DNA of 64,000 nt from Cellulomonas sp. JZ18 (GTDB lineage Bacteria > Actinomycetota > Actinomycetes > Actinomycetales > Cellulomonadaceae): NCBI RefSeq assembly GCF_009720485.1, contig NZ_CP045245.1:1-64000 (forward strand), given 5' to 3'. The notes beneath the pieces were generated by a model that made no database searches, was not told where the DNA came from, and saw only the letters and a list, made by a program, of their open reading frames with translations. Of this stretch, positions 1-64,000 are shown piece after piece. Position 1 is the stretch's first letter, and every line of letters begins with the position of its first letter. The translations under genes and the position numbers were made by a program.

Positions 1-1575
1 GTGTCACAGGACGAAGAACCGGCCCGCGTCTGGGGGCACGTCGTGGCGACCCTCGAGGCGAGCCCCGACATCACCCCGCGGCAGCTGGCGTTCGTCCGCC
101 TCGCCCACCCGCTGGGGCTGCTCGACGGGACGATGCTCCTCGCGGTCGGCAACGACCTGACGAAGGAGTACCTCGAGACGCGCGTGCGCGGCGAGGTCAC
201 GTCCGCGCTCTCGGAGGCGCTCGGTCGCGAGGCGCGCTTCGCGATCACGGTGGACCCGGACGTCGCGGACGACGTCCCGCCGTCGCTGCGCGTGGTGCCG
301 CCCGCCCCGACGCCCGCCGCGGACGACCGCTTCGGGCGCGACGACGAGCACCGGCCCGACCTCGCGCTCGTCTCGTCGCACGGCTTCGGCGCGTTCTCCC
401 GGGACGACAGGTCGCCGGCGGACCCGGTGGGCCGCCCTGACGCGACCGACGACGACCGCGCGGACGGGCGCCCGTCGCTGCGGGCCGTGGACGGCGCGCT
501 CGCCGAGGACGTGCGCCCCGCGCGGCGCGGGCTGTCCGAGCCGGCACGGCTCAACCCCAAGTACCTGTTCGAGACGTTCGTCATCGGCTCGTCCAACCGC
601 TTCGCGCACGCGGCCGCCGTCGCGGTCGCCGAGGCTCCGGCCAAGGCCTACAACCCGCTGTTCATCTACGGCGACTCGGGGCTGGGCAAGACGCACCTGC
701 TGCACGCGATCGGCCACTACGCGCAGAACCTCTACCCGGCGGTCCGCGTGCGGTACGTGAACTCGGAGGAGTTCACGAACGACTTCATCAACTCCATCGG
801 CGAGGGCAAGGCCGGCGCGTTCCAGCGCCGCTACCGCGAGGTGGACGTCCTGCTCATCGACGACATCCAGTTCCTGCAGGGCAAGGAACAGACGATGGAG
901 GAGTTCTTCCACACGTTCAACACCCTGCACAACGCCAACAAGCAGGTCGTCATCACCTCGGACGTCCCGCCCAAGCAGCTGAACGGCTTCGAGGACCGGA
1001 TGCGGTCGCGGTTCGAGTGGGGCCTCATCACGGACGTGCAGCCGCCGGACCTCGAGACGCGGATCGCGATCCTGCGCAAGAAGGCGGCCAGCGAGCGCCT
1101 GCAGGCCCCGGACGACGTCCTGGAGTACATCGCGTCGAAGATCTCCACGAACATCCGCGAGCTCGAGGGCGCGCTGATCCGTGTCACGGCGTTCGCGAAC
1201 CTCAACCGGCAGCTCGTCGACGTCTCGCTCGCGGAGATCGTCCTCAAGGACCTGATCACCGACGACCAGACGCAGGAGATCACCGCGACGACGGTGATCG
1301 GCCAGACGGCCGCGTACTTCGGGCTCTCCATCGAGGACCTGTGCGGTTCCAGCCGCTCGCGCGTGCTCGTGACGGCCCGGCAGATCGCGATGTACCTGTG
1401 CCGGGAGCTCACCGACCTGTCGCTGCCGAAGATCGGGCAGGCGTTCGGCGGACGCGACCACACGACCGTCATGCACGCGAACCGCAAGATCCGCGAGCTC
1501 ATGGCGGAGCGCCGCTCGATCTACAACCAGGTCACGGAGCTGACGAACCGCATCAAGCAGCAGCACCGGGGCTGA
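1..1575 (+). CDS. dnaA: Chromosomal replication initiator DnaA
   Basis: DnaA binds DnaA boxes at oriC, unwinds the origin and recruits the helicase. The 524-residue product starts with GTG at base 1. It has an N-terminal helicase-interaction domain, an acidic low-complexity linker (about residues 90-180), an AAA+ core with Walker [10 protein letters not shown] at about 224 and Walker B LLIDDIQF at about 284, and the C-terminal DNA-binding signature [11 protein letters not shown] at about 483-493. The length is normal for actinobacteria, where the linker is expanded. It lies immediately upstream of oriC and dnaN, so the window was probably cut at the conventional start of the chromosome. Autoregulation by the downstream DnaA boxes is likely but not shown. 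Confidence 0.99.
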
Positions 1576-1994
1576 CGCCCGCCGGGCGCGGCCGCACCGG
1601 CGTCAGGACGCCCCCGTCCACCGCCGCGGCGGGTGCCGGGCAGGATCGACCCACGTCGCCCTCCCCCGCACGCGCGGCCCTGCGCGCCGTGCGAGCCCAC
1701 CACCGCTGCACCTCCGCGTCCGGGTGCCCCGTGCCGCGTGCCTCGCCGGCCCCCAGGGGCTCCCGAGAGCCCGTGGACCTGCGTCGACGCCGGCCCACGG
1801 TGCCCAGCCACGGACAGTCCGCCACCGTGACGACCGCCGTGGAACGCCTCTCCCCCGTCGGAGCGCCCCCCACCCGGCCACCCGCTCCCCTGTCCGCACC
1901 AGGTACTACGCACTGTGGTCGCCGTCACACCTCGTCCCGCACCGCTCCCGGTACCGACCCGGCGTCCACCGCGTCCTCCACCGTGAGGCCTCAG

Positions 1995-2026
1995 TTGTCC
2001 ACAGGTTTGCACACGGCTGGGGACAA
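1995..2026. promoter_or_regulatory. Paired inverted DnaA boxes in oriC
   Basis: TTGTCCACA on the plus strand (1995-2003) matches the actinobacterial DnaA-box consensus exactly. It faces TTGTCCCCA on the minus strand (2018-2026), one mismatch away, 14 bases further on. This is the strongest box pair in the origin. Confidence 0.85.
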
Positions 2027-2236
2027 GCAGCGCGACCGGTTCGCGTGCTCCAGGACGGCTCGTGACGCGCCGCCGTGCGAACCGTCCACGTGCACGCTGA
2101 CCTGCGATGACGCTCCGCGTCCACCACGGCACGTCGCCGTCCGTTCACCCGACGGTCGATGAGACTCCTCTCATACCAAAACCGGACGAAGCGCCGAGTG
2201 CGTCGTCCACCGGTCCCGGACGAAGCCGTAGGACGA

Positions 2237-2268
2237 TTGTTCACACCTGTGTACACATCTGTGGATGA
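2237..2268. promoter_or_regulatory. Second DnaA-box pair in oriC
   Basis: TTGTTCACA (plus, 2237-2245) and TCATCCACA (minus, 2260-2268) flank a CTGTGTACACA core that itself resembles overlapping boxes. The arrangement repeats the inverted pair at 1995-2026. Confidence 0.75.
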
Positions 2269-2670
2269 CGGTGGACGACCCGGATCGTTGCTGTGGACCG
2301 GTCCTGCGCCGTCCGTGGACGCCCGTGCACGGACCCGCGGCGGTCCACCGGCGTGCACAGGCAGCCCGGCGCGTCGTCACACCGCGCCGCACACCCGGAT
2401 CCGCGGCGTGACCTGCACGGACGGCCGTCGTCCACACGATGCACACCCCCGATGACGATGACGACACTTCTCTGCGTGAGGGATCCACACACCGCCGTGG
2501 GGGTGCGGTGCGGCGGCGACCGGGCGGCGTGCCGCCGGACACGTGCCGGGCGTCGGAGGCGTCGCGTAGTGTTCGGCAGTGCTCAGCCGGCACGCGCCGG
2601 CCGCTCGGTGTGCGCCCGTCCGGCGACTCCGGGCGTGAGCCTCCACGGGTCGATGACGAGAAGGTGACGC

Positions 2671-3800
2671 ATGAGGTTCCGGGTCGATCGCGACGTGCTG
2701 GCCGACGCCGTCACGTGGACCGCGCGCAGCCTGCCGACCCGACCGCCCGTCCCGTGCTCGCGGGCGTGCGCATCGAGGCGGACAGCACCGGCACCATCCA
2801 GCTCTCGAGCTTCGACTACGAGGTGTCCGCGCGGGCCCAGCTCCCGGCGGACGTCTCCGAGCCCGGTACCGTCCTCGTCTCCGGTCGCCTCCTCGCCGAG
2901 ATCTCCCGCGCGCTGCCGGCCAAGCCGGTCGACGTCGTCCTCGAGGGAACGAAGGTGCAGGTCACCTGCGGTGCGAGCCGGTTCACCCTGCTGACGATGC
3001 CGGTCGAGGACTACCCCTCGCTGCCCGTCATGCCGCCCGTCACCGGCACCGTGGACGGTGACGAGCTCACGCACGCCGTCGCCCAGGTCTCGGTCGCCGC
3101 GAGCCGGGACGACACGCTGCCGCTCCTCACGGGCGTCCGCGTGGAGATCGAGGGCGAGAAGGTCACCCTCCTCGCGACCGACCGCTACCGCCTCGCGCTG
3201 CGGGACCTGACGTGGAAGCCGGCGACCCCGGACATGTCCGCGGTCGCCCTCGTGCGCGCCCGGACGCTCTCGGACGCCGCGAAGTCCCTCGGCAGCGCCG
3301 GCTCCGTCTCGGTCGCGCTCTCCACGGGCGGCGGTGTCGACCTCATCGGCTTCGAGGCCGGCGGTCGGCAGACCACGAGCCTGCTCGTCGACGGGGACTA
3401 CCCCGCGGTGCGCCGGCTGTTCCCCGACGAGACCCCGATCCACGCGATCGTCCAGCGCCAGGCGCTCATGGACGCCGCCAAGCGCGTCGCCCTCGTCGCC
3501 GAGCGGAACACCCCGATCCGGCTCGGGTTCAGCGACGGACAGGTGGTGCTCGACGCCGGGCAGGGCGACGACGCGCAGGCGTCGGAGGCCCTCGAGGCCG
3601 TCCTCGTCGGCGACGACATCACGGTCGCGTTCAACCCGCAGTTCCTGCTCGACGGCCTCGGCGCCCTCGACACGACGTTCGTCCGCATGTCGTTCACCCA
3701 CCCCAACAAGCCGGTGGAGTTCACGGGGCAGGAGTCGCTGGACGGCGACGACGTCAAGGACTACCGCTACCTCCTGGTCCCGATCCGGTTCGCGAGCTGA
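2671..3800 (+). CDS. dnaN: DNA polymerase III beta clamp (apparent frameshift)
   Basis: DnaN is the ring clamp that tethers replicative polymerase to DNA. ATG at 2671 follows a GAGAAGG-type ribosome site and gives MRFRVDRDVLADAVTW...PPVP. The homologous sequence then continues one frame lower as VLAGVRIEAD through to YRYLLVPIRFAS at 3800. The break is at 2752-2757, where CCGTGCTC stands for an expected CCGGTGCTC, so one G appears missing. Restoring it gives 376 residues, the usual clamp length, including the conserved SFTHPNKPVEF and the C-terminal LLVPIR. Because dnaN is essential, a sequencing deletion is much more likely than a real mutation. gnd follows after 142 bases. Confidence 0.95.
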
Positions 3801-3942
3801 CCCCACCGCCCGCGCGGGGACGCGCGACCTGGGGCACAGTGACCGGGACGGCCGTCACGACGACGGCGGCGACGCGCGTCCGCACGGGGCGTGGCGACGG
3901 CACGACAGGCTCGGCGGAGGACCGCCGCAGGAAGGACGAGGC

Positions 3943-4872
3943 ATGCAGATCGGGCTGGTCGGCCTGGGCAAGATGGGCGCCAACATGCGCGAGCGCATCC
4001 GCGGCGCGGGGATCGAGGTCGTCGGCTACGACCGCAACCCCGACGTCTCGGACGTCGGCTCGCTCGAGGAGCTCGCGCAGGCGCTGCCGGCGGGGCAGCG
4101 GATCGTGTGGGTCATGGTGCCCGCCGGGAAGATCACCGACGCGGTGATCTGCGACCTCGCGGACGTCCTCGCCGAGGGTGACCTCGTCATCGACGGCGGC
4201 AACTCGTACTACCAGGACGACGCCGGCCACGCGGAGCTGCTCGGCGCGAAGGGCATCCGCTTCGTCGACGCCGGCGTCTCCGGCGGCGTGTGGGGGCTGG
4301 AGAACGGCTACGGCCTCATGGTGGGCGGCGCCCCCGAGGACGTCGAGCGCGCCATGCCGGTCTTCGACGCGCTGCGCCCCGAGGGCGAGCGTGCCGACGG
4401 CTTCGTGCACGTCGGTCCGGTCGGTGCGGGCCACTTCGCCAAGATGGTGCACAACGGCGTCGAGTACGGGCTCATGCAGGCCTACGCCGAGGGCTACGAG
4501 CTGCTCGCCGCCAAGGACCTCGTGACGAACGTCGGCGGCACGATGCGGGCGTGGCGCAAGGGCACCGTCGTGCGTTCGTGGCTGCTCGACCTCCTCGTCC
4601 AGGCGCTCGACGAGGACCCCGGCTTCGCCGCCATCGACGACTGGGTCGAGGACTCGGGCGAGGGCCGCTGGACCGTCGACGAGGCGATCGACCTCGCGGT
4701 CCCGGCGCCCGTCATCGCCGCCTCGCTGTTCGCCCGCTTCGCGTCCCGTCAGGGCGAGTCGCCGGCGATGAAGGCCGTCGCGGCCCTGCGTCAGCAGTTC
4801 GGCGGCCACGCCGTGCGTGCCGCGGGCGGCGAGAGCGTCGCGCCGGCGACGCCACCGACCTCGGAGGGCTGA
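3943..4872 (+). CDS. gnd: 6-phosphogluconate dehydrogenase, short (GndA-like) form
   Basis: Oxidative decarboxylation of 6-phosphogluconate to ribulose 5-phosphate in the pentose phosphate pathway. The N-terminal Rossmann motif is GLVGLGKMG, followed by the substrate signature [20 protein letters not shown] and catalytic-region [16 protein letters not shown]. At 309 residues it is the short form of the family, lacking the long C-terminal half of the E. coli enzyme. The start is supported by GGAAGGACGAG upstream of ATG. A gnd gene between dnaN and recF is standard in actinobacteria and has no known mechanistic link to replication. The start of recF is only 8 bases downstream of its stop, so cotranscription is likely. 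Confidence 0.95.
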
Positions 4873-4880
4873 GGCCGCCC

Positions 4881-6077
4881 GTGTACGTCGCGCACCTGTC
4901 CCTCACCGACTTCCGGTCGTACCCGCAGGTCGAGCTGCCGCTCGAGCCGGGCATCACCGCGCTCGTCGGACCGAACGGGCAGGGCAAGACGAACCTCGTC
5001 GAGGCCGTCGGCTACGTCGCGACGCTCGGCAGCCACCGCGTGCCGAGCGACGCCGCGCTCGTCCGGGCGGGGGCGAGCCGGGCCGTCGTGCGCGCCAAGG
5101 TGGTCCGCGAGGAGCGTCCGACGCTGGTCGAGATCGAGGTGACGCCCGGGCGCGCGAACCGTGCCCGCGTCAACGGGGGCTCCCCCGGCCGCGCGCGCGA
5201 CGTGCTCGGGATCCTGCGGACCGTGCTGTTCGCCCCCGAGGACCTCGCGCTCGTCAAGGGCGACCCGGACGGGCGGCGGCGCTTCCTCGACGAGCTGCTC
5301 GTGCAGCTCACCCCGCGCATCGCGGGCGTGCTCGGCGACTACGAGCGCGTGGTGCGCCAGCGCTCCGCCCTGCTGAAGTCGGCGGCGGCCGCCGTCCGCT
5401 CGCGAGCGGGGGCGGACCTGCGCACGCTCGACGTCTGGGACGCCAAGCTCGCGCAGACGGGTGCGCAGGTCGTCGTGGCGCGCCAGGCGCTCGTCGCGGC
5501 GCTGCGTCCGCGCACCGCGGACGCGTACCGGCAGGTCAGCTCGGGTCAGGGGGAGCTCGAGATCGCGTACCGGTCGTCCGTGGACGCGGCTCTGGGCGAC
5601 GACGTCGACCCGGGCGGGACGTCGGACGCGGTGCCCGCCGCGACCGTCGAGGAGCGGCTGCTCCAGGCGATGGCGCGGCTGCGGTCGAAGGAGATCGACC
5701 GCGGGGTGAGCCTCGTCGGGCCGCACCGCGACGACCTCGTCCTCACGCTCGGCGACCTGCCCGCCAAGGGGTACGCGAGCCACGGCGAGTCGTGGTCCGT
5801 CGCGCTCGCCCTGCGGCTGGCGTCGTGGACCCTCCTGACGCACGGGTTCGACGACGCGGGCGGCTGGGCGGCCGACTGGGGCCCGGACGGCGAGCCGGTG
5901 CTCATCCTCGACGACGTCTTCGCCGAGCTCGACGCCCGGCGTCGCGACCGCCTCGCGGAGCTCGTCGCGCCGGCCCGTCAGGTGCTCGTGACCGCGGCGG
6001 TCCCCGAGGACGTGCCCGAGCCGCTGACCGGTGCGCGCGTGGACGTCATGGGCGGCGAGGTGTCCCGTGTCCTCTGA
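4881..6077 (+). CDS. recF: DNA repair/recombination ATPase RecF
   Basis: RecF loads RecA at single-strand gaps with RecO and RecR. GTG at 4881 gives 398 residues beginning [14 protein letters not shown]. The Walker A motif is GPNGQGKTN (about residue 30), an ABC-type signature region lies near [15 protein letters not shown], and Walker B is [13 protein letters not shown]. The length is typical. It sits 8 bases after gnd, and its last codons overlap the probable GTG start of dciA (6067), implying translational coupling in a gnd-recF-dciA unit. Confidence 0.97.
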
Positions 6078-6706
6078 CGCCGGCGCCCGCCGCGGCGCCG
6101 GCCGGGACGCGCGCCGTGACGCCGGCCCGGACGCCGGTCCGGACGCCGGCCGCGGTGACGACGACGCGCTCCTCCCCCGCCCACGGTGGTGCCGGACGGC
6201 GTCCCCGTCTCCGAGCTCGTCGCGCTGACCCCGCCCGAGCAGGTCGCCCGCACCGCTCTCGCGCGCGCCAAGGCGGCCGCCCGCGCGCGCGGCCTGCGCC
6301 CCGGCCAGGCCCCCGCGGCACGGTGGCGTCGAGCGGTGCCGCGCCCGGGCCGCGCGACCCGCAGCCCCTGGCCGTGTCCGCGGGTCTGCTCGCGCGCGAC
6401 CTGGGCTGGGAGCCGGGGCTCGTCGTCGGCGACCTGGTGCACCGCTGGGCCCGGATCGTCGGCCCGCAGGTCGCGGAGCACTGCACGTACGAGTCGTTCG
6501 AGGCCGGCCTGCTCACGGTGCGTGCGTCGTCGACCGCGTGGGCGGCGAACCTGCGCCTGCTCGCGCCGGCGATGCTCGCGCGGTTCGACGAGGCGCTCGG
6601 TCCCGGCGTCGTCGTGCAGGTCGACGTGCTCGGTCCGGTGGGGCACGGGTTCGGGCGCGGGCCGAAGCGCGTGCAGGGGCGGGGACCGCGCGACACCTGG
6701 GGCTGA
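6067..6706 (+). CDS. dciA: DUF721/DciA family protein (two apparent frameshifts)
   Basis: DUF721 proteins include DciA, the helicase operator/loader of bacteria lacking DnaC. Three frames must be joined. GTG at 6067, overlapping recF by 11 bases, starts [14 protein letters not shown]; one frame lower runs [20 protein letters not shown]; a third holds the DUF721 core ([46 protein letters not shown]). Breaks fall in C-rich runs at about 6171-6182 and 6310-6314. Adding one C at each restores a continuous 213-residue product; at the second site it reads [12 protein letters not shown]. The alternative is a pseudogene, but identical -1 events in neighbours argue for sequence error. Confidence 0.85.
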
Positions 6707-6827
6707 CCCGCGCCCGGGGCGCACGGGAGGGCCGCACGCCACGGTGCCGAGCCGCCCACAGCCGCCGTCCGCGGGACCGGTTCCACGGGTGGCCTACGTG
6801 CCTCCCCGTTCCGGGGCGTCCAGCAGG

Positions 6828-6833
6828 TAGAAT
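6828..6833 (+). promoter_or_regulatory. Candidate -10 element of the gyrB promoter
   Basis: TAGAAT lies in an otherwise GC-dense 265-base gap, about 138 bases upstream of the gyrB start, followed by an A-rich GGAAAGG. No good -35 is visible. A leader of roughly 130 bases would result. Confidence 0.5.
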
Positions 6834-6971
6834 GGAAAGGTCATTGCGGGCGCCTGTGTGCCCTCCTGCGCGGCGAACGTCGCCCGCGCGGGGTGATCCG
6901 GTCTCCCGGCCGCTCGCAGACGCTCTCGACGCGCATCACGCGCGCAGACCTCTCGAGGAGACCCGCCGCCC

Positions 6972-9082
6972 GTGGCCGACCAGAGCATCCCTCGCGACAC
7001 CCACTCGGACCACGGCGACGACGCCACCAGCACGTCCCCCGCACCCGCACCGGCAGCACCCCCTCCGGCGGGTCGTACGACGCGAGCGCGATCACCGTCC
7101 TCGAGGGCCTCGAGGCGGTCCGCAAGCGTCCCGGCATGTACATCGGCTCCACCGGCGCGCGCGGCCTGCACCACCTCGTCTACGAGGTCGTCGACAACTC
7201 GGTCGACGAGGCGCTGGCCGGGTACTGCGACACGATCGAGGTGACGCTGCTGGCGGACGGCGGCGTGCGCGTCACCGACAACGGCCGCGGCATCCCCGTG
7301 GCGATCCACCCCACGGAGGGCAAGCCGACGCTCGAGGTCGTCATGACGATCCTGCACGCCGGCGGCAAGTTCGGGGGCAGCGGGTACGCGGTCTCCGGCG
7401 GTCTGCACGGCGTGGGCATCTCCGTCGTCAACGCGCTGTCCAAGCGGGTCGAGTCGCGCGTGCGGCGTGACGGGTACGCGTGGGAGATGGACTTCGAGGA
7501 CGGCGGCCGTCCCGTGGGCCCGATCCGGCGCGGCGAGCCGACGGAGGCGACCGGCACCAGCCAGACGTTCTGGGCCGACCCCACGATCTTCGAGACGGTC
7601 GACTACGACTTCGAGACGCTGCGCTCGCGCTTCCAGCAGACGGCGTTCCTCAACAAGGGCCTGCGCATCACGCTCACCGACGAGCGGCCGCAGCACACGG
7701 GCACCGAGGACGAGGTCACGGACCCCGGCACCGCCGACGCGGGCGAGACGGTCGACGGCACCGCCGAGGCGCCGCAGGGCCGCAGCGTGACCTACAAGTA
7801 CGACGGCGGCCTCGTCGACTACGTGACGCACCTGAACTCGGCCAAGAAGGTCGAGCTCGTGCACCCGGACGTCATCGAGATCACCGCCGAGGACGCCGAG
7901 CGCCGCATCTCCGTCGACATCGCGCTGCAGTGGACGAGCGCCTACAGCGAGTCGGTGCACACGTTCGCGAACACGATCTCGACGACCGAGGGCGGTACGC
8001 ACGAGGAGGGCTTCCGGGCGGCGATGACGTCGCTGATCAACCGGTACGCCAAGGACAAGAACATCCTCAAGGAGAAGGACGAGAACCTCACGGGTGACGA
8101 CATCCGCGAGGGCCTGACGGCCGTCATCTCCATCAAGCTCGGCGAGCCGCAGTTCGAGGGCCAGACGAAGACGAAGCTCGGCAACACCGAGGCGAAGACC
8201 TTCGTGCAGCGCGTCGTCAACGAGCGGCTCGGGGACTGGCTGGACTCGCACCCGACCGAGGCGCGGGACGTCATCCGCAAGGCGATCCAGGCCGCGACCG
8301 CCCGCATGGCGGCCCGCAAGGCGCGCGAGGCCACCCGCCGCAAGGGCCTGCTCGAGTCGAACTCGATGCCCGGCAAGCTGCGCGACTGCCAGTCGAACAA
8401 CGCCGCCGAGTGCGAGGTGTTCATCGTCGAGGGCGACTCCGCCGGCGGTTCGGCGGTCCGCGGTCGCAACCCGCGCACGCAGGCGATCATGCCGATCCGC
8501 GGCAAGATCCTGAACGTCGAGCGCGCGCGCCTCGACCGTGCCCTGGGCAACCAGGAGGTGCAGGCGCTCATCACGGCGTTCGGCACCGGCATCGGGGAGG
8601 ACTTCGACCTCGCGAAGCTGCGGTACCACAAGATCGTGCTCATGGCCGACGCCGACGTCGACGGCCAGCACATCCGCACGCTGCTGCTGACCCTGCTGTT
8701 CCGGTACATGCCCGAGCTCATCACCGCCGGCCACGTCTACATGGCGCAGCCGCCGCTGTACCGCATCAAGTGGTCGAACTCCCCGCACGACTACGTGTTC
8801 TCCGACCGCGAGCGGGACGCCGTGATCGCCGACGGGCGCGCCAACGGCAAGCGCCTGCCGAAGGAGAACGGCGTGCAGCGCTACAAGGGTCTCGGCGAGA
8901 TGGACTACTCCGAGCTCTGGGAGACGACCATGTCGCCCGAGCACCGCACCCTGCTGCAGGTCACGCTCGACGAGGCCGCGGCCGCGGACGAGATCTTCTC
9001 GGTGCTCATGGGTGAGGACGTCGAGGCCCGACGCGCGTTCATCCAGCGCAACGCCAAGGACGTGCGCTTCCTCGACATCTAG
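6972..9082 (+). CDS. gyrB: DNA gyrase subunit B (apparent frameshift near N terminus)
   Basis: GyrB is the ATPase subunit of gyrase, which introduces negative supercoils. GTG at 6972 follows GAGGAG (6955-6960) and begins [15 protein letters not shown]. The rest, from [26 protein letters not shown] to the C terminus, lies one frame lower. The junction is the CCCCC run at 7059-7063; a sixth C reconnects the frames into about 703 residues. GHKL ATPase motifs are [12 protein letters not shown] and VTDNGRGIP, the TOPRIM motif is EGDSAGGSA, and the DAD metal site is [10 protein letters not shown]. An N-terminal extension of the lower frame to 6893 is possible but lacks a ribosome site. gyrA follows after 55 bases. 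Confidence 0.96.
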
Positions 9083-9137
9083 GCGCGACCCGCACCACCG
9101 CGCCCCCTGACCCCCGCGACACTGGAGTGACCCGCAC

Positions 9138-11783
9138 GTGAGCGAGATTCCCGGCGAGATCGAGCACGGCCGCATCGACCAGGTCGACCTGCAGCTCGAG
9201 ATGCAGCGGTCGTACCTGGACTACGCGATGGCCGTGATCGTCGGCCGCGCCCTGCCCGACGTCCGCGACGGCCTGAAGCCGGTGCACCGCCGCGTGCTGT
9301 ACGCGATGTACGACGGCGGGTACCGGCCCGACCGGCAGTTCTCCAAGTGCAGCCGCGTCGTCGGCGACGTCATGGGCAAGTACCACCCGCACGGCGACGC
9401 GCCCATCTACGACGCGCTGGTCCGCCTGGTGCAGGACTGGTCGATGCGCTACCCGCTCGTGTCGGGCCAGGGCAACTTCGGCTCCCCCGGGGACGACCCG
9501 GCCGCCGCGCCGCGGTACACCGAGTGCAAGATGGCTCCGCTGGCCATGGAGATGGTCCGGGACATCGACGAGGACGCCGTCGACTTCCAGGACAACTACG
9601 ACGGGCACACGCAGGAGCCCGTCGTCCTGCCGTCGCGCTTCCCGAACCTGCTGGTCAACGGCTCGGCCGGCATCGCGGTGGGCATGGCCACGAACATCCC
9701 GCCGCACAACCTGCGCGAGGTCGCGGCGGGTGTGCAGTGGCACCTCGACAACCCGGACGCGTCGAAGGAGGAGCTCCTCGAGGCGCTGCTGCAGCGCATC
9801 AAGGGCCCGGACTTCCCGACCGGCGCGACGATCCTCGGGCGCCGCGGCATCGACGATGCGTACCGCACAGGCCGCGGGTCGATCACCATGCGTGCCGTCG
9901 TCGAGGTCGAGGAGATCCAGAACCGGCAGTGCCTCGTCGTCACGGAGCTGCCGTACCAGGTCAACCCGGACACGCTCGCGAAGAAGATCGCGGACCTCGT
10001 CCGCGACAACAAGGTGCAGGGCATCGCCGACATCCGGGACGAGACGTCCGGCCGCGCGGGCCAGCGCCTGGTCATCGTGCTCAAGCGCGACGCCGTCGCG
10101 AAGGTCGTCCTCAACAACCTGTACAAGCACACCCAGCTGCAGGACACGTTCGGTGCGAACATGCTCGCGCTCGTCGACGGCGTGCCGCGCACGCTGAGCA
10201 TCGACGCGTTCGTGCGGCACTGGACCGCGCACCAGATCGACGTCATCCAGCGCCGCACCCGCTTCCGCCTCCGCCGTGCGGAGGAGGAGATCCACATCTA
10301 CCGCGGCTACCTCAAGGCGCTCGACGCGCTCGACGAGGTCATCGCGCTGATCCGTCGCTCGCCGGACGCCGACACCGCGCGCACGGGCCTCATGGAGCTG
10401 CTCGAGATCGACGAGCAGCAGGCGCAGGCGATCCTCAACCTGCAGCTGCGCCGGCTGGCCGCGCTGCAGCGCCAGGAGATCCTGCAGCGGCACGCCGAGC
10501 TCGAGGCCCGCATCGTCGAGCTCAACGCGATCCTCGGGTCGCCGGCACGGCAGCGGCAGATCGTGAGCGAGGAGCTCGCCACGATCGTCGACAAGCACGG
10601 CGACGAGCGCCGCACGCACATCCTGCCGTTCGACGGCGAGGTGAGCGTCGAGGACCTGATCGCCGAGGAGGACGTGGTCGTCACGATCACGCGCGGCGGC
10701 TACGCCAAGCGCACGCGCGTCGACGCGTACCGGGCGCAGCGTCGCGGCGGCAAGGGCGTGCGCGGCGCGCAGCTGCGCGAGGACGACATCGTCGACCACT
10801 TCTTCGTCACGACGACGCACCACTGGCTGCTGTTCTTCACGAACCTCGGCCGCGTGTACCGCGCGAAGGCGTACGAGCTGCCCGAGGGCGGCCGTGACGC
10901 CAAGGGCCAGCACGTCGCGAACATGCTGGCGTTCCAGCCCGGCGAGCGGATCGCCCAGGTGCTGGACCTGCGCGACTACGAGCAGGCCGAGCACCTGGTG
11001 CTCGCCACCCGCCGCGGGCTGGTGAAGAAGACGCGCCTGGGCGAGTACGACTCCAACCGCTCCGGCGGCGTCATCGCGATCAACCTGCGCGAGGACGAGG
11101 AGGGGCGGCCGGACGAGCTGGTGTCGGCGCGCCTGGTGAACTCCGACCAGGACGTCATCCTCGTGTCGCGCCACGGGCAGTCGGTGCGCTTCACCGCCTC
11201 CGACGAGGCGCTGCGCCCGATGGGCCGTGCCACGAGCGGCGTGACGGGCATGAAGTTCCGCGGCGACGACGACCTGCTCGCCATGGACGTCGTGCGCGAG
11301 GACGCGTACCTGTTCACCGTCACCCAGGGCGGCATCGCCAAGCGGACCGCGCTCACGGTGGAGAACTACCGTCAGCAGGGCCGCGGCGGGCTCGGCATCA
11401 AGGTCGCGAACCTGCCGGAGGCCAACGGCGACCTGGTCGGTGCGCTGGTCACGGACGCCGACGACGAGGTTCTCGTCATCATGGAGCGCGGCAAGATCGT
11501 CCGGTCCTCGACGGCCGAGGTGAACGCGACGGGCCGCACGACGCAGGGCGTCATCTTCGCCAAGCCGGACGCGGGCGACCGGATCATCGCGGTCGCGCGC
11601 AACACCGAGCGACACCTCGCGGACGATGCGGGTACCGTGGCCCCGAACGGCGAGAGCACCGACGGGTCCGGCGGCGACGGCACGGAACCCGCACCGGCGG
11701 CCCCGGAGCCCACCGCGCCCGGTCAGGCCGCGCCCTCCGGGGCGGAGCCGGACAGCGGTGACCGACCCGCGGAGGACGCATGA
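9138..11783 (+). CDS. gyrA: DNA gyrase subunit A
   Basis: GyrA carries the DNA breakage-reunion activity of gyrase. It is 881 residues from a GTG start. The catalytic tyrosine is in [10 protein letters not shown] at about residue 127. The quinolone-resistance region reads [15 protein letters not shown]; its GDAPIYD is the susceptible-type sequence by family knowledge. The C-terminal DNA-wrapping domain carries the GyrA box QRRGGKG at about 534. The final 50 residues are a Pro/Glu/Gly-rich tail of no recognised function. The stop overlaps the next start by four bases (ATGA), so the DUF3566 gene is coupled. Confidence 0.98.
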
Positions 11784-12697
11784 CGGACACGCCCCCTCGA
11801 TCCCCCGCGCAAGAAGCCGGCACCGCCCGTGACGGGCGGCGCGGGCCGGGTCCCCCGAGCGGTGCCACGACCACCGACCGGGGGCCCGTGGCGGAGGGTC
11901 CCGGGGCAGACGCCGCGGCGGCCGCGAGGTCCACCACCGTGCGCACCTCCACGCGACCCGCGTCGGCGGGCCGCAGCACGGGGTCCACGGTGCCCGCACG
12001 CACGGACGACGCCGGCGCGCCGGTCGCCGACCGCACCGGCACGCCGCCGCAGGACGTGCCCACGGACGACTCGGCCGAGCCGTCCCCGCTCGTCACGGCC
12101 GTCGACACGACGACCGTGTGGCTCAAGAAGGCGGCAGGTGCGACGAGCGCCCGGCTGTCGCAGGCGTACTCCCAGCTGACCCGCCCCCGGAGCGAGGACA
12201 CCGAGATGACCAGCACGGACGCACCCGTGACCCCCGCCGCCGCGAGCACCGCGACGGCCACCGCGGCCGGTGCGCCGCGCGCGACGGAGGGTGCCGCGCC
12301 GCGGCCGTCCACCGGGCGAATCCCGTCGGTCGGCGGGCCGCGACGCGTGCGGCTGTCGGTCTCCCGGGTGGACCCGTGGTCGGTCATGAAGCTGGCGTTC
12401 CTGCTGTCCGTGGCGATCGGCATCATGGTCGTCGTGGCCGCGGCGGTGCTGTGGTTCACGCTCGACGGGCTCCAGGTCTTCGCGCAGATCGACAGCCTCG
12501 TGCGGACCGTGGTGGGCCCGGACAGCCCGATCCAGGTCGCCGACTACGTGTCGTTCCAGAAGACGATCTCCGCCGCGACGCTCGTCGCGGTGATCGACGT
12601 CTTCCTGCTGACGGCGCTCGCGACGATCGGTGCGTTCCTCTACAACCTCGTGGCGGCGCTCGTGGGCGGCGTGCACGTGACCATGACCGACGAGTGA
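11780..12697 (+). CDS. DUF3566 membrane protein
   Basis: This 305-residue protein has a long, disordered Ala/Pro/Thr-rich N-terminal half. The C-terminal DUF3566 domain starts near [17 protein letters not shown] and holds two transmembrane helices ([19 protein letters not shown] and a second in [19 protein letters not shown]). The family is restricted to actinobacteria and almost always follows gyrA; its biochemical role is not established to my knowledge. The ATG start overlaps the gyrA stop by four bases. The low-complexity N terminus is unusually long compared with the compact core. Confidence 0.92.
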
Positions 12698-12732
12698 CGT
12701 GGGGCGGGACGCCCCGGGCGGGCGGCGCCGGT

Positions 12733-12762
12733 TTGGGATCGGCGCCGCGGCTGGGGTAGTCT
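12733..12762 (+). promoter_or_regulatory. Promoter of tRNA-Ile
   Basis: TTGGGA (12733-12738) and TAGTCT (12757-12762) are separated by 18 bases and lie about 55 bases before the tRNA. This is a good sigma-70-type match in very GC-rich DNA. Confidence 0.6.
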
Positions 12763-12816
12763 CGACCGTCGCACCCCCGGGTCGCTCCTCGCGAGCGCGG
12801 ACGGGTGTGCGCGAAC

Positions 12817-12890
12817 GGGCCTATAGCTCAGACGGTTAGAGCGCTTCCCTGATAAGGAAGAGGTCACAGGTTCAAGTCCTGTTAGGCCCA
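12817..12890 (+). tRNA. tRNA-Ile (GAT)
   Basis: Full cloverleaf of 74 bases. Acceptor GGGCCTA pairs with TAGGCCC, and the discriminator is A. Anticodon stem CTTCC/GGAAG encloses loop CTGATAA with anticodon GAT at 12851-12853. The T-loop is TTCAAGT. CCA is not encoded. tRNA-Ile downstream of gyrA is typical of actinobacteria. Confidence 0.98.
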
Positions 12891-12947
12891 CTCACGACGG
12901 ACCCGCTCGGGTCGCGCCCACCGGCACCACCCGAGACGGGGGAACCG

Positions 12948-13067
12948 ATGAAGAAGCTGCTGCTGCTCGCCGGCCTCGCGGCCGTCGGCTACGTCGCGTG
13001 GCAGAAGTACTCGCAGGACCGCGACGAGCGCGACCTGTGGGCCGAGGTCACCGACACCTTCGAGTGA
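12948..13067 (+). CDS. DLW-39 family small protein
   Basis: A 39-residue protein between the two tRNA genes, with ATG at 12948 after GGGGGAACCG. It has a short hydrophobic N terminus (LLLLAGLAAVGYVAW) followed by a charged tail KYSQDRDERDLWAEVTD. The DLW motif and the exact length of 39 match the actinobacterial DLW-39 family. Its position between tRNA-Ile and tRNA-Ala is the conserved one. Function is unknown; the hydrophobic start suggests membrane association. Confidence 0.92.
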   Translation: MKKLLLLAGLAAVGYVAWQKYSQDRDERDLWAEVTDTFE

Positions 13068-13115
13068 CCGACCCGCTCCCTCGCGGAGCACGCACCGGCG
13101 GCGCACGCCGCACCC

Positions 13116-13188
13116 GGGGCCATGGCGCAATTGGTAGCGCACCTGCTTTGCAAGCAGGGGGTTAGGGGTTCGAGTCCCCTTGGCTCCA
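13116..13188 (+). tRNA. tRNA-Ala (TGC)
   Basis: Full cloverleaf of 73 bases. Acceptor GGGGCCA pairs with TGGCTCC with one G-T pair, and the discriminator is A. Anticodon stem CCTGC/GCAGG encloses TTTGCAA with anticodon TGC at 13149-13151. The T-loop is TTCGAGT. CCA is not encoded. Confidence 0.98.
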
Positions 13189-13197
13189 CCCCCGAGA

Positions 13198-13229
13198 CGA
13201 CGCCCTCGACCTGCGGGTCGGGGGCGTCG
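13198..13229. terminator. Bidirectional terminator between tRNA-Ala and panE
   Basis: The inverted repeat CGACGCCC-T-CGACC / GGTCG-G-GGGCGTCG has loop TGCG. It lies 10 bases after tRNA-Ala and 13 bases from the panE stop on the opposite strand, so it can serve both convergent units. Confidence 0.75.
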
Positions 13230-13242
13230 CGTGTGGACGCGC

Positions 13243-14139
13243 TCACGACAGCGCGCGCACCAGCTCCTGCGTGACCGGCACGGCGAGGCCGCTGCGCCGC
13301 GCCGCACGTACCACCGCGCCACCGACGGCGTCGAGCTCCAGCGGTCGGCCCGCCTCCGCGTCGCGCTGCATCGACGAGCGGGAGCCGGCGGGGAAGGCGT
13401 CGTAGAACGTGAGCGCGCTCTGCGTCGTGTCGGGTCCGCCGGACGCGACCGACACGGCGGCGACCTCGCGCACGAGTGCGACGAGCTCGTCGCGGTGCCG
13501 CGTGCGCACCTCCCCGATCGGCGCCGCGTAGCGGGTCGTCAGGAGCGCGAACGGCGCGAGGACGGCGAGCTTGCCCCACAGCACGGCGTCCTCGTCGTCC
13601 CGGACCCGCACCCCGAGGCCGGCGTCGGCGAGGACCGCGCGCACCGCCTCCAGCCGGTCGGGGGACGCCGTCCGGCTCGCCAGGTCGACGTCGGCGAACG
13701 GGCTGCCGTGCACGACGCGCCCGGGCGCCACGCGCGTCGACTCCGCACGGATCACGCCCGCGACGACGGTCTCGGCCGGGAAGTGCTCCCGCAGCGCCGT
13801 CATGTGCTCCACCCCGTTGAGCAGCGGCACGACCGTCCCCCGCACGGCGTCCGCGTCGACGCGGCGCAGCGCGTCGGGCAGAGCGCCCTGCTTCACCGTC
13901 ACGACGCAGACGTCGGCGGGCTCGCGCAGCTCGGTGTCCGCCTCGACGCTCACGTGGGCGTCCCCGAGCGCGGCGCTGGTCAGGTGCAGGCCGTCGCGCC
14001 GCAGGACGTCGACCGTCGCGTCACCGGCGAGCACCACCACGCGGTGCCCCGCCCGCGCCACGAGGGCCGCGACGAGGCCGCCGATCCCTCCGGGCCCGAG
14101 GACGGCGACGGTCGCGCGGGCGGGAGGCGTGGCGTCCAC
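13243..14139 (-). CDS. panE: 2-dehydropantoate 2-reductase family protein
   Basis: PanE/ApbA family enzymes reduce ketopantoate to pantoate with NADPH in coenzyme A synthesis. The 298-residue product has the N-terminal Rossmann motif VAVLGPGGIGGLVAALVARAG, a conserved VKQG segment, LLNGVEHM, and the C-terminal helical-domain signature VLWGKLAVLAPF with the catalytic-type Lys. SMQRDAEAGRPLELDAVGG matches the conserved Ser-Ser-Met-X-X-Asp substrate region. Family members include paralogues of unclear substrate, so assignment to pantoate is probable, not certain. It is convergent with the tRNA genes and is read in the same direction as the UBP zinc-finger gene 55 bases away. Confidence 0.82.
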   Translation of the reverse strand: MDATPPARATVAVLGPGGIGGLVAALVARAGHRVVVLAGDATVDVLRRDGLHLTSAALGDAHVSVEADTELREPADVCVVTVKQGALPDALRRVDADAVRGTVVPLLNGVEHMTALREHFPAETVVAGVIRAESTRVAPGRVVHGSPFADVDLASRTASPDRLEAVRAVLADAGLGVRVRDDEDAVLWGKLAVLAPFALLTTRYAAPIGEVRTRHRDELVALVREVAAVSVASGGPDTTQSALTFYDAFPAGSRSSMQRDAEAGRPLELDAVGGAVVRAARRSGLAVPVTQELVRALS

Positions 14140-14194
14140 GGCGGTGTCCCTCCGGACGGGTGCACGGTCACGGCGACCGTAGCGGCCGGAGGGC

Positions 14195-14542
14195 TCACGC
14201 GTGGATGTGGTCCCGCCAGTCGGCGGGCACGCGCCCCGCCGGCCCCGGCACGGGCTGGTCCTCCGGCCGGCTCTGCGGAGGTGCGAGCTCCGGGCCGCGC
14301 GCGTAGTCCTCGGCGGCGTAGTCCCAGAACCAGTGCTCGCCGGGTTCGAAGGAGCGGACCACGGGGTGCCCGGTCGCCCGCCAGTGGGCGGTCGCGTGCT
14401 GGGCCGGCGACGTGTCGCAGCAGCCGACGTGCCCGCACGCGGCGCACCGGCGCAGGTGCACCCACCAGCCGCCGTCGGCGTCGCACTCGACGCAGCCGGT
14501 GCCGCTGGGCGGGACGGTCGGGTCGATCGCTGCCTCGGTCAT
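14195..14542 (-). CDS. UBP-type zinc-finger protein
   Basis: A 115-residue protein made largely of a ZnF-UBP domain: CVEC, CAACGHVGCCD, then histidines in HATAHWRATGHP, and WFWDYAAEDY. In eukaryotes this fold binds the free C terminus of ubiquitin; the bacterial role is unknown. Its ATG overlaps the stop of the histidine kinase by four bases (ATGA), and that kinase in turn overlaps the response-regulator/reductase gene, so all three are one operon in the order regulator-kinase-zinc finger. The finger may be a redox- or zinc-responsive partner of the system; this is inference. Confidence 0.88.
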   Translation of the reverse strand: MTEAAIDPTVPPSGTGCVECDADGGWWVHLRRCAACGHVGCCDTSPAQHATAHWRATGHPVVRSFEPGEHWFWDYAAEDYARGPELAPPQSRPEDQPVPGPAGRVPADWRDHIHA

Positions 14543-16005
14543 GACGCACGCACCTCCGTGGAGTAGGGGAGCCGGACGAGGAACCGGGTGTCGCCGGGGA
14601 CGGACCGCACGGTGAGGTCGCCGTGGTGCTTGCCGACGACGATCCGCCACGCGATGTCGAGGCCGAGGCCCGTGCCGGAGCCGACAGGCTTCGTCGTGAA
14701 GAACGGCTCGAAGACGCGGCCCACGACGTCCGGCGGGATGCCCGGGCCAATGTCCGCGACCTCGACCTCGAGCCAGTCGTCGACGCGCCGCGTGGTGACG
14801 GTGAGCGTCCCCGTGCCGTCCATCGCCTGCGCGGCGTTCTCCACGAGGTTCGTCCACACCTGGTTCAGCTCGGCCCCGTAGGCGTGCACGGGCGGCAGGG
14901 TCCGGTCGTACCGGCGGACGACGGTCAGGCCCGTGAGACGCCTGTCCAGCATCGTCAGCGTCGCGTCGAGCAGCTCGTGCACGTCGAGGTCGCGGTCGGG
15001 CGCGCGGCCGATCTGCGAGTACTGCTTCGCGGCCCCCACCAGCGCCGAGATGCGGCTCGACGCGTCCTCGACGTCGTTCATGAGCTGCTCGGTCTCCAGC
15101 GCGTACGCCAGCCAGCGCACGGCGCCCTCCAGCACCGAGGGCGCGACGGTCGCGGCGACCGCGTCGAGCCAGTCGGCGTCGAGCCCGGCCGTGACGAACG
15201 TCGGCGCGAGGTCCCACGACGCCGCGACGCCGTGCGCGTCCAGCCAGGCGGCGAGCGCGTCCTCGGCATCGGCCCGCTCGAGCGCCGTCGGCGGCGGGGG
15301 CGCACCGGGGGCGCGGCTCTTCGCGAGCGACTCCACGGCCTGCTCCTGCAGGTCCACGAGCGTCGCGAGCGTCGTCGCGTCGTACGGGCCGGACGCGATG
15401 AGCCCCAGCTTGTGCCGCATGCCGGCGACGCGCTCGCGCAGCGCCGAGGTGGCCCGGCCGGCGGCCGCCGCGGGGTTGTTGAGCTCGTGCGTGAGCCCGG
15501 CGGAGAGCGCACCGAGGGCGAGCAGCCGCTCCCGCTGGTTGACCGCGAGCTGGGTGTCGCGCTGACCCATGAACAGGCCCTCGAGCAGGTGCACCGCCAT
15601 GGGGAACCACTCGGTCATGAGGCGGCTGAAGTCCGCCGCGGGCAGCGCGTAGAAGCGGGACGGCGCGAGCACCCGCATCGTCTGCGTGTACGTCTGCGGC
15701 GCGCGGTCGCCCAGGTACGCCGCCCAGGCGCCGCCGTAGACGCCGCGCTGGGAGGTCCGGGAGATCTCCACGTCGTCCGCGCCGACGCGCCGGTCCAGCG
15801 CCACGGCACCGTCGAGCAGGACGTAGAACCACGCCGCCGGCTCGCCCTCGGTGTACAGCGGGCCGGGCTCGCGCCGCTCCACGTGCCCGTGCGTGCACAG
15901 CCACGCCAGCTGGTCGTCGTCGAGCCGCTCGAACAGGAACAGGGTCCGCAGCTCCGCGACGTCGCACGGCTCCGCGTCCGCGGGACGCCCCGCCGCGGCG
16001 CTCAC
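14539..16005 (-). CDS. Cyclic-nucleotide-domain histidine kinase
   Basis: A 488-residue soluble sensor kinase. The N-terminal ~130 residues form a CAP-effector-like domain (LFLFERLDDDQLAWL, GEPAAWFYVLLDGAVAL, GVYGGAWAAYLG). A long helical region follows, with the H-box SAGLTHELNNPAAAA, N-box QVWTNLVENAAQAM, and G-boxes DIGPGIPPD and GTGLGLDIAW. No transmembrane segment is visible, so it probably senses an internal signal. GTG at 16003-16005 overlaps the upstream gene's stop (GTGA). The cognate receiver is presumably the one fused to the reductase in that upstream gene, which has no DNA-binding output. Start choice rests on the overlap. Confidence 0.9.
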   Translation of the reverse strand: MSAAAGRPADAEPCDVAELRTLFLFERLDDDQLAWLCTHGHVERREPGPLYTEGEPAAWFYVLLDGAVALDRRVGADDVEISRTSQRGVYGGAWAAYLGDRAPQTYTQTMRVLAPSRFYALPAADFSRLMTEWFPMAVHLLEGLFMGQRDTQLAVNQRERLLALGALSAGLTHELNNPAAAAGRATSALRERVAGMRHKLGLIASGPYDATTLATLVDLQEQAVESLAKSRAPGAPPPPTALERADAEDALAAWLDAHGVAASWDLAPTFVTAGLDADWLDAVAATVAPSVLEGAVRWLAYALETEQLMNDVEDASSRISALVGAAKQYSQIGRAPDRDLDVHELLDATLTMLDRRLTGLTVVRRYDRTLPPVHAYGAELNQVWTNLVENAAQAMDGTGTLTVTTRRVDDWLEVEVADIGPGIPPDVVGRVFEPFFTTKPVGSGTGLGLDIAWRIVVGKHHGDLTVRSVPGDTRFLVRLPYSTEVRAS

Positions 16006-17680
16006 CGCTCCCCCAGGTACCGGTGCACCAGCATGACGGCCATCGCGCCCTCGCCCACGGCCGACGCGACGCGCTTGGCGGACTCCGCCCGCACGTCCCC
16101 CGCCGCGAACACCCCGGGCACGCTCGTCTCCAGGTGGTACGGCGGACGGTCCAGGGGCCACCCGCCCGGCGGGCGGCCGTCGACGAGCAGGTCGTGGCCC
16201 GTGCGCACGAACCCCCGCTGGTCCCGGTCCACCGTGCCGTCGAGCCAGTCCGTGAACGGTGCGGCACCGATGAAGACGAACAGGAAGGCCGCGGGCACCG
16301 AGGTCTTCTCCCCCGTCGCGACGTCCCGCAGCACGAGCCCCTCCAGGTGCTCGTCGCCGACGCCCTCGACGACGGTCGTGCGGGTGCGCACCGTGATGCG
16401 CGGGTGCGCCTCGATCTGCTCCACCAGGTAGTGCGACATCGACGCGCCGAGCCCGTCGCCGCGCACCAGCAGCGTGACGGAGCGTGCCTCCCGGGCGAGG
16501 AACAGCGCGGCCTGCCCCGCGGAGTTCGCGCCGCCCACGACGTGCACGTCCTGGTCGCGGCACGCGGGCGCCTCCGTCAGCGCCGAGCCGTAGTAGACGC
16601 CGCGGCCGACGAGCGCGGCCAGGCCGGGCCCCTCGAGCTCGCGGTACGCGACGCCGTTGGCGAGCACGACCGCGTGCGTCGCGATCGTGCTGCCGTCGGC
16701 GAACCGCAGCGCCCGGGCCGACCCGTGCACCTCCAGGCCCACGGCGTCGTGCGTCATGACGATCTCCGCGCCGAACCGCTGCGCCTGGCGCCGCGCCCGC
16801 TCGGTGAGCTGTGCCCCGAGACCCCGTCGGGGAAGCCGAGGTAGTTCTCGATGCGCGCGCTCTGCCCCGCCTGCCCACCGGTCGCCGTCCGCTCGACGAG
16901 CGCGGTCCGCAGCCCCTCCGACGCCCCGTACAGGGCCGCGCTCAGCCCTGCGGGGCCGGCCCCGACGACGACGAGGTCGTAGAAGTCCGACGCCGGACGC
17001 ACGGCCAGCCCGACCCGGGCGGCCAGCGTCGCGTCGTCGGGCGCGACGAGCACGTCGCCCTCCCCCGTCACGACCACCGGCAGGTGCTCGCCGTCGACGC
17101 CCGCCGCCTCGAGGATCCGCCGCCCCTCGGCGGACTCGACCGCGTACCAGCGGTACGGCACCTGGTTGCGCGCGAGGAACTCGCGGACCTGTGACGACCG
17201 CGCCGACCAGCGGTGGCCGACGACCTTGGGGCCCGGCACGGGCGGCGGCGCCGCAGCGTGCCACGCGTCGAGCTGCGCGTCGAGCACCGGGTAGAGCTTC
17301 TCCTCCGGCGGGTCCCACGGCTTGAGCAGGTAGTGGTCGAGGTCCACGACGTTCACGGCGTCGATCGCGGCCGCGGTGTCCGCGTACGCGGTCAGCAGCA
17401 CGCGGCGGGCGACCGGGAAGAGGTCCATCGCCTCCTCGAGGAAGTCGATGCCGCTCATGCCCGGCATCCGCTGGTCCGCCAGGAGCACGGCCACCTGCTC
17501 GCCGCGCAGCTTCAGCTCGCGGCACGCGGCGAGGGCCTCGCCCCCGGACTCCGCGCGCAGCACGCGGTACCGGTCGCCGTAGCGCCGGCGCAGGTCACGG
17601 GCCACGGCGCGCGAGACGGCCGGGTCGTCGTCGACGGTGAGCAGGGCGGGACGCGGGGCGGTGGGGTTCTCGGCGGGCAC
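16002..17680 (-). CDS. Fused response regulator/thioredoxin-reductase-like protein (apparent frameshift)
   Basis: The N-terminal receiver domain (LLTVDDDPAVSRAVARDL, phospho-Asp region ADQRMPGMSG, LLTAYAD, YLLKPWDPPEE) is followed by a thioredoxin-like segment and an FAD/NAD(P)H oxidoreductase (VVVGAGPAGLSAALYGASEG, VVGGANSAGQAALFLAREA, VFAAGDVR). The frame breaks at the CCCC run 16814-16817; a fifth C reconnects GVSG to AQLTERARRQ and gives about 559 residues. Start GTG 17680 has GGGAGG five bases upstream. Unlike true thioredoxin reductase, no CxxC pair is seen where it is expected (GVYYGSALTEAPAC). The product probably couples phosphorylation to electron transfer. It heads the operon with the kinase and zinc finger. 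Confidence 0.88.
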
Positions 17681-17861
17681 GGGGCCTCCCGGTCTCGGAG
17701 GGTGCGTCGGCGGCGCACGCACAGTCTGCGCCCGGCAGGCCTCGCCGCACAGCCCCTCACCGCACAGCCCTTCGCAGGCGCCGCCGCCGCGGTCACCGCA
17801 CGCCCCGGCGGACGTCCACGCGCCCGACCGCTCGTGACGGCCGGTCCCGGACCCGGGCGGG

Positions 17862-18563
17862 TCAGGTCAGCCCGAGCTGCTCGCGCAGGCCCTCCACGCC
17901 CTCCGTCTCCACGTCCAGCCGCAGCTCGTCGCGCCGGGCGTCCCAGTCCGCGCGGTCCAGGATGTAGAGCCGGCTCTCGACGGGGCCGCCCTCGCGGACC
18001 TGGTGCGCGACGCCGTTGGGCCGGTAGCCGATCTTGCGGGTGACGCCCGACGAGCCCGGGTTGTCGACGAACGCCGACGTGGTGGCGTGCTGCGCGCCGA
18101 GACCCTCGAACAGCAGGTGCAGGACCAGCAGCCGCATCCGCGTGCCGATGCCCTGGTGGTGGTGCTCGAGACCGAGCCACGAGCCGGTCTCCGCGGTGCG
18201 CGTGATCGCGAAGTCCTTGGCGTACACGCCCTGCGTGCCGACGACCTCGCCGTCACGCAGCACGGCGAGCTCGATCGCCCAGTCCGCGGGCGTCGTGCGC
18301 TGGCGCAGGCCCCACTGGTAGGTCAGGACGCTGCGCGCGACCTGCACGGGCGTGCCGCGGGTCCACGGGACGAGGAACGGCATGTAGTCCGGCGGGTGCA
18401 CGCCACGGGCTGCCATGCGCGCGAGGTCGAGCAGCATCCGGTCGTCCGGCGCGCGCAGCTCGAGGTCACCGCTGCGCACGCGCAGGCCGAGGAGGGGCCA
18501 GATCTCGACGTCGGTGAGGGCTGCGGGGGCGTCCTGCGCGGGTTCCTGCTCGGGTGCGGTCAC
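17862..18563 (-). CDS. GNAT-family N-acetyltransferase
   Basis: A 233-residue protein of the RimJ/RimL-like GNAT type. The N-terminal part DLELRAPDDRMLLDLARMA is typical, and the acetyl-CoA-binding region is WLGLEHHHQGIGTRMRLLVL with Q/RxxGxG/A-like spacing. The substrate cannot be read from sequence. GTG at 18561-18563 starts VTAPEQEP. It is read away from the cellulase terminator and stands alone. Confidence 0.82.
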   Translation of the reverse strand: MTAPEQEPAQDAPAALTDVEIWPLLGLRVRSGDLELRAPDDRMLLDLARMAARGVHPPDYMPFLVPWTRGTPVQVARSVLTYQWGLRQRTTPADWAIELAVLRDGEVVGTQGVYAKDFAITRTAETGSWLGLEHHHQGIGTRMRLLVLHLLFEGLGAQHATTSAFVDNPGSSGVTRKIGYRPNGVAHQVREGGPVESRLYILDRADWDARRDELRLDVETEGVEGLREQLGLT

Positions 18564-18628
18564 GCGGGCAGGCTCCCGGCCCCGGCCCCGCGCGGTCAAC
18601 CGATATGGACGGTGCGCCGGGACGCCAC

Positions 18629-18658
18629 GAGGGCGCCGCACGTGCGTGCGGCGCCCTC
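18629..18658 (-). terminator. Terminator of the GH9 cellulase gene
   Basis: A perfect 13-bp stem (GAGGGCGCCGCAC / GTGCGGCGCCCTC) with loop GTGC. It lies 140 bases downstream of the cellulase stop and upstream of the acetyltransferase start, both on the minus strand. No T-tract is present, as is common in GC-rich genomes. Confidence 0.8.
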
Positions 18659-18799
18659 GCCGTGCGTCCGACCGCCCCCGCGTCGGACCCACGCACCTCC
18701 GCGGCGCTCACGGGCGGCGCCGCGGGTGGTGGTGGTCCGGCCCCGACCCGGCGACTCGTGGTCGAGCCGGGCCGGGACCCGTCTGTGGTCCCCTCGGCG

Positions 18800-21325
<2,526 letters not shown>

Positions 21326-21390
21326 TCAACGCGCGAACCGTTTCAGCACCCTGCCCCTCGCCCTCGCCGGCGGGTGGTCCTCCCCGGACG

Positions 21391-21428
21391 CGCACCGGCC
21401 CCGGTCCGTGCGGACCGGGGCCGGTGCG
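21391..21428 (-). terminator. Strong terminator of the Ala/Lys-rich membrane protein gene
   Basis: A perfect 18-bp inverted repeat (CGCACCGGCCCCGGTCCG / CGGACCGGGGCCGGTGCG) separated by TG, starting 16 bases past the stop of the gene at 21445. Confidence 0.85.
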
Positions 21429-21444
21429 CCGGCGTGCTGCGGCG

Positions 21445-22437
21445 TCAGGAGCCGGACGTGCCGCGCTCGTCCTCGGGGCGGGCCTCGACGGGGTCGGGTG
21501 CGGCGCCGTTCGTCGCGGTCTCGGCCGGCAGGCCCTCGGTCGTCGCCGGGACGTCGGTCTGCAGGCCCTCGGTCGGCTTGGTCTGGTCCGGCGTCTTCGA
21601 CGGCGACCGGCGGGTGACCTTGCGCGCCGTCTCGCCGGCGGCCCCGCGCGCCTCCTGGACCTTCTCCGACAGGTCGTCGGTCACGGCCGAGACCCGCTCG
21701 GCCGCCTTCTTGGTCGCCTCGCGGCCCTTGGCGACGGCCGAGCCGGCGGCCTCGCCCACGGCGTCGGCCGCGTCCCCGCCGGCCGCCTGGGCGCGGGTCC
21801 GCAGCGACTCGGCGGTCGTCGAGTCGCCGGGCTCCCACGGCTCCGCCCACGGGTCCGTCGTCGAGCGCGAGCGCAGCCACGCGAAGGCGGCGGCGCCACC
21901 ACCGAGCAGCAGCGCCACGAGGAAGAACCGCTTGCCCGCGGAGCCCTTCTTCTCGGCCTTGGCGGCCTCCTTCGCGGCGAGCGCCGCGGCGGCCTTGGCG
22001 GCCTTCGCCGCCTTCTTCGACTGCTTGCCGGTGGCGACGGCGGCCGCCGTCGTCGCGGCCTCCACCTGCGCGCCCGCGCGGACCGCGGCCTCGTTCACGG
22101 CGGCCACGACCTTCGGGATCAGCTCGCTGACGAGCTTCTCGTGAGCGGTGTCGATCGCCGGCGTGGCCTTCAGCGCGGCCTTCTCCACCTGCGGCGCCGT
22201 GGCCTTGAGGCTCTCGCGGTACAGGTGCTCGACGCGCGGCGTCAGCCACTCGGCGAGCGCCTCGATCTTGGGGGTCGTCCACTCCTTCGCGTGGCCCGCC
22301 GCGCCCGACGCCTTCGCGGCGGCGTCCAGTGCGCCGAGCCTCGCGACGCCGGCGGCGTCCACGAGCGTCGCGCCCAGGCCGGCGGCCTGCAGCTTCAGAC
22401 GCTCGCTGTCCACGTCGATCTTCGGACGATGGGTCAT
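21445..22437 (-). CDS. Ala/Lys-rich single-pass membrane protein, unknown function
   Basis: About 330 residues from ATG 22437, which has GGGAG six bases upstream; an in-frame start at 22479 is less likely. The N-terminal two-thirds is helical and repetitive (KATAPQVEKAALKATPAIDTA, then a KAAKAAKAAAALAAKEAAKA coiled-coil-like stretch). One transmembrane helix follows (RFFLVALLLGGGAAAFAWL). The C-terminal tail carries DPWAEPWEPGD and DDLSEKVQEARGAAGETA, resembling YtxH-like stress-associated membrane proteins. I do not recognise a named family. It stands alone, with its own terminator, opposite the cyclophilin gene. Confidence 0.8.
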   Translation of the reverse strand: MTHRPKIDVDSERLKLQAAGLGATLVDAAGVARLGALDAAAKASGAAGHAKEWTTPKIEALAEWLTPRVEHLYRESLKATAPQVEKAALKATPAIDTAHEKLVSELIPKVVAAVNEAAVRAGAQVEAATTAAAVATGKQSKKAAKAAKAAAALAAKEAAKAEKKGSAGKRFFLVALLLGGGAAAFAWLRSRSTTDPWAEPWEPGDSTTAESLRTRAQAAGGDAADAVGEAAGSAVAKGREATKKAAERVSAVTDDLSEKVQEARGAAGETARKVTRRSPSKTPDQTKPTEGLQTDVPATTEGLPAETATNGAAPDPVEARPEDERGTSGS

Positions 22438-22585
22438 GTCCACTCCCGGACTGGTCTCGACGACGGTGGGCTGTGGCACCTCACTCTGCCACCGTCGTGC
22501 CTGGTCCGCCCCCTGTTCACGCGGTCGTCACGGGGTGCGCACGGCACGCCCGTGCGGCGTCGGTGCCACGTGGAACACTGGGCAG

Positions 22586-23125
22586 ATGTTCGCGACCATC
22601 CACACGACCGCCGGTGACATCCGGGTCGAGCTCTTCGAGAACCACGCGCCCCGCACCGTCGAGAACTTCGTCGGGCTGTCGAAGGGCACCATCGAGTGGT
22701 CGGACCCCGCCACCGGCAAGCCCCGCACGGACCCCCTGTACAAGGACGTCATCTTCCACCGCGTCATCCCCGGCTTCATGATCCAGGGCGGCGACCCGCT
22801 CGGCTCGGGCCGGGGCGGCCCGGGCTACCAGTTCGACGACGAGATCCACCCCGAGCTCACGTTCTCCGAGCCCTACCTGCTCGCCATGGCGAACGCGGGC
22901 AAGCGGATGGACCCGGTGACGGGCAAGGTCGGCGGCACGAACGGCTCGCAGTTCTTCATCTCCGTCGCGGCGACGACGTGGCTCAACGGCAAGCACACGA
23001 TCTTCGGCAAGGTGGCCGACGACGCGAGCCGCCAGGTCGTGGACGCCATCGCCACCACCCCGACGCGCCCCGGCGACCGCCCCGTGCAGGACGTGACGAT
23101 CACGTCGATCTCCGTGGAGGACTGA
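22586..23125 (+). CDS. ppiA: Peptidyl-prolyl cis-trans isomerase, cyclophilin type
   Basis: Catalyses proline isomerisation during protein folding. It is 179 residues from ATG 22586 with no signal peptide, so cytoplasmic. Cyclophilin motifs are present: TVENFVGLSKG, FHRVIPGFMIQGGDP, LLAMANAGKR, GGTNGSQFFISVA and LNGKHTIFGKV. In actinobacteria this gene lies between gyrA and the rhomboid/crgA cluster, as here. Its last codons contain the GGAGG that serves the next gene, suggesting coupled translation. Confidence 0.96.
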   Translation: MFATIHTTAGDIRVELFENHAPRTVENFVGLSKGTIEWSDPATGKPRTDPLYKDVIFHRVIPGFMIQGGDPLGSGRGGPGYQFDDEIHPELTFSEPYLLAMANAGKRMDPVTGKVGGTNGSQFFISVAATTWLNGKHTIFGKVADDASRQVVDAIATTPTRPGDRPVQDVTITSISVED

Positions 23126-23126
23126 G

Positions 23127-24044
23127 ATCAGCACGCTCCCCCCGGCCGGCGGTCCCCCTGCGGGGCCGCCGGCCGAGCAGCAGCCCCCGGTCTGCCCCCG
23201 GCACCCGGACCGCCCGTCCTACGTCCGCTGCCAGCGCTGCGGCCGCCCGGCCTGCCCCGAGTGCCAGCGCCCCGCCGCCGTCGGCGTGCACTGCGTCGAC
23301 TGCGTGGCGGAGGCCGCGCGCTCCGCACCGGTCGCACGGACCGCGCTCGGCGCCCCCCTGCGCCAGGGCCGCCCGGTCGTCACGCTGACGATCATCGGGC
23401 TGTGCGTCGTCAGCTACGTGCTGCAGCTGGTCCTGCCCGGGTGGACCCGCCTCTGGGTGTTCAGCCCGTCGAACGCGCTCGACGAGCCGTGGCGCGCGGT
23501 CACGTCCGCCTTCCTGCACGCGCAGGGCCTGCCGCTGCACCTGGCGTTCAACATGGTGGCGCTGTGGATGATCGGCCCGTACCTCGAGTCGACCCTCGGC
23601 CGCGCGCGGTTCGTCACGCTCTACCTGCTGAGCGCCGTCGGCGGCGCCGTCGCCACGTTCGTGCTCGCGGTGCCCTCCTACTCGCCCGTGCCGTACCCGT
23701 CGGCGTGGTGGGGCGGGACGGTCGGCGCGTCGGGCGCCGTCTTCGGGCTGTTCGGCGCCGTGCTGCTCGTGCTCCGCCGTCTCGGGCGGGACGCACGCGG
23801 GATCCTCGGGATCATCGTGCTCAACGGCGTGCTCGGGTTCGTCCTGCCCGGGGTGTCCTGGCAGGCGCACCTCGGCGGACTGCTGGTCGGGCTCGCGCTG
23901 GGCGCCGCCTACGCCTGGGCCCCGGTGGCGCGTCGTCGGCTCGTCGCCGTGGTCGCGCCCCTCGCCGTCGTCGTCCTCCTCGTGGTGGCGACGTCGGGTG
24001 CGCTCCTGTGGCTCGGCAGCAGGAGCCTCCTCGGCGGCCCGTGA
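23127..24044 (+). CDS. Rhomboid-family intramembrane serine protease (start codon abnormal)
   Basis: A rhomboid protease with an N-terminal zinc-binding region (CPRHPDRPSYVRCQRCGRP, CPEC, CVDC; about residues 22-60) and at least six membrane helices. Catalytic Ser is in GASGAVFGLFG and His in WQAHLGGLLVG; HLAFNMVALWMIGP is the conserved loop-side helix. The open frame begins at 23097 with no ATG, GTG or TTG before 23286, which would delete the zinc region. GGAGG (23116-23120) sits ideally for codon 23127, which reads ATC. Either ATC is used or the base is miscalled; I chose 23127. Substrates are unknown. Confidence 0.85.
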   Translation: MSTLPPAGGPPAGPPAEQQPPVCPRHPDRPSYVRCQRCGRPACPECQRPAAVGVHCVDCVAEAARSAPVARTALGAPLRQGRPVVTLTIIGLCVVSYVLQLVLPGWTRLWVFSPSNALDEPWRAVTSAFLHAQGLPLHLAFNMVALWMIGPYLESTLGRARFVTLYLLSAVGGAVATFVLAVPSYSPVPYPSAWWGGTVGASGAVFGLFGAVLLVLRRLGRDARGILGIIVLNGVLGFVLPGVSWQAHLGGLLVGLALGAAYAWAPVARRRLVAVVAPLAVVVLLVVATSGALLWLGSRSLLGGP

Positions 24045-24111
24045 CGCAGGATCCGGGCCGCTCGGCCCGGTCCCCAGCGTTGCTCACAGCTGTGGAATTA
24101 CACCCGTGTAG

Positions 24112-24120
24112 TTATCCACA
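24112..24120 (+). promoter_or_regulatory. Consensus DnaA box outside oriC
   Basis: TTATCCACA, an exact 9-mer DnaA box, lies in the 141-base gap between the rhomboid gene and crgA, among GCTGTGGAA, CTGTGCACC and CTGTGTACC half-matches. The convergent position means it does not sit at a promoter. Confidence 0.65.
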
Positions 24121-24185
24121 GGTCTGTGCACCGCCTGTGTACCGAACCCTCGATCAGGACTCGAACCTGTGGACGGACCGGTGCG

Positions 24186-24436
24186 TCACCGCCAGCGCGT
24201 GAGCATCCCGAAGCCGACCACGATGATCCCGAAGCCGATCGCCAGGTTCCACTGGCCGATGCCGGGGACCGGGTAGCGGGCACCGGGCGACAGGTACGTC
24301 GTGACCAGCCACACGAGGCCGAGGATCATCAGGCCCAGCGCCAGGGGGAGGAACCAGCGGGGGAGCGGGGCGGGGGTGGACGCCTTGCCGGGGGAGGCGT
24401 GAACGACGCCTTCTTGCGCGACTTCGACTCGGGCAC
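24186..24436 (-). CDS. crgA: Cell division protein CrgA (apparent frameshift)
   Basis: CrgA is a small two-helix membrane protein that recruits septal peptidoglycan enzymes in actinobacteria. GTG 24434-24436, preceded by AGGAG, starts VPESKSRKKASFTPP. The frame then shifts at the GGGGG run 24390-24394, and the conserved continuation PGKASTPAPLPRWFLPLALGLMILGLVWL, with the second helix WNLAIGFGIIVVGFGM, lies one frame away. A sixth G gives 83 residues, the normal CrgA size. An unshifted in-frame upstream start at 24530 gives a non-homologous N terminus and is rejected. Location beside DUF881 is conserved. Confidence 0.93.
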
Positions 24437-24622
24437 GTCGGTGAGCTCCTGTCTGCGACCGTGGGCGGCGGCCGCCGTCCGTCCGTCCGGGGCAGCCGTC
24501 CGGGTCACAGGCGTGCGCCGGTGTCGGCACGGCGCCGATCGTGACCTAGCCTAGTGCCGTCGACCAGGACGCCGTGCGCTCCGGTCGACGTGCGTGCCGG
24601 CCGACCGGCGGAAGGAGCAGGC

Positions 24623-25489
24623 GTGAGCCAGCGGGCGCACCGGGGACCCGGCGAGCTCGCGCCGGCCGTCGCGCGCCGCCGTCGGGCTCGACGCGGCGCT
24701 GCGGCCGTCGGTGCCGTCCTCGCCCTGTCCGGGCTGCTGTTCACGGTGAGCGCGCGCACCGCCGACGCGGGCCCGGAGCGCCACGCGCAGGACCTCGGTG
24801 AGCTCTCCCGCCAGCAGGCCGAGAACGTCGAGCGCATGTCCGCCGAGGTCGACGCGCTGCGGGCGGACGTCGAGCGGCTCGCCGCCGAGCAGAACGCCCT
24901 GTCCGGGTACGGCGTGCCGACCCCGGCCCCCGCCCACCTCGTCGCGGGCGGGTCCGTGCCCGTCGTCGGCCCCGGCCTGACGGTCGTGCTCGACGACGCG
25001 CCCGCCGACGTGCAGAACGGGTCCGTGAACGGCGACGTCCTCGTCGTGCACCAGCAGGACCTGCAGGCCGTGATGAACGCGCTGTGGGCGGGCGGTGCGG
25101 AGGCGATGGCGCTCATGGACCAGCGGGTGATCTCCACGAGCGCGTTCTGGTGCGTGGGCAACGTGCTGCGCCTGCACGGACGCGTGTACTCCCCGCCGTA
25201 CGTCGTGCGCGCCATCGGGGACCCGGACGAGCTGCGCGCCGGCCTCGACGACTCGCCGGCGGTGCGCGGGTACCAGCGGCACTCCGTGGAGGTCGGGCTG
25301 GGCTGGGAGGTCAGCGAGCAGGACCGGCTCGAGCTGCCCGCCTACTCGGGCGCCACGGAGCTGGCCTCGGCACGCGTGCCGGCCGACGTCGAGGTGCTGC
25401 CCGGGCTGCCGGCACGTCCCGACGCCTTCCCCGCCCCGGACGAGGACGGTCCCGACGAGGCGACGACCCGTACCGAGGAGGGCACGTGA
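24623..25489 (+). CDS. DUF881 membrane-anchored protein
   Basis: A 288-residue protein from GTG 24623 with GAAGGAG upstream. It has one N-terminal membrane helix (VGAVLALSGLLFTVSA), a heptad-rich segment (LSRQQAENVERMSAEVDAL) and an extracellular DUF881 domain (VVGPGLTVVLDDAP, VVHQQDLQAVMNALWAGGAEA, VGNVLRLHGRVYSPPYVVRAIGD). Members sit next to crgA and division genes in actinobacteria; the molecular role is unproven. The stop overlaps the sortase GTG by four bases. A TAGCCT element at 24547-24552 may be its -10. Confidence 0.92.
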   Translation: MSQRAHRGPGELAPAVARRRRARRGAAAVGAVLALSGLLFTVSARTADAGPERHAQDLGELSRQQAENVERMSAEVDALRADVERLAAEQNALSGYGVPTPAPAHLVAGGSVPVVGPGLTVVLDDAPADVQNGSVNGDVLVVHQQDLQAVMNALWAGGAEAMALMDQRVISTSAFWCVGNVLRLHGRVYSPPYVVRAIGDPDELRAGLDDSPAVRGYQRHSVEVGLGWEVSEQDRLELPAYSGATELASARVPADVEVLPGLPARPDAFPAPDEDGPDEATTRTEEGT

Positions 25490-26280
25490 CGACCCACCCG
25501 ACCACCGAACGGCCGGTCACGCGCCGCGCCGCCCGCGCGGGCGCACCGGCGCCGCGGCGTGCGCGGTCGTTCGCGTACGGCCTCGTGGGGGTGATCGGCG
25601 AGCTGCTCATCACGGTCGGCGTCCTCCTGCTCGGGTTCCTCGTGTGGCAGCTGTGGTGGACGGACGTCGAGGGCGACCGCGCGCAGGCGGAGATCGTGCG
25701 CGAGCTCGACTTCGTCGAGCCGGCGCCGGCGCCGGCGGACACCGGTCCGCTCGTCGCCGAGCCGCGGCGCGACGAGCCGCCCGCGCCGATCGCCGAGCCG
25801 GGGCACGCCGAGACGTTCGCGACGATCCAGGTGCCTCGCTGGGTGGGGGAGCCGGAGCGACCGATCAGCCAGGGCGTCGACCGCCCCACCGTGCTGGACG
25901 TGCTCGGCGTCGGGCACTACCCGGGCACCGCCATGCCGGGCGGTGTCGGCAACTTCGCCCTCGCGGGGCACCGGGTGACCTTCGGCAAGCCGTTCAACCG
26001 GATCGAGGAGATCCAGGTCGGCGACCCGATCGTCGTGCGCACCGCCGACACCTGGTACGTCTACCGCGCCACCGGCACCGAGGTCGTGCTGCCCAAGGAC
26101 GTGCGCGTCATCGCGCCCGCCCCGAACCAGCCGGGCGTCGAGCCGACGGAGCGGTCGATCACGCTGACCACGTGCCACCCGATGTTCTCCGCGCGCGAGC
26201 GGTACGTCGTCTACGGCGTGCTGGACTACTGGGCGCCCGCGTCGAGCGGGACGCCGGCCGAGCTGCTGGGAACCGCGTGA
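25486..26280 (+). CDS. srtE: Class E sortase
   Basis: A transpeptidase that links LAXTG-bearing proteins to the cell wall. It is 264 residues with a single N-terminal membrane anchor (GVIGELLITVGVLLLGFLVWQLWW), a Pro/Glu-rich spacer, and the sortase barrel. Catalytic His is in NFALAGHRVTFGKPF (about residue 162), and catalytic Cys in TLTTCHPMFSARERY (about 230) with the Arg close after. Class E is the usual actinobacterial housekeeping type. GTG at 25486 overlaps the DUF881 stop. A likely substrate with C-terminal LAATG is encoded at 47853-48926. Confidence 0.94.
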   Translation: MTTHPTTERPVTRRAARAGAPAPRRARSFAYGLVGVIGELLITVGVLLLGFLVWQLWWTDVEGDRAQAEIVRELDFVEPAPAPADTGPLVAEPRRDEPPAPIAEPGHAETFATIQVPRWVGEPERPISQGVDRPTVLDVLGVGHYPGTAMPGGVGNFALAGHRVTFGKPFNRIEEIQVGDPIVVRTADTWYVYRATGTEVVLPKDVRVIAPAPNQPGVEPTERSITLTTCHPMFSARERYVVYGVLDYWAPASSGTPAELLGTA

Positions 26281-26338
26281 CCGCGGGCCGGGCGGTGCGG
26301 GCACGCACGAGGGCTGGGCGACGGGGACGGGGAGGCTC

Positions 26339-26500
26339 ATGATGTACGGATGGCTGTGGCGGCACCTGCCGGGACCGTGGCCCGTGCGGGCGTTCCTCGC
26401 GCTGGCCCTCGCGGCGGCGGTGCTCGCCGCGTGCTTCCTCTGGCTGTACCCCGCCGTGGCGCCGTACATGCCCTTCAACGAGACCACGGTGGGTGAGTGA
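26339..26500 (+). CDS. Small single-pass membrane protein
   Basis: A 53-residue protein, MMYGWLWRHLPGPWPVRAFL followed by a hydrophobic helix and ending VAPYMPFNETTVGE. ATG at 26339 follows GGGGAGG. It overlaps the next gene's first possible GTG (26493). Short proteins of this shape are common between the sortase and trpG-like genes in related genomes, from memory. Function unknown; it may be a subunit or regulator at the membrane next to sortase. Confidence 0.8.
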   Translation: MMYGWLWRHLPGPWPVRAFLALALAAAVLAACFLWLYPAVAPYMPFNETTVGE

Positions 26501-27125
26501 CGTGACGCGGATCCTCGTGATCGACAACTACGACTCGTTCGTCTACACGATCGTCGGCTACCTGGACCAGCTCGGGGCGACGACCGAGGTGGTGCGCAAC
26601 GACGCCGTCCCGCCGGCCGCCGAGCGCGCCGGGTACGACGGCGTCCTCGTGTCCCCGGGTCCCGGCACCCCGTCGGAGGCGGGCCAGAGCCTGCAGGTCA
26701 TCCGGGACTGCGCCGCGGCCGGCACGCCGATGCTCGGCGTCTGCCTGGGCCACCAGGCGCTGGGCGAGGTGTTCGGCGGCACGGTCACGCACGCGCCCGA
26801 GCTCATGCACGGCAAGACCAGCGAGGTGGAGCACGGCGGCGAGGGCGTCCTCGCTGGCCTGCCGACGCCGTTCACGGCGACGCGCTACCACTCGCTCGCG
26901 GTCGTCGACGGCACCTTCTCCGACGACCTGGCCGTCACGGCCCGGGCCAACGGGATCATCATGGGCCTGCAGCACCGGGAGCTGCCGCTGCACGGCGTGC
27001 AGTTCCACCCCGAGTCCGTCCTCACCGAGGGGGGCCACCGCCTGCTCGCCAACTGGCTCGAGGTGTGCGGCGCGCGCGACGCGCTCGAGCGCGCGGAGGG
27101 GCTGCACCCGCTCGTGCGGCTCTGA
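26493..27125 (+). CDS. Type 1 glutamine amidotransferase, PabA/TrpG-like
   Basis: A glutaminase subunit that delivers ammonia to anthranilate or aminodeoxychorismate synthase. It is 210 residues with ILVIDNYDSFVYTIVGYL, the oxyanion region SPGPGTPSEAG, nucleophile Cys in GVCLGHQALGE, and catalytic His-Glu in GVQFHPESVLTEGG. No partner subunit is encoded nearby. This matches the orphan trpG/pabA that sits beside pknB in mycobacteria, where the pathway assignment is ambiguous. Starts GTG 26493 and GTG 26502 are both possible. Confidence 0.92.
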   Translation: MSDVTRILVIDNYDSFVYTIVGYLDQLGATTEVVRNDAVPPAAERAGYDGVLVSPGPGTPSEAGQSLQVIRDCAAAGTPMLGVCLGHQALGEVFGGTVTHAPELMHGKTSEVEHGGEGVLAGLPTPFTATRYHSLAVVDGTFSDDLAVTARANGIIMGLQHRELPLHGVQFHPESVLTEGGHRLLANWLEVCGARDALERAEGLHPLVRL

Positions 27126-27159
27126 CCTGCGGCGGCGACCGCCGCGACGACGGGACGAC

Positions 27160-27190
27160 GAAGGCCCCCGGGGAGCTCCCCGGGGCCTTC
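27160..27190. terminator. Bidirectional terminator between trpG-like gene and pknB
   Basis: Inverted repeat GAAGGCCCC ... GGGGCCTTC around a CGGGGAGCTCCCC core, between two convergent genes, 34 and 18 bases from their stops. Confidence 0.82.
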
Positions 27191-27208
27191 GTGCTGCGCC
27201 TCGGCGCG

Positions 27209-29230
27209 TCAGTCGTCGTCGCTGTTGCCGTTGCCCCGGCCCGCGCCCGCGGTCGGGGACGGGTTCGGCCCGCCGTCACCGGGTCCGCGCGACACGCGCA
27301 GCGTGACCTGCTGCTCCCGCGCGATCTTCGTGCCGCCGTTCGGGTCGGACGAGACGACGGTCCCGACCGGGTCGTCGGAGTCGACGTCCTGGCGGACGAC
27401 GTTGGTCAGACCGACCGCGGCGAGCGCCTGCACGGCCGCCTCGTAGGTCTGGCCGCGCAGGTTCGTGGGCACCGTGGCCGTCGTCGGCGGGGCGGCCACG
27501 CCGAGGTTCACGGTCGTGCCCTGCGGGACGATCGCGCCCTCGGCGCGGTCCTGCGAGACGACGGTGCCCTCGGGCTGGTCCTCGGTCGGCTCCTCGAACG
27601 TCGACACCTGCAGGCCCGCCTCACGCAGCGCGGTGGTGGCGTCCTCGATGTTCTGGCCCGTCACGTTGGGCACGGTGACGGTGCCGTCGGAGACGTACAG
27701 GGTGACGGTCGTCCCGGCGGACACGGGCGTGCCCTCGGCGGGGTCCGTCCGGACCACCTGGCCGCGGGGGACCGTCGGGTGGCGCTCCGTCTCGCGGTTG
27801 TCGGCCACGACGAGGTTGGCGTCCTCGAGGATCCGGACCGCCTCCTCCTCGGTGCTCCCCGCGACCGACGGGACGGTCACCTCGGAGGGACCCGTGGAGA
27901 TGAGGACAGTGACGTCGCTGCCCGCCTCGACCTCCTCGCCCTCGCCGGGCTCCGTGCCGATCGCGGCGCCCGCGGGCACGTCGTCGTCGGCCCGCTGCTG
28001 CGGCACCGGGTCGAGGTTCGCGGCACGGATGGTCTCGAGCGCCTGCTCCTGCGGCTGCCCCGCGACCGACGGCACGGTGACCAGGTCCGTGCCGGTCTCG
28101 CGGCCGTTGAGCGCGATCGCCACGACGATGCCGGCGATCGCGAGCACCGCGACCGCGATGAGCGTCCACAGCAGCCAGCGCCGGCGCTTCTCCTCGGGCT
28201 CGTCCTCCTCGGGCGGCGTCTGCGCCAGCACACCGGTGGCGCCCCAGGGGCCGGCGCCCGCGGCGGGCGGCATGGCCTGGGTCGTCGCGACCGGGGGAGC
28301 CATGACCTGCGTCGCCTCGCCGAGCGGCATGGCCGCCAGCGCCGCGCCGACGGCGGGAGCGCCGACGACGCCGCCGCGCAGGACGGCCTCGAGGTCGGCG
28401 CGGAACTCGGCCGCGGTCGAGTACCGGGCGTCGCGCTCCTTGGCCAGGGCCTTGAGCGTGATGCGGTCCAGCGGCTCGGGGACGTCGGAGGCGATCTGGC
28501 TCGGGACGGGCGGGTTCTCCCGCACGTGCTGGTAGGCGACCGCGACGGGGGAGTCGCCGACGAACGGGGGGCGACCGGTGAGCAGCTCGAAGAGCAGGCA
28601 CCCCGTGGAGTACAGGTCGGAGCGGGCGTCGACCTGCTCGCCGCGCGCCTGCTCGGGGGAGAGGTACTGGGCGGTGCCGATGACGGCCTGCGTCTGCGTC
28701 ATGGTCGCGGCCGAGTCCGCCACGGCGCGGGCGATGCCGAAGTCCATGACCTTGACCGCGCCGGTGGGCGTGATCATGACGTTGGCGGGCTTGATGTCGC
28801 GGTGCACGATGCCGGCGTGGTGCGAGTACTCGAGCGCCGAGAGCACGCCCGCGGTGATCTCGACGGCCTCGTCGATCGGCACGGCGTGCCCGTCGCGCAG
28901 GATGTCCCGCACGGTGTGGCCCTCGACGTACTCCATGACGATGAACGGCACGTGCGCGACGACGCCGGTCGGCTCGGTGACCACGTCCTCGCCCGTGTCG
29001 TACACCGCGACGATCGCCGGGTGGTTCAGCGCCGCGGCGGACTGCGCCTCGCGCCGGAACCGGTTCTGGAACGAGGGGTCGCGTGCGAGGTCGGAGCGCA
29101 GGATCTTGATGGCGACCGTGCGACCCAGCCGCGTGTCGTGGCCGATGTGCACCTCGGCCATGCCGCCGCGCCCGATGAGCTCGCCGACCTCGTACCGGTT
29201 GGCCAGGATGCGGGATCCGTCGTCCACCAC
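27209..29230 (-). CDS. pknB: Serine/threonine protein kinase PknB with four PASTA domains
   Basis: A transmembrane receptor kinase that senses muropeptides or lipid II and controls growth and division. It is 673 residues: kinase domain (GRGGMAEVHIG, AIKILR, catalytic HRDIKPANVM, DFGIA, GTAQYLSPEQARG), a Pro/Ala juxtamembrane stretch, one helix (WLLWTLIAVAVLAIAGIVVAIAL), then four extracellular PASTA repeats opening with VTVPSVAG, VTVPSVAG, VTVPNVTG and ATVPTNLRG, and an Asp/Gly tail. GTG start shares one base with the pknA stop (TAGTG), so translation is coupled. It is the last gene of the fhaA-to-pknB operon. Confidence 0.97.
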   Translation of the reverse strand: MVDDGSRILANRYEVGELIGRGGMAEVHIGHDTRLGRTVAIKILRSDLARDPSFQNRFRREAQSAAALNHPAIVAVYDTGEDVVTEPTGVVAHVPFIVMEYVEGHTVRDILRDGHAVPIDEAVEITAGVLSALEYSHHAGIVHRDIKPANVMITPTGAVKVMDFGIARAVADSAATMTQTQAVIGTAQYLSPEQARGEQVDARSDLYSTGCLLFELLTGRPPFVGDSPVAVAYQHVRENPPVPSQIASDVPEPLDRITLKALAKERDARYSTAAEFRADLEAVLRGGVVGAPAVGAALAAMPLGEATQVMAPPVATTQAMPPAAGAGPWGATGVLAQTPPEEDEPEEKRRRWLLWTLIAVAVLAIAGIVVAIALNGRETGTDLVTVPSVAGQPQEQALETIRAANLDPVPQQRADDDVPAGAAIGTEPGEGEEVEAGSDVTVLISTGPSEVTVPSVAGSTEEEAVRILEDANLVVADNRETERHPTVPRGQVVRTDPAEGTPVSAGTTVTLYVSDGTVTVPNVTGQNIEDATTALREAGLQVSTFEEPTEDQPEGTVVSQDRAEGAIVPQGTTVNLGVAAPPTTATVPTNLRGQTYEAAVQALAAVGLTNVVRQDVDSDDPVGTVVSSDPNGGTKIAREQQVTLRVSRGPGDGGPNPSPTAGAGRGNGNSDDD

Positions 29231-30603
29231 TAGGAGTCCTTCACTTCCGTCGATCGCGGGTCGGGCGTCCCGCCCGCGTCCCGCCCTGCCGGGTCGGTCG
29301 TCGCACGCGCGGCCCGGCGCTCACCGGCGATGATCCCACCGGAGGCGTCCGCACGAGGGTACTGGTCGGTCCGGGTCACGCCCGTCGCCTGCACGGGGTA
29401 CGCGCCGCCGCCCGGTCCTGCCGGGCCTGCCGCACCCACGAGCCGGTCGGCCAGGGCCGCGCCGAGCAGCGCGACCAGCACGAGGACGAGGATGACGAGC
29501 GGCAGGCGCAGGCGCCGCAGGTTGCGCCCCGCGTCGCGGACCGCGTCCAGCACGGAGCCGGCGGGCGGTGTGGCGGCACGGGCGGCGGCACGGCGGGTGC
29601 CCGGGGCGGGTTCCGTGCGCCCGGCCCGGCCGCGCCGCGACGGCGGGTAGGACGGCGGGGCGTCGGCACGTGCCCGCGCGGCCTCCGCGTCGGGGGCTGC
29701 ACCCGCGTCCCGCCGGGTCCGCGCGAACTCGTCGCGCGGACGCTCGGGCCGCGAGACGAGCACCGGGACGCCCGACGGCGGGGTCTGCGGGACGAGCCGG
29801 TCCAGCAGACCCGCGAGCTCCTCGCCGGACCCGGGCCGCTCCGACGGCTCCTTGGAGAGCAGGCGCAGCACGAGCGCGGCGAGCCGCCGCTCGACCGTGG
29901 TCGGCAGCGGCGGGACCGGGTCGTTGACGTGCGCGACCGCGATGTCGACGGCGGTCGGGCCGGTGAACGGCCGCTTGCCCGCCAGCGCCTCGTACGCCAC
30001 GACGCCGAGCGAGTACAGGTCGGACAGCGGCGTGGCCGGACGCCCGACGGCCTGCTCGGGGGAGAGGTACTGGGCCGTGCCCATGACCATGCCGGTGGCC
30101 GTCATCGTCTTCTGGTCCGCGGCGAGCGAGACGCCGAAGTCGGTGATCTTCACCTTGCCGGACCTCGCCAGCAGGATGTTGCCGGGCTTCACGTCCCGGT
30201 GCACCACGCCCGCCTCGTGCGCGGCGTGCAGGCCGCGCGCCGTCTGCGCGAGCACGGGGAGCAGGCGGCGCGGGTCGAGCACGGGCTCGCGCTCGAGCAG
30301 GTCGCTCAGGGGCTCGCCGACGACGAGCTCCATGACCAGGTACGCCGACCCGTCCTGCTCGCCGTAGTCGAACAGCGCCGCGATGTTCGGGTGCGACAGG
30401 GCGGCGGAGTTGCGGGCCTCCGTGCGGAACCGCTCGAGGAAGCCGGCGTCGCCGGCGAACTCGGCGCGCAGCACCTTGACCGCGACGGGCCGTGCGAGGG
30501 CGTCGTCGTTCGCCTCCCACACCTCGCCCATGCCGCCCACGGCGATCCGCCGCAGGAGCCGGTAGCGCCCGCCGCCGAGCGCCACGCCCGGAGCCGTCCT
30601 CAC
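29230..30603 (-). CDS. pknA: Serine/threonine protein kinase PknA
   Basis: Partner kinase of PknB in cell-shape and division control. It is 457 residues from GTG 30603, which overlaps the pbpA stop by four bases. Kinase motifs are AVGGMGEVWEA, AVKVLR, HRDVKPGNILL, DFGVS and GTAQYLSPEQAVG. A Pro/Arg/Ala-rich linker and one membrane helix (LPLVILVLVLVALLGAALA) follow, with a short extracellular tail and no PASTA repeats. That is the normal PknA layout. An in-frame upstream extension to 30750 lies inside pbpA and is rejected. Confidence 0.96.
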   Translation of the reverse strand: MRTAPGVALGGGRYRLLRRIAVGGMGEVWEANDDALARPVAVKVLRAEFAGDAGFLERFRTEARNSAALSHPNIAALFDYGEQDGSAYLVMELVVGEPLSDLLEREPVLDPRRLLPVLAQTARGLHAAHEAGVVHRDVKPGNILLARSGKVKITDFGVSLAADQKTMTATGMVMGTAQYLSPEQAVGRPATPLSDLYSLGVVAYEALAGKRPFTGPTAVDIAVAHVNDPVPPLPTTVERRLAALVLRLLSKEPSERPGSGEELAGLLDRLVPQTPPSGVPVLVSRPERPRDEFARTRRDAGAAPDAEAARARADAPPSYPPSRRGRAGRTEPAPGTRRAAARAATPPAGSVLDAVRDAGRNLRRLRLPLVILVLVLVALLGAALADRLVGAAGPAGPGGGAYPVQATGVTRTDQYPRADASGGIIAGERRAARATTDPAGRDAGGTPDPRSTEVKDS

Positions 30604-32051
30604 GATGCCAGCACCGCCTCGATCACGGCCCGCGCGATCGGCGCCGCGACCTGTCCACCGGTCGCCTCGTTGCCGAGCGACCCGCCGTTCTCCACGATCA
30701 CCGCGACGGCCACCCGCGGGGCGTCCGCCGGCGCGAAGGCCGTGAACCACGCGTGCGGGGGCCGGCCCTCCACGGTCTCCGCCGTCCCGGTCTTGCCCGC
30801 GACCTGCACGCCGGGCAGCTGCGCCGAGCGCCCGGTGCCGGACTCGACCACCCCCACCATCATCCGGGTCAGACCCTCCGCGGTGGTCGGCGACACGGGG
30901 GTGGACAGCTCCTCGGGCTCGGTCTGCGAGACGACCGTCAGGTCCGCGGCGCGCACCGTGTCGACGAGGTAGGGCTTCATGAGCACACCGCCGTTGGCGA
31001 TCGCGGCGCTGACCATCGCCATCTGCAGCGGCGTCGCCGCGACGTCCCGCTGCCCGATCGCCGTCTGCGCGAGCGACGGCGGGTCCAGGTCGGTCGGGAA
31101 CACGCTCTCGACCACCTGCGTCGGGATCGCCAGCCGGCCCTGGTCGAAGCCGAAGCGCTCGGCCTGCTCGCGCAGCGCGTCCTCACCGAGGGTGAGGCCC
31201 AGCTGGGCGAACGCGGTGTTGCACGAGACGCGCAGCGCGTCGGCGAGGCTCACCTGGTCGCCGCCGCAGCTGCTGCCGCCGAAGTTGCCGATGGTCGCGG
31301 ACGTCTGCGGCAGGTCCAGGACCACCGGGGACGGCACGGGCGTGTCGGGCGTGTACGCGCCGCTCTCGAGCGCCGCGGCGGCGGTGACGAGCTTGAACGT
31401 CGACCCCGGCGCGTACCGCTCCTGCGTCGCGTTGCTGCGCAGCGGGTTCCCGGGGGCCGCGTCGAGCTCGGCGTACCGTGCCGACGCCTCGCTCGTGCTG
31501 TGCACGGCCAGCGCGTTGGGGTCGAACCCGGGGGTCGAGACCAGTGCCAGGACGCGTCCGGTGGACGGCTCGAGCGCCACGACGGCCCCGTGCTGGTCGC
31601 CCAGCGCCTCGCGCGCGGCCTGCTGCGCGGCCGGCAGGATCGTGGTCTCCACCGCCGCGCCCTCGGGCCGCCGGCCGGTGAGCAGGTCGCGGATGCGCGA
31701 GAAGAACAGCTGGTCGCCGCGGCCCGTGAGCTGGTCGTTGGCAGCCAGCTCGAGCTGGCTGCGCCCGTTCGCGATGGAGTAGAAGCCCGTGACCGAGGAG
31801 TACAGCTCGCCCTGCGCGTACGTGCGCTGGAAGCCGAACGGGTCGTCGACGGGGACGGACGCCGCGATGGCCTCACCGCCCGCGACGATCGGCCCGCGCG
31901 CGTTGCCGTGCTCGCGGTAGAGCGTGCGGGCGTTGCGCGGGTCGGTGTTGAGGTCCTCGGCCTGGCCGAACTGCACCCAGGACGCGCTGCCCATGAGCGC
32001 GACGAACATGACGAGGACGAGGGTGGCGAGGCGGCGCAGCGGCGTGTTCAC
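30600..32051 (-). CDS. pbpA: Class B penicillin-binding protein PbpA
   Basis: A peptidoglycan D,D-transpeptidase acting with the SEDS protein RodA/FtsW encoded just upstream. It is 483 residues with an N-terminal anchor (LATLVLVMFVALMGSASWVQF), dimerisation region, and transpeptidase domain with active-site STFK (in YAPGSTFKLV), SCN (VSCNTAFAQLG) and KTGTAE. The C-terminal sequence is typical of the actinobacterial PbpA group. GTG start overlaps the rodA stop. Phosphorylation by PknA/PknB is known for some homologues; here it is only implied by the operon. Confidence 0.96.
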   Translation of the reverse strand: MNTPLRRLATLVLVMFVALMGSASWVQFGQAEDLNTDPRNARTLYREHGNARGPIVAGGEAIAASVPVDDPFGFQRTYAQGELYSSVTGFYSIANGRSQLELAANDQLTGRGDQLFFSRIRDLLTGRRPEGAAVETTILPAAQQAAREALGDQHGAVVALEPSTGRVLALVSTPGFDPNALAVHSTSEASARYAELDAAPGNPLRSNATQERYAPGSTFKLVTAAAALESGAYTPDTPVPSPVVLDLPQTSATIGNFGGSSCGGDQVSLADALRVSCNTAFAQLGLTLGEDALREQAERFGFDQGRLAIPTQVVESVFPTDLDPPSLAQTAIGQRDVAATPLQMAMVSAAIANGGVLMKPYLVDTVRAADLTVVSQTEPEELSTPVSPTTAEGLTRMMVGVVESGTGRSAQLPGVQVAGKTGTAETVEGRPPHAWFTAFAPADAPRVAVAVIVENGGSLGNEATGGQVAAPIARAVIEAVLAS

Positions 32052-33553
32052 GCGTCCCCCTCGAGGTGCTCGGTCGGTCGGTCGTCGGGCTGGGGTCCGG
32101 TGCCGTCCGGCACCTCACGGGCCGGCGTGCGCACCGGGCGTCCGGTGCCGGTCCCGCGCCCCGCGACCGTGAGCGGGACGCCGATGTCCGGCGTCGGCAC
32201 GGCCCGCACGACCGGCACGGGCCGGCGCGCCTCGTCCGAGATCCGCAGCAGCAGCGCGGCGATCATCCAGTTCGCGACGAGTGACGAGCCGCCGTACGCG
32301 AGGAACGGCGTGGTCAGGCCCGTGAGCGGGATGATCCGCGTGACGCCGCCGACGACGACGAACAGCTGGAACGCCACGACGAAGGACAGGCCGCCCGCGA
32401 GCAGCTTGCCGAACCCGTCGCGCACGCCGATCGCGGTGCGCAGGCCGCGCTCCGCGAGCACGGTGTACAGCAGCAGCACGGCGAGCAGACCCGTCAGCCC
32501 CAGCTCCTCGCCGATGGACGCGATGATGAAGTCCGACTCGGCGTAGGGCACGAGGTCGGGCCGTCCCTGGCCCCAGCCCGTGCCGAACAGGCCGCCGTTC
32601 GCCATGCCGAACAGGCCCTGCACGACCTGGTACGACCCACCGACGTCCCGTCCGTACACGTCCGGGTCGAGCGCGCGCAGCCACACGTCGAACCGTGCGC
32701 CCACGTGGCCGAAGGTCGTCGCGGCCGCGACGGCACCGCCGACGAACAGCAGGAGGCCGATGACGACCCAGCTGGTGCGCTCGGTCGCGAGGTAGAGCAT
32801 CGCGACGAACAGTCCGAAGAACAGCAGGGACGTGCCCAGGTCCCGCTGCCCGACGAGGACGAGCAGCGACGCGCCCCACACCACGAGGATCGGGCCGAGG
32901 TCGCGCGCCCGCGGCAGCTGCAGCCCGAGCACCTTGTTGCCGGCGAGGGCCAGCGTGTCCCGGTGGGTGACGAGGTAGCCGGCGAAGAACACGGCGAGGG
33001 CGATCTTGGCGAACTCGGCGGGCTGCATGCCGGCGGGACCGATGCGGACCCAGATGCGGGCGCCGTTGACGGTCTGACCGATCACCGGCAGCAGGGGCAG
33101 CGCGATGAGGGCGAGGGCCGCGACCATCGCCGTGTACGTGTAGCGGCGCAGCGTCCGGTGGTCGCGCAGCACCAGCAGCACCGCGACCGCCAGGGCGACG
33201 GAGATCGCCGTCCACGCGAGCTGCCGGTCCGCGAACCCCGCGTCGGCGCGCCCGCGCTCGGCGTACGCGAGCGAGAGCCGCGAGATCATCGCGAGCCCGA
33301 GCCCGTTCAGCGCGACCACCACGGGCAGGATCACAGGGTCCGCGTACGGCGCGCGCAGGCGCAGCACGACGTGCACGACGAGCGCGAGGACCGTCGTGCC
33401 CACCGCGTACCCCACGGCGTTGCCGGGCACCTGGTCCGTCACGCCGATGCCGGCGAGCACGTACCCGGCGACGCCGATGGCCAGGGCGGGGACGAGCAGC
33501 AGCAGCTCGGTCCCACGCCCGGGACGGACCCGGTGGGGCTGGATGCTCGCCAT
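32048..33553 (-). CDS. rodA: SEDS-family peptidoglycan glycosyltransferase RodA/FtsW
   Basis: A lipid II-polymerising membrane enzyme paired with PbpA. It is 501 residues from ATG 33553 with about ten to twelve membrane helices and SEDS signatures GARIWVRIGPAGMQPAEFAKI and LTTPFLAYGGSSLVANW. In the raw sequence this gene runs in one frame with pstP and gives a 985-codon open frame; that is an artefact of two base losses in the pstP tail. The start is fixed by the ATG that overlaps the restored pstP stop (TGATG). The C-terminal tail is Pro/Arg/Thr-rich and cytoplasmic. Confidence 0.93.
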   Translation of the reverse strand: MASIQPHRVRPGRGTELLLLVPALAIGVAGYVLAGIGVTDQVPGNAVGYAVGTTVLALVVHVVLRLRAPYADPVILPVVVALNGLGLAMISRLSLAYAERGRADAGFADRQLAWTAISVALAVAVLLVLRDHRTLRRYTYTAMVAALALIALPLLPVIGQTVNGARIWVRIGPAGMQPAEFAKIALAVFFAGYLVTHRDTLALAGNKVLGLQLPRARDLGPILVVWGASLLVLVGQRDLGTSLLFFGLFVAMLYLATERTSWVVIGLLLFVGGAVAAATTFGHVGARFDVWLRALDPDVYGRDVGGSYQVVQGLFGMANGGLFGTGWGQGRPDLVPYAESDFIIASIGEELGLTGLLAVLLLYTVLAERGLRTAIGVRDGFGKLLAGGLSFVVAFQLFVVVGGVTRIIPLTGLTTPFLAYGGSSLVANWMIAALLLRISDEARRPVPVVRAVPTPDIGVPLTVAGRGTGTGRPVRTPAREVPDGTGPQPDDRPTEHLEGDA

Positions 33554-35005
33554 CACCGCGCGCCGACCCCGGCGGTGTCGGTCCCGGCGGCGCCGGGCAG
33601 CGGGTCGGTGGGGCGGGGACCAGCGGGTCGGTCGGCGCGGGCGGCAGCGTGGTCCCGTCGGTGGGCAGCGGGACGGGACGGCGGGCGTCGGCGTCGCCGG
33701 CTCCTCGTCCTCGACCCCGTCCTCCAGCATCGCGACGAGGTCGCGCGCCTCGGCCAGCGAGCCGGCCGAGATCGTCTGCTCGACGCGCTCGCGCAGGTAC
33801 GCCGGCAGGTCGTCGACGCGCAGACGGGTCGTCTCGACGGCGGAGGTCAGCTCCACCGGTCCCAGCGTCTGCGGGATGCCGCGGTAGACCGTCACCCGTC
33901 CGTCGCCGGCGCCCACGTAGTACTGCTGCTGCGTCCACAGGTAGCCCAGCACGACGGCCGCGACGAGCCCGAGGCCCGCGACCACCCACGCCACCACGAG
34001 CCCGCGCCGGCGGGGTGCGGGCGCCAGGGGCTCGTCCTCGTGCGTGTCGTCGCGGTCGGCGTCGTCCGGGCCGTCTCCGGGCGTGCCGGCGGCCGGGGCG
34101 TCCTCGGGCGGGCCGTCGTCACCGGCGCCGTCCGCACCGGTGCGTCGCGCGCGCCCGGTCAGCCAGGCGGCACGCGCGGCGGGGCTCTCGGCGGCGGCCG
34201 AGGGCCGCTTGCGCGACAGGGCGGCCGCGCCGACGACGCTGGCGTTGGTCGACGGCATCGCGCCGTCGGGCAGCTCGTCGAGCTCGACGACGTCCGCGAG
34301 CACGACGGTGACGTTGTCGCCACCACCGGCGCGCAGCGCGAGCTGCACCAGCCGGTCGGCGCACGCGTCGACGTCGGGGATCGTCGCGAGCGTCTCCTCG
34401 ATCGTCTCGGCCGACACGAAGCCGGACAGGCCGTCGGAGCACAGCAGCCAGCGGTCCCCGACCCGCGCCTCGCGCACCGACAGGTCCGCCGTGACGTCCG
34501 CGTCGAAGTCGCCCAGCACGCGCATGACGACCGACCGCTGCGGGTGGTGCTCGGCCTCCTCGGCGGTGATGCGGCCCGTGTCCACCAGGTGCTGCACGAA
34601 CGTGTGGTCCGTCGTCACCTGCGACAGCACGCCGTCGCGGAACAGGTAGCCCCGGCTGTCGCCCAGGTGCACCATCGCCAGCTTGTTGCCGGCACGCAGG
34701 ATCGCCGTGACCGTGGTGCCCATGCCGGCCAGGTCGGGGTCGGCGGTGCTGCGGGCGATGATCTCCGCCCGGGCGTCGTCGAGCGCGACCTCCAGCTCGT
34801 CCAGCGCGTCGTCGGGACCGTGCGACTCGCCGTCGAGGGGTGCGAGGGCCGCGACCGCGACCGACGACGCGACGTCGCCCCCCGCGTGCCCGCCCATGCC
34901 GTCCGCGACGACCAGCAGGTGCGGACCGGCGTACGCGGAGTCCTGGTTGTCGGAGCGCACGAGCCCCACGTCGGAGCGCGCGGCGAAGCGGAGGGCGACC
35001 GTCAC
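33553..35005 (-). CDS. pstP: PP2C-family Ser/Thr phosphatase PstP (two apparent frameshifts in the tail)
   Basis: Dephosphorylates PknA/PknB and their substrates. The PP2C domain (SDNQDSAYAG, VVADGMGGHAGGDVAS, MGTTVTAIL, GDSRGYLF, CSDGLSGF, GGGDNVTVVLADV) covers residues 1 to about 240. An acidic linker, one membrane helix (LVVAWVVAGLGLVAAVVLGYL) and an extracellular part follow. After EEPATPTPAVP the frame shifts near 33674 and again at GGGG 33610-33613. Adding one base at each yields VPLPTDGTTLPPAPTDPLVP and a stop in TGATG that abuts rodA, total about 484 residues. GTG 35005 starts three bases after fhaB. Confidence 0.93.
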
Positions 35006-35008
35006 GGG

Positions 35009-35518
35009 CTACCTCTGCAGCTCGAGCACGCTCTGGCCCACGCGCACCGGGGTGCCGGTGGGCACGGGCGTGGGCTGCTCGACGCGCTGCTCGCCGACGT
35101 AGGTGCCGTTGGTGGAGCCCAGGTCCTCGACGAACCACTGGTCGTCCTGGGGGAACAGGCGCGCGTGCCGGGACGAGGAGTAGTCGTCGTCGAGCACGAG
35201 CGTGCAGCTGGGCGCGCGGCCGATCAGGACGGCCGACGTGCCGAGCGGCAGGGTGGTGCCGCGCAGCGGTCCCTCGGTCACCACGAGCCGGCTCGGTCCC
35301 CCGCCGCGCGTGCGCCGCGGGGGACGGGCGGGCGCCTCCGGCGCCGGGGCGGGGGCGTCCGCGGCGGTGCCCGCCGTGCGGGGCGCGGGCGTGCGGCGGC
35401 GGTCGATGATGCGCGTGCCGTACAGGTCGCGGCGCAGCACCGTGATCGCGGAGAGCACCAGCAGCCACAGCAGGGCCAGGTACCCGATCCGCAGGAGGGT
35501 GATCGTCAGCTCGCTCAT
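35009..35518 (-). CDS. fhaB: FHA-domain protein FhaB (FipA)
   Basis: A 169-residue membrane-anchored phosphothreonine reader of the PknA/PknB pathway, linked to division in mycobacteria. The N-terminal helix is LTITLLRIGYLALLWLLVLS, with a Pro/Ala-rich linker and a C-terminal FHA domain: VLIGRAPSCTLVLDDDYSSSRHARL and DLGSTNGTYVGEQRV hold the binding Arg, Ser, His and Asn. Ten bases follow the fhaA stop, and three precede pstP. Confidence 0.95.
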   Translation of the reverse strand: MSELTITLLRIGYLALLWLLVLSAITVLRRDLYGTRIIDRRRTPAPRTAGTAADAPAPAPEAPARPPRRTRGGGPSRLVVTEGPLRGTTLPLGTSAVLIGRAPSCTLVLDDDYSSSRHARLFPQDDQWFVEDLGSTNGTYVGEQRVEQPTPVPTGTPVRVGQSVLELQR

Positions 35519-35528
35519 GCGCGCCGGG

Positions 35529-36233
35529 TCACTCGTCCGCGTCGGGGCCGCCGGTCCAGAACAGGATCCGGGTGCGGCCGATCGTCAGGGTGTTGCCGTC
35601 CAGCAGGGTCGCCGCCGGCACCTGGTGCCCCTCGACGTACAGGCCGTTGGTCGAGCCGAGGTCGCTCGCGACGACGCCGTCGGGCGTGACGCGGATCTCG
35701 AGGTGGCGCCGGGACACCCCGGGGTCGTCCACGATGATGTCGGCCTCGGAGCCGCGGCCGATGACCGTGACCGGGCCGGTAAGGATGTAGCGCTGGCCGT
35801 CGATGTCGATGAGCGGGTGACGGGGGCTCGGGGCCGCGGTCGTCGCGGGGGCGACGGCGCCGCGCACGGTCGCGCTGTGCACCGCGAACCGGCCGGCGTC
35901 CTGCTCGGTGTTCTCGCTGAACGAGACCGTGACGGGTCCGACGAACGCGTAGTGCTGGCCCGCCGCGTGGTCCGTGACGTTCGCCGCGAGCTCCTCCGCG
36001 AGGGCCTCGGCGCCCCACTGCTCGACCTGGTCGTAGTCCGGCGTGGACAGCTCGATCGTGAACTCGTTCGGCACGACGGTGCGGTCGCGGCCCACCACGG
36101 CCGCGCGGTCGTCGAGCTCGCGCCGCAGCGCGTCGGCGAGCTCGATCGGCTTCACCTCGCTGCGGAAGGCGCGCGCGAACGCGTTGTTGACCACGCGCTC
36201 GACGCCGTTCTCGAACTTGTCGAGGAACCCCAC
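35529..36233 (-). CDS. fhaA: FHA-domain protein FhaA
   Basis: Scaffold protein of the kinase operon, known to bind phosphorylated MviN and RodA-type partners in mycobacteria. It is 234 residues. The N-terminal DUF3662 domain (FLDKFENGVERVVNNAFARA, KPIELADALRRELDD, VPNEFTIELS) is joined by a short linker to a C-terminal FHA domain (VIGRGSEADIIVDDPGVSRRH, DLGSTNGLYVEGH). GTG 36233 is preferred over GTG 36239 because AGGAGG then has proper spacing. The linker is much shorter than in M. tuberculosis. It is the first gene of the seven-gene operon. Confidence 0.94.
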   Translation of the reverse strand: MGFLDKFENGVERVVNNAFARAFRSEVKPIELADALRRELDDRAAVVGRDRTVVPNEFTIELSTPDYDQVEQWGAEALAEELAANVTDHAAGQHYAFVGPVTVSFSENTEQDAGRFAVHSATVRGAVAPATTAAPSPRHPLIDIDGQRYILTGPVTVIGRGSEADIIVDDPGVSRRHLEIRVTPDGVVASDLGSTNGLYVEGHQVPAATLLDGNTLTIGRTRILFWTGGPDADE

Positions 36234-36433
36234 GCCCACCTCCTCCCGCCGCCTCGTCGGGCCCGCAGGCCCCCAGCGTGCTCCGTGGCTCGTCGGGCGT
36301 GGCGCGCCGACGGTCCGTCCTGATCGTATCCGTGCCGTGCACCCCACGGGTCCGCCCGGGGTGGGGACACCCCGCACGGGTGGTGGGACGTGGGTCGTAC
36401 AGGACCGGCCGGGACCTCGCCCTGACCGGCCGG

Positions 36434-36463
36434 TTCGGTACCGGGGACACAGCGTGCTACTGT
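36434..36463 (+). promoter_or_regulatory. Promoter of tRNA-Leu
   Basis: TTCGGT (36434-36439) and TACTGT (36458-36463) are spaced by 18 bases, with the -10 ending 10 bases before the tRNA. Confidence 0.6.
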
Positions 36464-36473
36464 TCCGGACTGC

Positions 36474-36556
36474 GCGCGAGTGGCGGAACGGCAGACGCGC
36501 TGGCTTCAGGTGCCAGTGTCCGAAAGGGCGTGCGGGTTCAAATCCCGCCTCGCGCA
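36474..36556 (+). tRNA. tRNA-Leu (CAG)
   Basis: An 83-base class II tRNA. Acceptor GCGCGAG pairs with CTCGCGC, discriminator A. Anticodon stem CTGGC/GCCAG encloses TTCAGGT with anticodon CAG at 36507-36509. A long variable arm and T-loop TTCAAAT follow. CCA is not encoded. A strong hairpin follows directly. Confidence 0.98.
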
Positions 36557-36562
36557 CGTCAG

Positions 36563-36600
36563 GACGAGAGCCGGTGACCTCAGGGTCACCGGCTCTCGTC
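36563..36600 (+). terminator. Terminator of tRNA-Leu
   Basis: A perfect 17-bp stem (GACGAGAGCCGGTGACC / GGTCACCGGCTCTCGTC) with loop TCAG, seven bases after the tRNA. Confidence 0.88.
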
Positions 36601-36656
36601 GTACCCGACCCCGTCCAGGTGCCGCCGGCGCCGCCCGACCCGGGGAGGATGCGGGC

Positions 36657-36974
36657 ATGACGGCGTCGAGGCGCGGGCTCGCGCTCCTGGTCGTGCCCGT
36701 GCTCCTGGCCCTCGGTGCGTGCTCGCGCGGGCCGTCCTACGACGAGGTGGAGGCGTGCAACCGCGTGCACGCCTGGGACGCGGGCGGGCGCGAGGCGGAC
36801 GGGCTCGAGCGGGCGGCAGCCCGGGCGAGGGAGGCGCTGGAGGGCGCCGCGGGGAGCCGACTGGCGTCGGCGGCGGAGCAGCTCGCGGACGGTGACGCGA
36901 CGGACGCGGCGAGCCGGGCCGAGGCGTTCCTCGCGGCGTGCCGCGACCTGGGGTGGGACCTGCCCGAGGGATAG
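36657..36974 (+). CDS. Small lipoprotein, unknown function
   Basis: A 105-residue protein from ATG 36657 after GGGGAGG. A signal sequence ends in a lipobox LALGAC, giving a lipidated Cys near residue 22. The rest is Ala/Glu/Arg-rich helix (ERAAARAREALEGAAGSRLA) ending RDLGWDLPEG. No family is recognised. It lies alone between tRNA-Leu and pectate lyase. Confidence 0.75.
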   Translation: MTASRRGLALLVVPVLLALGACSRGPSYDEVEACNRVHAWDAGGREADGLERAAARAREALEGAAGSRLASAAEQLADGDATDAASRAEAFLAACRDLGWDLPEG

Positions 36975-37043
36975 GGCCGAGGTGTGAAGCGTTTCGTCGT
37001 CCACACGGGGCCTTGCGCGTTGGGAAAGCGGTCTCCTAGCGTC

Positions 37044-37059
37044 GAGAAACCGGTTACTC
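37044..37059. promoter_or_regulatory. LacI-type operator candidate upstream of pectate lyase
   Basis: GAGAAACCGGTTACTC is a 16-base palindrome with a single symmetric mismatch pair around a CG centre, as in LacI/GalR-family operators. It lies 62 bases before the pectate lyase ATG. TGAAGCGTTTCG at about 36984 is a second, weaker palindrome. Confidence 0.5.
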
Positions 37060-37120
37060 GGCGAGTCAGCTGCCGCTCCGGTGCAGTCCCCACTTCGACG
37101 ACGAAGGTGAGACGACGACG

Positions 37121-38689
37121 ATGACACGACCCACCGCCCTGCGATCACTCGCGGCCGGCGCCACTCTCGCGCTCGCGGCCGCGGCCGGCGTGACCGCGCT
37201 CGCGGCCCCTGCCGCCCATGCCGTCTCCGGCAGCGCCACGGGCTTCGCGTCCCAGAACGGCGGCACCACCGGCGGCGCCGGCGGGCAGACCGTCCGCGCC
37301 AGCACCGGCACGGAGATCCACCAGGCCCTGTGCAGCCGCCCCAGCACGAGCACCCCGATCACGATCCAGGTCTCGGGCACCATCACCGTCGGCAACACCG
37401 CCAAGGTGTCCGGGACGGGCTGCAACACGGCCGCCGGCGTGATCGAGCTCAAGGGCATCAGCAACGTGACGATCGAGGGCGTCGGCAGCGGAGCCACGTT
37501 CGACCAGATCGGCATCCACATCCGCGACTCGAGCAACATCATCATCCAGAACGTCACGGTCAAGAACGTCAAGAAGTCGGGCTCCCCGACGTCCAACGGC
37601 GGCGACGCCATCGGCATGGAGAGCACGGTCCGCAACGTGTGGGTGGACCACGTGACGCTCGAGGCGTCGGGTGGGGAGTCGGAGGGCTTCGACGGCCTGT
37701 TCGACATGAAGAACGACGTCGAGTACGTGACGCTGTCCTACTCGATCCTGCGCAACTCCGGCCGCGGCGGGCTCATCGGCTCCAGCGAGAGCGACACGGG
37801 GAACAGCAACATCACGTTCCACCACAACCTGTACCAGAACATCGACTCCCGCACCCCGCTGCTGCGCGGCGGCGTCGCGCACATGTACAACAACCACTAC
37901 CTGCAGCTCAACGAGTCGGGCATCAACTCGCGCGCCGGTGCGCGGGCGAAGGTGGAGAACAACTACTTCGAGGACTCCAAGGACGTCCTCGGCACCTTCT
38001 ACACGTCCGAGCGCGGCGAGTGGCAGACCGCCGGCAACATCCTCGACAACGTCACGTGGTCGAGCCCCGGCGGCGACACGCGTCCGGCCGGCCCGAGCAT
38101 GGCGTCCACGACGACCGTGAGCGTCCCCTACTCGTACCGCCTCGACGGCGCGAGCTGCGTCCCGGCCCTCGTCGCCGCCACCGCGGGCGCGAACAAGGGC
38201 CTGCGCGTCTCCGACGGCTCCTGCTCGCCGCAGACACCCGCCCCGAACCCGACGACCCCGGGCCCGAACCCGACCACCCCGGCGCCGAACCCGACGACCC
38301 CCGCCCCGAACCCGACGTCGCCCTCCGGCACGAACCTCAGCCGCGGCGCCGGCGCCGACGGCTCGAGCAAGGCGAGCGGCACGAGCTACGGCAACGTGGT
38401 CGACGGCAACCTCGGCACCTACTGGTCGCCCAGCGGGTCGACGGGCCGCGTGTCGGTCAAGTGGGACTCGGCGACGACCATCTCGACGGTCGTCGTGAAG
38501 CAGGCGTCCGGCGGCGGCAGCATCACGAGCTTCCGCGTCGTCAACAACGACACGGGCGCCGTGCTCGGCACGGGCTCCGGCAGCAACGCGACGGTCTCCT
38601 TCCCGGCCGTCTCGCTGAAGAAGGTCAACGTCGAGATCACCGGCGCGACCGGCACCCCGCGCGTCGCCGAGGTCGAGACCTACCGCTGA
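37121..38689 (+). CDS. Secreted PL1 pectate lyase with C-terminal discoidin-like module
   Basis: Cleaves polygalacturonate by beta-elimination. It is 522 residues with a signal peptide (cleavage near APAAHA). The PL1 beta-helix domain runs to about residue 370 and shows NVWVDHVTLEA, EGFDGLFDMKNDVEYVTLSY, GRGGLIGSSESD, ITFHHNLYQNIDSRTPLLRG and HMYNNHYLQL. A repeated PNPTTP linker (about 372-400) leads to a galactose-binding/F5-8-type module (NLSRGAGADGSSKASG, VVDGNLGTYWSPSGS). The start follows CGAAGGTGAGA. It is monocistronic, with an operator-like palindrome upstream and a hairpin downstream. Confidence 0.95.
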   Translation: MTRPTALRSLAAGATLALAAAAGVTALAAPAAHAVSGSATGFASQNGGTTGGAGGQTVRASTGTEIHQALCSRPSTSTPITIQVSGTITVGNTAKVSGTGCNTAAGVIELKGISNVTIEGVGSGATFDQIGIHIRDSSNIIIQNVTVKNVKKSGSPTSNGGDAIGMESTVRNVWVDHVTLEASGGESEGFDGLFDMKNDVEYVTLSYSILRNSGRGGLIGSSESDTGNSNITFHHNLYQNIDSRTPLLRGGVAHMYNNHYLQLNESGINSRAGARAKVENNYFEDSKDVLGTFYTSERGEWQTAGNILDNVTWSSPGGDTRPAGPSMASTTTVSVPYSYRLDGASCVPALVAATAGANKGLRVSDGSCSPQTPAPNPTTPGPNPTTPAPNPTTPAPNPTSPSGTNLSRGAGADGSSKASGTSYGNVVDGNLGTYWSPSGSTGRVSVKWDSATTISTVVVKQASGGGSITSFRVVNNDTGAVLGTGSGSNATVSFPAVSLKKVNVEITGATGTPRVAEVETYR

Positions 38690-38709
38690 CCTACCGCTGA
38701 CCTACCGTT
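38677..38709 (+). repeat. Three tandem 11-bp repeats over the pectate lyase stop codon
   Basis: GACCTACCGCT occurs three times in direct tandem, the third with one change (GACCTACCGTT). The first copy contains the end of the gene and its TGA. Confidence 0.85.
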
Positions 38710-38741
38710 GACCCCGCAGCGGGTCACCGCCACCCGACCCT

Positions 38742-38794
38742 GAACCCGGGGTCGTCAGGACCAGGGGCACCTCGTCCTGACGACCTCCGGGTTC
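38742..38794 (+). terminator. Terminator of pectate lyase
   Basis: A long imperfect hairpin: GAACCCGG plus GGTCGTCAGGA pair with TCCTGACGACC plus CCGGGTTC around a GC-rich loop. It may also serve the convergent gene at 38811. Confidence 0.75.
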
Positions 38795-38810
38795 GTCCGT
38801 GCGACACCCG

Positions 38811-39296
38811 TCAGTCGTCGGTCGGGATCAGGGACACGGCCGCGGAGAGCGCGCCCAGGACGAGGGCGGCGCGGGTGTGCGCCAGCGGGCGGCCCGCCGC
38901 GGCCAGGCGCTCACCGCGGCGGAAGACCCACCGCTCGAACGCGACGGTCCCCGCGACCGACGTGGCGAGCGCCGCGACGCCGACCGCGAGGAGCGCCGGG
39001 GGCACGTCCTTCAGCGGCTGTGCGTCCTCGTCCGTCGTGCGGTTCTCGTCGGCGGCGCGGTCGTCGGAGGTGTCGTCGGTGGGCGGCTCCGCCGCGCTCT
39101 TCGCCCGCTGCGCGGCGATGTCGGCCCGCACCTCCTGCAGGGACACGGCGAGGGTCACGGCTCCCAGGCCGGCCTTCGTCCAGCCGCGGGCCGTGCGCGA
39201 GCGGATGAGGTCGGGGGTGGCGTAGTAGGCGGTCGTGGCGACGCCGGTGACGAGCGCGGCGAGGACACGGGAGACGGTCGGTCGGGTCGTCGTCAT
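38811..39296 (-). CDS. Membrane protein, unknown function
   Basis: A 161-residue protein with hydrophobic segments at ALVTGVATTAYYATPDLI, KAGLGAVTLAVSLQEV, PALLAVGVAALATSVAGTVAF and ALVLGALSAAVSLIP, and an acidic loop (PTDDTSDDRAADENRTTDED). I do not recognise a family; peptidase-like residues are absent. Both neighbours are read away from or into it, so it is probably its own unit. Confidence 0.75.
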   Translation of the reverse strand: MTTTRPTVSRVLAALVTGVATTAYYATPDLIRSRTARGWTKAGLGAVTLAVSLQEVRADIAAQRAKSAAEPPTDDTSDDRAADENRTTDEDAQPLKDVPPALLAVGVAALATSVAGTVAFERWVFRRGERLAAAGRPLAHTRAALVLGALSAAVSLIPTDD

Positions 39297-39385
39297 GCCG
39301 CCATCCTCGCCCGGAGGTGGGCCGTCTCACACCCTCCCGCAGGACCAGCCGGGACGCCCCGGCCTCATCCCGGCGTTCCACCTGT

Positions 39386-40519
39386 GTGACGACAACGCCG
39401 GTGTCCGTCCCCTCTGCCGTCCCCGCCGTCCCCGCCGCCGCCACCCCCTCCGCCCGCCGTCCCCGCCCCCTGCTGGACGTGCGCCGCATCTACGTCGAGC
39501 CCGAGGCCGCGGCCCTGCCCCGCGGGCAGGAGGTGCTCGCGCGCTGGCCCGACGCGGAGCACGTCGAGGTCGCGTCCCACTGGAACATCCCCGAGCTGCA
39601 CGGCGACGAGGCCAACGTGGACCGGTGGGTGCGGATCAAGACCGAGGCGCTCGTGCTCGGGGTCAAGAAGTCACTGGCGGCGCGCCCGAACGGCCGCTCG
39701 TCGGACTTCGTCGCGCCGTCCACCGCCAACGGCTGCGCCATGGCGTGCGCGTACTGCTACGTGCCGCGGCGCAAGGGCTACAGCAACCCGGTCACGGTGT
39801 TCGCGAACATCGACCGCATCACCGGCTACCTGCGCCGGCACGTGGCCAGGCAGGGCGTGAAGGCCGAGCCGAACCAGGTCGACCCGCACGCGTGGGTGTA
39901 CGACATCGGCGAGAACAGCGACTGCTCCGTCGACGCGACCGTGAGCGACAACGTCCGCGACCTCGTCGAGCTGTTCCGCGGCCTGCCGACCGCGAAGGCC
40001 TCGTTCGCGACCAAGCACGTCAACCGGGACCTGCTCGACTGGGACCCGCAGGGGCGCACGCGGGTCCGGTTCTCGCTCATGCCCGACCGGATCTCGAGGC
40101 TCGTCGACGTGCGCACGGACCGGGTCGCGGACCGCATCGCCGCCATCGACGACTTCGTCGAGGCCGGGTACGAGGTGCACCTCAACCTCTCGCCCGTGAT
40201 CGTGCACGACGGCTGGCTGGAGGACTGGGCCGAGCTGCTCGACCAGGTCGCCGACGGCGTAGGGCCGCGGGCCCGGGCGCAGCTGGCAGCCGAGGTCATC
40301 ATGCTGACCCACAACCAGGCCCTGCACGAGGTCAACCTCGGCTGGCACCCGAAGGCCGAGCAGGTGCTCTGGCGCCCCGACCTGCAGGAGCCGAAGCGCT
40401 CGCAGACCGGCGGCTGGAACGTCCGCTACCGCACGGGCGACAAGGGCCGGTACGTGCGCGCGCTGACCGACCTGGTCGCGCAGCGCCTGCCGGAGTGCCG
40501 CATCCGCTACGCCTTCTGA
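39386..40519 (+). CDS. Radical SAM spore-photoproduct-lyase family protein
   Basis: Spore photoproduct lyases reverse the thymine dimer of UV-irradiated spores by radical SAM chemistry. This 377-residue homologue has the cluster motif CAMACAYCYVP (CxxxCxxC), RIYVEPEAAALPRGQ near the N terminus, NPVTVFANID, DIGENSDCSVDA and a conserved end CRIRYAF. The GTG start at 39386 is a guess without a ribosome site. No sporulation gene is seen, and Cellulomonas does not form endospores, so its substrate may be another DNA lesion; the family in actinobacteria is poorly characterised. Confidence 0.87.
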   Translation: MTTTPVSVPSAVPAVPAAATPSARRPRPLLDVRRIYVEPEAAALPRGQEVLARWPDAEHVEVASHWNIPELHGDEANVDRWVRIKTEALVLGVKKSLAARPNGRSSDFVAPSTANGCAMACAYCYVPRRKGYSNPVTVFANIDRITGYLRRHVARQGVKAEPNQVDPHAWVYDIGENSDCSVDATVSDNVRDLVELFRGLPTAKASFATKHVNRDLLDWDPQGRTRVRFSLMPDRISRLVDVRTDRVADRIAAIDDFVEAGYEVHLNLSPVIVHDGWLEDWAELLDQVADGVGPRARAQLAAEVIMLTHNQALHEVNLGWHPKAEQVLWRPDLQEPKRSQTGGWNVRYRTGDKGRYVRALTDLVAQRLPECRIRYAF

Positions 40520-40587
40520 CGTCCTGGGCCCGGCCCCCGGCCCCCGGCCACCCCGTCCCCGTCCACCCCGCCCACGCCACCCGATCC

Positions 40588-40661
40588 GCCGAGTTCGGTG
40601 GTTCTGCCTCGAGACCGTCAGGTCGAGGCGGCGGACTCGGCACAGAGGCGGCGGACTCGGC
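40588..40661. repeat. REP-like palindrome plus tandem repeat in an intergenic gap
   Basis: GCCGAGT (40588) pairs with ACTCGGC (40635-40641), and inside it GCCTCGA (40606-40612) pairs with TCGAGGC (40623-40629), forming a cruciform or hairpin. The right arm GAGGCGGCGGACTCGGC is then directly repeated 20 bases on (40645-40661). No gene lies here. Confidence 0.6.
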
Positions 40662-40719
40662 GAGGGCGGGGCGGGGGGAGGGTGGGTGCGGTCGGGCCGG
40701 GGCGGGGCAGGGTGGGGGT

Positions 40720-41454
40720 GTGGAGGACTTCTGGTCGGAGGTCGCCGAGGAGTGGGCGCTGCTGTGGGGGTGGTCGCCCGACCCGGCGCGTGACGTGCTC
40801 CTCGCGGAGACGGGCGTGCGTCCCGGGACGCGCGTGCTCGACGTCGGCTGCGGCAGTGGGGAGCTCCTCGCCCGGGCTTCGGCGCTCGGGGCGAGCACGG
40901 CGGGCGTCGACAGCGCGCCCGGCATGGTGGCGGTGGCGCGTCGCACGGCACCGGGCGCCGACGTGCGCGTCGCGGACGCGCAGGCGCTGCCCTGGCCCGC
41001 GGCCGTCGTCGACGTCGTCCTGGCCGTCAACGCGCTGCACCTGGCGGACGACCCCGACGCGGCGCTGGCCGAGATGCTGCGGGTCACGCGGGCGGGCGGC
41101 CGCGTCGGGGTGGCGCAGTGGGCCGAGGCCGGGCGCAACGACCTGGAGGCCGTCGAGCGGGCGGTCGCGCTCGCGCACGGCGAGGACGACGTGGGGCGCG
41201 ACGACCCGCACCTCGACACGCTCCTGCGCGAGGCCGGGCTCGAGGACGTCCGCGACGGGGTCGTCGCCGTGGTGTGGCACGCGCCGGACGACGCGACCCT
41301 CGTGCGCGCCGCGCTGCTGGGCGAGGACGCCGAGGGCCGGGCGGCGACCGCCGGGGCCGTGCTGGCCGCCGCCGCGCCGTACCGGACGGACGGCGGTGGC
41401 TACCGGTTCGTCGACGCGGTGCGGTGGGCGGTCGCGACCGTCCCGTCACGGTGA
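40720..41454 (+). CDS. Class I SAM-dependent methyltransferase
   Basis: A 244-residue UbiE/COQ5-like methyltransferase: VEDFWSEVAEEWALLWGWSPD, SAM motif I VLDVGCGSGELLARA, motif II-like VNALHLADDPDAALAEMLRV, and GGRVGVAQWAE. The substrate cannot be told. GTG at 40720 is in a G-rich run (GGGTGGGGG) that may act as ribosome site. It converges with the exporter gene, 16 bases apart. Confidence 0.87.
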   Translation: MEDFWSEVAEEWALLWGWSPDPARDVLLAETGVRPGTRVLDVGCGSGELLARASALGASTAGVDSAPGMVAVARRTAPGADVRVADAQALPWPAAVVDVVLAVNALHLADDPDAALAEMLRVTRAGGRVGVAQWAEAGRNDLEAVERAVALAHGEDDVGRDDPHLDTLLREAGLEDVRDGVVAVVWHAPDDATLVRAALLGEDAEGRAATAGAVLAAAAPYRTDGGGYRFVDAVRWAVATVPSR

Positions 41455-41470
41455 CGCACGCCGCGCCCGC

Positions 41471-42670
41471 TCAGACCGTCTCGGGCCGCTTCTTGCGCGC
41501 GAACCGGGCCGGCAGGTCGGGCCCGTCCCACACCTGGATGGAGCGCCAGATGGCGGCGGCGATCGGCACGGCCAGCACCGCGCCCGTGATGCCGACGAGC
41601 ACGGTGCCCGCCGTCAGCGCGAACAGGATGACCAGCGGGTGCAGGCGCAGCGCGCGGCCCATGACGATCGGCTGCAGGAAGTCGCCCTCGACCTGGTTCA
41701 CCACGACGACGATCGCGACGACGATCAGCGCCTCGACCGGCCCGACCGCCACGAGCGTGACGAGCGCGGCCAGGATGCCGGCGAGGGTCGCCCCGACCAG
41801 GGGGATGAACGCGAGCAGGAAGACGAGCACGGACAGCGGGATCACCAGCGGCACGCCGACGATCGCCAGGCCGATGCCGATGAAGACCGCGTCGACGAGC
41901 GCGACGATCGCGGTGCCGCGCACGTAGCCGCCGAGCGTGCTGATGGTCGCGTGGCCGACGCGGCGGCCGCGCTCGTAGCGGTGGCCCTCGAACGGGCGCA
42001 GCAGGAACTCCCACATCGCCGGGCCGTCCTTCAGGAAGAAGAACAGCACGACGATCATGATGAAGAAGCCGGCGACGAAGTCGGCGGTCTGGGAGACGCC
42101 CGCGATGGCGCCGGACCCCACGGCGTCGGACTGCAGCAGGCCGGTGGCGGACTCGCGGACGGACTGGATCTGCTCGTCGGTGATGTCGAACGGCAGCCCC
42201 TGGATGTAGGCCTGCAGCTCGTCGAAGCCCTCGAGGGCCTGGTCGCGCAGCTCGCCCCACTGGTTCGCGACCGCGCGCACGACGAGCCACAGGATCACGC
42301 CCAGCAGCGCGACGAGGGCGAGCAGCGCGATCCACGTGGCCAGCAGCGACGGCACGCCGCGGCGCCGCAGGAGCGACACGAGCGGCGAGATGGCGGCGGC
42401 GAGCACGAGCGCGATGAGCACCGGGATCACGACGAGCGTCAGCCGCGTGACGACGAACCCGAACACCGCGACGACGGCCACGACGGCGAGCACCTGCAGC
42501 GAGCGGGTGCCGACCCGGCCGAACCCGTCGGACCACAGGCCGGCGGTGCGCCGCTGCCCGGGTGCGTGCTCGTCCGACGCCGGTGCCGTCGGCACGGCCC
42601 GCGTCTGCACGCGCGTGACCTCGACGCCCGGGCGGGCGGGGGGCGGTGTGCGCCGGCCGAAGAGACCCAT
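41471..42670 (-). CDS. AI-2E family transporter
   Basis: A 399-residue membrane protein of the AI-2E exporter superfamily (also Na+/H+ antiporter-like members). ATG 42670 follows AGGAGGAC. After a cytoplasmic Arg/Pro-rich N terminus come about eight helices, with the family features ISPLVSLLRRRGVPSLLA, FFLKDGPAMWEFLLRPFE, RGTAIVALVDAVFIGIGLA, AFIPLVGATLAGILAA and NQVEGDFLQPIVMGRALRLHP. The transported substrate is not predictable. It is 89 bases downstream of speE in the same direction and may be read from the same transcript. Confidence 0.9.
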   Translation of the reverse strand: MGLFGRRTPPPARPGVEVTRVQTRAVPTAPASDEHAPGQRRTAGLWSDGFGRVGTRSLQVLAVVAVVAVFGFVVTRLTLVVIPVLIALVLAAAISPLVSLLRRRGVPSLLATWIALLALVALLGVILWLVVRAVANQWGELRDQALEGFDELQAYIQGLPFDITDEQIQSVRESATGLLQSDAVGSGAIAGVSQTADFVAGFFIMIVVLFFFLKDGPAMWEFLLRPFEGHRYERGRRVGHATISTLGGYVRGTAIVALVDAVFIGIGLAIVGVPLVIPLSVLVFLLAFIPLVGATLAGILAALVTLVAVGPVEALIVVAIVVVVNQVEGDFLQPIVMGRALRLHPLVILFALTAGTVLVGITGAVLAVPIAAAIWRSIQVWDGPDLPARFARKKRPETV

Positions 42671-42759
42671 CGCCTGTCCTCCTGGTGCTCGCGGCGGTTG
42701 CCGGACGCTGCCGACGCTATTGCCGACCGGTCCCGGCCGCGCGGCGACGGTGGGCGGGG

Positions 42760-44408
42760 TCAGTACCGCCAGCGCGCCATGTCCTGCTGGTAGGTGCGGT
42801 GCACCGTGGGGGAGAGCAGCGTCGAGGGGGCAGGTCGCGGACCGGCGTGTCCGCGGGCAGGCGGGTGGTGGCGCGCAGGGACGCCTCGTCGTGGAACCGC
42901 AGGCCGTCGGGCAGCGGCGTCGCGGCGAACGCCTGCGAGCCGTCGCCGGGCAGGGAGAGCGCGAAGCCCCACTCGCCGAACGACGGCACGTTGACCCCGA
43001 GCGGCAGGACGGTCCGGCCGGGCGCCCCGTCGCGCATCGTCGACACCACCTGCCAGAACGCGTTCGGGGTGAAGTACGTGGAGGTGGCCTGGGTCGCCAT
43101 GACGCCACCGGGGCGCAGGTGCGCGGCCGTCATCGCGTAGAACGGCGACGAGTACAGCTTCGCGATGCGCTCGTTCGACGGGTCGACGAGGTCCACGAGG
43201 ACCGCGTCGAACGTGCGGTCGGTGCCGCGCAGCCAGGCGAACGCGTCGGCGTTGACCACCTCGACGCGCGGGTCGTCGAACGCGTGCCCGTTGAGCTCGG
43301 TGACGAGCCGGTCGTGCCGGCCCAGGTCGGTCATGGCGGGGTCGAGGTCGACGACGACGACCTCGCGCACCGTCGGGTAGCGCAGCACCTCGCGCACGAG
43401 CAGCCCGTCGCCGCCGCCGAGCACCGCGACCGCGGACGGCGCGGCGACGGAGGTCAGCGCGGCGTGCGCGAGGGTCTCGTGGTACCGCGCCTCGTCGACG
43501 GACGAGAACTGCAGCTGGTCGTCCAGGTACAGGCGGGTGTCGCCCTGGTACGACGTCACGACGAGCTTCTGGTAGGCGCTCTGCTCGTAGTGCAGCACCG
43601 GGTCGACGTACAGGCGCGTGCTGACCGCGTCCTCGAGCGCGGTCGCCGCGACGAGACCGGCGACGAGCAGCACCGAGACGGCCGCCGTCGGCCAGGTCAG
43701 CCGCACGGGCCAGCCCATCCGCCCGAGCATGAACAGCGCGACCAGCACGTTGAGCAGCGCGACCGCGAACGCCGTGCGGACCAGGCCGAGCGTCGGCAGC
43801 AGCAGGAACGGGAACAGCAGCGACGCCGCCAGCGCGCCGAGGTAGTCCAGCGCGAGGACCTTCGACAGCAGCGCGACCGACTCGTCCCGCCCGTGCTCCT
43901 TCAGCAGCGCGACGAGCAGGGGGATCTCGACGCCGATGCCCACGCCGATCGCGAGCGAGAGCAGCGTGAACACCACCCACGCCAGGTCCGTGACCGCGTA
44001 GGCCCAGAACAGCAGCAGCACCGACGACCCGCCGAGGACGCCGAGCAGCAGCTCGTTGCGGACGAACGCGTGCCCGGGGGAGCGGGCCAGGCGCACGGCG
44101 AGCAGCGAGCCGACGCCCATCCCGAACATGGTCACGCCGGTGGCGACCGAGAACGCGACGACGGAGTCGCCGAACAGCGCCGACGCCGCCGTGCCGAGGA
44201 TCAGCTCGTAGACGATGCCGCCGACGGCGACGAGCAGCGCCGCCGCGAAGACGGTCGGGCGGTCGCCGCGGCGTGCGCCCCGCGGACCGGTCGCGTCGGC
44301 CGGCGGGTCCGCCGTGACCGTGCCCGCCGTGGCCGTGCCCGCCGTGACCGTGCCCGCTGCGACCCCGCCCGCTGCCGCCGGGTCGGCGGGGGTGCTGCTG
44401 CCGTCCAC
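42760..44408 (-). CDS. speE: Membrane-fused spermidine synthase-like protein (apparent frameshift at C terminus)
   Basis: The N-terminal half has seven or so membrane helices (TVFAAALLVAVGGIVYELIL, GVGIGVEIPLLVALL), and the C-terminal half is an aminopropyltransferase domain: YQGDTRLYLDDQLQFSSVDEA, YHETLAHAAL, VLGGGDGLLVREVL, VVVDLDPAMTDL, VNADAFAWL. The frame breaks at GGGGG 42826-42830. One added G replaces an Arg/Pro-rich readthrough with STLLSPTVHRTYQQDMARWRY and a stop at 42760, a normal family ending; total about 549 residues. It is downstream of speD, DUF4178 and DUF350 in one tight operon, so polyamine aminopropylation at the membrane is likely. Confidence 0.9.
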
Positions 44409-44410
44409 GC

Positions 44411-44617
44411 TCAGGACGTGATCGTCCCCGCGACGATCACGCCGATCGCGATGGCGAGGCCCGCGATGACGACGCCGAAGGCGACGTTGTGCTCGTCGAC
44501 GAGCTCGCGGTGCAGGTCCAGCCGGAACAGCTTGTTGACGACGACGACCGTGACGAGCAGCAGGACGATGCCGATCACGGAGTAGACGATCGTGGACAGC
44601 AGCTCTTCGAGGGCCAT
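44411..44617 (-). CDS. DUF350 two-helix membrane protein
   Basis: A 68-residue protein from ATG 44617 after GGGAGA. Two membrane helices (IVYSVIGIVLLLVTVVVVNKL and VAFGVVIAGLAIAIGVIVAG) flank LDLHRELVDEHN, a conserved polar loop of the DUF350/YjfL family. It is half the size of the E. coli type, a single repeat unit. Position between DUF4178 and speE is a recurring arrangement in bacteria as far as I recall; function unproven. Confidence 0.85.
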   Translation of the reverse strand: MALEELLSTIVYSVIGIVLLLVTVVVVNKLFRLDLHRELVDEHNVAFGVVIAGLAIAIGVIVAGTITS

Positions 44618-44640
44618 GGGTTCTCCCGGTCCGGTCGCGG

Positions 44641-45369
44641 TTACTTGCCGAGCCCGCCGACGCCGGTGACCGGGCGGCGGTAGCAGATCTGGTTCTGGTC
44701 CTCGGAGACGACCGTGCTGCCGGCGGGCGGCGCCGTCGCGAGGGTGCGGGGCGTGCAGTCGGTGCGGTGCTCGGGGGAGCACGCGCGGGTCGTGCTGAAC
44801 GTGACGAGGGCAGCGACGACGAGGAACCACACCCAGCAGCCCCACCGGCGCGGTGCGACCACGCGGCCGAAGTGCCGCTTCTGCGCGGCGGCGTCGAGCA
44901 CGGTCCCCCGGTAGACGTCGAGGACCCGCTCGTCGAACTTCTCGACCGAGAGCACGAACCCCGGCCCGTGGAGCTCGGCGTACGCGACCTCCTGGCCCTT
45001 CTGCAGGTCGTAGGTGAACGACCCCTCGAGCGAGCGGATGGTGCCCGCACCGACCTCGCCGACGCGCACCTGCTGCGGGGTCCCGTCGACCGTGAGCGTC
45101 AGCTCCTGCCCCGTGCGCAGGCTCTCCGGGTCCACCGTCTCCGGCACCCGCTCCGGCCAGTAGAGCGTGACCTTGTGCGTGTCGTGGTCGTACTCGACCC
45201 AGTAGTCGAGGTTCTCGTACCCGAGGAGCTCCCACTCCTCCCAGTGGTACCAGCGCCCGTCCGACGGGTCCTTCTCCGCGTAGACGACCACGCCGTGCGG
45301 CATCGACCGCCACGGCGGCTGGCCGACCAGCGCGTGGCCGAGGCGCATCCGCGCCCGGGGACGCACCAC
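44641..45369 (-). CDS. DUF4178 protein with C-terminal membrane helix
   Basis: A 242-residue protein. The N-terminal DUF4178 domain shows RLGHALVGQPPWRSMPHGVV, WYHWEEWELLGYENLDYWVEYD and ETVDPESLRTGQELTLTVDG; a second, similar segment RVGEVGAGTIRSLEGSFTYDLQKG follows. One helix (WGCWVWFLVVAALVTFSTTRA) and a short Cys-containing tail end the protein. The start could be GTG 45369 or ATG 45348. It lies 10 bases after speD. DUF4178 is a beta-rich domain of unknown role often near DUF350. Confidence 0.82.
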   Translation of the reverse strand: MVRPRARMRLGHALVGQPPWRSMPHGVVVYAEKDPSDGRWYHWEEWELLGYENLDYWVEYDHDTHKVTLYWPERVPETVDPESLRTGQELTLTVDGTPQQVRVGEVGAGTIRSLEGSFTYDLQKGQEVAYAELHGPGFVLSVEKFDERVLDVYRGTVLDAAAQKRHFGRVVAPRRWGCWVWFLVVAALVTFSTTRACSPEHRTDCTPRTLATAPPAGSTVVSEDQNQICYRRPVTGVGGLGK

Positions 45370-45379
45370 GCCGCCGCCC

Positions 45380-45724
45380 TCAGTCCAGCGCGCGCACGTC
45401 GACGCGGGCGGCGCCCAGGACGTCGGCGAGCGCGGCGCTCGTGGCCGTCGTGAAGTCCGCCCCCGCCGGGCGCCGGCAGGTCGTCAGGGTGACGTACGCC
45501 GTCCCGCGCTCGGGCCACGTGTGCACCGCGACGTGCGACTCGGCGAGGATCACGGCCACGCTCAGGCCCTGCGGCGTGAAGCGGTGCGCGGCGTCCGCGC
45601 CGACGGGCGTCAGCCCGGCGCGCGCGACGACGGCGTCGAGGCAGCGGCGGACCGTCGGCTCGTCGTCGAGGCGCGCGGCGTCGGCGCCCGCGACGTCGAA
45701 GACGTACACGAGGTTGCGGTCCAC
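45380..45724 (-). CDS. speD: S-adenosylmethionine decarboxylase proenzyme
   Basis: Makes decarboxylated SAM, the aminopropyl donor for spermidine synthesis. It is 114 residues from GTG 45724 (VDRNLVYVFDVAGADA), the size of the prokaryotic class 1B enzyme. The self-cleavage site is the Glu-Ser of ESHVAVHTWPERG, where Ser becomes the pyruvoyl group. YVTLTTCRRP supplies the conserved Cys. A TAGGCT -10-like element on the minus strand (45763-45768) precedes it. It heads the operon speD-DUF4178-DUF350-speE. Confidence 0.93.
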   Translation of the reverse strand: MDRNLVYVFDVAGADAARLDDEPTVRRCLDAVVARAGLTPVGADAAHRFTPQGLSVAVILAESHVAVHTWPERGTAYVTLTTCRRPAGADFTTATSAALADVLGAARVDVRALD

Positions 45725-46062
45725 GGGCGTGCGGCCTCCGGGCGGGGGTGGGGGGCGCGGTGAGCCTAGTGGAGGCACCGGGGCGCGTCCGGCGGGTTCC
45801 ACCCGTTCGCCGACGCGGTGGCCGGCACCGGCCGTCGCACTCCAGCGCGAGGACGTCCCATGACTCCAGTGCCGGGCGCCGAGCACAACCACACGTTCGA
45901 GCGACGCGCGCGTCGAGGAGATATGTCAGGGTTACTTACTAATCGCCCGGCGGTGCGCGTCGGAGAGGCCGCGTACCGGGCGTCCGGGTGCGCAGCGCCG
46001 CGTACCCGCACCCGCGTGCAGCACCGCGCGCGGGCCCACCGGGGGGCGAAAGGACGACATCG
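45725..46062. promoter_or_regulatory. Divergent speD / GH64 promoter region
   Basis: 338 bases without a gene. The left end holds the speD promoter candidate (TAGGCT, minus, 45763-45768). The middle has a clear low-GC patch at about 45920-45945 containing TATGTCAGGG and TTACTTACTAATCG, which stands out from its surroundings and is probably the GH64 promoter. No further structure was seen. Confidence 0.5.
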
Positions 46063-47664
46063 ATGCATCAGCTACGGACGTGGCTCACCGCGCTGGTCGT
46101 GGGAGCGCTCTGCGTCATGGGGGCGGCCGCGCCGGCGGCCGCCGTGGGGCCGGACCGGCTCCCCATCACCATCGGCAACCAGTCGGGGCGGGGCGAGCAG
46201 GTGTTCGTCCACGTGCTCGGCACCGACCTGACGACCGGCCGGCTCGGCTGGGTCGACGCCGGCGGCACGTTCCGGCCGTGGCCGGCGGGCTCGAACCCGC
46301 CGTCGCCGGCACCGGACAGCGCGATCGCCGGCCCCGGGAACGGCGGCTCCGTGACCGTGCAGGTGCCGCGCGGGTTCTCCGGCCGCATCTACTTCGCGTT
46401 CGGGCAGCGGCTGCCGTTCTCGCTCACGCCGGACGGGCTCGTGCAGCCCGCGCCGTGGGCCGCCGGCGACCCGACGCGCGACATCCTGTTCGACTGGAGC
46501 GAGCTCACCTACAACGACGCGGGCCTGTGGCTGAACAGCTCGCAGGTCGACATGTTCGCCGTGCCGCACTCGGTCAGCGTCACGGGTGCCTCGGGTCAGA
46601 CCCGCACCACGGGCCGCCTCGTCGCGGACGGCCGGCAGCAGGTCGTCGACACGCTCCGCGCGGACCCCGCGTGGGCGCGCACGGTCGTCACCCGCGCCGA
46701 CGGCACCGTGCTGCGCGTCCTCGCGCCGGGCAAGGCGGCGAGCGCGGGACTGCTCAGCCCGACGTACCTGGACGCGTACATCGCCTCGGCGTGGAGCGCC
46801 TACACGACCCGCACGCTCACGGTGCAGCCGTTCGGGGACCGGCCCGAGGTCCGCTACACCGGCCGCACCTCCGGCACCACGATGCGGTTCACCGACGCGT
46901 CCGGCCGCGAGGTGGCGGCGTTCCAGCGGCCCTCGTCGTCCGACGTGTGGGGCTGCGACGGCGCGCTGCACGCGCCGAACGACCAGGTCGTCGGGCCGAT
47001 CGCGCGCACGCTGTGCGCCGCGCTGTTCCGCGGGACCCTCGGCACGAGCAGCACGGAGCCCGTGCTCGACGCCGCGCAGTTCTACCGCAGCACCCCGCCC
47101 AACCTGTACGGCCGGGCGGTGCACGCCGCGATGGTCGACGGCCGCGCGTACGCCTTCGCGTTCGACGACGTCGGCGCGTTCGAGTCGCTCGTGCACGACG
47201 GCGACCCGCGCAGCGCGCGCGTCGACCTCACGCCGTTCGCCGGCGGCGGGGGCACGCCGGGGGGCGGCACGGGCGGCAGCGACGGGCAGGCGCTCGTCAG
47301 CCGGTGGAACGGCAAGTGCCTCGACGTGCCGGGCGGCGTCTTCACCGCCGGGGCGCGCGTGCAGATGTGGAGCTGCAACGGGACCGAGGCGCAGCGCTGG
47401 CAGCAGACGGGAGGCGCGTTGCGCACGGGAGGCGGACAGTGCCTCGACGTGGTGTGGGGAGGCACCGCGAACGGCACCCCCGTGCAGGTCGCCGACTGCA
47501 GCGGCAACGCCGCCCAGCAGTGGGTGCTGACGGCGGCGGGTGACCTCGTGAACCCGCAGTCCGGCCGGTGCCTCGACATCGCCGACTGGAACGGCGCGGA
47601 CGGCGCACGCCTGCAGGTCTGGGACTGCGCCGGTTCGGCCAACCAGAGGTGGACCCGGCGCTGA
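46063..47664 (+). CDS. Secreted GH64 beta-1,3-glucanase with ricin-type lectin domain
   Basis: A laminaripentaose-type endo-beta-1,3-glucanase. It is 533 residues from ATG 46063 after GAAAGGACG, with a signal peptide ending near PAAAV. The GH64 domain (PITIGNQSGRGEQVFVHVLG, GRLGWVDAGGTFRPWP, RIYFAFGQRLPFSL, FDWSELTYND, NSSQVDMFAVPHSV) extends to about residue 400. A Gly/Thr linker leads to a CBM13/ricin-B trefoil with three QxW-type repeats (AQRWQQ, AQQWVL, NQRWTR). Such enzymes attack fungal walls or callose. Two hairpins follow. Confidence 0.94.
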   Translation: MHQLRTWLTALVVGALCVMGAAAPAAAVGPDRLPITIGNQSGRGEQVFVHVLGTDLTTGRLGWVDAGGTFRPWPAGSNPPSPAPDSAIAGPGNGGSVTVQVPRGFSGRIYFAFGQRLPFSLTPDGLVQPAPWAAGDPTRDILFDWSELTYNDAGLWLNSSQVDMFAVPHSVSVTGASGQTRTTGRLVADGRQQVVDTLRADPAWARTVVTRADGTVLRVLAPGKAASAGLLSPTYLDAYIASAWSAYTTRTLTVQPFGDRPEVRYTGRTSGTTMRFTDASGREVAAFQRPSSSDVWGCDGALHAPNDQVVGPIARTLCAALFRGTLGTSSTEPVLDAAQFYRSTPPNLYGRAVHAAMVDGRAYAFAFDDVGAFESLVHDGDPRSARVDLTPFAGGGGTPGGGTGGSDGQALVSRWNGKCLDVPGGVFTAGARVQMWSCNGTEAQRWQQTGGALRTGGGQCLDVVWGGTANGTPVQVADCSGNAAQQWVLTAAGDLVNPQSGRCLDIADWNGADGARLQVWDCAGSANQRWTRR

Positions 47665-47679
47665 CGGGCCGTGACCGGT

Positions 47680-47757
47680 CGGACGGGCGGTGAGGGGCCG
47701 CCCGTCCGGCCCGGGCACGACCGTGCGGCCCGCCGGAGCCGGGGCGGGCCGCACGGT
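47680..47757 (+). terminator. Two consecutive terminator hairpins after GH64
   Basis: CGGACGGGCGG/CCGCCCGTCCG (47680-47708) is followed by a perfect 15-bp stem ACCGTGCGGCCCGCC/GGCGGGCCGCACGGT (47720-47757). They also face the convergent LAATG gene. Confidence 0.8.
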
Positions 47758-47852
47758 GCCGCCGGCCGTGGAGGGGAAGTGGCCGGCGTGAGGTGCCCGG
47801 GACCGGGCGGGGGACCGCGTCTCGACCCCCGCCCGGTCCGGACGTCGTCGCG

Positions 47853-48926
47853 TCAGACCTCGGTCGTGCGACCGCGGCGGCGCAGGATCATCAGGACGGC
47901 ACCCGCGGCCACGGCCGCGACGGCGGCGAAGAGGCCGACGAGGACCGACGTGCCGGTGGCCGCGAGCACCTGGCCGCGGCTGCCGCCCGACGCGTCGTCG
48001 TCCGTGGCGGCGAGGACCTCGGCGCGCTCGGTCACCGACGGCGTGGGCGCCGGCGTGGTCGGTGCGGCGACGGGGGTCGGCGTCGCGGTCGGCGTCGGCG
48101 TGGCGGTCGGGCTGGGCTCGTCGTCCACGTCCCCCGTGGGCGTCGGGGTGGGCGCCGGCGGCGTCGGCGTCGGGGTCGGCTCGTCGTCCACGTCCTGGGT
48201 CGGCGTGGGCGTCGGGACGACCGGCGGGGTCGGGACCACGGGCGGCGTCGGCGTCGGCGGCGCGCACAGGGTGGCGACGTCGATCAGCTCGGCCACGTCG
48301 TAGTGGCCGTAGAACGCGAGCGTGTGCGGCGTGTTGAACCCGCCGTCGGGGGGCGTGATGACGGTCGGCACGAGCGAGGGCACGTCGAGCCCGCGGCCGG
48401 CGACGAAGTCGCCCACGAGGTCGACCTGCAGGCCGAACGCGGCGGGGTCGGCGCAGACGGCCGCGGTGTCGGCGGCGTCGAGCTGGAGCGGGATGACGTC
48501 GTACTCGCGGGGGAGCTGCTGCGACGCGCCGTGGCGCTGCCGGTCGTCCGCCGTGGGCCACGCCCACGTCGGGTGCAGCGCCACGCGGTGCTGCTGCTTG
48601 CTGTTCGACCAGTTCGCCGACTTGCGGCGGTCCTTCTTCTCGTAGAGGAAGTAGCCGGTCGCCTTGGCGCACGTGTAGGCGTTCGGCGCGATGACGTCGT
48701 TCGCGCGGTAGCCGCCGCACAGCTCGGGCCGCGGCGTGCCGGGCTTGCCGGGCTTGCCCTGGTCGCCCTTGCCGGGCTTGCCGTGGTCGCCCTTGCCGGG
48801 CCAGCCGTGCCAGGTGCTGGCGCCCCAGCGGTGGTCGCCGTCGCCGGTGGCCGTGGCGGCCGTGGCGGGGGCGAGCAGCAGGGCGCTCGCGGTGAGCAGG
48901 ACGAGGGGGAGGTGACGACGCTTCAC
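47853..48926 (-). CDS. Cell-wall-anchored surface protein with LAATG sorting signal
   Basis: A 357-residue secreted protein: signal peptide MKRRHLPLVLLTASALLLAP, a Gly/Lys/Pro stretch (GKGDHGKPGKGDQGKPGKPG), then a globular domain with paired Cys (ELCGGYRANDVIAPNAYTC, AVCADPAAFGLQVDLVGDF, HYDVAELIDVATLC). A PTPT-rich wall spacer with two DVDDEP/S repeats follows, and the sorting signal is VLAATG, a hydrophobic helix and RRRGR. LAATG fits the class E sortase consensus LAXTG, and such a sortase is encoded at 25486. The domain is not one I recognise. A decoy VLAAT stands 16 residues before the real signal. Confidence 0.88.
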   Translation of the reverse strand: MKRRHLPLVLLTASALLLAPATAATATGDGDHRWGASTWHGWPGKGDHGKPGKGDQGKPGKPGTPRPELCGGYRANDVIAPNAYTCAKATGYFLYEKKDRRKSANWSNSKQQHRVALHPTWAWPTADDRQRHGASQQLPREYDVIPLQLDAADTAAVCADPAAFGLQVDLVGDFVAGRGLDVPSLVPTVITPPDGGFNTPHTLAFYGHYDVAELIDVATLCAPPTPTPPVVPTPPVVPTPTPTQDVDDEPTPTPTPPAPTPTPTGDVDDEPSPTATPTPTATPTPVAAPTTPAPTPSVTERAEVLAATDDDASGGSRGQVLAATGTSVLVGLFAAVAAVAAGAVLMILRRRGRTTEV

Positions 48927-49169
48927 GAGGGGGTGACTCCAGTGACCGTGGGACGGGGGACGGAGGCCGAGGTCGCACGGTCACGCCGCCGGCCGGTCCG
49001 GACAATACGGCGGAATCGGACATGCGTGCTGAACGCGTGCACAACTCACCCGAAAGGGGCATCCCGGGTGCGCCCGACAGGGTGCGGCGGCGTCCGTCCG
49101 GGGAGCCCGCTCGCGAGGACGTCCCGGCGTCACGTCCGTACGCTGGCACCCCGCCGACCAGGAGCCGCC

Positions 49170-49805
49170 GTGATCCTCGTGACCCCTGCCGCGCCCGCCC
49201 ACGCCGACGAGGTGGCCCACGTGCTCGCGGAGGCGTTCGAGGACGACCCCGTCCTCGCGGGCGTCGTCGGCGGGCCCGCCGGCCCCGCCCGGCGGACGCG
49301 GCTGCTGCACCTGTTCGGCGCGCTCGTGCGCTCCGGGCCCCTGCGGGCGGGGACGGTGGACGTCGCCCGGCGCGAGGGGGACGACCGCGTGCTCGGCGCC
49401 GCCGTCTGGCAGGCACCGGGGGCGGCGCCCGGGCTGGTCGGCCACCTGGGGCAGCTGCCGCGCCTGCTGCGCGTCGATGGGCCGGCGGGGCTGCTGCGCG
49501 CGGCCTCCGTCCAGCGGGTGCTCGACGCGCACCGGCCGCGCCGCCCGCACTGGTACCTGCAGGAGATCGGCGTGCGGGCGTCGGCCCGCGGCCTGGGCGT
49601 CGGGGGTGCGCTCGTCGCGGCCCGCCTCGCCGCCGTCGACGGGCAGGACGCGCCCGCCTTCCTCGAGTCCTCGACGCCGCGCAACCGTCGCCTGTACCGG
49701 CGGCACGGGTTCGTCGAGACCGCGCCGGTACGGGGACTGCCCGGCGCGGCGCCCACCGGGATGTGGCGGGCACCGCGGAGCGAGCGCGCGACGCCCCCCG
49801 GATGA
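49170..49805 (+). CDS. GNAT-family N-acetyltransferase
   Basis: A 211-residue acetyltransferase from GTG 49170 with AGGAG upstream. N-terminal VTPAAPAHADEVAHVLAEAF, then the CoA-binding core WYLQEIGVRASARGLGVGGA and the closing ESSTPRNRRLYRRHGFVET. Typical of small-molecule GNATs; substrate unknown. Confidence 0.86.
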   Translation: MILVTPAAPAHADEVAHVLAEAFEDDPVLAGVVGGPAGPARRTRLLHLFGALVRSGPLRAGTVDVARREGDDRVLGAAVWQAPGAAPGLVGHLGQLPRLLRVDGPAGLLRAASVQRVLDAHRPRRPHWYLQEIGVRASARGLGVGGALVAARLAAVDGQDAPAFLESSTPRNRRLYRRHGFVETAPVRGLPGAAPTGMWRAPRSERATPPG

Positions 49806-49832
49806 GCCGGTGCACGCCCACGGCGAAATCCG

Positions 49833-49861
49833 TTGGCGACGTCGATGACGAGGCGTACGGT
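49833..49861 (+). promoter_or_regulatory. Strong promoter of the structured RNA/micro-ORF
   Basis: TTGGCG (49833-49838) and TACGGT (49856-49861) are spaced by exactly 17 bases, among the best sigma-70-type matches in the window. Transcription would start near 49868, only a few bases before AAGGAGG. Confidence 0.65.
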
Positions 49862-49867
49862 CGTGGG

Positions 49868-50090
49868 CACACGGGAAGGAGGTGGTCCGAGACATGAAGT
49901 CTTCTTGGACGCGTGAGGTGACTGCCCGCTAGTCGCCCGAGGCATCGGACGGACTCCGAGGTCCGCCCGCACCCGAGCCGGTGATCCGGCCGGGCGGCGA
50001 GCGAATCCCCGGCAGTCACCGCAGCCCGTGGGTGCCGCGACATCGTCCATCGCGGCGGGGTCCTCGTCGAGAGGGCCCGCCCCACGGGCT
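49868..50090 (+). ncRNA. Candidate structured leader or small RNA upstream of map
   Basis: The 343-base gap between the acetyltransferase and map holds nested perfect complementarities: GTCC/GGAC plus AGAC/GTCT with loop ATGAA (49885-49910); GGTGACTGCC (49917-49926) with GGCAGTCACC (50011-50020); CGGAC/GTCCG (49946-49965); GCCGG/CCGGC (49977-49990); AGCCCGTGGG (50023-50032) with CCCACGGGCT (50081-50090); and GCCGCGA/TCGCGGC (50034-50056). A strong promoter precedes it. I do not recognise a known RNA family. It could be a cis-acting leader of map or a stand-alone RNA. Confidence 0.5.
49894..49932 (+). CDS. 12-residue micro-ORF with strong ribosome site
   Basis: ATG AAG TCT TCT TGG ... encodes MKSSWTREVTAR and a TAG stop. 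AAGGAGG (49876-49882) precedes it with 11 bases of spacing. The codons include TCT, CGT and ACT, rare in this GC-rich genome. The start codon sits in the loop of a hairpin, and the last codons form one arm of a long-range stem. It may be a leader peptide; coding status is unproven. Confidence 0.45.
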   Translation: MKSSWTREVTAR

Positions 50091-50148
50091 GTTCCCTGCC
50101 CGCGCACGGTGACACGCCGCGGCGCGCGGTGGATGAGAGGGTGGGACC

Positions 50149-50913
50149 GTGCCCCTGAAGACGCCCGCCCAGATCGAGGAGATGCGGCCCGCGGGCCGCT
50201 TCGTCGCCCACGTCCTGACGTCGCTGCGCGAGCACGCCCGCGTGGGCATGACGACGAAGGACCTGGACGCGCACGCCCACCGCCTCATCGACGAGGCCGG
50301 GGCCCGCTCCGTCTACCTGGGGTACCACCCGAGCTTCGGCGCCATGCCGTACCCCGGTGTGCTCTGCACGTCCGTGAACGACCACGCGCTGCACGGCCTG
50401 CCGTCGGAGCGCGTGCTCGAGGACGGTGACGTCCTCAGCATCGACTTCGCCGCCGAGCTGCAGGGCTGGGTGTGCGACTCCGCGCTGACGTTCCAGCTCG
50501 GCACGCAGACCCCCGAGGCGCAGCGGCTGATCGCGGCGACGGAGCAGGCGCTCGACGCCGGCATCGCCGCCGCGCGCGTGGGCGGGCGCATGGGGGACGT
50601 GTCCGCGGCGATCGGCCGGATCGGCCGGGACGCGGGGTACGGGATCAACGCGGACTTCGGCGGCCACGGCGTCGGCCGCACGATGCACGAGGACCCGCAC
50701 GTGCCGAACCTCGGCCGCCGCGGCACCGGTGACCGCCTCAAGGCAGGCCTCGTCGTCGCCATCGAGCCGTGGTTCATGGCGGGCGGCGACGGCTACGTCG
50801 TCGACGACGACGGCTGGACGATCCGGACGGCCGACGGCGCGCTGGCCGCGCACGCCGAGCACACGGTCGCGCTGACCCCGGAGGGCCCGCTCGTCCTGAC
50901 TGCCCGCGACTGA
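50149..50913 (+). CDS. map: Type I methionine aminopeptidase
   Basis: Removes N-terminal methionine from nascent proteins. It is 254 residues from GTG 50149. All five metal ligands and the catalytic His are present: His in YLGYHPSFG, Asp in LSIDFAAELQGWVCDSALTF (two), His in GGHGVGRTMHEDPHV, Glu in VAIEPWFM and Glu in AEHTVALT. There is no N-terminal SH3-binding zinc domain. It lies 58 bases past the structured RNA region and may be controlled by it. Confidence 0.95.
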   Translation: MPLKTPAQIEEMRPAGRFVAHVLTSLREHARVGMTTKDLDAHAHRLIDEAGARSVYLGYHPSFGAMPYPGVLCTSVNDHALHGLPSERVLEDGDVLSIDFAAELQGWVCDSALTFQLGTQTPEAQRLIAATEQALDAGIAAARVGGRMGDVSAAIGRIGRDAGYGINADFGGHGVGRTMHEDPHVPNLGRRGTGDRLKAGLVVAIEPWFMAGGDGYVVDDDGWTIRTADGALAAHAEHTVALTPEGPLVLTARD

Positions 50914-51003
50914 CGGCCCGCGACCGACGTCCGACCCGGGGCGGACGGGCGGTCCGGCCGTCGGCGGACGCGGCCGCGGCGCCGGGCCCGGCACGCTGAC
51001 CCG

Positions 51004-51879
51004 GTGACGGACCAGCACCCGGCCACCCCGCACCCGCCCACCCCGCACCCGCCCACCCCGCAGCCGCCCACCCTGCACCCGGCGGCCGTGCGCCGTGTCG
51101 CCGCCGTGGCGTTCGTGCTGTACCTGCTCGTGCTCACGGCGGCGGCGTTCCTGCCGCTGCCGTGGCAGACCCTCGCGCGCGGTGAGGGGGTGGCGTACGA
51201 CCTCGCGCTGCGCCGACCCGACCTGCTCGGCGGCTGGGAGGCGCAGCGCAACGTCCTCATGACCGTGCCGTTCGGCGTGCTGCTGCCGCTCGTCGTCCGC
51301 TGGCGCTACGAGGTGCTCGTGCTCGCGTGCGTCGCCGTGACCCTCGTCATCGAGTCCGTGCAGCTGCTCGTCTCGCTCGCCGTGGGCTGGCCGTGGCGGT
51401 CGTTCGACGTGAACGACCTGCTGCTCAACACCGTCGGCGGCCTGCTGGGGCTCGCCGCGACCGGGGCGGTGCTGGCGGTCCTGCGACGTCCGGCGCTGCC
51501 ACCGGTCCGCCGTCTGGTGCCCGGCGCGCTCGCGGTCGCCCTGGTGGGGTGGGCCGTCGTGGCCACGGCGGCGGCGCCGGCCGCCCCGGTGCTCGCCGAC
51601 GCCTGCGCGCAGCGGCCCGCGGGGGCGGTCACCCCGCTCAGCGACGGCGAGGCGTACGCGGGCGACGACGGCTCGGTGTGCCTCGTCCTCGGCGGCGGCA
51701 CGGCCGCCGTCCCGCCCGACTCCCCGGCCGGCGCGGCCGTCCGGGTGCAGGACGAGGACGGGACGTGGGAGGTCGGCACGGCGCGGCCCGGCGAGGAGGC
51801 CGTCGACGGGCGCGGGGCCCCGGTGGAGCTGCTGGAGGTCGAGGGCTCGCCGCTGCGCGTGTGGGAGTCGCGCTGGTAG
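51004..51879 (+). CDS. VanZ-family membrane protein
   Basis: A 291-residue protein. The N terminus has a short-repeat stretch (HPPTPHPPTPQPPTLHP) encoded by near-identical 14-bp units. A VanZ-like domain follows with helices VAAVAFVLYLLVLTAAAFLPL, NVLMTVPFGVLLPLVV, VLACVAVTLVIESVQLLV and DVNDLLLNTVGGLLG, the last being the family signature. After one more helix the C-terminal ~110 residues are extracellular with two Cys. VanZ confers low teicoplanin resistance in enterococci; this homologue's role is unknown. Confidence 0.85.
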   Translation: MTDQHPATPHPPTPHPPTPQPPTLHPAAVRRVAAVAFVLYLLVLTAAAFLPLPWQTLARGEGVAYDLALRRPDLLGGWEAQRNVLMTVPFGVLLPLVVRWRYEVLVLACVAVTLVIESVQLLVSLAVGWPWRSFDVNDLLLNTVGGLLGLAATGAVLAVLRRPALPPVRRLVPGALAVALVGWAVVATAAAPAAPVLADACAQRPAGAVTPLSDGEAYAGDDGSVCLVLGGGTAAVPPDSPAGAAVRVQDEDGTWEVGTARPGEEAVDGRGAPVELLEVEGSPLRVWESRW

Positions 51880-51916
51880 ACGCGGGTGGGCGTCTGCCCG
51901 CCGGGCGGGGCGACCG

Positions 51917-52336
51917 CTACGCCGTGCGGACCGGCACGCCCAGCGACTCCAGCAGCGTGACCACGCGGCCGCGGATCTCGTCGCGGATCGGCCGCACCGC
52001 CTCGATGCCCTGGCCCGCGGGGTCGTCGAGCTGCCAGTCCTCGTAGCGGACCCCGGGGTAGAAGGGGCAGGCGTCGCCGCAGCCCATGGTGACCACCACG
52101 TCGGAGGCCTGGACGGCCTCGGGGGTGAGCACCTTCGGCTGCTCGCCCGTGAGGTCCACGCCGACCTCGCGCATGGCCTCGACCGCCACCGGGTTGATGC
52201 GCTCGGCGGGCATCGACCCGGCGGAGCGCACCTCGACGGCGCCGCCGGACAGGGCGCGCACGAAGCCCGCGGCCATCTGGGAGCGGCCCGCGTTGTGCAC
52301 GCAGACGAAGAGCACGGACGGGGTCGGGGCGGTCAT
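51917..52336 (-). CDS. arsC: Arsenate reductase, low-molecular-weight phosphatase type
   Basis: Reduces arsenate to arsenite. It is 139 residues from ATG 52336 with GGAGGAG upstream. The P-loop VCVHNAGRSQ holds the nucleophilic Cys; the resolving pair is in TMGCGDACPFYPG; and EDWQLDDPAGQ is the general-acid region. The pattern is the thioredoxin-coupled (pI258-like) type. ATGA overlap with the arsR stop shows that the two are one operon. Confidence 0.94.
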   Translation of the reverse strand: MTAPTPSVLFVCVHNAGRSQMAAGFVRALSGGAVEVRSAGSMPAERINPVAVEAMREVGVDLTGEQPKVLTPEAVQASDVVVTMGCGDACPFYPGVRYEDWQLDDPAGQGIEAVRPIRDEIRGRVVTLLESLGVPVRTA

Positions 52337-52728
52337 CGTGCTCCTCCGGCGGGGGTGGGGGTGGCAGTGGCGGGGGCGAGGGTCGCCGCGAGGGCGCCGG
52401 CGACGAGGTCGTGGGCCCGGCCGGCGACGCGGAAGTAGGCCCACCGGCCGCGCTGCTCGCGCGTGACGAGGCCGGCCTCGGCGAGCGTCGCCATGTGGTG
52501 GGAGACCGTGGGCTGGGAGAGGCCCACCGGACCGGTGAGGTCGCAGATGCACGCCTCGCCGTCCTCCTGGGCCGCGATCAGCGAGAGCAGCCGGACCCGC
52601 GCCGGGTCGGCGAGGGCCTTGAACGTGCGGGCCACGTCACGGGCGGCGTCGGCGTCGAGGCCGGCGTCGGGGGTGCCGCAGCAGCCGCCGGCGGAGGTGT
52701 CGGCCGCGAGGGGCAGGAGGTCGGGCAC
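52333..52728 (-). CDS. arsR: ArsR-family metalloregulator
   Basis: A 131-residue winged-helix repressor of the arsenic genes. The helix-turn-helix is PVGLSQPTVSHHMATLAEAG, preceded by EACICDL, the usual As(III)-binding Cys-x-Cys. A further N-terminal Cys pair (GGCCGTPDAG) could be an extra ligand. GTG 52728 is chosen; an in-frame ATG at 52788 would lie inside the operator. It is divergent from arsM and read with arsC. Confidence 0.92.
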   Translation of the reverse strand: MPDLLPLAADTSAGGCCGTPDAGLDADAARDVARTFKALADPARVRLLSLIAAQEDGEACICDLTGPVGLSQPTVSHHMATLAEAGLVTREQRGRWAYFRVAGRAHDLVAGALAATLAPATATPTPAGGAR

Positions 52729-52778
52729 CGGCCCATCGTGGCACACGTATTGACAGATGTCGATGTGTCGGTCCAGGG

Positions 52779-52792
52779 TTCGATGCATCGAA
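52779..52792. promoter_or_regulatory. ArsR operator palindrome between arsR and arsM
   Basis: TTCGATGCATCGAA is a perfect 14-base palindrome in the divergent gap, flanked by ATCGACAT and TTCATCGAT partial copies. It lies 51 bases upstream of the arsR start and 25 bases upstream of arsM, so one repressor could control both. Confidence 0.75.
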
Positions 52793-52816
52793 GTTCATCG
52801 ATACGTGGAGGACGAC

Positions 52817-53626
52817 ATGAACACGAGCGCGACCACGCACGAGGTCCGCGAGACGGTCCGCCAGCGGTACGCCGCCGTCGCGACCGAGGCGGCGGCGGGC
52901 GCCCACCCGTCCGACGGCACGGCGACCGACGGCGGGTGCTGCGGCGGCACGGGAGGCTGCGGCGGAACGGGGTGCTGCGGTGGCGCCGCAGCACCGACGT
53001 TCGGCGCCGGGCTCTACGACGCGAGCGACCTCGTGGGCCTGCCGCGGGCGGCCGTCGGCGCGAGCCTCGGCTGCGGCGACCCCACCGCGGTCGCCGACCT
53101 GCGGCCGGGCGAGCGCGTCCTCGACCTCGGCTCGGGCGCCGGCATCGACGTGCTGCTCTCGGCCCGGCGCGTGGGGGCCGAGGGCTTCGTCCACGGGGTC
53201 GACATGACCGAGGAGATGCTGGCCCTCGCCCGTGCCAACGCGGCCGAGGCGGGTGCGACCAACGTCGCCTTCCACCTCGGCACCATCGAGGACCTGCCGC
53301 TGCCCGACGCGTGCGTCGACGTCGTCGTCTCCAACTGCGTCGTCAACCTCTCGCCGGACAAGGACGCCGTGCTCGCCGAGGCACACCGCGTGCTGGTGCC
53401 GGGCGGGCGGCTCGGCATCTCGGACGTCGTCGCGGAGGACCGGCTGACCCCGGCCGACCGGGCCGCCCGCGGCGACCACGTCGGGTGCGTCGCGGGGGCG
53501 CTGTCGTTCGCGGAGTACACCGCGGCGCTCACCGCGGCCGGCTTCGTCGATGTGCGCGTCGAGCCCACGCACGCGGTGGCCGACGGCATGCACGCGGCCG
53601 TCGTGCGGGCGGTCAAGCCTCGCTGA
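52817..53626 (+). CDS. arsM: Arsenite S-adenosylmethionine methyltransferase
   Basis: Methylates trivalent arsenic, giving volatile or less toxic forms. It is 269 residues from ATG 52817 after GTGGAGG. The N terminus carries a Cys/Gly cluster (GGCCGGTGGCGGTGCCGGAA). SAM motif I is VLDLGSGAGIDVLL, with VHGVDMTEEMLALARANA, the conserved NCVVNLSPDKDAVLAEAHRV and GDHVGCVAGAL, supplying the later catalytic Cys residues. It is divergent from arsR-arsC, completing a compact detoxification locus. Confidence 0.94.
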   Translation: MNTSATTHEVRETVRQRYAAVATEAAAGAHPSDGTATDGGCCGGTGGCGGTGCCGGAAAPTFGAGLYDASDLVGLPRAAVGASLGCGDPTAVADLRPGERVLDLGSGAGIDVLLSARRVGAEGFVHGVDMTEEMLALARANAAEAGATNVAFHLGTIEDLPLPDACVDVVVSNCVVNLSPDKDAVLAEAHRVLVPGGRLGISDVVAEDRLTPADRAARGDHVGCVAGALSFAEYTAALTAAGFVDVRVEPTHAVADGMHAAVVRAVKPR

Positions 53627-53630
53627 CGAC

Positions 53631-54107
53631 TCAGCAGGTCGCGTGCACCGCCCCGGGGGCGTCGCGGGGGAGCACGGCGCGGTCACGCAGGACGACCGAC
53701 AGCCCGGGCAGCGCCCGCTGCCGGTCGTCCTGCGCCGCGCACACCCGTGCGAACGCGTCGCGGTCCTACTCGACGTCCAGGACGACCGGGTAGGCCTCGG
53801 CGTACGTGGCGCACGCGTCGAACGCCGCGCAGTCCTCGGCCACCACGAGGTCGGCGCCGGCGGCCCACACCCGGTCCGTCACCTCCGCCGCGTTCTTCTG
53901 TGCGTACGCGAGGCCGCGGGCGTGCGCGTGCGCCACGAGCAGCGCCGTGAACGCGACCGCGTCGTCCGCGTCGAGCAGACCGTGCGAGCGGGTCCACGAG
54001 TCGAGGTTGTCGACCTCGACCGCGTCCAAGCCCTCGGCGGCGCAGCCGCTGACGACCAGCAGGGCGCCCAGGGCGGCGGCGACGCGGCGCGCCGGGACGC
54101 GCGTCAC
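53631..54107 (-). pseudogene. Decayed GH114-like (TM1410/DUF297) lipoprotein gene
   Basis: GTG 54107 starts a lipoprotein signal (AALGALLVVSGC) that runs straight into EGLDAVEVDNLDSWTRSHGL, AHARGLAYAQKNAAEV, and AGADLVVAEDCAAFDAC, which match the C-terminal half of endo-alpha-1,4-polygalactosaminidase-like proteins. The N-terminal half of the barrel is missing. At 53766-53768 a TAG stands where VEYD is expected; the same frame then continues DRDAFARVCAAQDDRQ to TGA at 53631. An internal deletion plus a nonsense change suggests a pseudogene; a miscalled base could explain the stop alone. Its start overlaps the dinB stop. Confidence 0.65.
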
Positions 54108-55633
54108 GCGTCGCCCCGCAGCTCGGCCGGGACGGCGCTCGGCGGCGTCACGCCGACGGGCTCGACGAGCACGAGCGGGTCGGCGTCCAGGTCGAGCACC
54201 CGCGAGCGGGCGGGCGCCGTCGTCGCGGTCTCGAACCGCACGGTCGCCTCGCGCCCCCGCACGTGGACGACCCAGCCGCGGCCGAGCGTCGCGTGCTCGA
54301 CGTCCAGGCCGGGCCGGGCGTTGGCGGCGTCGAGGAGCCGCCCGGTCGCCGGCGGCCCGAGGGGGCGCCCGACGACCGGGACGGTGCCGTCCGCCGGCGC
54401 CTCGGCCGCCGGCACCGGCTTCTCGGCGCCCACGAGACGCGGGTCGTCCGTCGGCGCGGGCGGCACACCGCCCTCGTCGTCCCCGTCGAGCGGCAGGTCG
54501 GGCTGGACGACCTCGTCGTCCCCGCCCTCCAGGTCGAGCGCGAGCTGCGCGTGCGGTGCCAGGTTGTGGAAGGAGACGCCGAGCAGCCGCACGGGCTCGT
54601 CGATGCCCGCCGCGAGGGCGGCGCGCCGCGCCGCGTCCCGCAGCTGCGCGACCGAGGCGGTCGGGTGCGGGAAGGTCACCGACCGCGTCACCGTGGAGAA
54701 GTCGCCGTAGCGGACCTTCGCGACCACCGTCCGCGTGGCACCGCCGTGCCGCTCGAGCCGGTGCAGCGCCTCGTCGACCACGTCGTCCACCGCCGCGAGC
54801 ACGACGTCCCTGCCGGCCAGGTCGTGCGCGAACGTGCGCTCCGCCCCGGCGGACTTGCGCTCGCCGGACACGCTGACGGGCCGGTCGTCGAGCCCTCGCG
54901 CCATGAGGAACAGGTGCGAGCCGTTCGCCTCGCCCAGCGTCATCGTCAGCGTGTCCAGCGGCTGACGGCGCAGGTCGGCGACGGTGCGCACCCCCAGGCG
55001 CTCCAGCGCGCCCGCGGTGGCCGGGCCGACCCCGGGGATCACGCGCACGTCGAGCGGCAGCAGCACGTCGTCCTCGTCGGCGGGCCGGACGACCACGACG
55101 CCGCCGGGCTTGCGCAGGTCGGACGCGATCTTGGCGACGAGCTTCGAGCGGCCCACGCCGACCGAGACCGTCAGGCCGGTGAGCTCCGCGACGCGGGCCT
55201 GGACGCGGGCCGCGGCCTCCTCCGGCTCCGGCGTCCCGCCCTCGGCCTGTGCGAGGTCGGCGAACGCCTCGTCGATCGACAGCGGCTCGACGGCCGGCGT
55301 CAGGTCGCGCAGGACGCCCATGATGACGCCCGAGTAGGCCGCGTACGCCGCGAAGCGCGGCACGAGCACGGCCGCCGCAGGGCTCAGCCGACGGGCCCGC
55401 GCCATCGGCATGGCGGACCGTGCGCCGTCGCGACGGGCCTCGTACGACGCGGTGGACACCACGCCGCGCGGCCCGACACCGCCCACGAGCACCGGCTTGC
55501 CGCGCAGCGACGGCTTGTCGCGCTGCTCCACGGCCGCGAAGAACGCGTCGGCGTCGAGGTGCATCACGGTGGCGGCGTCGCGGACGCGCACCGCGTCCAC
55601 GAGGCGCTGCGCCCGATCACCCCGCCCGTCCAC
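54104..55633 (-). CDS. dinB: DNA polymerase IV (DinB) with C-terminal extension
   Basis: A Y-family translesion polymerase. It is about 509 residues. The palm carries MHLDADAFFAAVEQRDKP and catalytic SIDEAFAD; the helix-hairpin-helix is VRVIPGVGPATAGALERLG; the little-finger domain shows VRYGDFSTVTRSVTFPHPT. After LALDLEGGDDE an additional ~120 residues follow, Pro/Asp-rich and then a compact segment (VEHATLGRGWVVHVRGREATVRF) that looks like a small beta-barrel. GTG 55633 is chosen; ATG 55563 at MHLDAD is possible. No classic clamp-binding end was recognised. Confidence 0.92.
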   Translation of the reverse strand: MDGRGDRAQRLVDAVRVRDAATVMHLDADAFFAAVEQRDKPSLRGKPVLVGGVGPRGVVSTASYEARRDGARSAMPMARARRLSPAAAVLVPRFAAYAAYSGVIMGVLRDLTPAVEPLSIDEAFADLAQAEGGTPEPEEAAARVQARVAELTGLTVSVGVGRSKLVAKIASDLRKPGGVVVVRPADEDDVLLPLDVRVIPGVGPATAGALERLGVRTVADLRRQPLDTLTMTLGEANGSHLFLMARGLDDRPVSVSGERKSAGAERTFAHDLAGRDVVLAAVDDVVDEALHRLERHGGATRTVVAKVRYGDFSTVTRSVTFPHPTASVAQLRDAARRAALAAGIDEPVRLLGVSFHNLAPHAQLALDLEGGDDEVVQPDLPLDGDDEGGVPPAPTDDPRLVGAEKPVPAAEAPADGTVPVVGRPLGPPATGRLLDAANARPGLDVEHATLGRGWVVHVRGREATVRFETATTAPARSRVLDLDADPLVLVEPVGVTPPSAVPAELRGDA

Positions 55634-55802
55634 GCCCCCATCCTCCCCGTCCCCACCGACGGCGGACGCACCGGCCCGCACCGGCGACAGGGGGACGAAA
55701 CCCGCCCGGACCAGGGGTGGGGATGGCTACGCTCGGCCCGATCGTCCGGCGGGGACCCCCGACCGGTGCACGCCGCGGGGCACGGCGACGGGAGAGACCC
55801 AC

Positions 55803-56606
55803 GTGACGACGACCTCCTCCGCGCCTGCGCGCACACGGCCGCCGCGCGGGCGCGACCGCGTCCTGCTCGTGGTCGTCGTCTTCCTCGCCGTCTCGGCGGT
55901 GGCGTCGGCGCTGCTGGCCGCCGTGCAGGAGTCGACCGGGCTGCCGGCCGACGTCCTGGTGCTGACGCAGCTCGCGACGGCGTTCGGGGCGGTCGCCACC
56001 TGGCTGCTGTGGCGCGGCCGGCTCGTGCTCCCGCCGGTGCGCCGCCGGGGACTGCGGGCACCGCTGCTCGCGTCGCTCGCCGTGGCCGGGGTGGTCGCCG
56101 CGGTGCTGGTGGTGGCGCAGACGGTGTGGGACGCGTGGCCGCCGCTCGACCCGGGGGCGCTGGGCGCACCGCTCGTCGTCGTCCTCGCCGCGCAGCTGCT
56201 GGGGGCCGCGGGCGAGGAGGTCGGCTGGCGCGGCCTGGTCCAGCCGCTGCTCGAGACGCGCCTGCCCGTGCTCGGCGCGGCGGTGGTGACCGGCCTGCTG
56301 TTCGGGCTGGGGCACGTGCACGTCCTGGCCGCCGGGCCCGTCGTCTACGCGCTCTTCCTCGTCTCGGCCGTCGGGCTCTCCGTGGCGCTGGCCTACGTCA
56401 CCACCGGCCGGTCGGTCGTGCAGCGCGTCGTGCTGGGGACCGTGCTGCACTGGCTCGTCAACGTCGTGCTGCTCGTCGGCTTCTCCGGCGGGGACGCGTC
56501 CGTGCGCTGGACGGCGAGCACGGCCGTCGCCACGGTCGTCGCCGGGGCCGGGTGCGCGCTGGTGGCGGCGCGTGCCGCTCGCCGGGCCGCCCCCACGCCC
56601 GCCTGA
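55803..56606 (+). CDS. CPBP-family intramembrane metalloprotease
   Basis: A 267-residue membrane protein from GTG 55803 with GGGAGAG upstream. It has about eight helices and the CPBP (Abi/Rce1-like) motifs: EEVGWRGLVQPLLE (Glu-Glu and Arg), FGLGHVHVLA (His) and VLGTVLHWLVNVVLL (His/Asn). These are the putative zinc ligands. Substrate unknown; family members act in prenyl-protein processing, bacteriocin self-immunity or membrane signalling. Confidence 0.88.
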   Translation: MTTTSSAPARTRPPRGRDRVLLVVVVFLAVSAVASALLAAVQESTGLPADVLVLTQLATAFGAVATWLLWRGRLVLPPVRRRGLRAPLLASLAVAGVVAAVLVVAQTVWDAWPPLDPGALGAPLVVVLAAQLLGAAGEEVGWRGLVQPLLETRLPVLGAAVVTGLLFGLGHVHVLAAGPVVYALFLVSAVGLSVALAYVTTGRSVVQRVVLGTVLHWLVNVVLLVGFSGGDASVRWTASTAVATVVAGAGCALVAARAARRAAPTPA

Positions 56607-56675
56607 CGTCGCCGTTCACGCGGCCGTCGGACGCTCGCCGCGCCGACGTCGCCGGCCCTGGTTAGCGTGAGCCGC

Positions 56676-57170
56676 GTGAGCGCCCCCACGGTCAACCTGA
56701 CGACCGACCCCGTCGAGCTGCCGGGCGTCGACCCGGCCGACCCGCCGACCGAGCTGCTGCCGGGGAAGCTGTGGCAGGGCGGCTGCCCCGTCGACTTCGA
56801 CTGGGTGCGCGCGACCGGGATCGGCGCGGTGCTCGACCTCGCGGACGCCGACGCGCTCGCCCCGGCGGACGACGTCGAGGGCCTCGTCTACCTCAAGTCG
56901 CCGCTGGTGGACGGCGACGACCTCCCGGACCCGGCGCTCACGCTGCGGCTCGCGGCCCTGGTGGCCGGGCTGATCGCGGACGGGTACCGCGTGCTCGTGC
57001 ACTGCACGTTCGGGCGCAACCGGTCCGGGCTGATGGCGACCCTGGTCGTGCGCGAGGTGCTGGGCGTGACGGGTGCGCAGGCCCTCGCGCACGTGCAGGC
57101 GCACCGGCGCCGCACCGTCAACAACGAGGGCTTCGCGGCCTGGCTGCGGACGCTGCCCGCACCGCGCTGA
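56676..57170 (+). CDS. Dual-specificity/tyrosine phosphatase-like protein
   Basis: A 164-residue phosphatase-fold protein. The CX5R loop is VLVHCTFGRNRSG, with the probable general acid in the SPLVDGDDLPDP loop. LWQGGCPVDFDWVRATGIGAVLDLAD is the usual N-terminal strand region. TTAGCGT ends just before the gene, and no ribosome site is seen, so GTG 56676 may be leaderless. Substrate unknown. Confidence 0.85.
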   Translation: MSAPTVNLTTDPVELPGVDPADPPTELLPGKLWQGGCPVDFDWVRATGIGAVLDLADADALAPADDVEGLVYLKSPLVDGDDLPDPALTLRLAALVAGLIADGYRVLVHCTFGRNRSGLMATLVVREVLGVTGAQALAHVQAHRRRTVNNEGFAAWLRTLPAPR

Positions 57171-57191
57171 CGCCGCGGTCCAGCACGGCCG

Positions 57192-58160
57192 TCAGAGCGG
57201 CGTGCGCCAGCGGGCGACCGCGTCGTCCAGCCAGTCGAGCGGGCGGCCCGCACGCCGGTCGTCCCACACGCGGAAGGCGACGCCGCCGAGCTGCGCGATC
57301 GCGTCGAGGACGGCCCGGCCGTCCCACGTGCGCACGTCCGCCCCGTAGGCGCGGCAGAACGCGCGGTACGTCGCGTCGTCGAGCTCGCCCGCGTCGGCGC
57401 GGCGCGCGGCGCTGGACAGGTCGTACTCGAGGGGTGCGCGTGCCGCGAAGTCCAGGTCGATGAGCACCGGGCCCCCTGCCGTGGCCAGCACGTTCGCGGG
57501 GGAGACGTCCCCGTGCACGACGCCCGTGCCGAGCGGTGAGCGCAGCGCGGCGAGCTCGGCGAGCAGGGCCGCGCGGGCGTCGACGAGGACGCGCGCGGCC
57601 GTGTCGGGCAGGTCCGGTGCCACCGTCAGGACCCGGCGCAGCGGCTGCCACGCGGGCACGTCGGCGTCGGCGTGCTCGGCGTGGAACGCGCGCAGCAGGG
57701 CCCCCGTGCCGGCCCAGTCCACCGGGCCCGTCGTCGCGAGCCACGGTGCGACCGTGACCACGCCCCAGGACGTGACCACGGGCGGCGCGAGCGGCAGCAG
57801 TGCCGTCGCCGACCCCGCGAGCGCCGTCGTCACGCGCGCGAGGTGGTCCGGGTCCGTGCCGGACGGGTACACCTTCACGGCCAGGTCCCCGCACCGCAGC
57901 ACGACGGTCGTGAGCGCGCTGACGACGACCGCGTCCGGCACGGCGAACGGCAGCGCGAGGCGCGCCTCGTCGAGCGCGAGCAGCGCCTCGTCCGCGCCCC
58001 AGGTGCCGACCGGCAGCGGCAGCGGGTCGGCCGGGAGGGCGGCCTCGGAGGCCGGGTGCAGGGCCGGGACGACGAGCGTCTCCGCGTCGAGCACGACGGC
58101 GACGTCGACGGGGGAGCCCGGGGTCGGGCGGGGTGCTGCGGGCTCGGCCGTGAGCGACAT
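57192..58160 (-). CDS. APH-fold phosphotransferase
   Basis: A 322-residue aminoglycoside-phosphotransferase/choline-kinase-like protein. LAVKVYPSGTDPDHLARVTT supplies the ATP Lys, the Brenner motif is GVVHGDVSPANVLATAGGP and the metal-binding DLDFAARAPLEYDL follows. RVWDDRRAGRPLDWLDD is near the end. An N-terminal ~60-residue extension is unassigned. Resistance to aminoglycosides cannot be inferred; substrates of this fold vary widely. Confidence 0.85.
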   Translation of the reverse strand: MSLTAEPAAPRPTPGSPVDVAVVLDAETLVVPALHPASEAALPADPLPLPVGTWGADEALLALDEARLALPFAVPDAVVVSALTTVVLRCGDLAVKVYPSGTDPDHLARVTTALAGSATALLPLAPPVVTSWGVVTVAPWLATTGPVDWAGTGALLRAFHAEHADADVPAWQPLRRVLTVAPDLPDTAARVLVDARAALLAELAALRSPLGTGVVHGDVSPANVLATAGGPVLIDLDFAARAPLEYDLSSAARRADAGELDDATYRAFCRAYGADVRTWDGRAVLDAIAQLGGVAFRVWDDRRAGRPLDWLDDAVARWRTPL

Positions 58161-58360
58161 GGGAGGTCTCCCGGTCAGGTGCGGATGGTGCCACCACACG
58201 ACGTCGGTGCACGCGCACGACCGGGTTGGGAGCAGGACTGTAACCCCCGGACGGCCCGCCGTGGGAGTGCGAGCTCCCACCACGTGGCTGGAGGTCGGCT
58301 CTCATAACCGGCTGCCCGGCGCCCCGGTCACCCGCGTGTACCGGTGCGCCCGGCCCCGGC

Positions 58361-59002
58361 TCACGGGGACGCCGGCCCGCCCTCCCCGGCGATGACGGGC
58401 CACAACGTGGCGACGACGCGTTCGGCGAAGTCGGCCGGCACGTCGCGGCCGTACCGGTTGAAGTCGGCGAAGTAGCTGCCGAAGCACAGGCTGACGATCA
58501 TGTCGACGTCCACGTCCTCCCGTACGGCGCCCCTGCGTCGGAGCTCGGTGAGCACGTCGGCGAGCTCCTGGCACCGCGGCTGGTTGCCCTGTTCCCGCAT
58601 CTGCGCGAGCAGGCCCGGCTCGCGCTCCGCCTCGGCCATGAAGTTGCCGTGCAGGGTCATCGCGCGAGGGTTGTGGAAGCGTGGGTCCAGGCGGCGTACC
58701 GCCTCGACCACCGCTTCCCGCGGGGTGAGGTCGTCGAGGTCCAGGGGCGGGTACGCCTCGCGCTGCTTGCGCAACCCGTACTGCAGCGCCTCGACGACCA
58801 GCTCGTACTTGTTCGACCAGCGCCGGTACAGCGTCGGACGCGTCACGCCGGCGTCGGCGACGATGTCGCCGATCGTCATCGACGAGTAGCCCTTGGTCGC
58901 GAGCAGCTTCCGCGTCGACCGGATGATCGCCTCCTCGATGAGCGGGTCGCGTGGGCGGCCGGTGGTCGTCGGCCTCTCTGCTCTGCTGCGCTTGCCGGAC
59001 AC
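58361..59002 (-). CDS. TetR-family repressor
   Basis: A 213-residue regulator from GTG 59002. The N-terminal HTH is MTIGDIVADAGVTRPTLYRRW followed by SNKYELVVEAL. The C-terminal ligand domain resembles the TetR_C_6/16 group (PRAMTLHGNFMAEAEREPGLL). It is divergent from an SDR gene, with two identical CGTTACA-N9-TGTAACG palindromes between, so it very likely represses itself and the SDR-ltrA pair. Ligand unknown. Confidence 0.93.
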   Translation of the reverse strand: MSGKRSRAERPTTTGRPRDPLIEEAIIRSTRKLLATKGYSSMTIGDIVADAGVTRPTLYRRWSNKYELVVEALQYGLRKQREAYPPLDLDDLTPREAVVEAVRRLDPRFHNPRAMTLHGNFMAEAEREPGLLAQMREQGNQPRCQELADVLTELRRRGAVREDVDVDMIVSLCFGSYFADFNRYGRDVPADFAERVVATLWPVIAGEGGPASP

Positions 59003-59030
59003 CTCGGTCCTCTCGTGGTCTCGACCGTTC

Positions 59031-59053
59031 CGTTACACCTATTGACTGTAACG
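59031..59053. promoter_or_regulatory. TetR operator 1
   Basis: CGTTACA, nine bases, TGTAACG: a perfect inverted repeat 29 bases upstream of tetR, covering its likely promoter. Confidence 0.85.
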
Positions 59054-59089
59054 AACTGGCACCCCTAGGGTCCACGTCACCGAGCGTTT

Positions 59090-59112
59090 CGTTACAGGTA
59101 GTTGCTGTAACG
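59090..59112. promoter_or_regulatory. TetR operator 2
   Basis: The same CGTTACA-N9-TGTAACG palindrome, 59 bases centre to centre from operator 1 and 45 bases before the SDR start. Confidence 0.85.
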
Positions 59113-59156
59113 CAGCACCTGTGACGTCCCCCTGACCTGGAAGGGCACGAAGACGC

Positions 59157-59849
59157 ATGACAACGACTCTCATCACCGGCGGGAACCGCGGACTCGGCTA
59201 CGAGGTGGCCCGTCAGCTGATCGATGCAGGCCACGACGTCTGGATCGGTGCCCGTGACGCGTCCGGCGGACAGCGAGCGGCCGACCGCCTCGGCGCCCGC
59301 TTCGTGCCGTTGGACGTGACGGACGACGCGTCCGTCGAGGCCGCCGTCGCCCGGGTGCGAGCCCAGGTGGGGCACCTGGACGTCCTCGTCAACAACGCGG
59401 GCATCCTCGGTGAGGTGGCAGCGCCCGAGGACATGACCGCGGATCAGCTGCGCGACGTGTACGAGACCAACGTGTTCGGGCTCGTCCGCGTCACGCACGC
59501 GTTCCTCCCGCTGCTCCGGAAGGGGACCGATCCCTCGGTGGTCAACGTCACCAGCGGCATGGGGTCGTTCACGCTGACGCACGATCCCGCGCGGGTGGAG
59601 TCGCAGTACACGCTCGCGGCGTACGGCTCCTCCAAGAGCGCGGTCACGATGCTCACCACGCAGTACGCGAAGACGATCCCGGACGTCCGGTTCAACGCGG
59701 TCGACCCCGGGCAGACGGCGACGGACTTCACCGGCCACGTCGGGCAGACCGTCGCCGAAGGAGCCGAGGCCGCGGTGCGCGTCGCGACGCTCGGCCCGGC
59801 GACACCGACCGGGACCGTGACCGACCGGGTCGGCGTCCTGCCGTGGTGA
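59157..59849 (+). CDS. Short-chain dehydrogenase/reductase
   Basis: A 230-residue NAD(P)-dependent oxidoreductase. Cofactor motif TLITGGNRGLGYEVARQL, NNAGILG, catalytic Ser in VNVTSGMGSF and YxxxK-type YGSSKSAVTML (Tyr-Gly-Ser-Ser-Lys). Start ATG 59157 has AAGGGC upstream. It is the first gene of a TetR-controlled pair with ltrA, which overlaps its stop. Substrate not predictable. Confidence 0.93.
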   Translation: MTTTLITGGNRGLGYEVARQLIDAGHDVWIGARDASGGQRAADRLGARFVPLDVTDDASVEAAVARVRAQVGHLDVLVNNAGILGEVAAPEDMTADQLRDVYETNVFGLVRVTHAFLPLLRKGTDPSVVNVTSGMGSFTLTHDPARVESQYTLAAYGSSKSAVTMLTTQYAKTIPDVRFNAVDPGQTATDFTGHVGQTVAEGAEAAVRVATLGPATPTGTVTDRVGVLPW

Positions 59850-60979
59850 ACGGACGGTTCCGGCGTCGCGGCGATGCTGGCACCCAGCGCGCTGCGACGC
59901 TGGAGCTGTTCTACGACCTCGTGTTCGTCTTCGCGATCACCCAGGTCTCGCACCTCGTCCTGGGTCACCTCACCTGGTCGGCAGCGGGCCAGGCAGCGAT
60001 CGTGCTGCTCGCCGTGTGGTGGTCGTGGAACTACACGACGTGGGCCACGAACGAGCTCGATCCGGAGACCGACTCCGTCCGCCTCCTGCTGATCGCACTC
60101 ATGCTCGGAAGCCTGCTGATGGCGGTCGCCGTCCCGCACGCCTTCGGCAAGCACGGCCTCCTCTTCGCCGTCGCCTACCTCGCGATCCAGGTCGGCCGCC
60201 ACGCCTTCCTCACGTTCGTCGCGGCCGACCGCGGCAGCGTCGAACGGGAGCAGGCCGGACGCATCCTCGTCTGGTTCCTGGCGGGCGGCGTGTTCTGGGT
60301 CGCCGGCGGGCTGGTCGAGGGCGGCTCGAGAGCAGCGCTGTGGCTGATCGCGCTCGCCCTCGACTACATCGCTCCACTCGTCCTCTTCCCGCTCCCCGGC
60401 CGACCGCGGCTCGCGGCGAGCTCCTGGCACCTCGCCACCGGGCACTTCGCCGAGCGGTTCGGGCTGATCGTGATCGCCGCCATCGGCGAGACGATCATCC
60501 TGACGGGGGCGACGACGGCCGAACGTGAGCTCGACGCGGCAACCGTGGCTGCCTTCGTCACCGCGTTCGCCGGTTCGGCAGCACTCTGGTGGCTGTACTT
60601 CACCTCCACGCGAGAGCTCGGCGAGCGCTCCCTCGACGGTGAGGCGAGCCGTACCGGTCGCGCGCGGGACGTCTACACGTACGGGCACGTCCTGATCGTC
60701 GCCGGGATCATCGTGACGGCCGTGGGGGACGAGCTCGTGATCGCGCACCCGTTGGACCCTCTGGGACGTGCAGAGCTGACCGTGGTCGTCGCGGGACCGG
60801 CCCTCTTCCTCCTCGCGCAGCTCGCACTGCAGCTGCGGGCGACGCGCCGCCTGGGACGTGCCCGGCTGGCCGCGATCGCCGCGTGCGCGGCGCTGGGTCT
60901 GCTGGGTGGCTCCGTGCCTGCACTGCTGGTCGGCGCAGCGCTCGTCGCGGTGCTCGTCGCCGTGGCGCTGCGTCGCTGA
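59843..60979 (+). CDS. LtrA-family (low temperature requirement) membrane protein
   Basis: A 378-residue protein with about ten to twelve helices. The family signature lies at the N terminus, TLELFYDLVFVFAITQVSHLV, followed by VWWSWNYTTWATNELDPE, then HFAERFGLIVIAAIGETIIL and YTYGHVLIVAGIIVTAVGDE. Function is unknown; the Listeria gene was named for cold growth. GTG 59843 or 59846 overlaps the SDR stop, so it is coupled and under the same TetR control. Confidence 0.9.
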   Translation: MVNGRFRRRGDAGTQRAATLELFYDLVFVFAITQVSHLVLGHLTWSAAGQAAIVLLAVWWSWNYTTWATNELDPETDSVRLLLIALMLGSLLMAVAVPHAFGKHGLLFAVAYLAIQVGRHAFLTFVAADRGSVEREQAGRILVWFLAGGVFWVAGGLVEGGSRAALWLIALALDYIAPLVLFPLPGRPRLAASSWHLATGHFAERFGLIVIAAIGETIILTGATTAERELDAATVAAFVTAFAGSAALWWLYFTSTRELGERSLDGEASRTGRARDVYTYGHVLIVAGIIVTAVGDELVIAHPLDPLGRAELTVVVAGPALFLLAQLALQLRATRRLGRARLAAIAACAALGLLGGSVPALLVGAALVAVLVAVALRR

Positions 60980-61016
60980 ACGACGCCCCGGCGGCGCGCG
61001 TGGTGGACTGTCGGCC

Positions 61017-61592
61017 GTGACCGAGCCGACCGCCGTCCGCGTCCGCCCCGCGACCGCGGCCGACCTGCCCGGGGCTGCCGCAGCCCTCGCCGACGCCTTC
61101 GCCGACTACCCCTGGACGCGCTGGGTCGTCCCCGCGGACGACCACGCGGTGCGCCTCGCCGAGCTGCAGCACCTGTACCTCGGGCACGCGCTCGCGCACG
61201 GGGTCGTCCTCGTCGACGACGACGTGACCGGTGTGGTCGCGCTGGTCCCGCCGGACGTGCCCGCACCCGACGACGCGACGTGGGCGCGGGTCGCCGAGCT
61301 GCACGGAGACCGGGTCGGACGCCTCGCCGACGGCGGCGTGGCGCCGGTCCCGGACGGGGCCTGGACCCTCGCGACGCTGGGCGTCGCCCGCGCGGGTCAG
61401 GGACGCGGGGTGGGCGGCGCGCTCCTCGCGGCGGCGCTCGCACGGGTGGACGCCGCCGCGGCACCCGTCGCCCTGGAGACGTCGGACGCCCGGAACGTCG
61501 CCCTGTACGAGCGCCACGGCTTCACGACCACCGGCCACGTGGGGGTGCCCGCCGGGCCGCAGGTGTGGGCGATGGTCCGCGCGGCGCGCTGA
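61017..61592 (+). CDS. GNAT-family N-acetyltransferase
   Basis: A 191-residue acetyltransferase from GTG 61017: RVRPATAADLPGAAAALADAF, the CoA site WTLATLGVARAGQGRGVGGA, and DARNVALYERHGFTTTGHV. Similar in layout to the protein at 49170. Substrate unknown. The next gene starts 38 bases on. Confidence 0.87.
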   Translation: MTEPTAVRVRPATAADLPGAAAALADAFADYPWTRWVVPADDHAVRLAELQHLYLGHALAHGVVLVDDDVTGVVALVPPDVPAPDDATWARVAELHGDRVGRLADGGVAPVPDGAWTLATLGVARAGQGRGVGGALLAAALARVDAAAAPVALETSDARNVALYERHGFTTTGHVGVPAGPQVWAMVRAAR

Positions 61593-61630
61593 GGTCGGCC
61601 GGCCCGCACGGCGTCGGCGAGGATGGGGAC

Positions 61631-62161
61631 GTGGACACCCCCTACCGCGTGATGACCGTGTGCACGGGCAACATCTGCCGCTCGCCGATGGCGGAGGTGG
61701 TGCTGCGCACCAAGCTCGAGGAGGCCGGGCTCGCCGACGTCGTCGAGGTGGACTCGACCGGCATCAGCGACGAGGAGCACGGCAACCCGGTGGACCGCCG
61801 GGCGCGCGCGGTGCTGCGCGCGCACGGCTACCCGACCGGCGAGGGGCACCGCGCCCGCCAGGTCCGCGCGAGCGACCTCGTCTCCCGTGACCTGCTCCTG
61901 CCGATGACCGCCGCGCACGCCCGCGCGCTGCGTCGCATGGCCGGCGGCGACCCCGCCGTGACCGACCGGATCCGCATGCTCCGCACGTTCGACCCCACCG
62001 CCGAGCACGAGCCCGGGCAGCCGGAGGACGTGCTCGACGTCGACGACCCCTGGTACGGCCCGGACGAGGCGTTCGAGCGCACGCTCGCCGAGATCGAGGC
62101 GGCCGCCGACGGCATCGTCGCGCACGTGCGGGACGGCCTGGCCGCCCGCGCCCGCCGCTGA
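61631..62161 (+). CDS. Low-molecular-weight protein tyrosine phosphatase
   Basis: A 176-residue PTP. The P-loop is VCTGNICRSPMAE close to the N terminus, and the general-acid Asp is in LDVDDPWYGPDEAFER. Length is typical. GTG 61631 starts VDTPYRVMTV. The aminotransferase gene begins 17 bases downstream, so the two may be cotranscribed. In actinobacteria such enzymes act on wall or capsule kinases, but no tyrosine kinase is nearby. Confidence 0.92.
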   Translation: MDTPYRVMTVCTGNICRSPMAEVVLRTKLEEAGLADVVEVDSTGISDEEHGNPVDRRARAVLRAHGYPTGEGHRARQVRASDLVSRDLLLPMTAAHARALRRMAGGDPAVTDRIRMLRTFDPTAEHEPGQPEDVLDVDDPWYGPDEAFERTLAEIEAAADGIVAHVRDGLAARARR

Positions 62162-62178
62162 GCGGGGAGGATGACGTC

Positions 62179-63354
62179 ATGAAGGTCGCCCGCCGCGCGC
62201 ACGTGCCCCCGTTCGCCGTCATGGAGGTCCTCGCCGCCGCGAACGCGCGCCGCGCCGCCGGCGAGCACGTGCTCAACCTGTGCGCCGGCGAGCCGTCGAC
62301 GGGCGCGTCCGACGTCGTGCGGCAGCGGGCCGTCGACCTGCTGACCACCGGCGACCTCGGGTACACCGAGTCGCTCGGGGCGCCGGGGCTGCGGGCCGCG
62401 ATCGCCGCGCACTACCGGGACACGTACGCCGTCGACGTCGACCCGTCGCGCGTCGCGGTCGCGACCGGGTCGTCGGGCGGGTTCATGCTCGCGTTCCTCG
62501 CCGCGTTCGACGTGGGCGACCGCGTCGCGCTCGCCCGCCCGGGCTACCCGGCGTACGCGAACATCCTCACCGCGCTCGGCATCGAGGTCGTCGACCTGCC
62601 CTGCGGGCCGGAGCAGCGGTACCAGCCGACGGTCGCGCAGCTCGAGGCGCTCGACCGGCCCGTCGACGGGCTCGTCGTCGCGAGCCCCGCCAACCCGACC
62701 GGCACGATGATCGAGCCGGCCGAGCTCGCCGCGCTCGCGGCCTGGTGCGGGGACCACGGCGTGCGGCTGGTCAGCGACGAGATCTACCACGGCATCACCT
62801 ACCCCGACGCGTCCGGCAGCACGCCCGAGACCGCGACGGCCGCGCAGTACCTGGACGCGGGCGCGGTCGTCGTGAACTCGTTCTCCAAGTTCTGGGCGAT
62901 GACCGGCTGGCGCCTCGGGTGGCTCGTCCTGCCCGACGACCTCGTCACGCCCGTGGACGCGCTCGCGGGCAACGTCGCCCTGTGCCCGCCGGCGCTCGCG
63001 CAGCACGCCGGCGTCGCCGCCTTCAGCGCCGAGGGCATGGCCGCGGCCCGTGCGAACGTCGAGCGGTACGCGGCCAGCCGCCGGCTCCTGCTCGACCGCC
63101 TGCCGGACCTCGGCTGGGACCCCGTCGCCCCGGCCGACGGCGCCTTCTACCTGTACGGGGACGTGTCGGCGACGGGCCTGGACTCGGTGACGTACTGCGC
63201 GCGGCTCCTCGACGAGGCCGGTGTCGCGCTGACGCCCGGCAGCGACTTCGACCCCGTCGGCGGGCGGGACTGGGTGCGGCTGTCGTTCGCGTCGGCGCCC
63301 GAGGTCGTCGCCGAGGCGGCCGACCGCGTCGTGGAGTGGCAGCGGCGGCTCTAG
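62179..63354 (+). CDS. PLP-dependent aminotransferase, class I/II
   Basis: A 391-residue fold-type I aminotransferase. It has GEPSTGASDVVRQRAV near the N terminus, TGSSGGFMLAFLA, ASPANPTGTMIEP, SDEIYHGITYP and the PLP-lysine motif NSFSKFWAMTGWRLGW, with Arg of the carboxylate site in WVRLSFASAPE. Aspartate/aromatic-type substrates are likely; precise specificity is not readable. The stop overlaps the convergent gene by four bases. Confidence 0.92.
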   Translation: MKVARRAHVPPFAVMEVLAAANARRAAGEHVLNLCAGEPSTGASDVVRQRAVDLLTTGDLGYTESLGAPGLRAAIAAHYRDTYAVDVDPSRVAVATGSSGGFMLAFLAAFDVGDRVALARPGYPAYANILTALGIEVVDLPCGPEQRYQPTVAQLEALDRPVDGLVVASPANPTGTMIEPAELAALAAWCGDHGVRLVSDEIYHGITYPDASGSTPETATAAQYLDAGAVVVNSFSKFWAMTGWRLGWLVLPDDLVTPVDALAGNVALCPPALAQHAGVAAFSAEGMAAARANVERYAASRRLLLDRLPDLGWDPVAPADGAFYLYGDVSATGLDSVTYCARLLDEAGVALTPGSDFDPVGGRDWVRLSFASAPEVVAEAADRVVEWQRRL

Positions 63355-63707
63355 GCGCCCGGCGCCGCAGGCGCGGTGCCGACGACGACCGTCGCCCCGG
63401 CAGGCACGGCCCGGGTGACGCAGGCGTGCACCCGCTCGACGTCGGCGCGCCCCGCGTCCGCGGCAAGGACGAACGCGGCGCGGGTCGACGGCGCGTCGAG
63501 GGACGTGTACGCGTCGACCACGGCCGGGTCGGACGCGCACGCCCCCGCCCCGGACGCGTCGCCGGAGACGTAGACCGCCCACGGCCCCTCGTCGGGGATG
63601 TCGACGGCCGCGGGCCCGCCGAGCAGCATCGACACCGCGGCGAGCACGCTCGTCGCGAGCATCGCGGCCACGACCACGACGGCGGTCAGCCGGGTGCGTC
63701 GGCGCAT
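63351..63707 (-). CDS. Small secreted or membrane-anchored protein, unknown function
   Basis: A 118-residue protein with N-terminal RRRTRLTAVVVVAAMLATSVLAAVSMLLGG helix and a soluble domain with two Cys (GAGACASDPAVVDAY, ERVHACVTRAV), which may form a disulfide. No family is recognised. It converges with the aminotransferase and overlaps its stop. Confidence 0.7.
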   Translation of the reverse strand: MRRRTRLTAVVVVAAMLATSVLAAVSMLLGGPAAVDIPDEGPWAVYVSGDASGAGACASDPAVVDAYTSLDAPSTRAAFVLAADAGRADVERVHACVTRAVPAGATVVVGTAPAAPGA

Positions 63708-63761
63708 GAGGGTCCTCCCGGTGGGTGCCCGGCACCCTAACCCGGATGCGCCGCGCGACCG

Positions 63762-64000
63762 TCAGGCCGGACCGTCGCTGCCCGCCGGGTACTCCTCGAG
63801 CGGCGCCGCGTCGTCCGCCCACGCGGCGAGCACGGGCTCGACGATCCGCCACCCCTCCTCCGCCTCCGCGGCGCGGGCCGACAGGCGCGTGTCGCCCTCG
63901 ACCACCGCGAGCAGCAGCTGCCCGTACGGCGTCGGGTCCTGGCGGGCCAGCTCGGTGTCGAGCGTGACGGTCTCCAGCTCGAACGGGTCGCCGATGCCGT
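63762..64000 (-). CDS. zwf: Glucose-6-phosphate dehydrogenase, C-terminal part
   Basis: The window ends inside this gene; only the last 78 codons are present, so no start is visible. PYGQLLLAVVEGDTRLSARAAEAEEGW followed by RIVEPVLAAWADDAAPLEEYPAGSDGPA matches the conserved end of G6PD, with the YPAGS motif. The enzyme makes 6-phosphogluconolactone in the pathway that gnd continues. The stop is TGA at 63762-63764. Confidence 0.88.
   Translation of the reverse strand, partial: GIGDPFELETVTLDTELARQDPTPYGQLLLAVVEGDTRLSARAAEAEEGWRIVEPVLAAWADDAAPLEEYPAGSDGPA

Follow-up and report, generated by a model that had tools for sequence, protein, structure and literature searches.

An Ms_IGR-5 RNA of Cellulomonas Carrying a Conserved Mini-ORF and a Complement of the 16S rRNA Tail: A Candidate Ribosome-Responsive Switch

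The RNA Gene and Its Surroundings

The stretch of DNA considered here, referred to as the window, comprises the first 64,000 nucleotides of contig NZ_CP045245.1 from Cellulomonas sp. JZ18. On its forward (+) strand, a GNAT acetyltransferase gene (49170–49805; Pfam PF13508 and PF00583) and the map gene (50149–50913; PF00557), coding for a methionine aminopeptidase of family M24, flank a structured RNA located at 49869–50097 (+). The cmscan program assigns this RNA to the Rfam family RF02471 (Ms_IGR-5, "Actinobacteria sRNA") at a score of 78.9 bits, the gathering cut-off being 45 (E 9.2e-16), and the model is covered from end to end (positions 1–184 of 184). The RNA is a Cellulomonas-type member of a known family and is followed, 51 nt downstream and on the same strand, by map, which lies outside the RNA gene. 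Depending on the claim, a preliminary description made from the sequence by itself has aged differently: a structured plus-strand RNA with a promoter was correctly recognized, whereas the RNA was wrongly considered as unrecognized and tied to map, and the mini-ORF, the complement of the 16S tail and the pseudoknot described below escaped it. Its failure to match the RNA to a known riboswitch, tmRNA, SRP RNA or RNase P RNA agrees with the Rfam scan run on the entire window, which returned four matches at the gathering score, namely RF02471 and three tRNAs, and none for tmRNA, SRP RNA, RNase P RNA, 6S RNA or the described riboswitches.

The family reportedly originates from a founding paper by Li et al. 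published in 2013 in RNA. The available text of the open-licence literature searched states no function for this family, which is conserved in many actinobacteria, and gives no description of the ORF, the 16S complement or the pseudoknot, the open-licence PMC articles naming the family included. According to the accessible parts of two reports, the relative from S. avermitilis was classed as an sRNA unit from transcript-boundary data (PMC8780764) and the relative from S. lividans was validated by RNA-seq (PMC8079986).

The plus strand of the region 49868–50100 has a folding energy of −134.7 kcal/mol, whereas its shuffled versions average −110.6 (z −4.82); none of 200 dinucleotide-preserving shuffles was as stable. 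The heavy structure previously announced is thus readily found, together with the two 10-bp stems (49917–49926 with 50011–50020, and 50023–50032 with 50081–50090) that are present both in the sequence and in the fold. The minus strand is equally structured (z −5.58) and, because helices of this kind fold on both strands, the fold by itself cannot pick the strand. The plus strand was chosen because the Rfam match, the promoter and the ORF all occur on it, and an RNA of the minus strand, in spite of its equal foldability, was rejected for the same reason. Compensatory changes in homologues, on which the preliminary description had made its reading depend, were found within the genus: in an alignment of 35 same-genus sequences (34 distinct), 52 cells are altered on both sides of a helix versus 25.1 in shuffles, a count reached by none of 500 shuffles.

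Other genes of the window deserve a mention in their own right. The ORF at 45988–47664 (+) corresponds to a GH64 β-1,3-glucanase with a C-terminal ricin-type lectin domain, and that at 47853–48926 (−) to a secreted Pro/Thr-repeat protein ending with LAATG, a membrane stretch and RRR, which resembles a sortase anchor by eye and matches no Pfam family at E 0.001. Farther downstream, a methyltransferase-like ORF (52757–53626, +), arsenite methyltransferase (ArsM)-like by eye, contains the Cys/Gly-rich stretch GGCCGGTGGCGGTGCCGG, and an ArsR-type regulator-like ORF occurs just before it on the opposite strand (52333–52788).

Distribution

The Rfam model was matched in 48 of 58 relatives (47 above the cut-off), in 57 of 296 genomes sampled across the phylum (26 above the cut-off), and in none of 14 control genomes. 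Three genomes being common to both sets, the hits represent 102 distinct genomes, each with one match, and consist of a same-genus subset of 35 and 67 other hits. The 31 phylum hits below the cut-off were kept among the 102, and nearly all of these 31 retain, by eye, the 5′ block and the ORF. A DNA pattern of the core, searched in one genome per prokaryote species, occurs at a minimum of 120 loci (at least 120), and the 80 titles among the matches listed are all Actinomycetota by name. The two collections are of a distinct nature, as the 102 covariance-model hits are unselected by the core pattern and the 120 listed loci are selected by it. The core pattern is absent from all 15 genomes examined that lack an Rfam hit (10 relatives and 5 others), which led us to discard missed copies in Rfam-negative genomes; with the Rfam hit absent in 10 of the 58 relatives, the RNA is taken to be dispensable in some lineages. 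A phage origin was also rejected, viral contigs containing no exact match to the core pattern, used as one strict pattern.

Promoter, 3′ End and Neighbouring Genes

The promoter quoted earlier for the RNA (49833–49861, +), made of TTGGCG (49833–49838) and TACGGT (49856–49861) separated by 17 nt and placing the RNA start at 49868/49869, keeps its position in relatives; its boxes are present in the sequence, though a generic sigma-70 scan reported no promoter at the locus. Of the 35 same-genus genomes, 33 have a TANNNT box 12–13 nt before the RNA starts, where shuffles predict 0.7. The box is found at this distance in 44 of 66 other hits as well (2.7 predicted), one of the 67 having been dropped for too little upstream sequence. 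Both this box and a TTG situated 16–19 nt further up occur in 26/35 same-genus genomes (0.02 expected) and 23/66 others (0.13 expected).

With respect to the 3′ end, 17 of the 39 distant hits (38 belonging to other classes, plus L167 of the same class) have a hairpin resembling an intrinsic terminator, with a T-run, directly after the RNA, versus 1.0 expected. Among the 63 Actinomycetes hits, no U-tract terminator was found after the RNA (0.6 expected), and no terminator-like site was recognized between the RNA and map in this window. Owing to the lack of a terminator in the Actinomycetes hits, the 3′ end is provisional here and read-through into map is possible in this species. In the overall explanation that we favour, at slightly better than even odds for the whole of it, the RNA's own promoter would give a transcript that starts at about 49868/49869 and whose end falls, near 50097, within the 3′ hairpin or beyond it.

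The close vicinity of map, 51 nt away on the same strand without any terminator recognized in between, is in favour of a 5′ leader controlling map as an attenuator or a riboswitch, in line with the tie implied by the preliminary description. This tie does not survive the comparison of genomes: map follows the RNA in 20 of the 35 genomes of the genus and in none of the 67 other hits (downstream flank of <400 nt in 3, 400–1499 nt in 26 and ≥1500 nt in 38 of these), and in 6 of the 120 pattern-found loci listed, 5 of the 6 being ≤300 nt from the Shine–Dalgarno sequence. Moreover, the stems P2 and P3 described below are adjacent and non-competing, so that no terminator/anti-terminator switch is seen; a mutually exclusive terminator and anti-terminator pair was not found, P3 forming in all constrained folds. 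A leader of map, rejected on synteny, is therefore highly improbable.

The gene neighbours of the RNA change from genus to genus, as judged with a crude ORF caller and with families named by eye. They are, presumably, pabC/ygfZ and an Rv0813c-like protein in mycobacteria, RNase Z in Micromonosporaceae, Nei and GNAT in Amycolatopsis, NhaA in Geodermatophilaceae, and pdxH in Streptomyces. The first downstream ORF delineated by the crude ORF caller at the 120 pattern-found loci listed has the same direction in 61, is convergent in 49 and is lacking in 10. These varied neighbours, the mixed ORF directions and the terminators of the distant hits argue for a free-standing gene, with a possible map read-through transcript in this window.

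Complementarity to the 16S rRNA

The segment GGGAAGGAGGUGGUCCG (49873–49889, +), located near the start of the RNA, can form 17 contiguous pairs with the last 17 nt of the 16S rRNA, in a gap-free duplex of 13 Watson–Crick and 4 G-U pairs (−29.5 kcal/mol). The corresponding 16S tail, GGCTGGATCACCTCCTTTCT, occurs three times in this genome. On comparing both sequences, the 5′ end of the RNA is complementary to the complete 3′ tail of the 16S rRNA. This property is shared by all the hits: the duplex ranges from −25.6 to −35.8 kcal/mol (median −30.5) over the 102 hits, calculated for every hit with the tail of this genome, as against a median of −10.6 and a best value of −23.2 kcal/mol for the 24 nt preceding 398 predicted neighbour genes, whose starts derive from a crude ORF caller.

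The genome contains three exact copies of RGGAGGTGGTCC, that of the RNA included; the two others are located at G000:C1:702018-702029 (L227) and 3745846-3745857 (L228). Ribosome footprints on MS_IGR-5 homologues of M. abscessus and M. smegmatis are reported in the available text of PMC4974804, along with the caution that footprints are common to most characterised E. coli ncRNAs.

Directly after the 16S-complementary segment comes a mini-ORF, ATG AAG TCT TCT TGG ACG CGT GAG GTG ACT GCC CGC TAG (49894–49932, +), which upon translation would give the peptide MKSSWTREVTAR followed by the stop.

Stems and Pseudoknot

The predicted stem P0 (49870–49915, +), in which 49870–49873 (CACG) pair with 49912–49915 (CGUG), closes a 5′ domain and frames the Shine–Dalgarno sequence and the start codon. 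Among the 102 hits, all four pairs are formed in 82, three in 16, two in 3 and one in 1, with variants such as CACG/CGUG, CACA/UGUG, CCAG/CUGG, CUUC/GAAG and CGUA/UACG. Covariation supports this stem, 18 of 25 distinct arm combinations being fully paired versus a shuffle mean of 4.0 and a maximum of 9 in 2000 shuffles. It is also fully paired in 111 of 117 pattern-found loci listed (3 of the 120 were dropped, the anchor being absent), where the comparison of distinct arm combinations is a weak one (6 of 10 fully paired, 4.4 by shuffling, maximum 8), the search pattern itself fixing most of the 3′ arm.

Inside P0, the GGAC of the ORF has, from the pairing possibilities conserved among hits, two alternative partners, either the GUCC at the end of the 16S-complementary segment (P1) or the loop of a 3′ hairpin (pseudoknot). 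Stem P1 (49885–49910, +) would associate 49885–49888 (GUCC) with 49907–49910 (GGAC), with 4/4 pairs in 85 of 102 hits, and excludes the pseudoknot; it has no room to covary, as its 5′ strand is at the same time that of the 16S pairing and hardly varies. The pseudoknot (49906–50049, +) would associate 49906–49911 (UGGACG, in the ORF) with 50044–50049 (CGUCCA, in the 3′ hairpin loop), and its covariation is partial. The inner pair, formed by the nucleotide after GGAC and the nucleotide before the GUCC of the loop, is of the Watson–Crick type in 74 of 89 hits, versus 37.5 expected and a maximum of 50 in 2000 shuffles, and takes all four Watson–Crick forms (23 of 35 distinct combinations versus 10.1 shuffled, maximum 18). 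The outermost pair, 49906–50049, is unsupported (12 of 35 distinct, shuffle mean 8.9, maximum 18).

Of 222 sequences (the 102 hits plus the 120 loci listed), 29 yielded no GGAC or no GTCC hairpin loop, and 7 of the 102 hits are devoid of GGAC. One of these 7, L166, offers an alternative in which UCGACC of the ORF matches GGUCGA of the loop by six of six pairs. L200 and L198, the latter devoid of such a loop, are exceptions to the pseudoknot. L198 and L201 are reduced RNAs without the P3 loop and the pseudoknot partner, and L198 terminates in a simple terminator hairpin. Their existence suggests that the half docking to the ribosome may occur by itself.

Stem P2 (49917–50020, +) pairs 49917–49926, i.e., the last codons of the ORF, with 50011–50020, and encloses a variable domain that holds the stop codon. 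It is supported by the fold and by covariation within the genus; phylum-wide, the covariation is weak and of little discrimination (16 of 17 distinct arms paired with their own partner versus 14.1 when swapped, maximum 17). Stem P3 (50021–50092, +), supported likewise by the fold and by genus covariation, pairs 50021–50032 with 50081–50092 and contains two hairpins, the first of which bears the pseudoknot strand in its loop. When applied to the genus alignment, RNAalifold returned P1, P2 and P3, P0 being absent.

Compared to the other members of Ms_IGR-5, the RNA shows a full-length match over the gathering score, the same 5′ and 3′ blocks and a single copy per hit genome, but the first helix of the Rfam model is none of P0, P1, P2 and the pseudoknot described here. 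This helix (GGUGGU with gCugCc) pairs the Shine–Dalgarno segment with the 5′ arm of P2 and has 6/6 pairs in 51 hits, 5 in 40, 4 in 9 and 3 in 2 of the 102, its strands being also used by the better supported helices.

Reading Frame and Peptide of the Mini-ORF

An in-frame ATG, GTG, TTG or CTG occurs in 83 of 92 distinct hits (identical linkers merged, from 102), against 29.8 expected from composition shuffles of the linker and a maximum of 49 in 20000 simulations. With CTG left out, the count is 76 versus 23.9 expected for the same 92 hits, and the same count in the two other frames gives 25 and 10. Among the pattern-found loci listed, 104 of 105 distinct sequences (merged from 120) have the in-frame start, versus 31.4. 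The start codon occurs 8–13 nt after GGAGG across hits, in a variable and mostly unpaired linker that measures 24 to 40 nt between GGAGG and GAG, and shifts along with its length. This behaviour is hardly that of a frame produced as a by-product of structure, in an RNA never translated and simply anchored on the 16S rRNA by a Shine–Dalgarno-like segment. The GAG GTG and the stop do lie within conserved helices, and seven distinct hits have only non-canonical starts, yet the start belongs to a mostly unpaired linker of variable length and is nevertheless in frame (83, 25 and 10 for the three frames), so that we regard the by-product explanation as improbable.

Nine of the 92 distinct hits are without an in-frame canonical or CTG start, namely L198, L201 and seven others. 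L198 and L201 possess a TTG in another frame that leads to the same TAG and to the unrelated peptides LLQTSGGDCS and LQQDCGGGSS, each ending at this stop. The seven others need ACG, ATT, ATC or ATA, situated 8 nt after GGAGG in six of them and 9 nt in one. In L172, L179, L180, L183, L184 and L190, an ATT or ATC takes the place of a canonical start, in frame and at precisely 8 nt from GGAGG on its 3′ side. A non-canonical start of the ATT/ATC type is also that of infC. The ATT/ATC starts placed at 8 nt suggest an initiation sensitive to start-codon discrimination.

Unlike the frame, the peptide varies. In codons 2–4, positions 1 and 2 are as variable as position 3, and the constant residues T, E and V are encoded by nucleotides that helices fix. 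A short mRNA whose selected product is a functional 12-residue peptide would account for the conserved frame and length and for the motif TREV[AT][AV][RS], which recurs in Actinomycetes. The recurrent residues, however, fall where P0, P1/pseudoknot and P2 fix the nucleotides, and residue 7 (R, C, S, E or Y) tracks the pairing of P0. In addition, L198 and L201 retain an ORF despite their unrelated peptides, and distant hits have other residues and ORFs of 10–14 codons; a functional peptide is accordingly quite improbable.

Of 90 distinct hits, 73 use TAG as the stop codon, versus 80 of 399 neighbour genes, and this preference may be structural, the stop being inside the P2 domain. To judge from the aligned hits, the reading frame is kept across the phylum and the peptide is free, and the short ORF has its stop at a constant position within the helix that follows. 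Since the frame is kept and the peptide is not, selection appears to act on the presence of an ORF with a fixed end.

A conventional trans-acting antisense sRNA, pairing with mRNAs and possessing an ORF that is secondary or helps to open the structure, has also to be considered. It fits a single-copy, free-standing and structured RNA, named as an sRNA in Rfam and an sRNA unit in S. avermitilis in the available text of PMC8780764, and would even be compatible with a ribosome-responsive switch if ribosome occupancy merely gates the sRNA. It leaves unexplained the complementarity to 16S rRNA, far above that of ordinary genes in 102 of 102 hits, and the reading frame kept over the phylum, and appears rather doubtful.

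A Putative Ribosome-Responsive Switch

The reading we prefer, with a probability of roughly 0.55, is that this free-standing small RNA acts as a ribosome-responsive switch, remodelled by a docking or a translating ribosome. A 30S subunit would dock via the 16S pairing and thereby open P1. The freed GGAC could then pair with the 3′ loop, the resulting pseudoknot being located about 14 nt past the start codon, at the edge of the 30S footprint. A ribosome reading on would melt the pseudoknot and P2, and halt at the stop codon within P2. The RNA would thus adopt distinct folds when free, 30S-bound and translated, and would act in trans or on its own stability, because the comparison reveals no conserved downstream gene that could be a cis target. 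Constrained folds yield approximately −134.6 kcal/mol for the free RNA, −124.7 when 16S-paired, −120.4 with a ribosome at the start and −110.7 with a ribosome at the stop, P2 being lost, as values that leave the pseudoknot outside the program's model and do not add in the 16S pairing gain (about −29.5); P3 is intact in all of them.

Comparison with Known Systems

Several regulatory RNAs resemble part of this arrangement. In the alpha operon/S4 and rpsO/S15 mRNAs, a pseudoknot near the initiation site holds the 30S subunit, in a cis-acting autoregulation with a protein ligand. The pseudoknot by the initiation site, a predicted one in the present RNA, would be a common trait, but these 30S-entrapping RNAs are cis leaders with a protein ligand, whereas neither a conserved downstream gene nor a ligand was found here. 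In leaders of the whiB7, erm and trpL type, translation of a short ORF decides between RNA folds. The RNA would resemble these uORF attenuators by a short ORF whose translation may decide between folds, and differs from them as it occurs without a conserved downstream gene, a competing terminator, a conserved peptide or sensor codons. Ms1 and 6S RNA, in turn, act on RNA polymerase. As conserved structured RNAs titrating a core machine, they offer an analogue for an RNA trapping 30S subunits, with the difference that their target is RNA polymerase; any sequence relation was compared by the Rfam scan alone. Ms1 is mentioned in the accessible part of PMC8628891. The nearest precedent for a trans output through 30S binding is SprF1 from S. 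aureus, which attaches to the ribosome through a purine-rich 5′ end and reduces the loading of mRNA (PMC8938821); the likeness proposed here is drawn from the 16S complementarity and from the published footprints on relatives. In contrast to the present RNA, SprF1 is a type I antitoxin of one species, and the available text of this report mentions no ORF, pseudoknot or full complement of the 16S tail.

A bolder proposal, which we consider unlikely, depicts the RNA as a dedicated 30S trap, a "6S RNA for ribosomes" that would tax Shine–Dalgarno-led initiation. The RNA would grab the whole anti-Shine–Dalgarno tail of the 16S rRNA and initiate poorly, with starts often non-AUG, and the pseudoknot at the channel entrance would lock the 30S subunit. 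The phylum abounds in leaderless mRNAs; in M. smegmatis they amount to 24% of transcripts, according to the available text of PMC6448022. If the trap were true, ribosomes would be shifted towards leaderless messages, or stored, and the RNA would be a regulator of the choice of initiation mode in bacteria with many leaderless mRNAs. More generally, the 16S complement, the frame of the mini-ORF and the pseudoknot lead to a specific and cheaply testable idea, namely that the ribosome may be the ligand of Ms_IGR-5.
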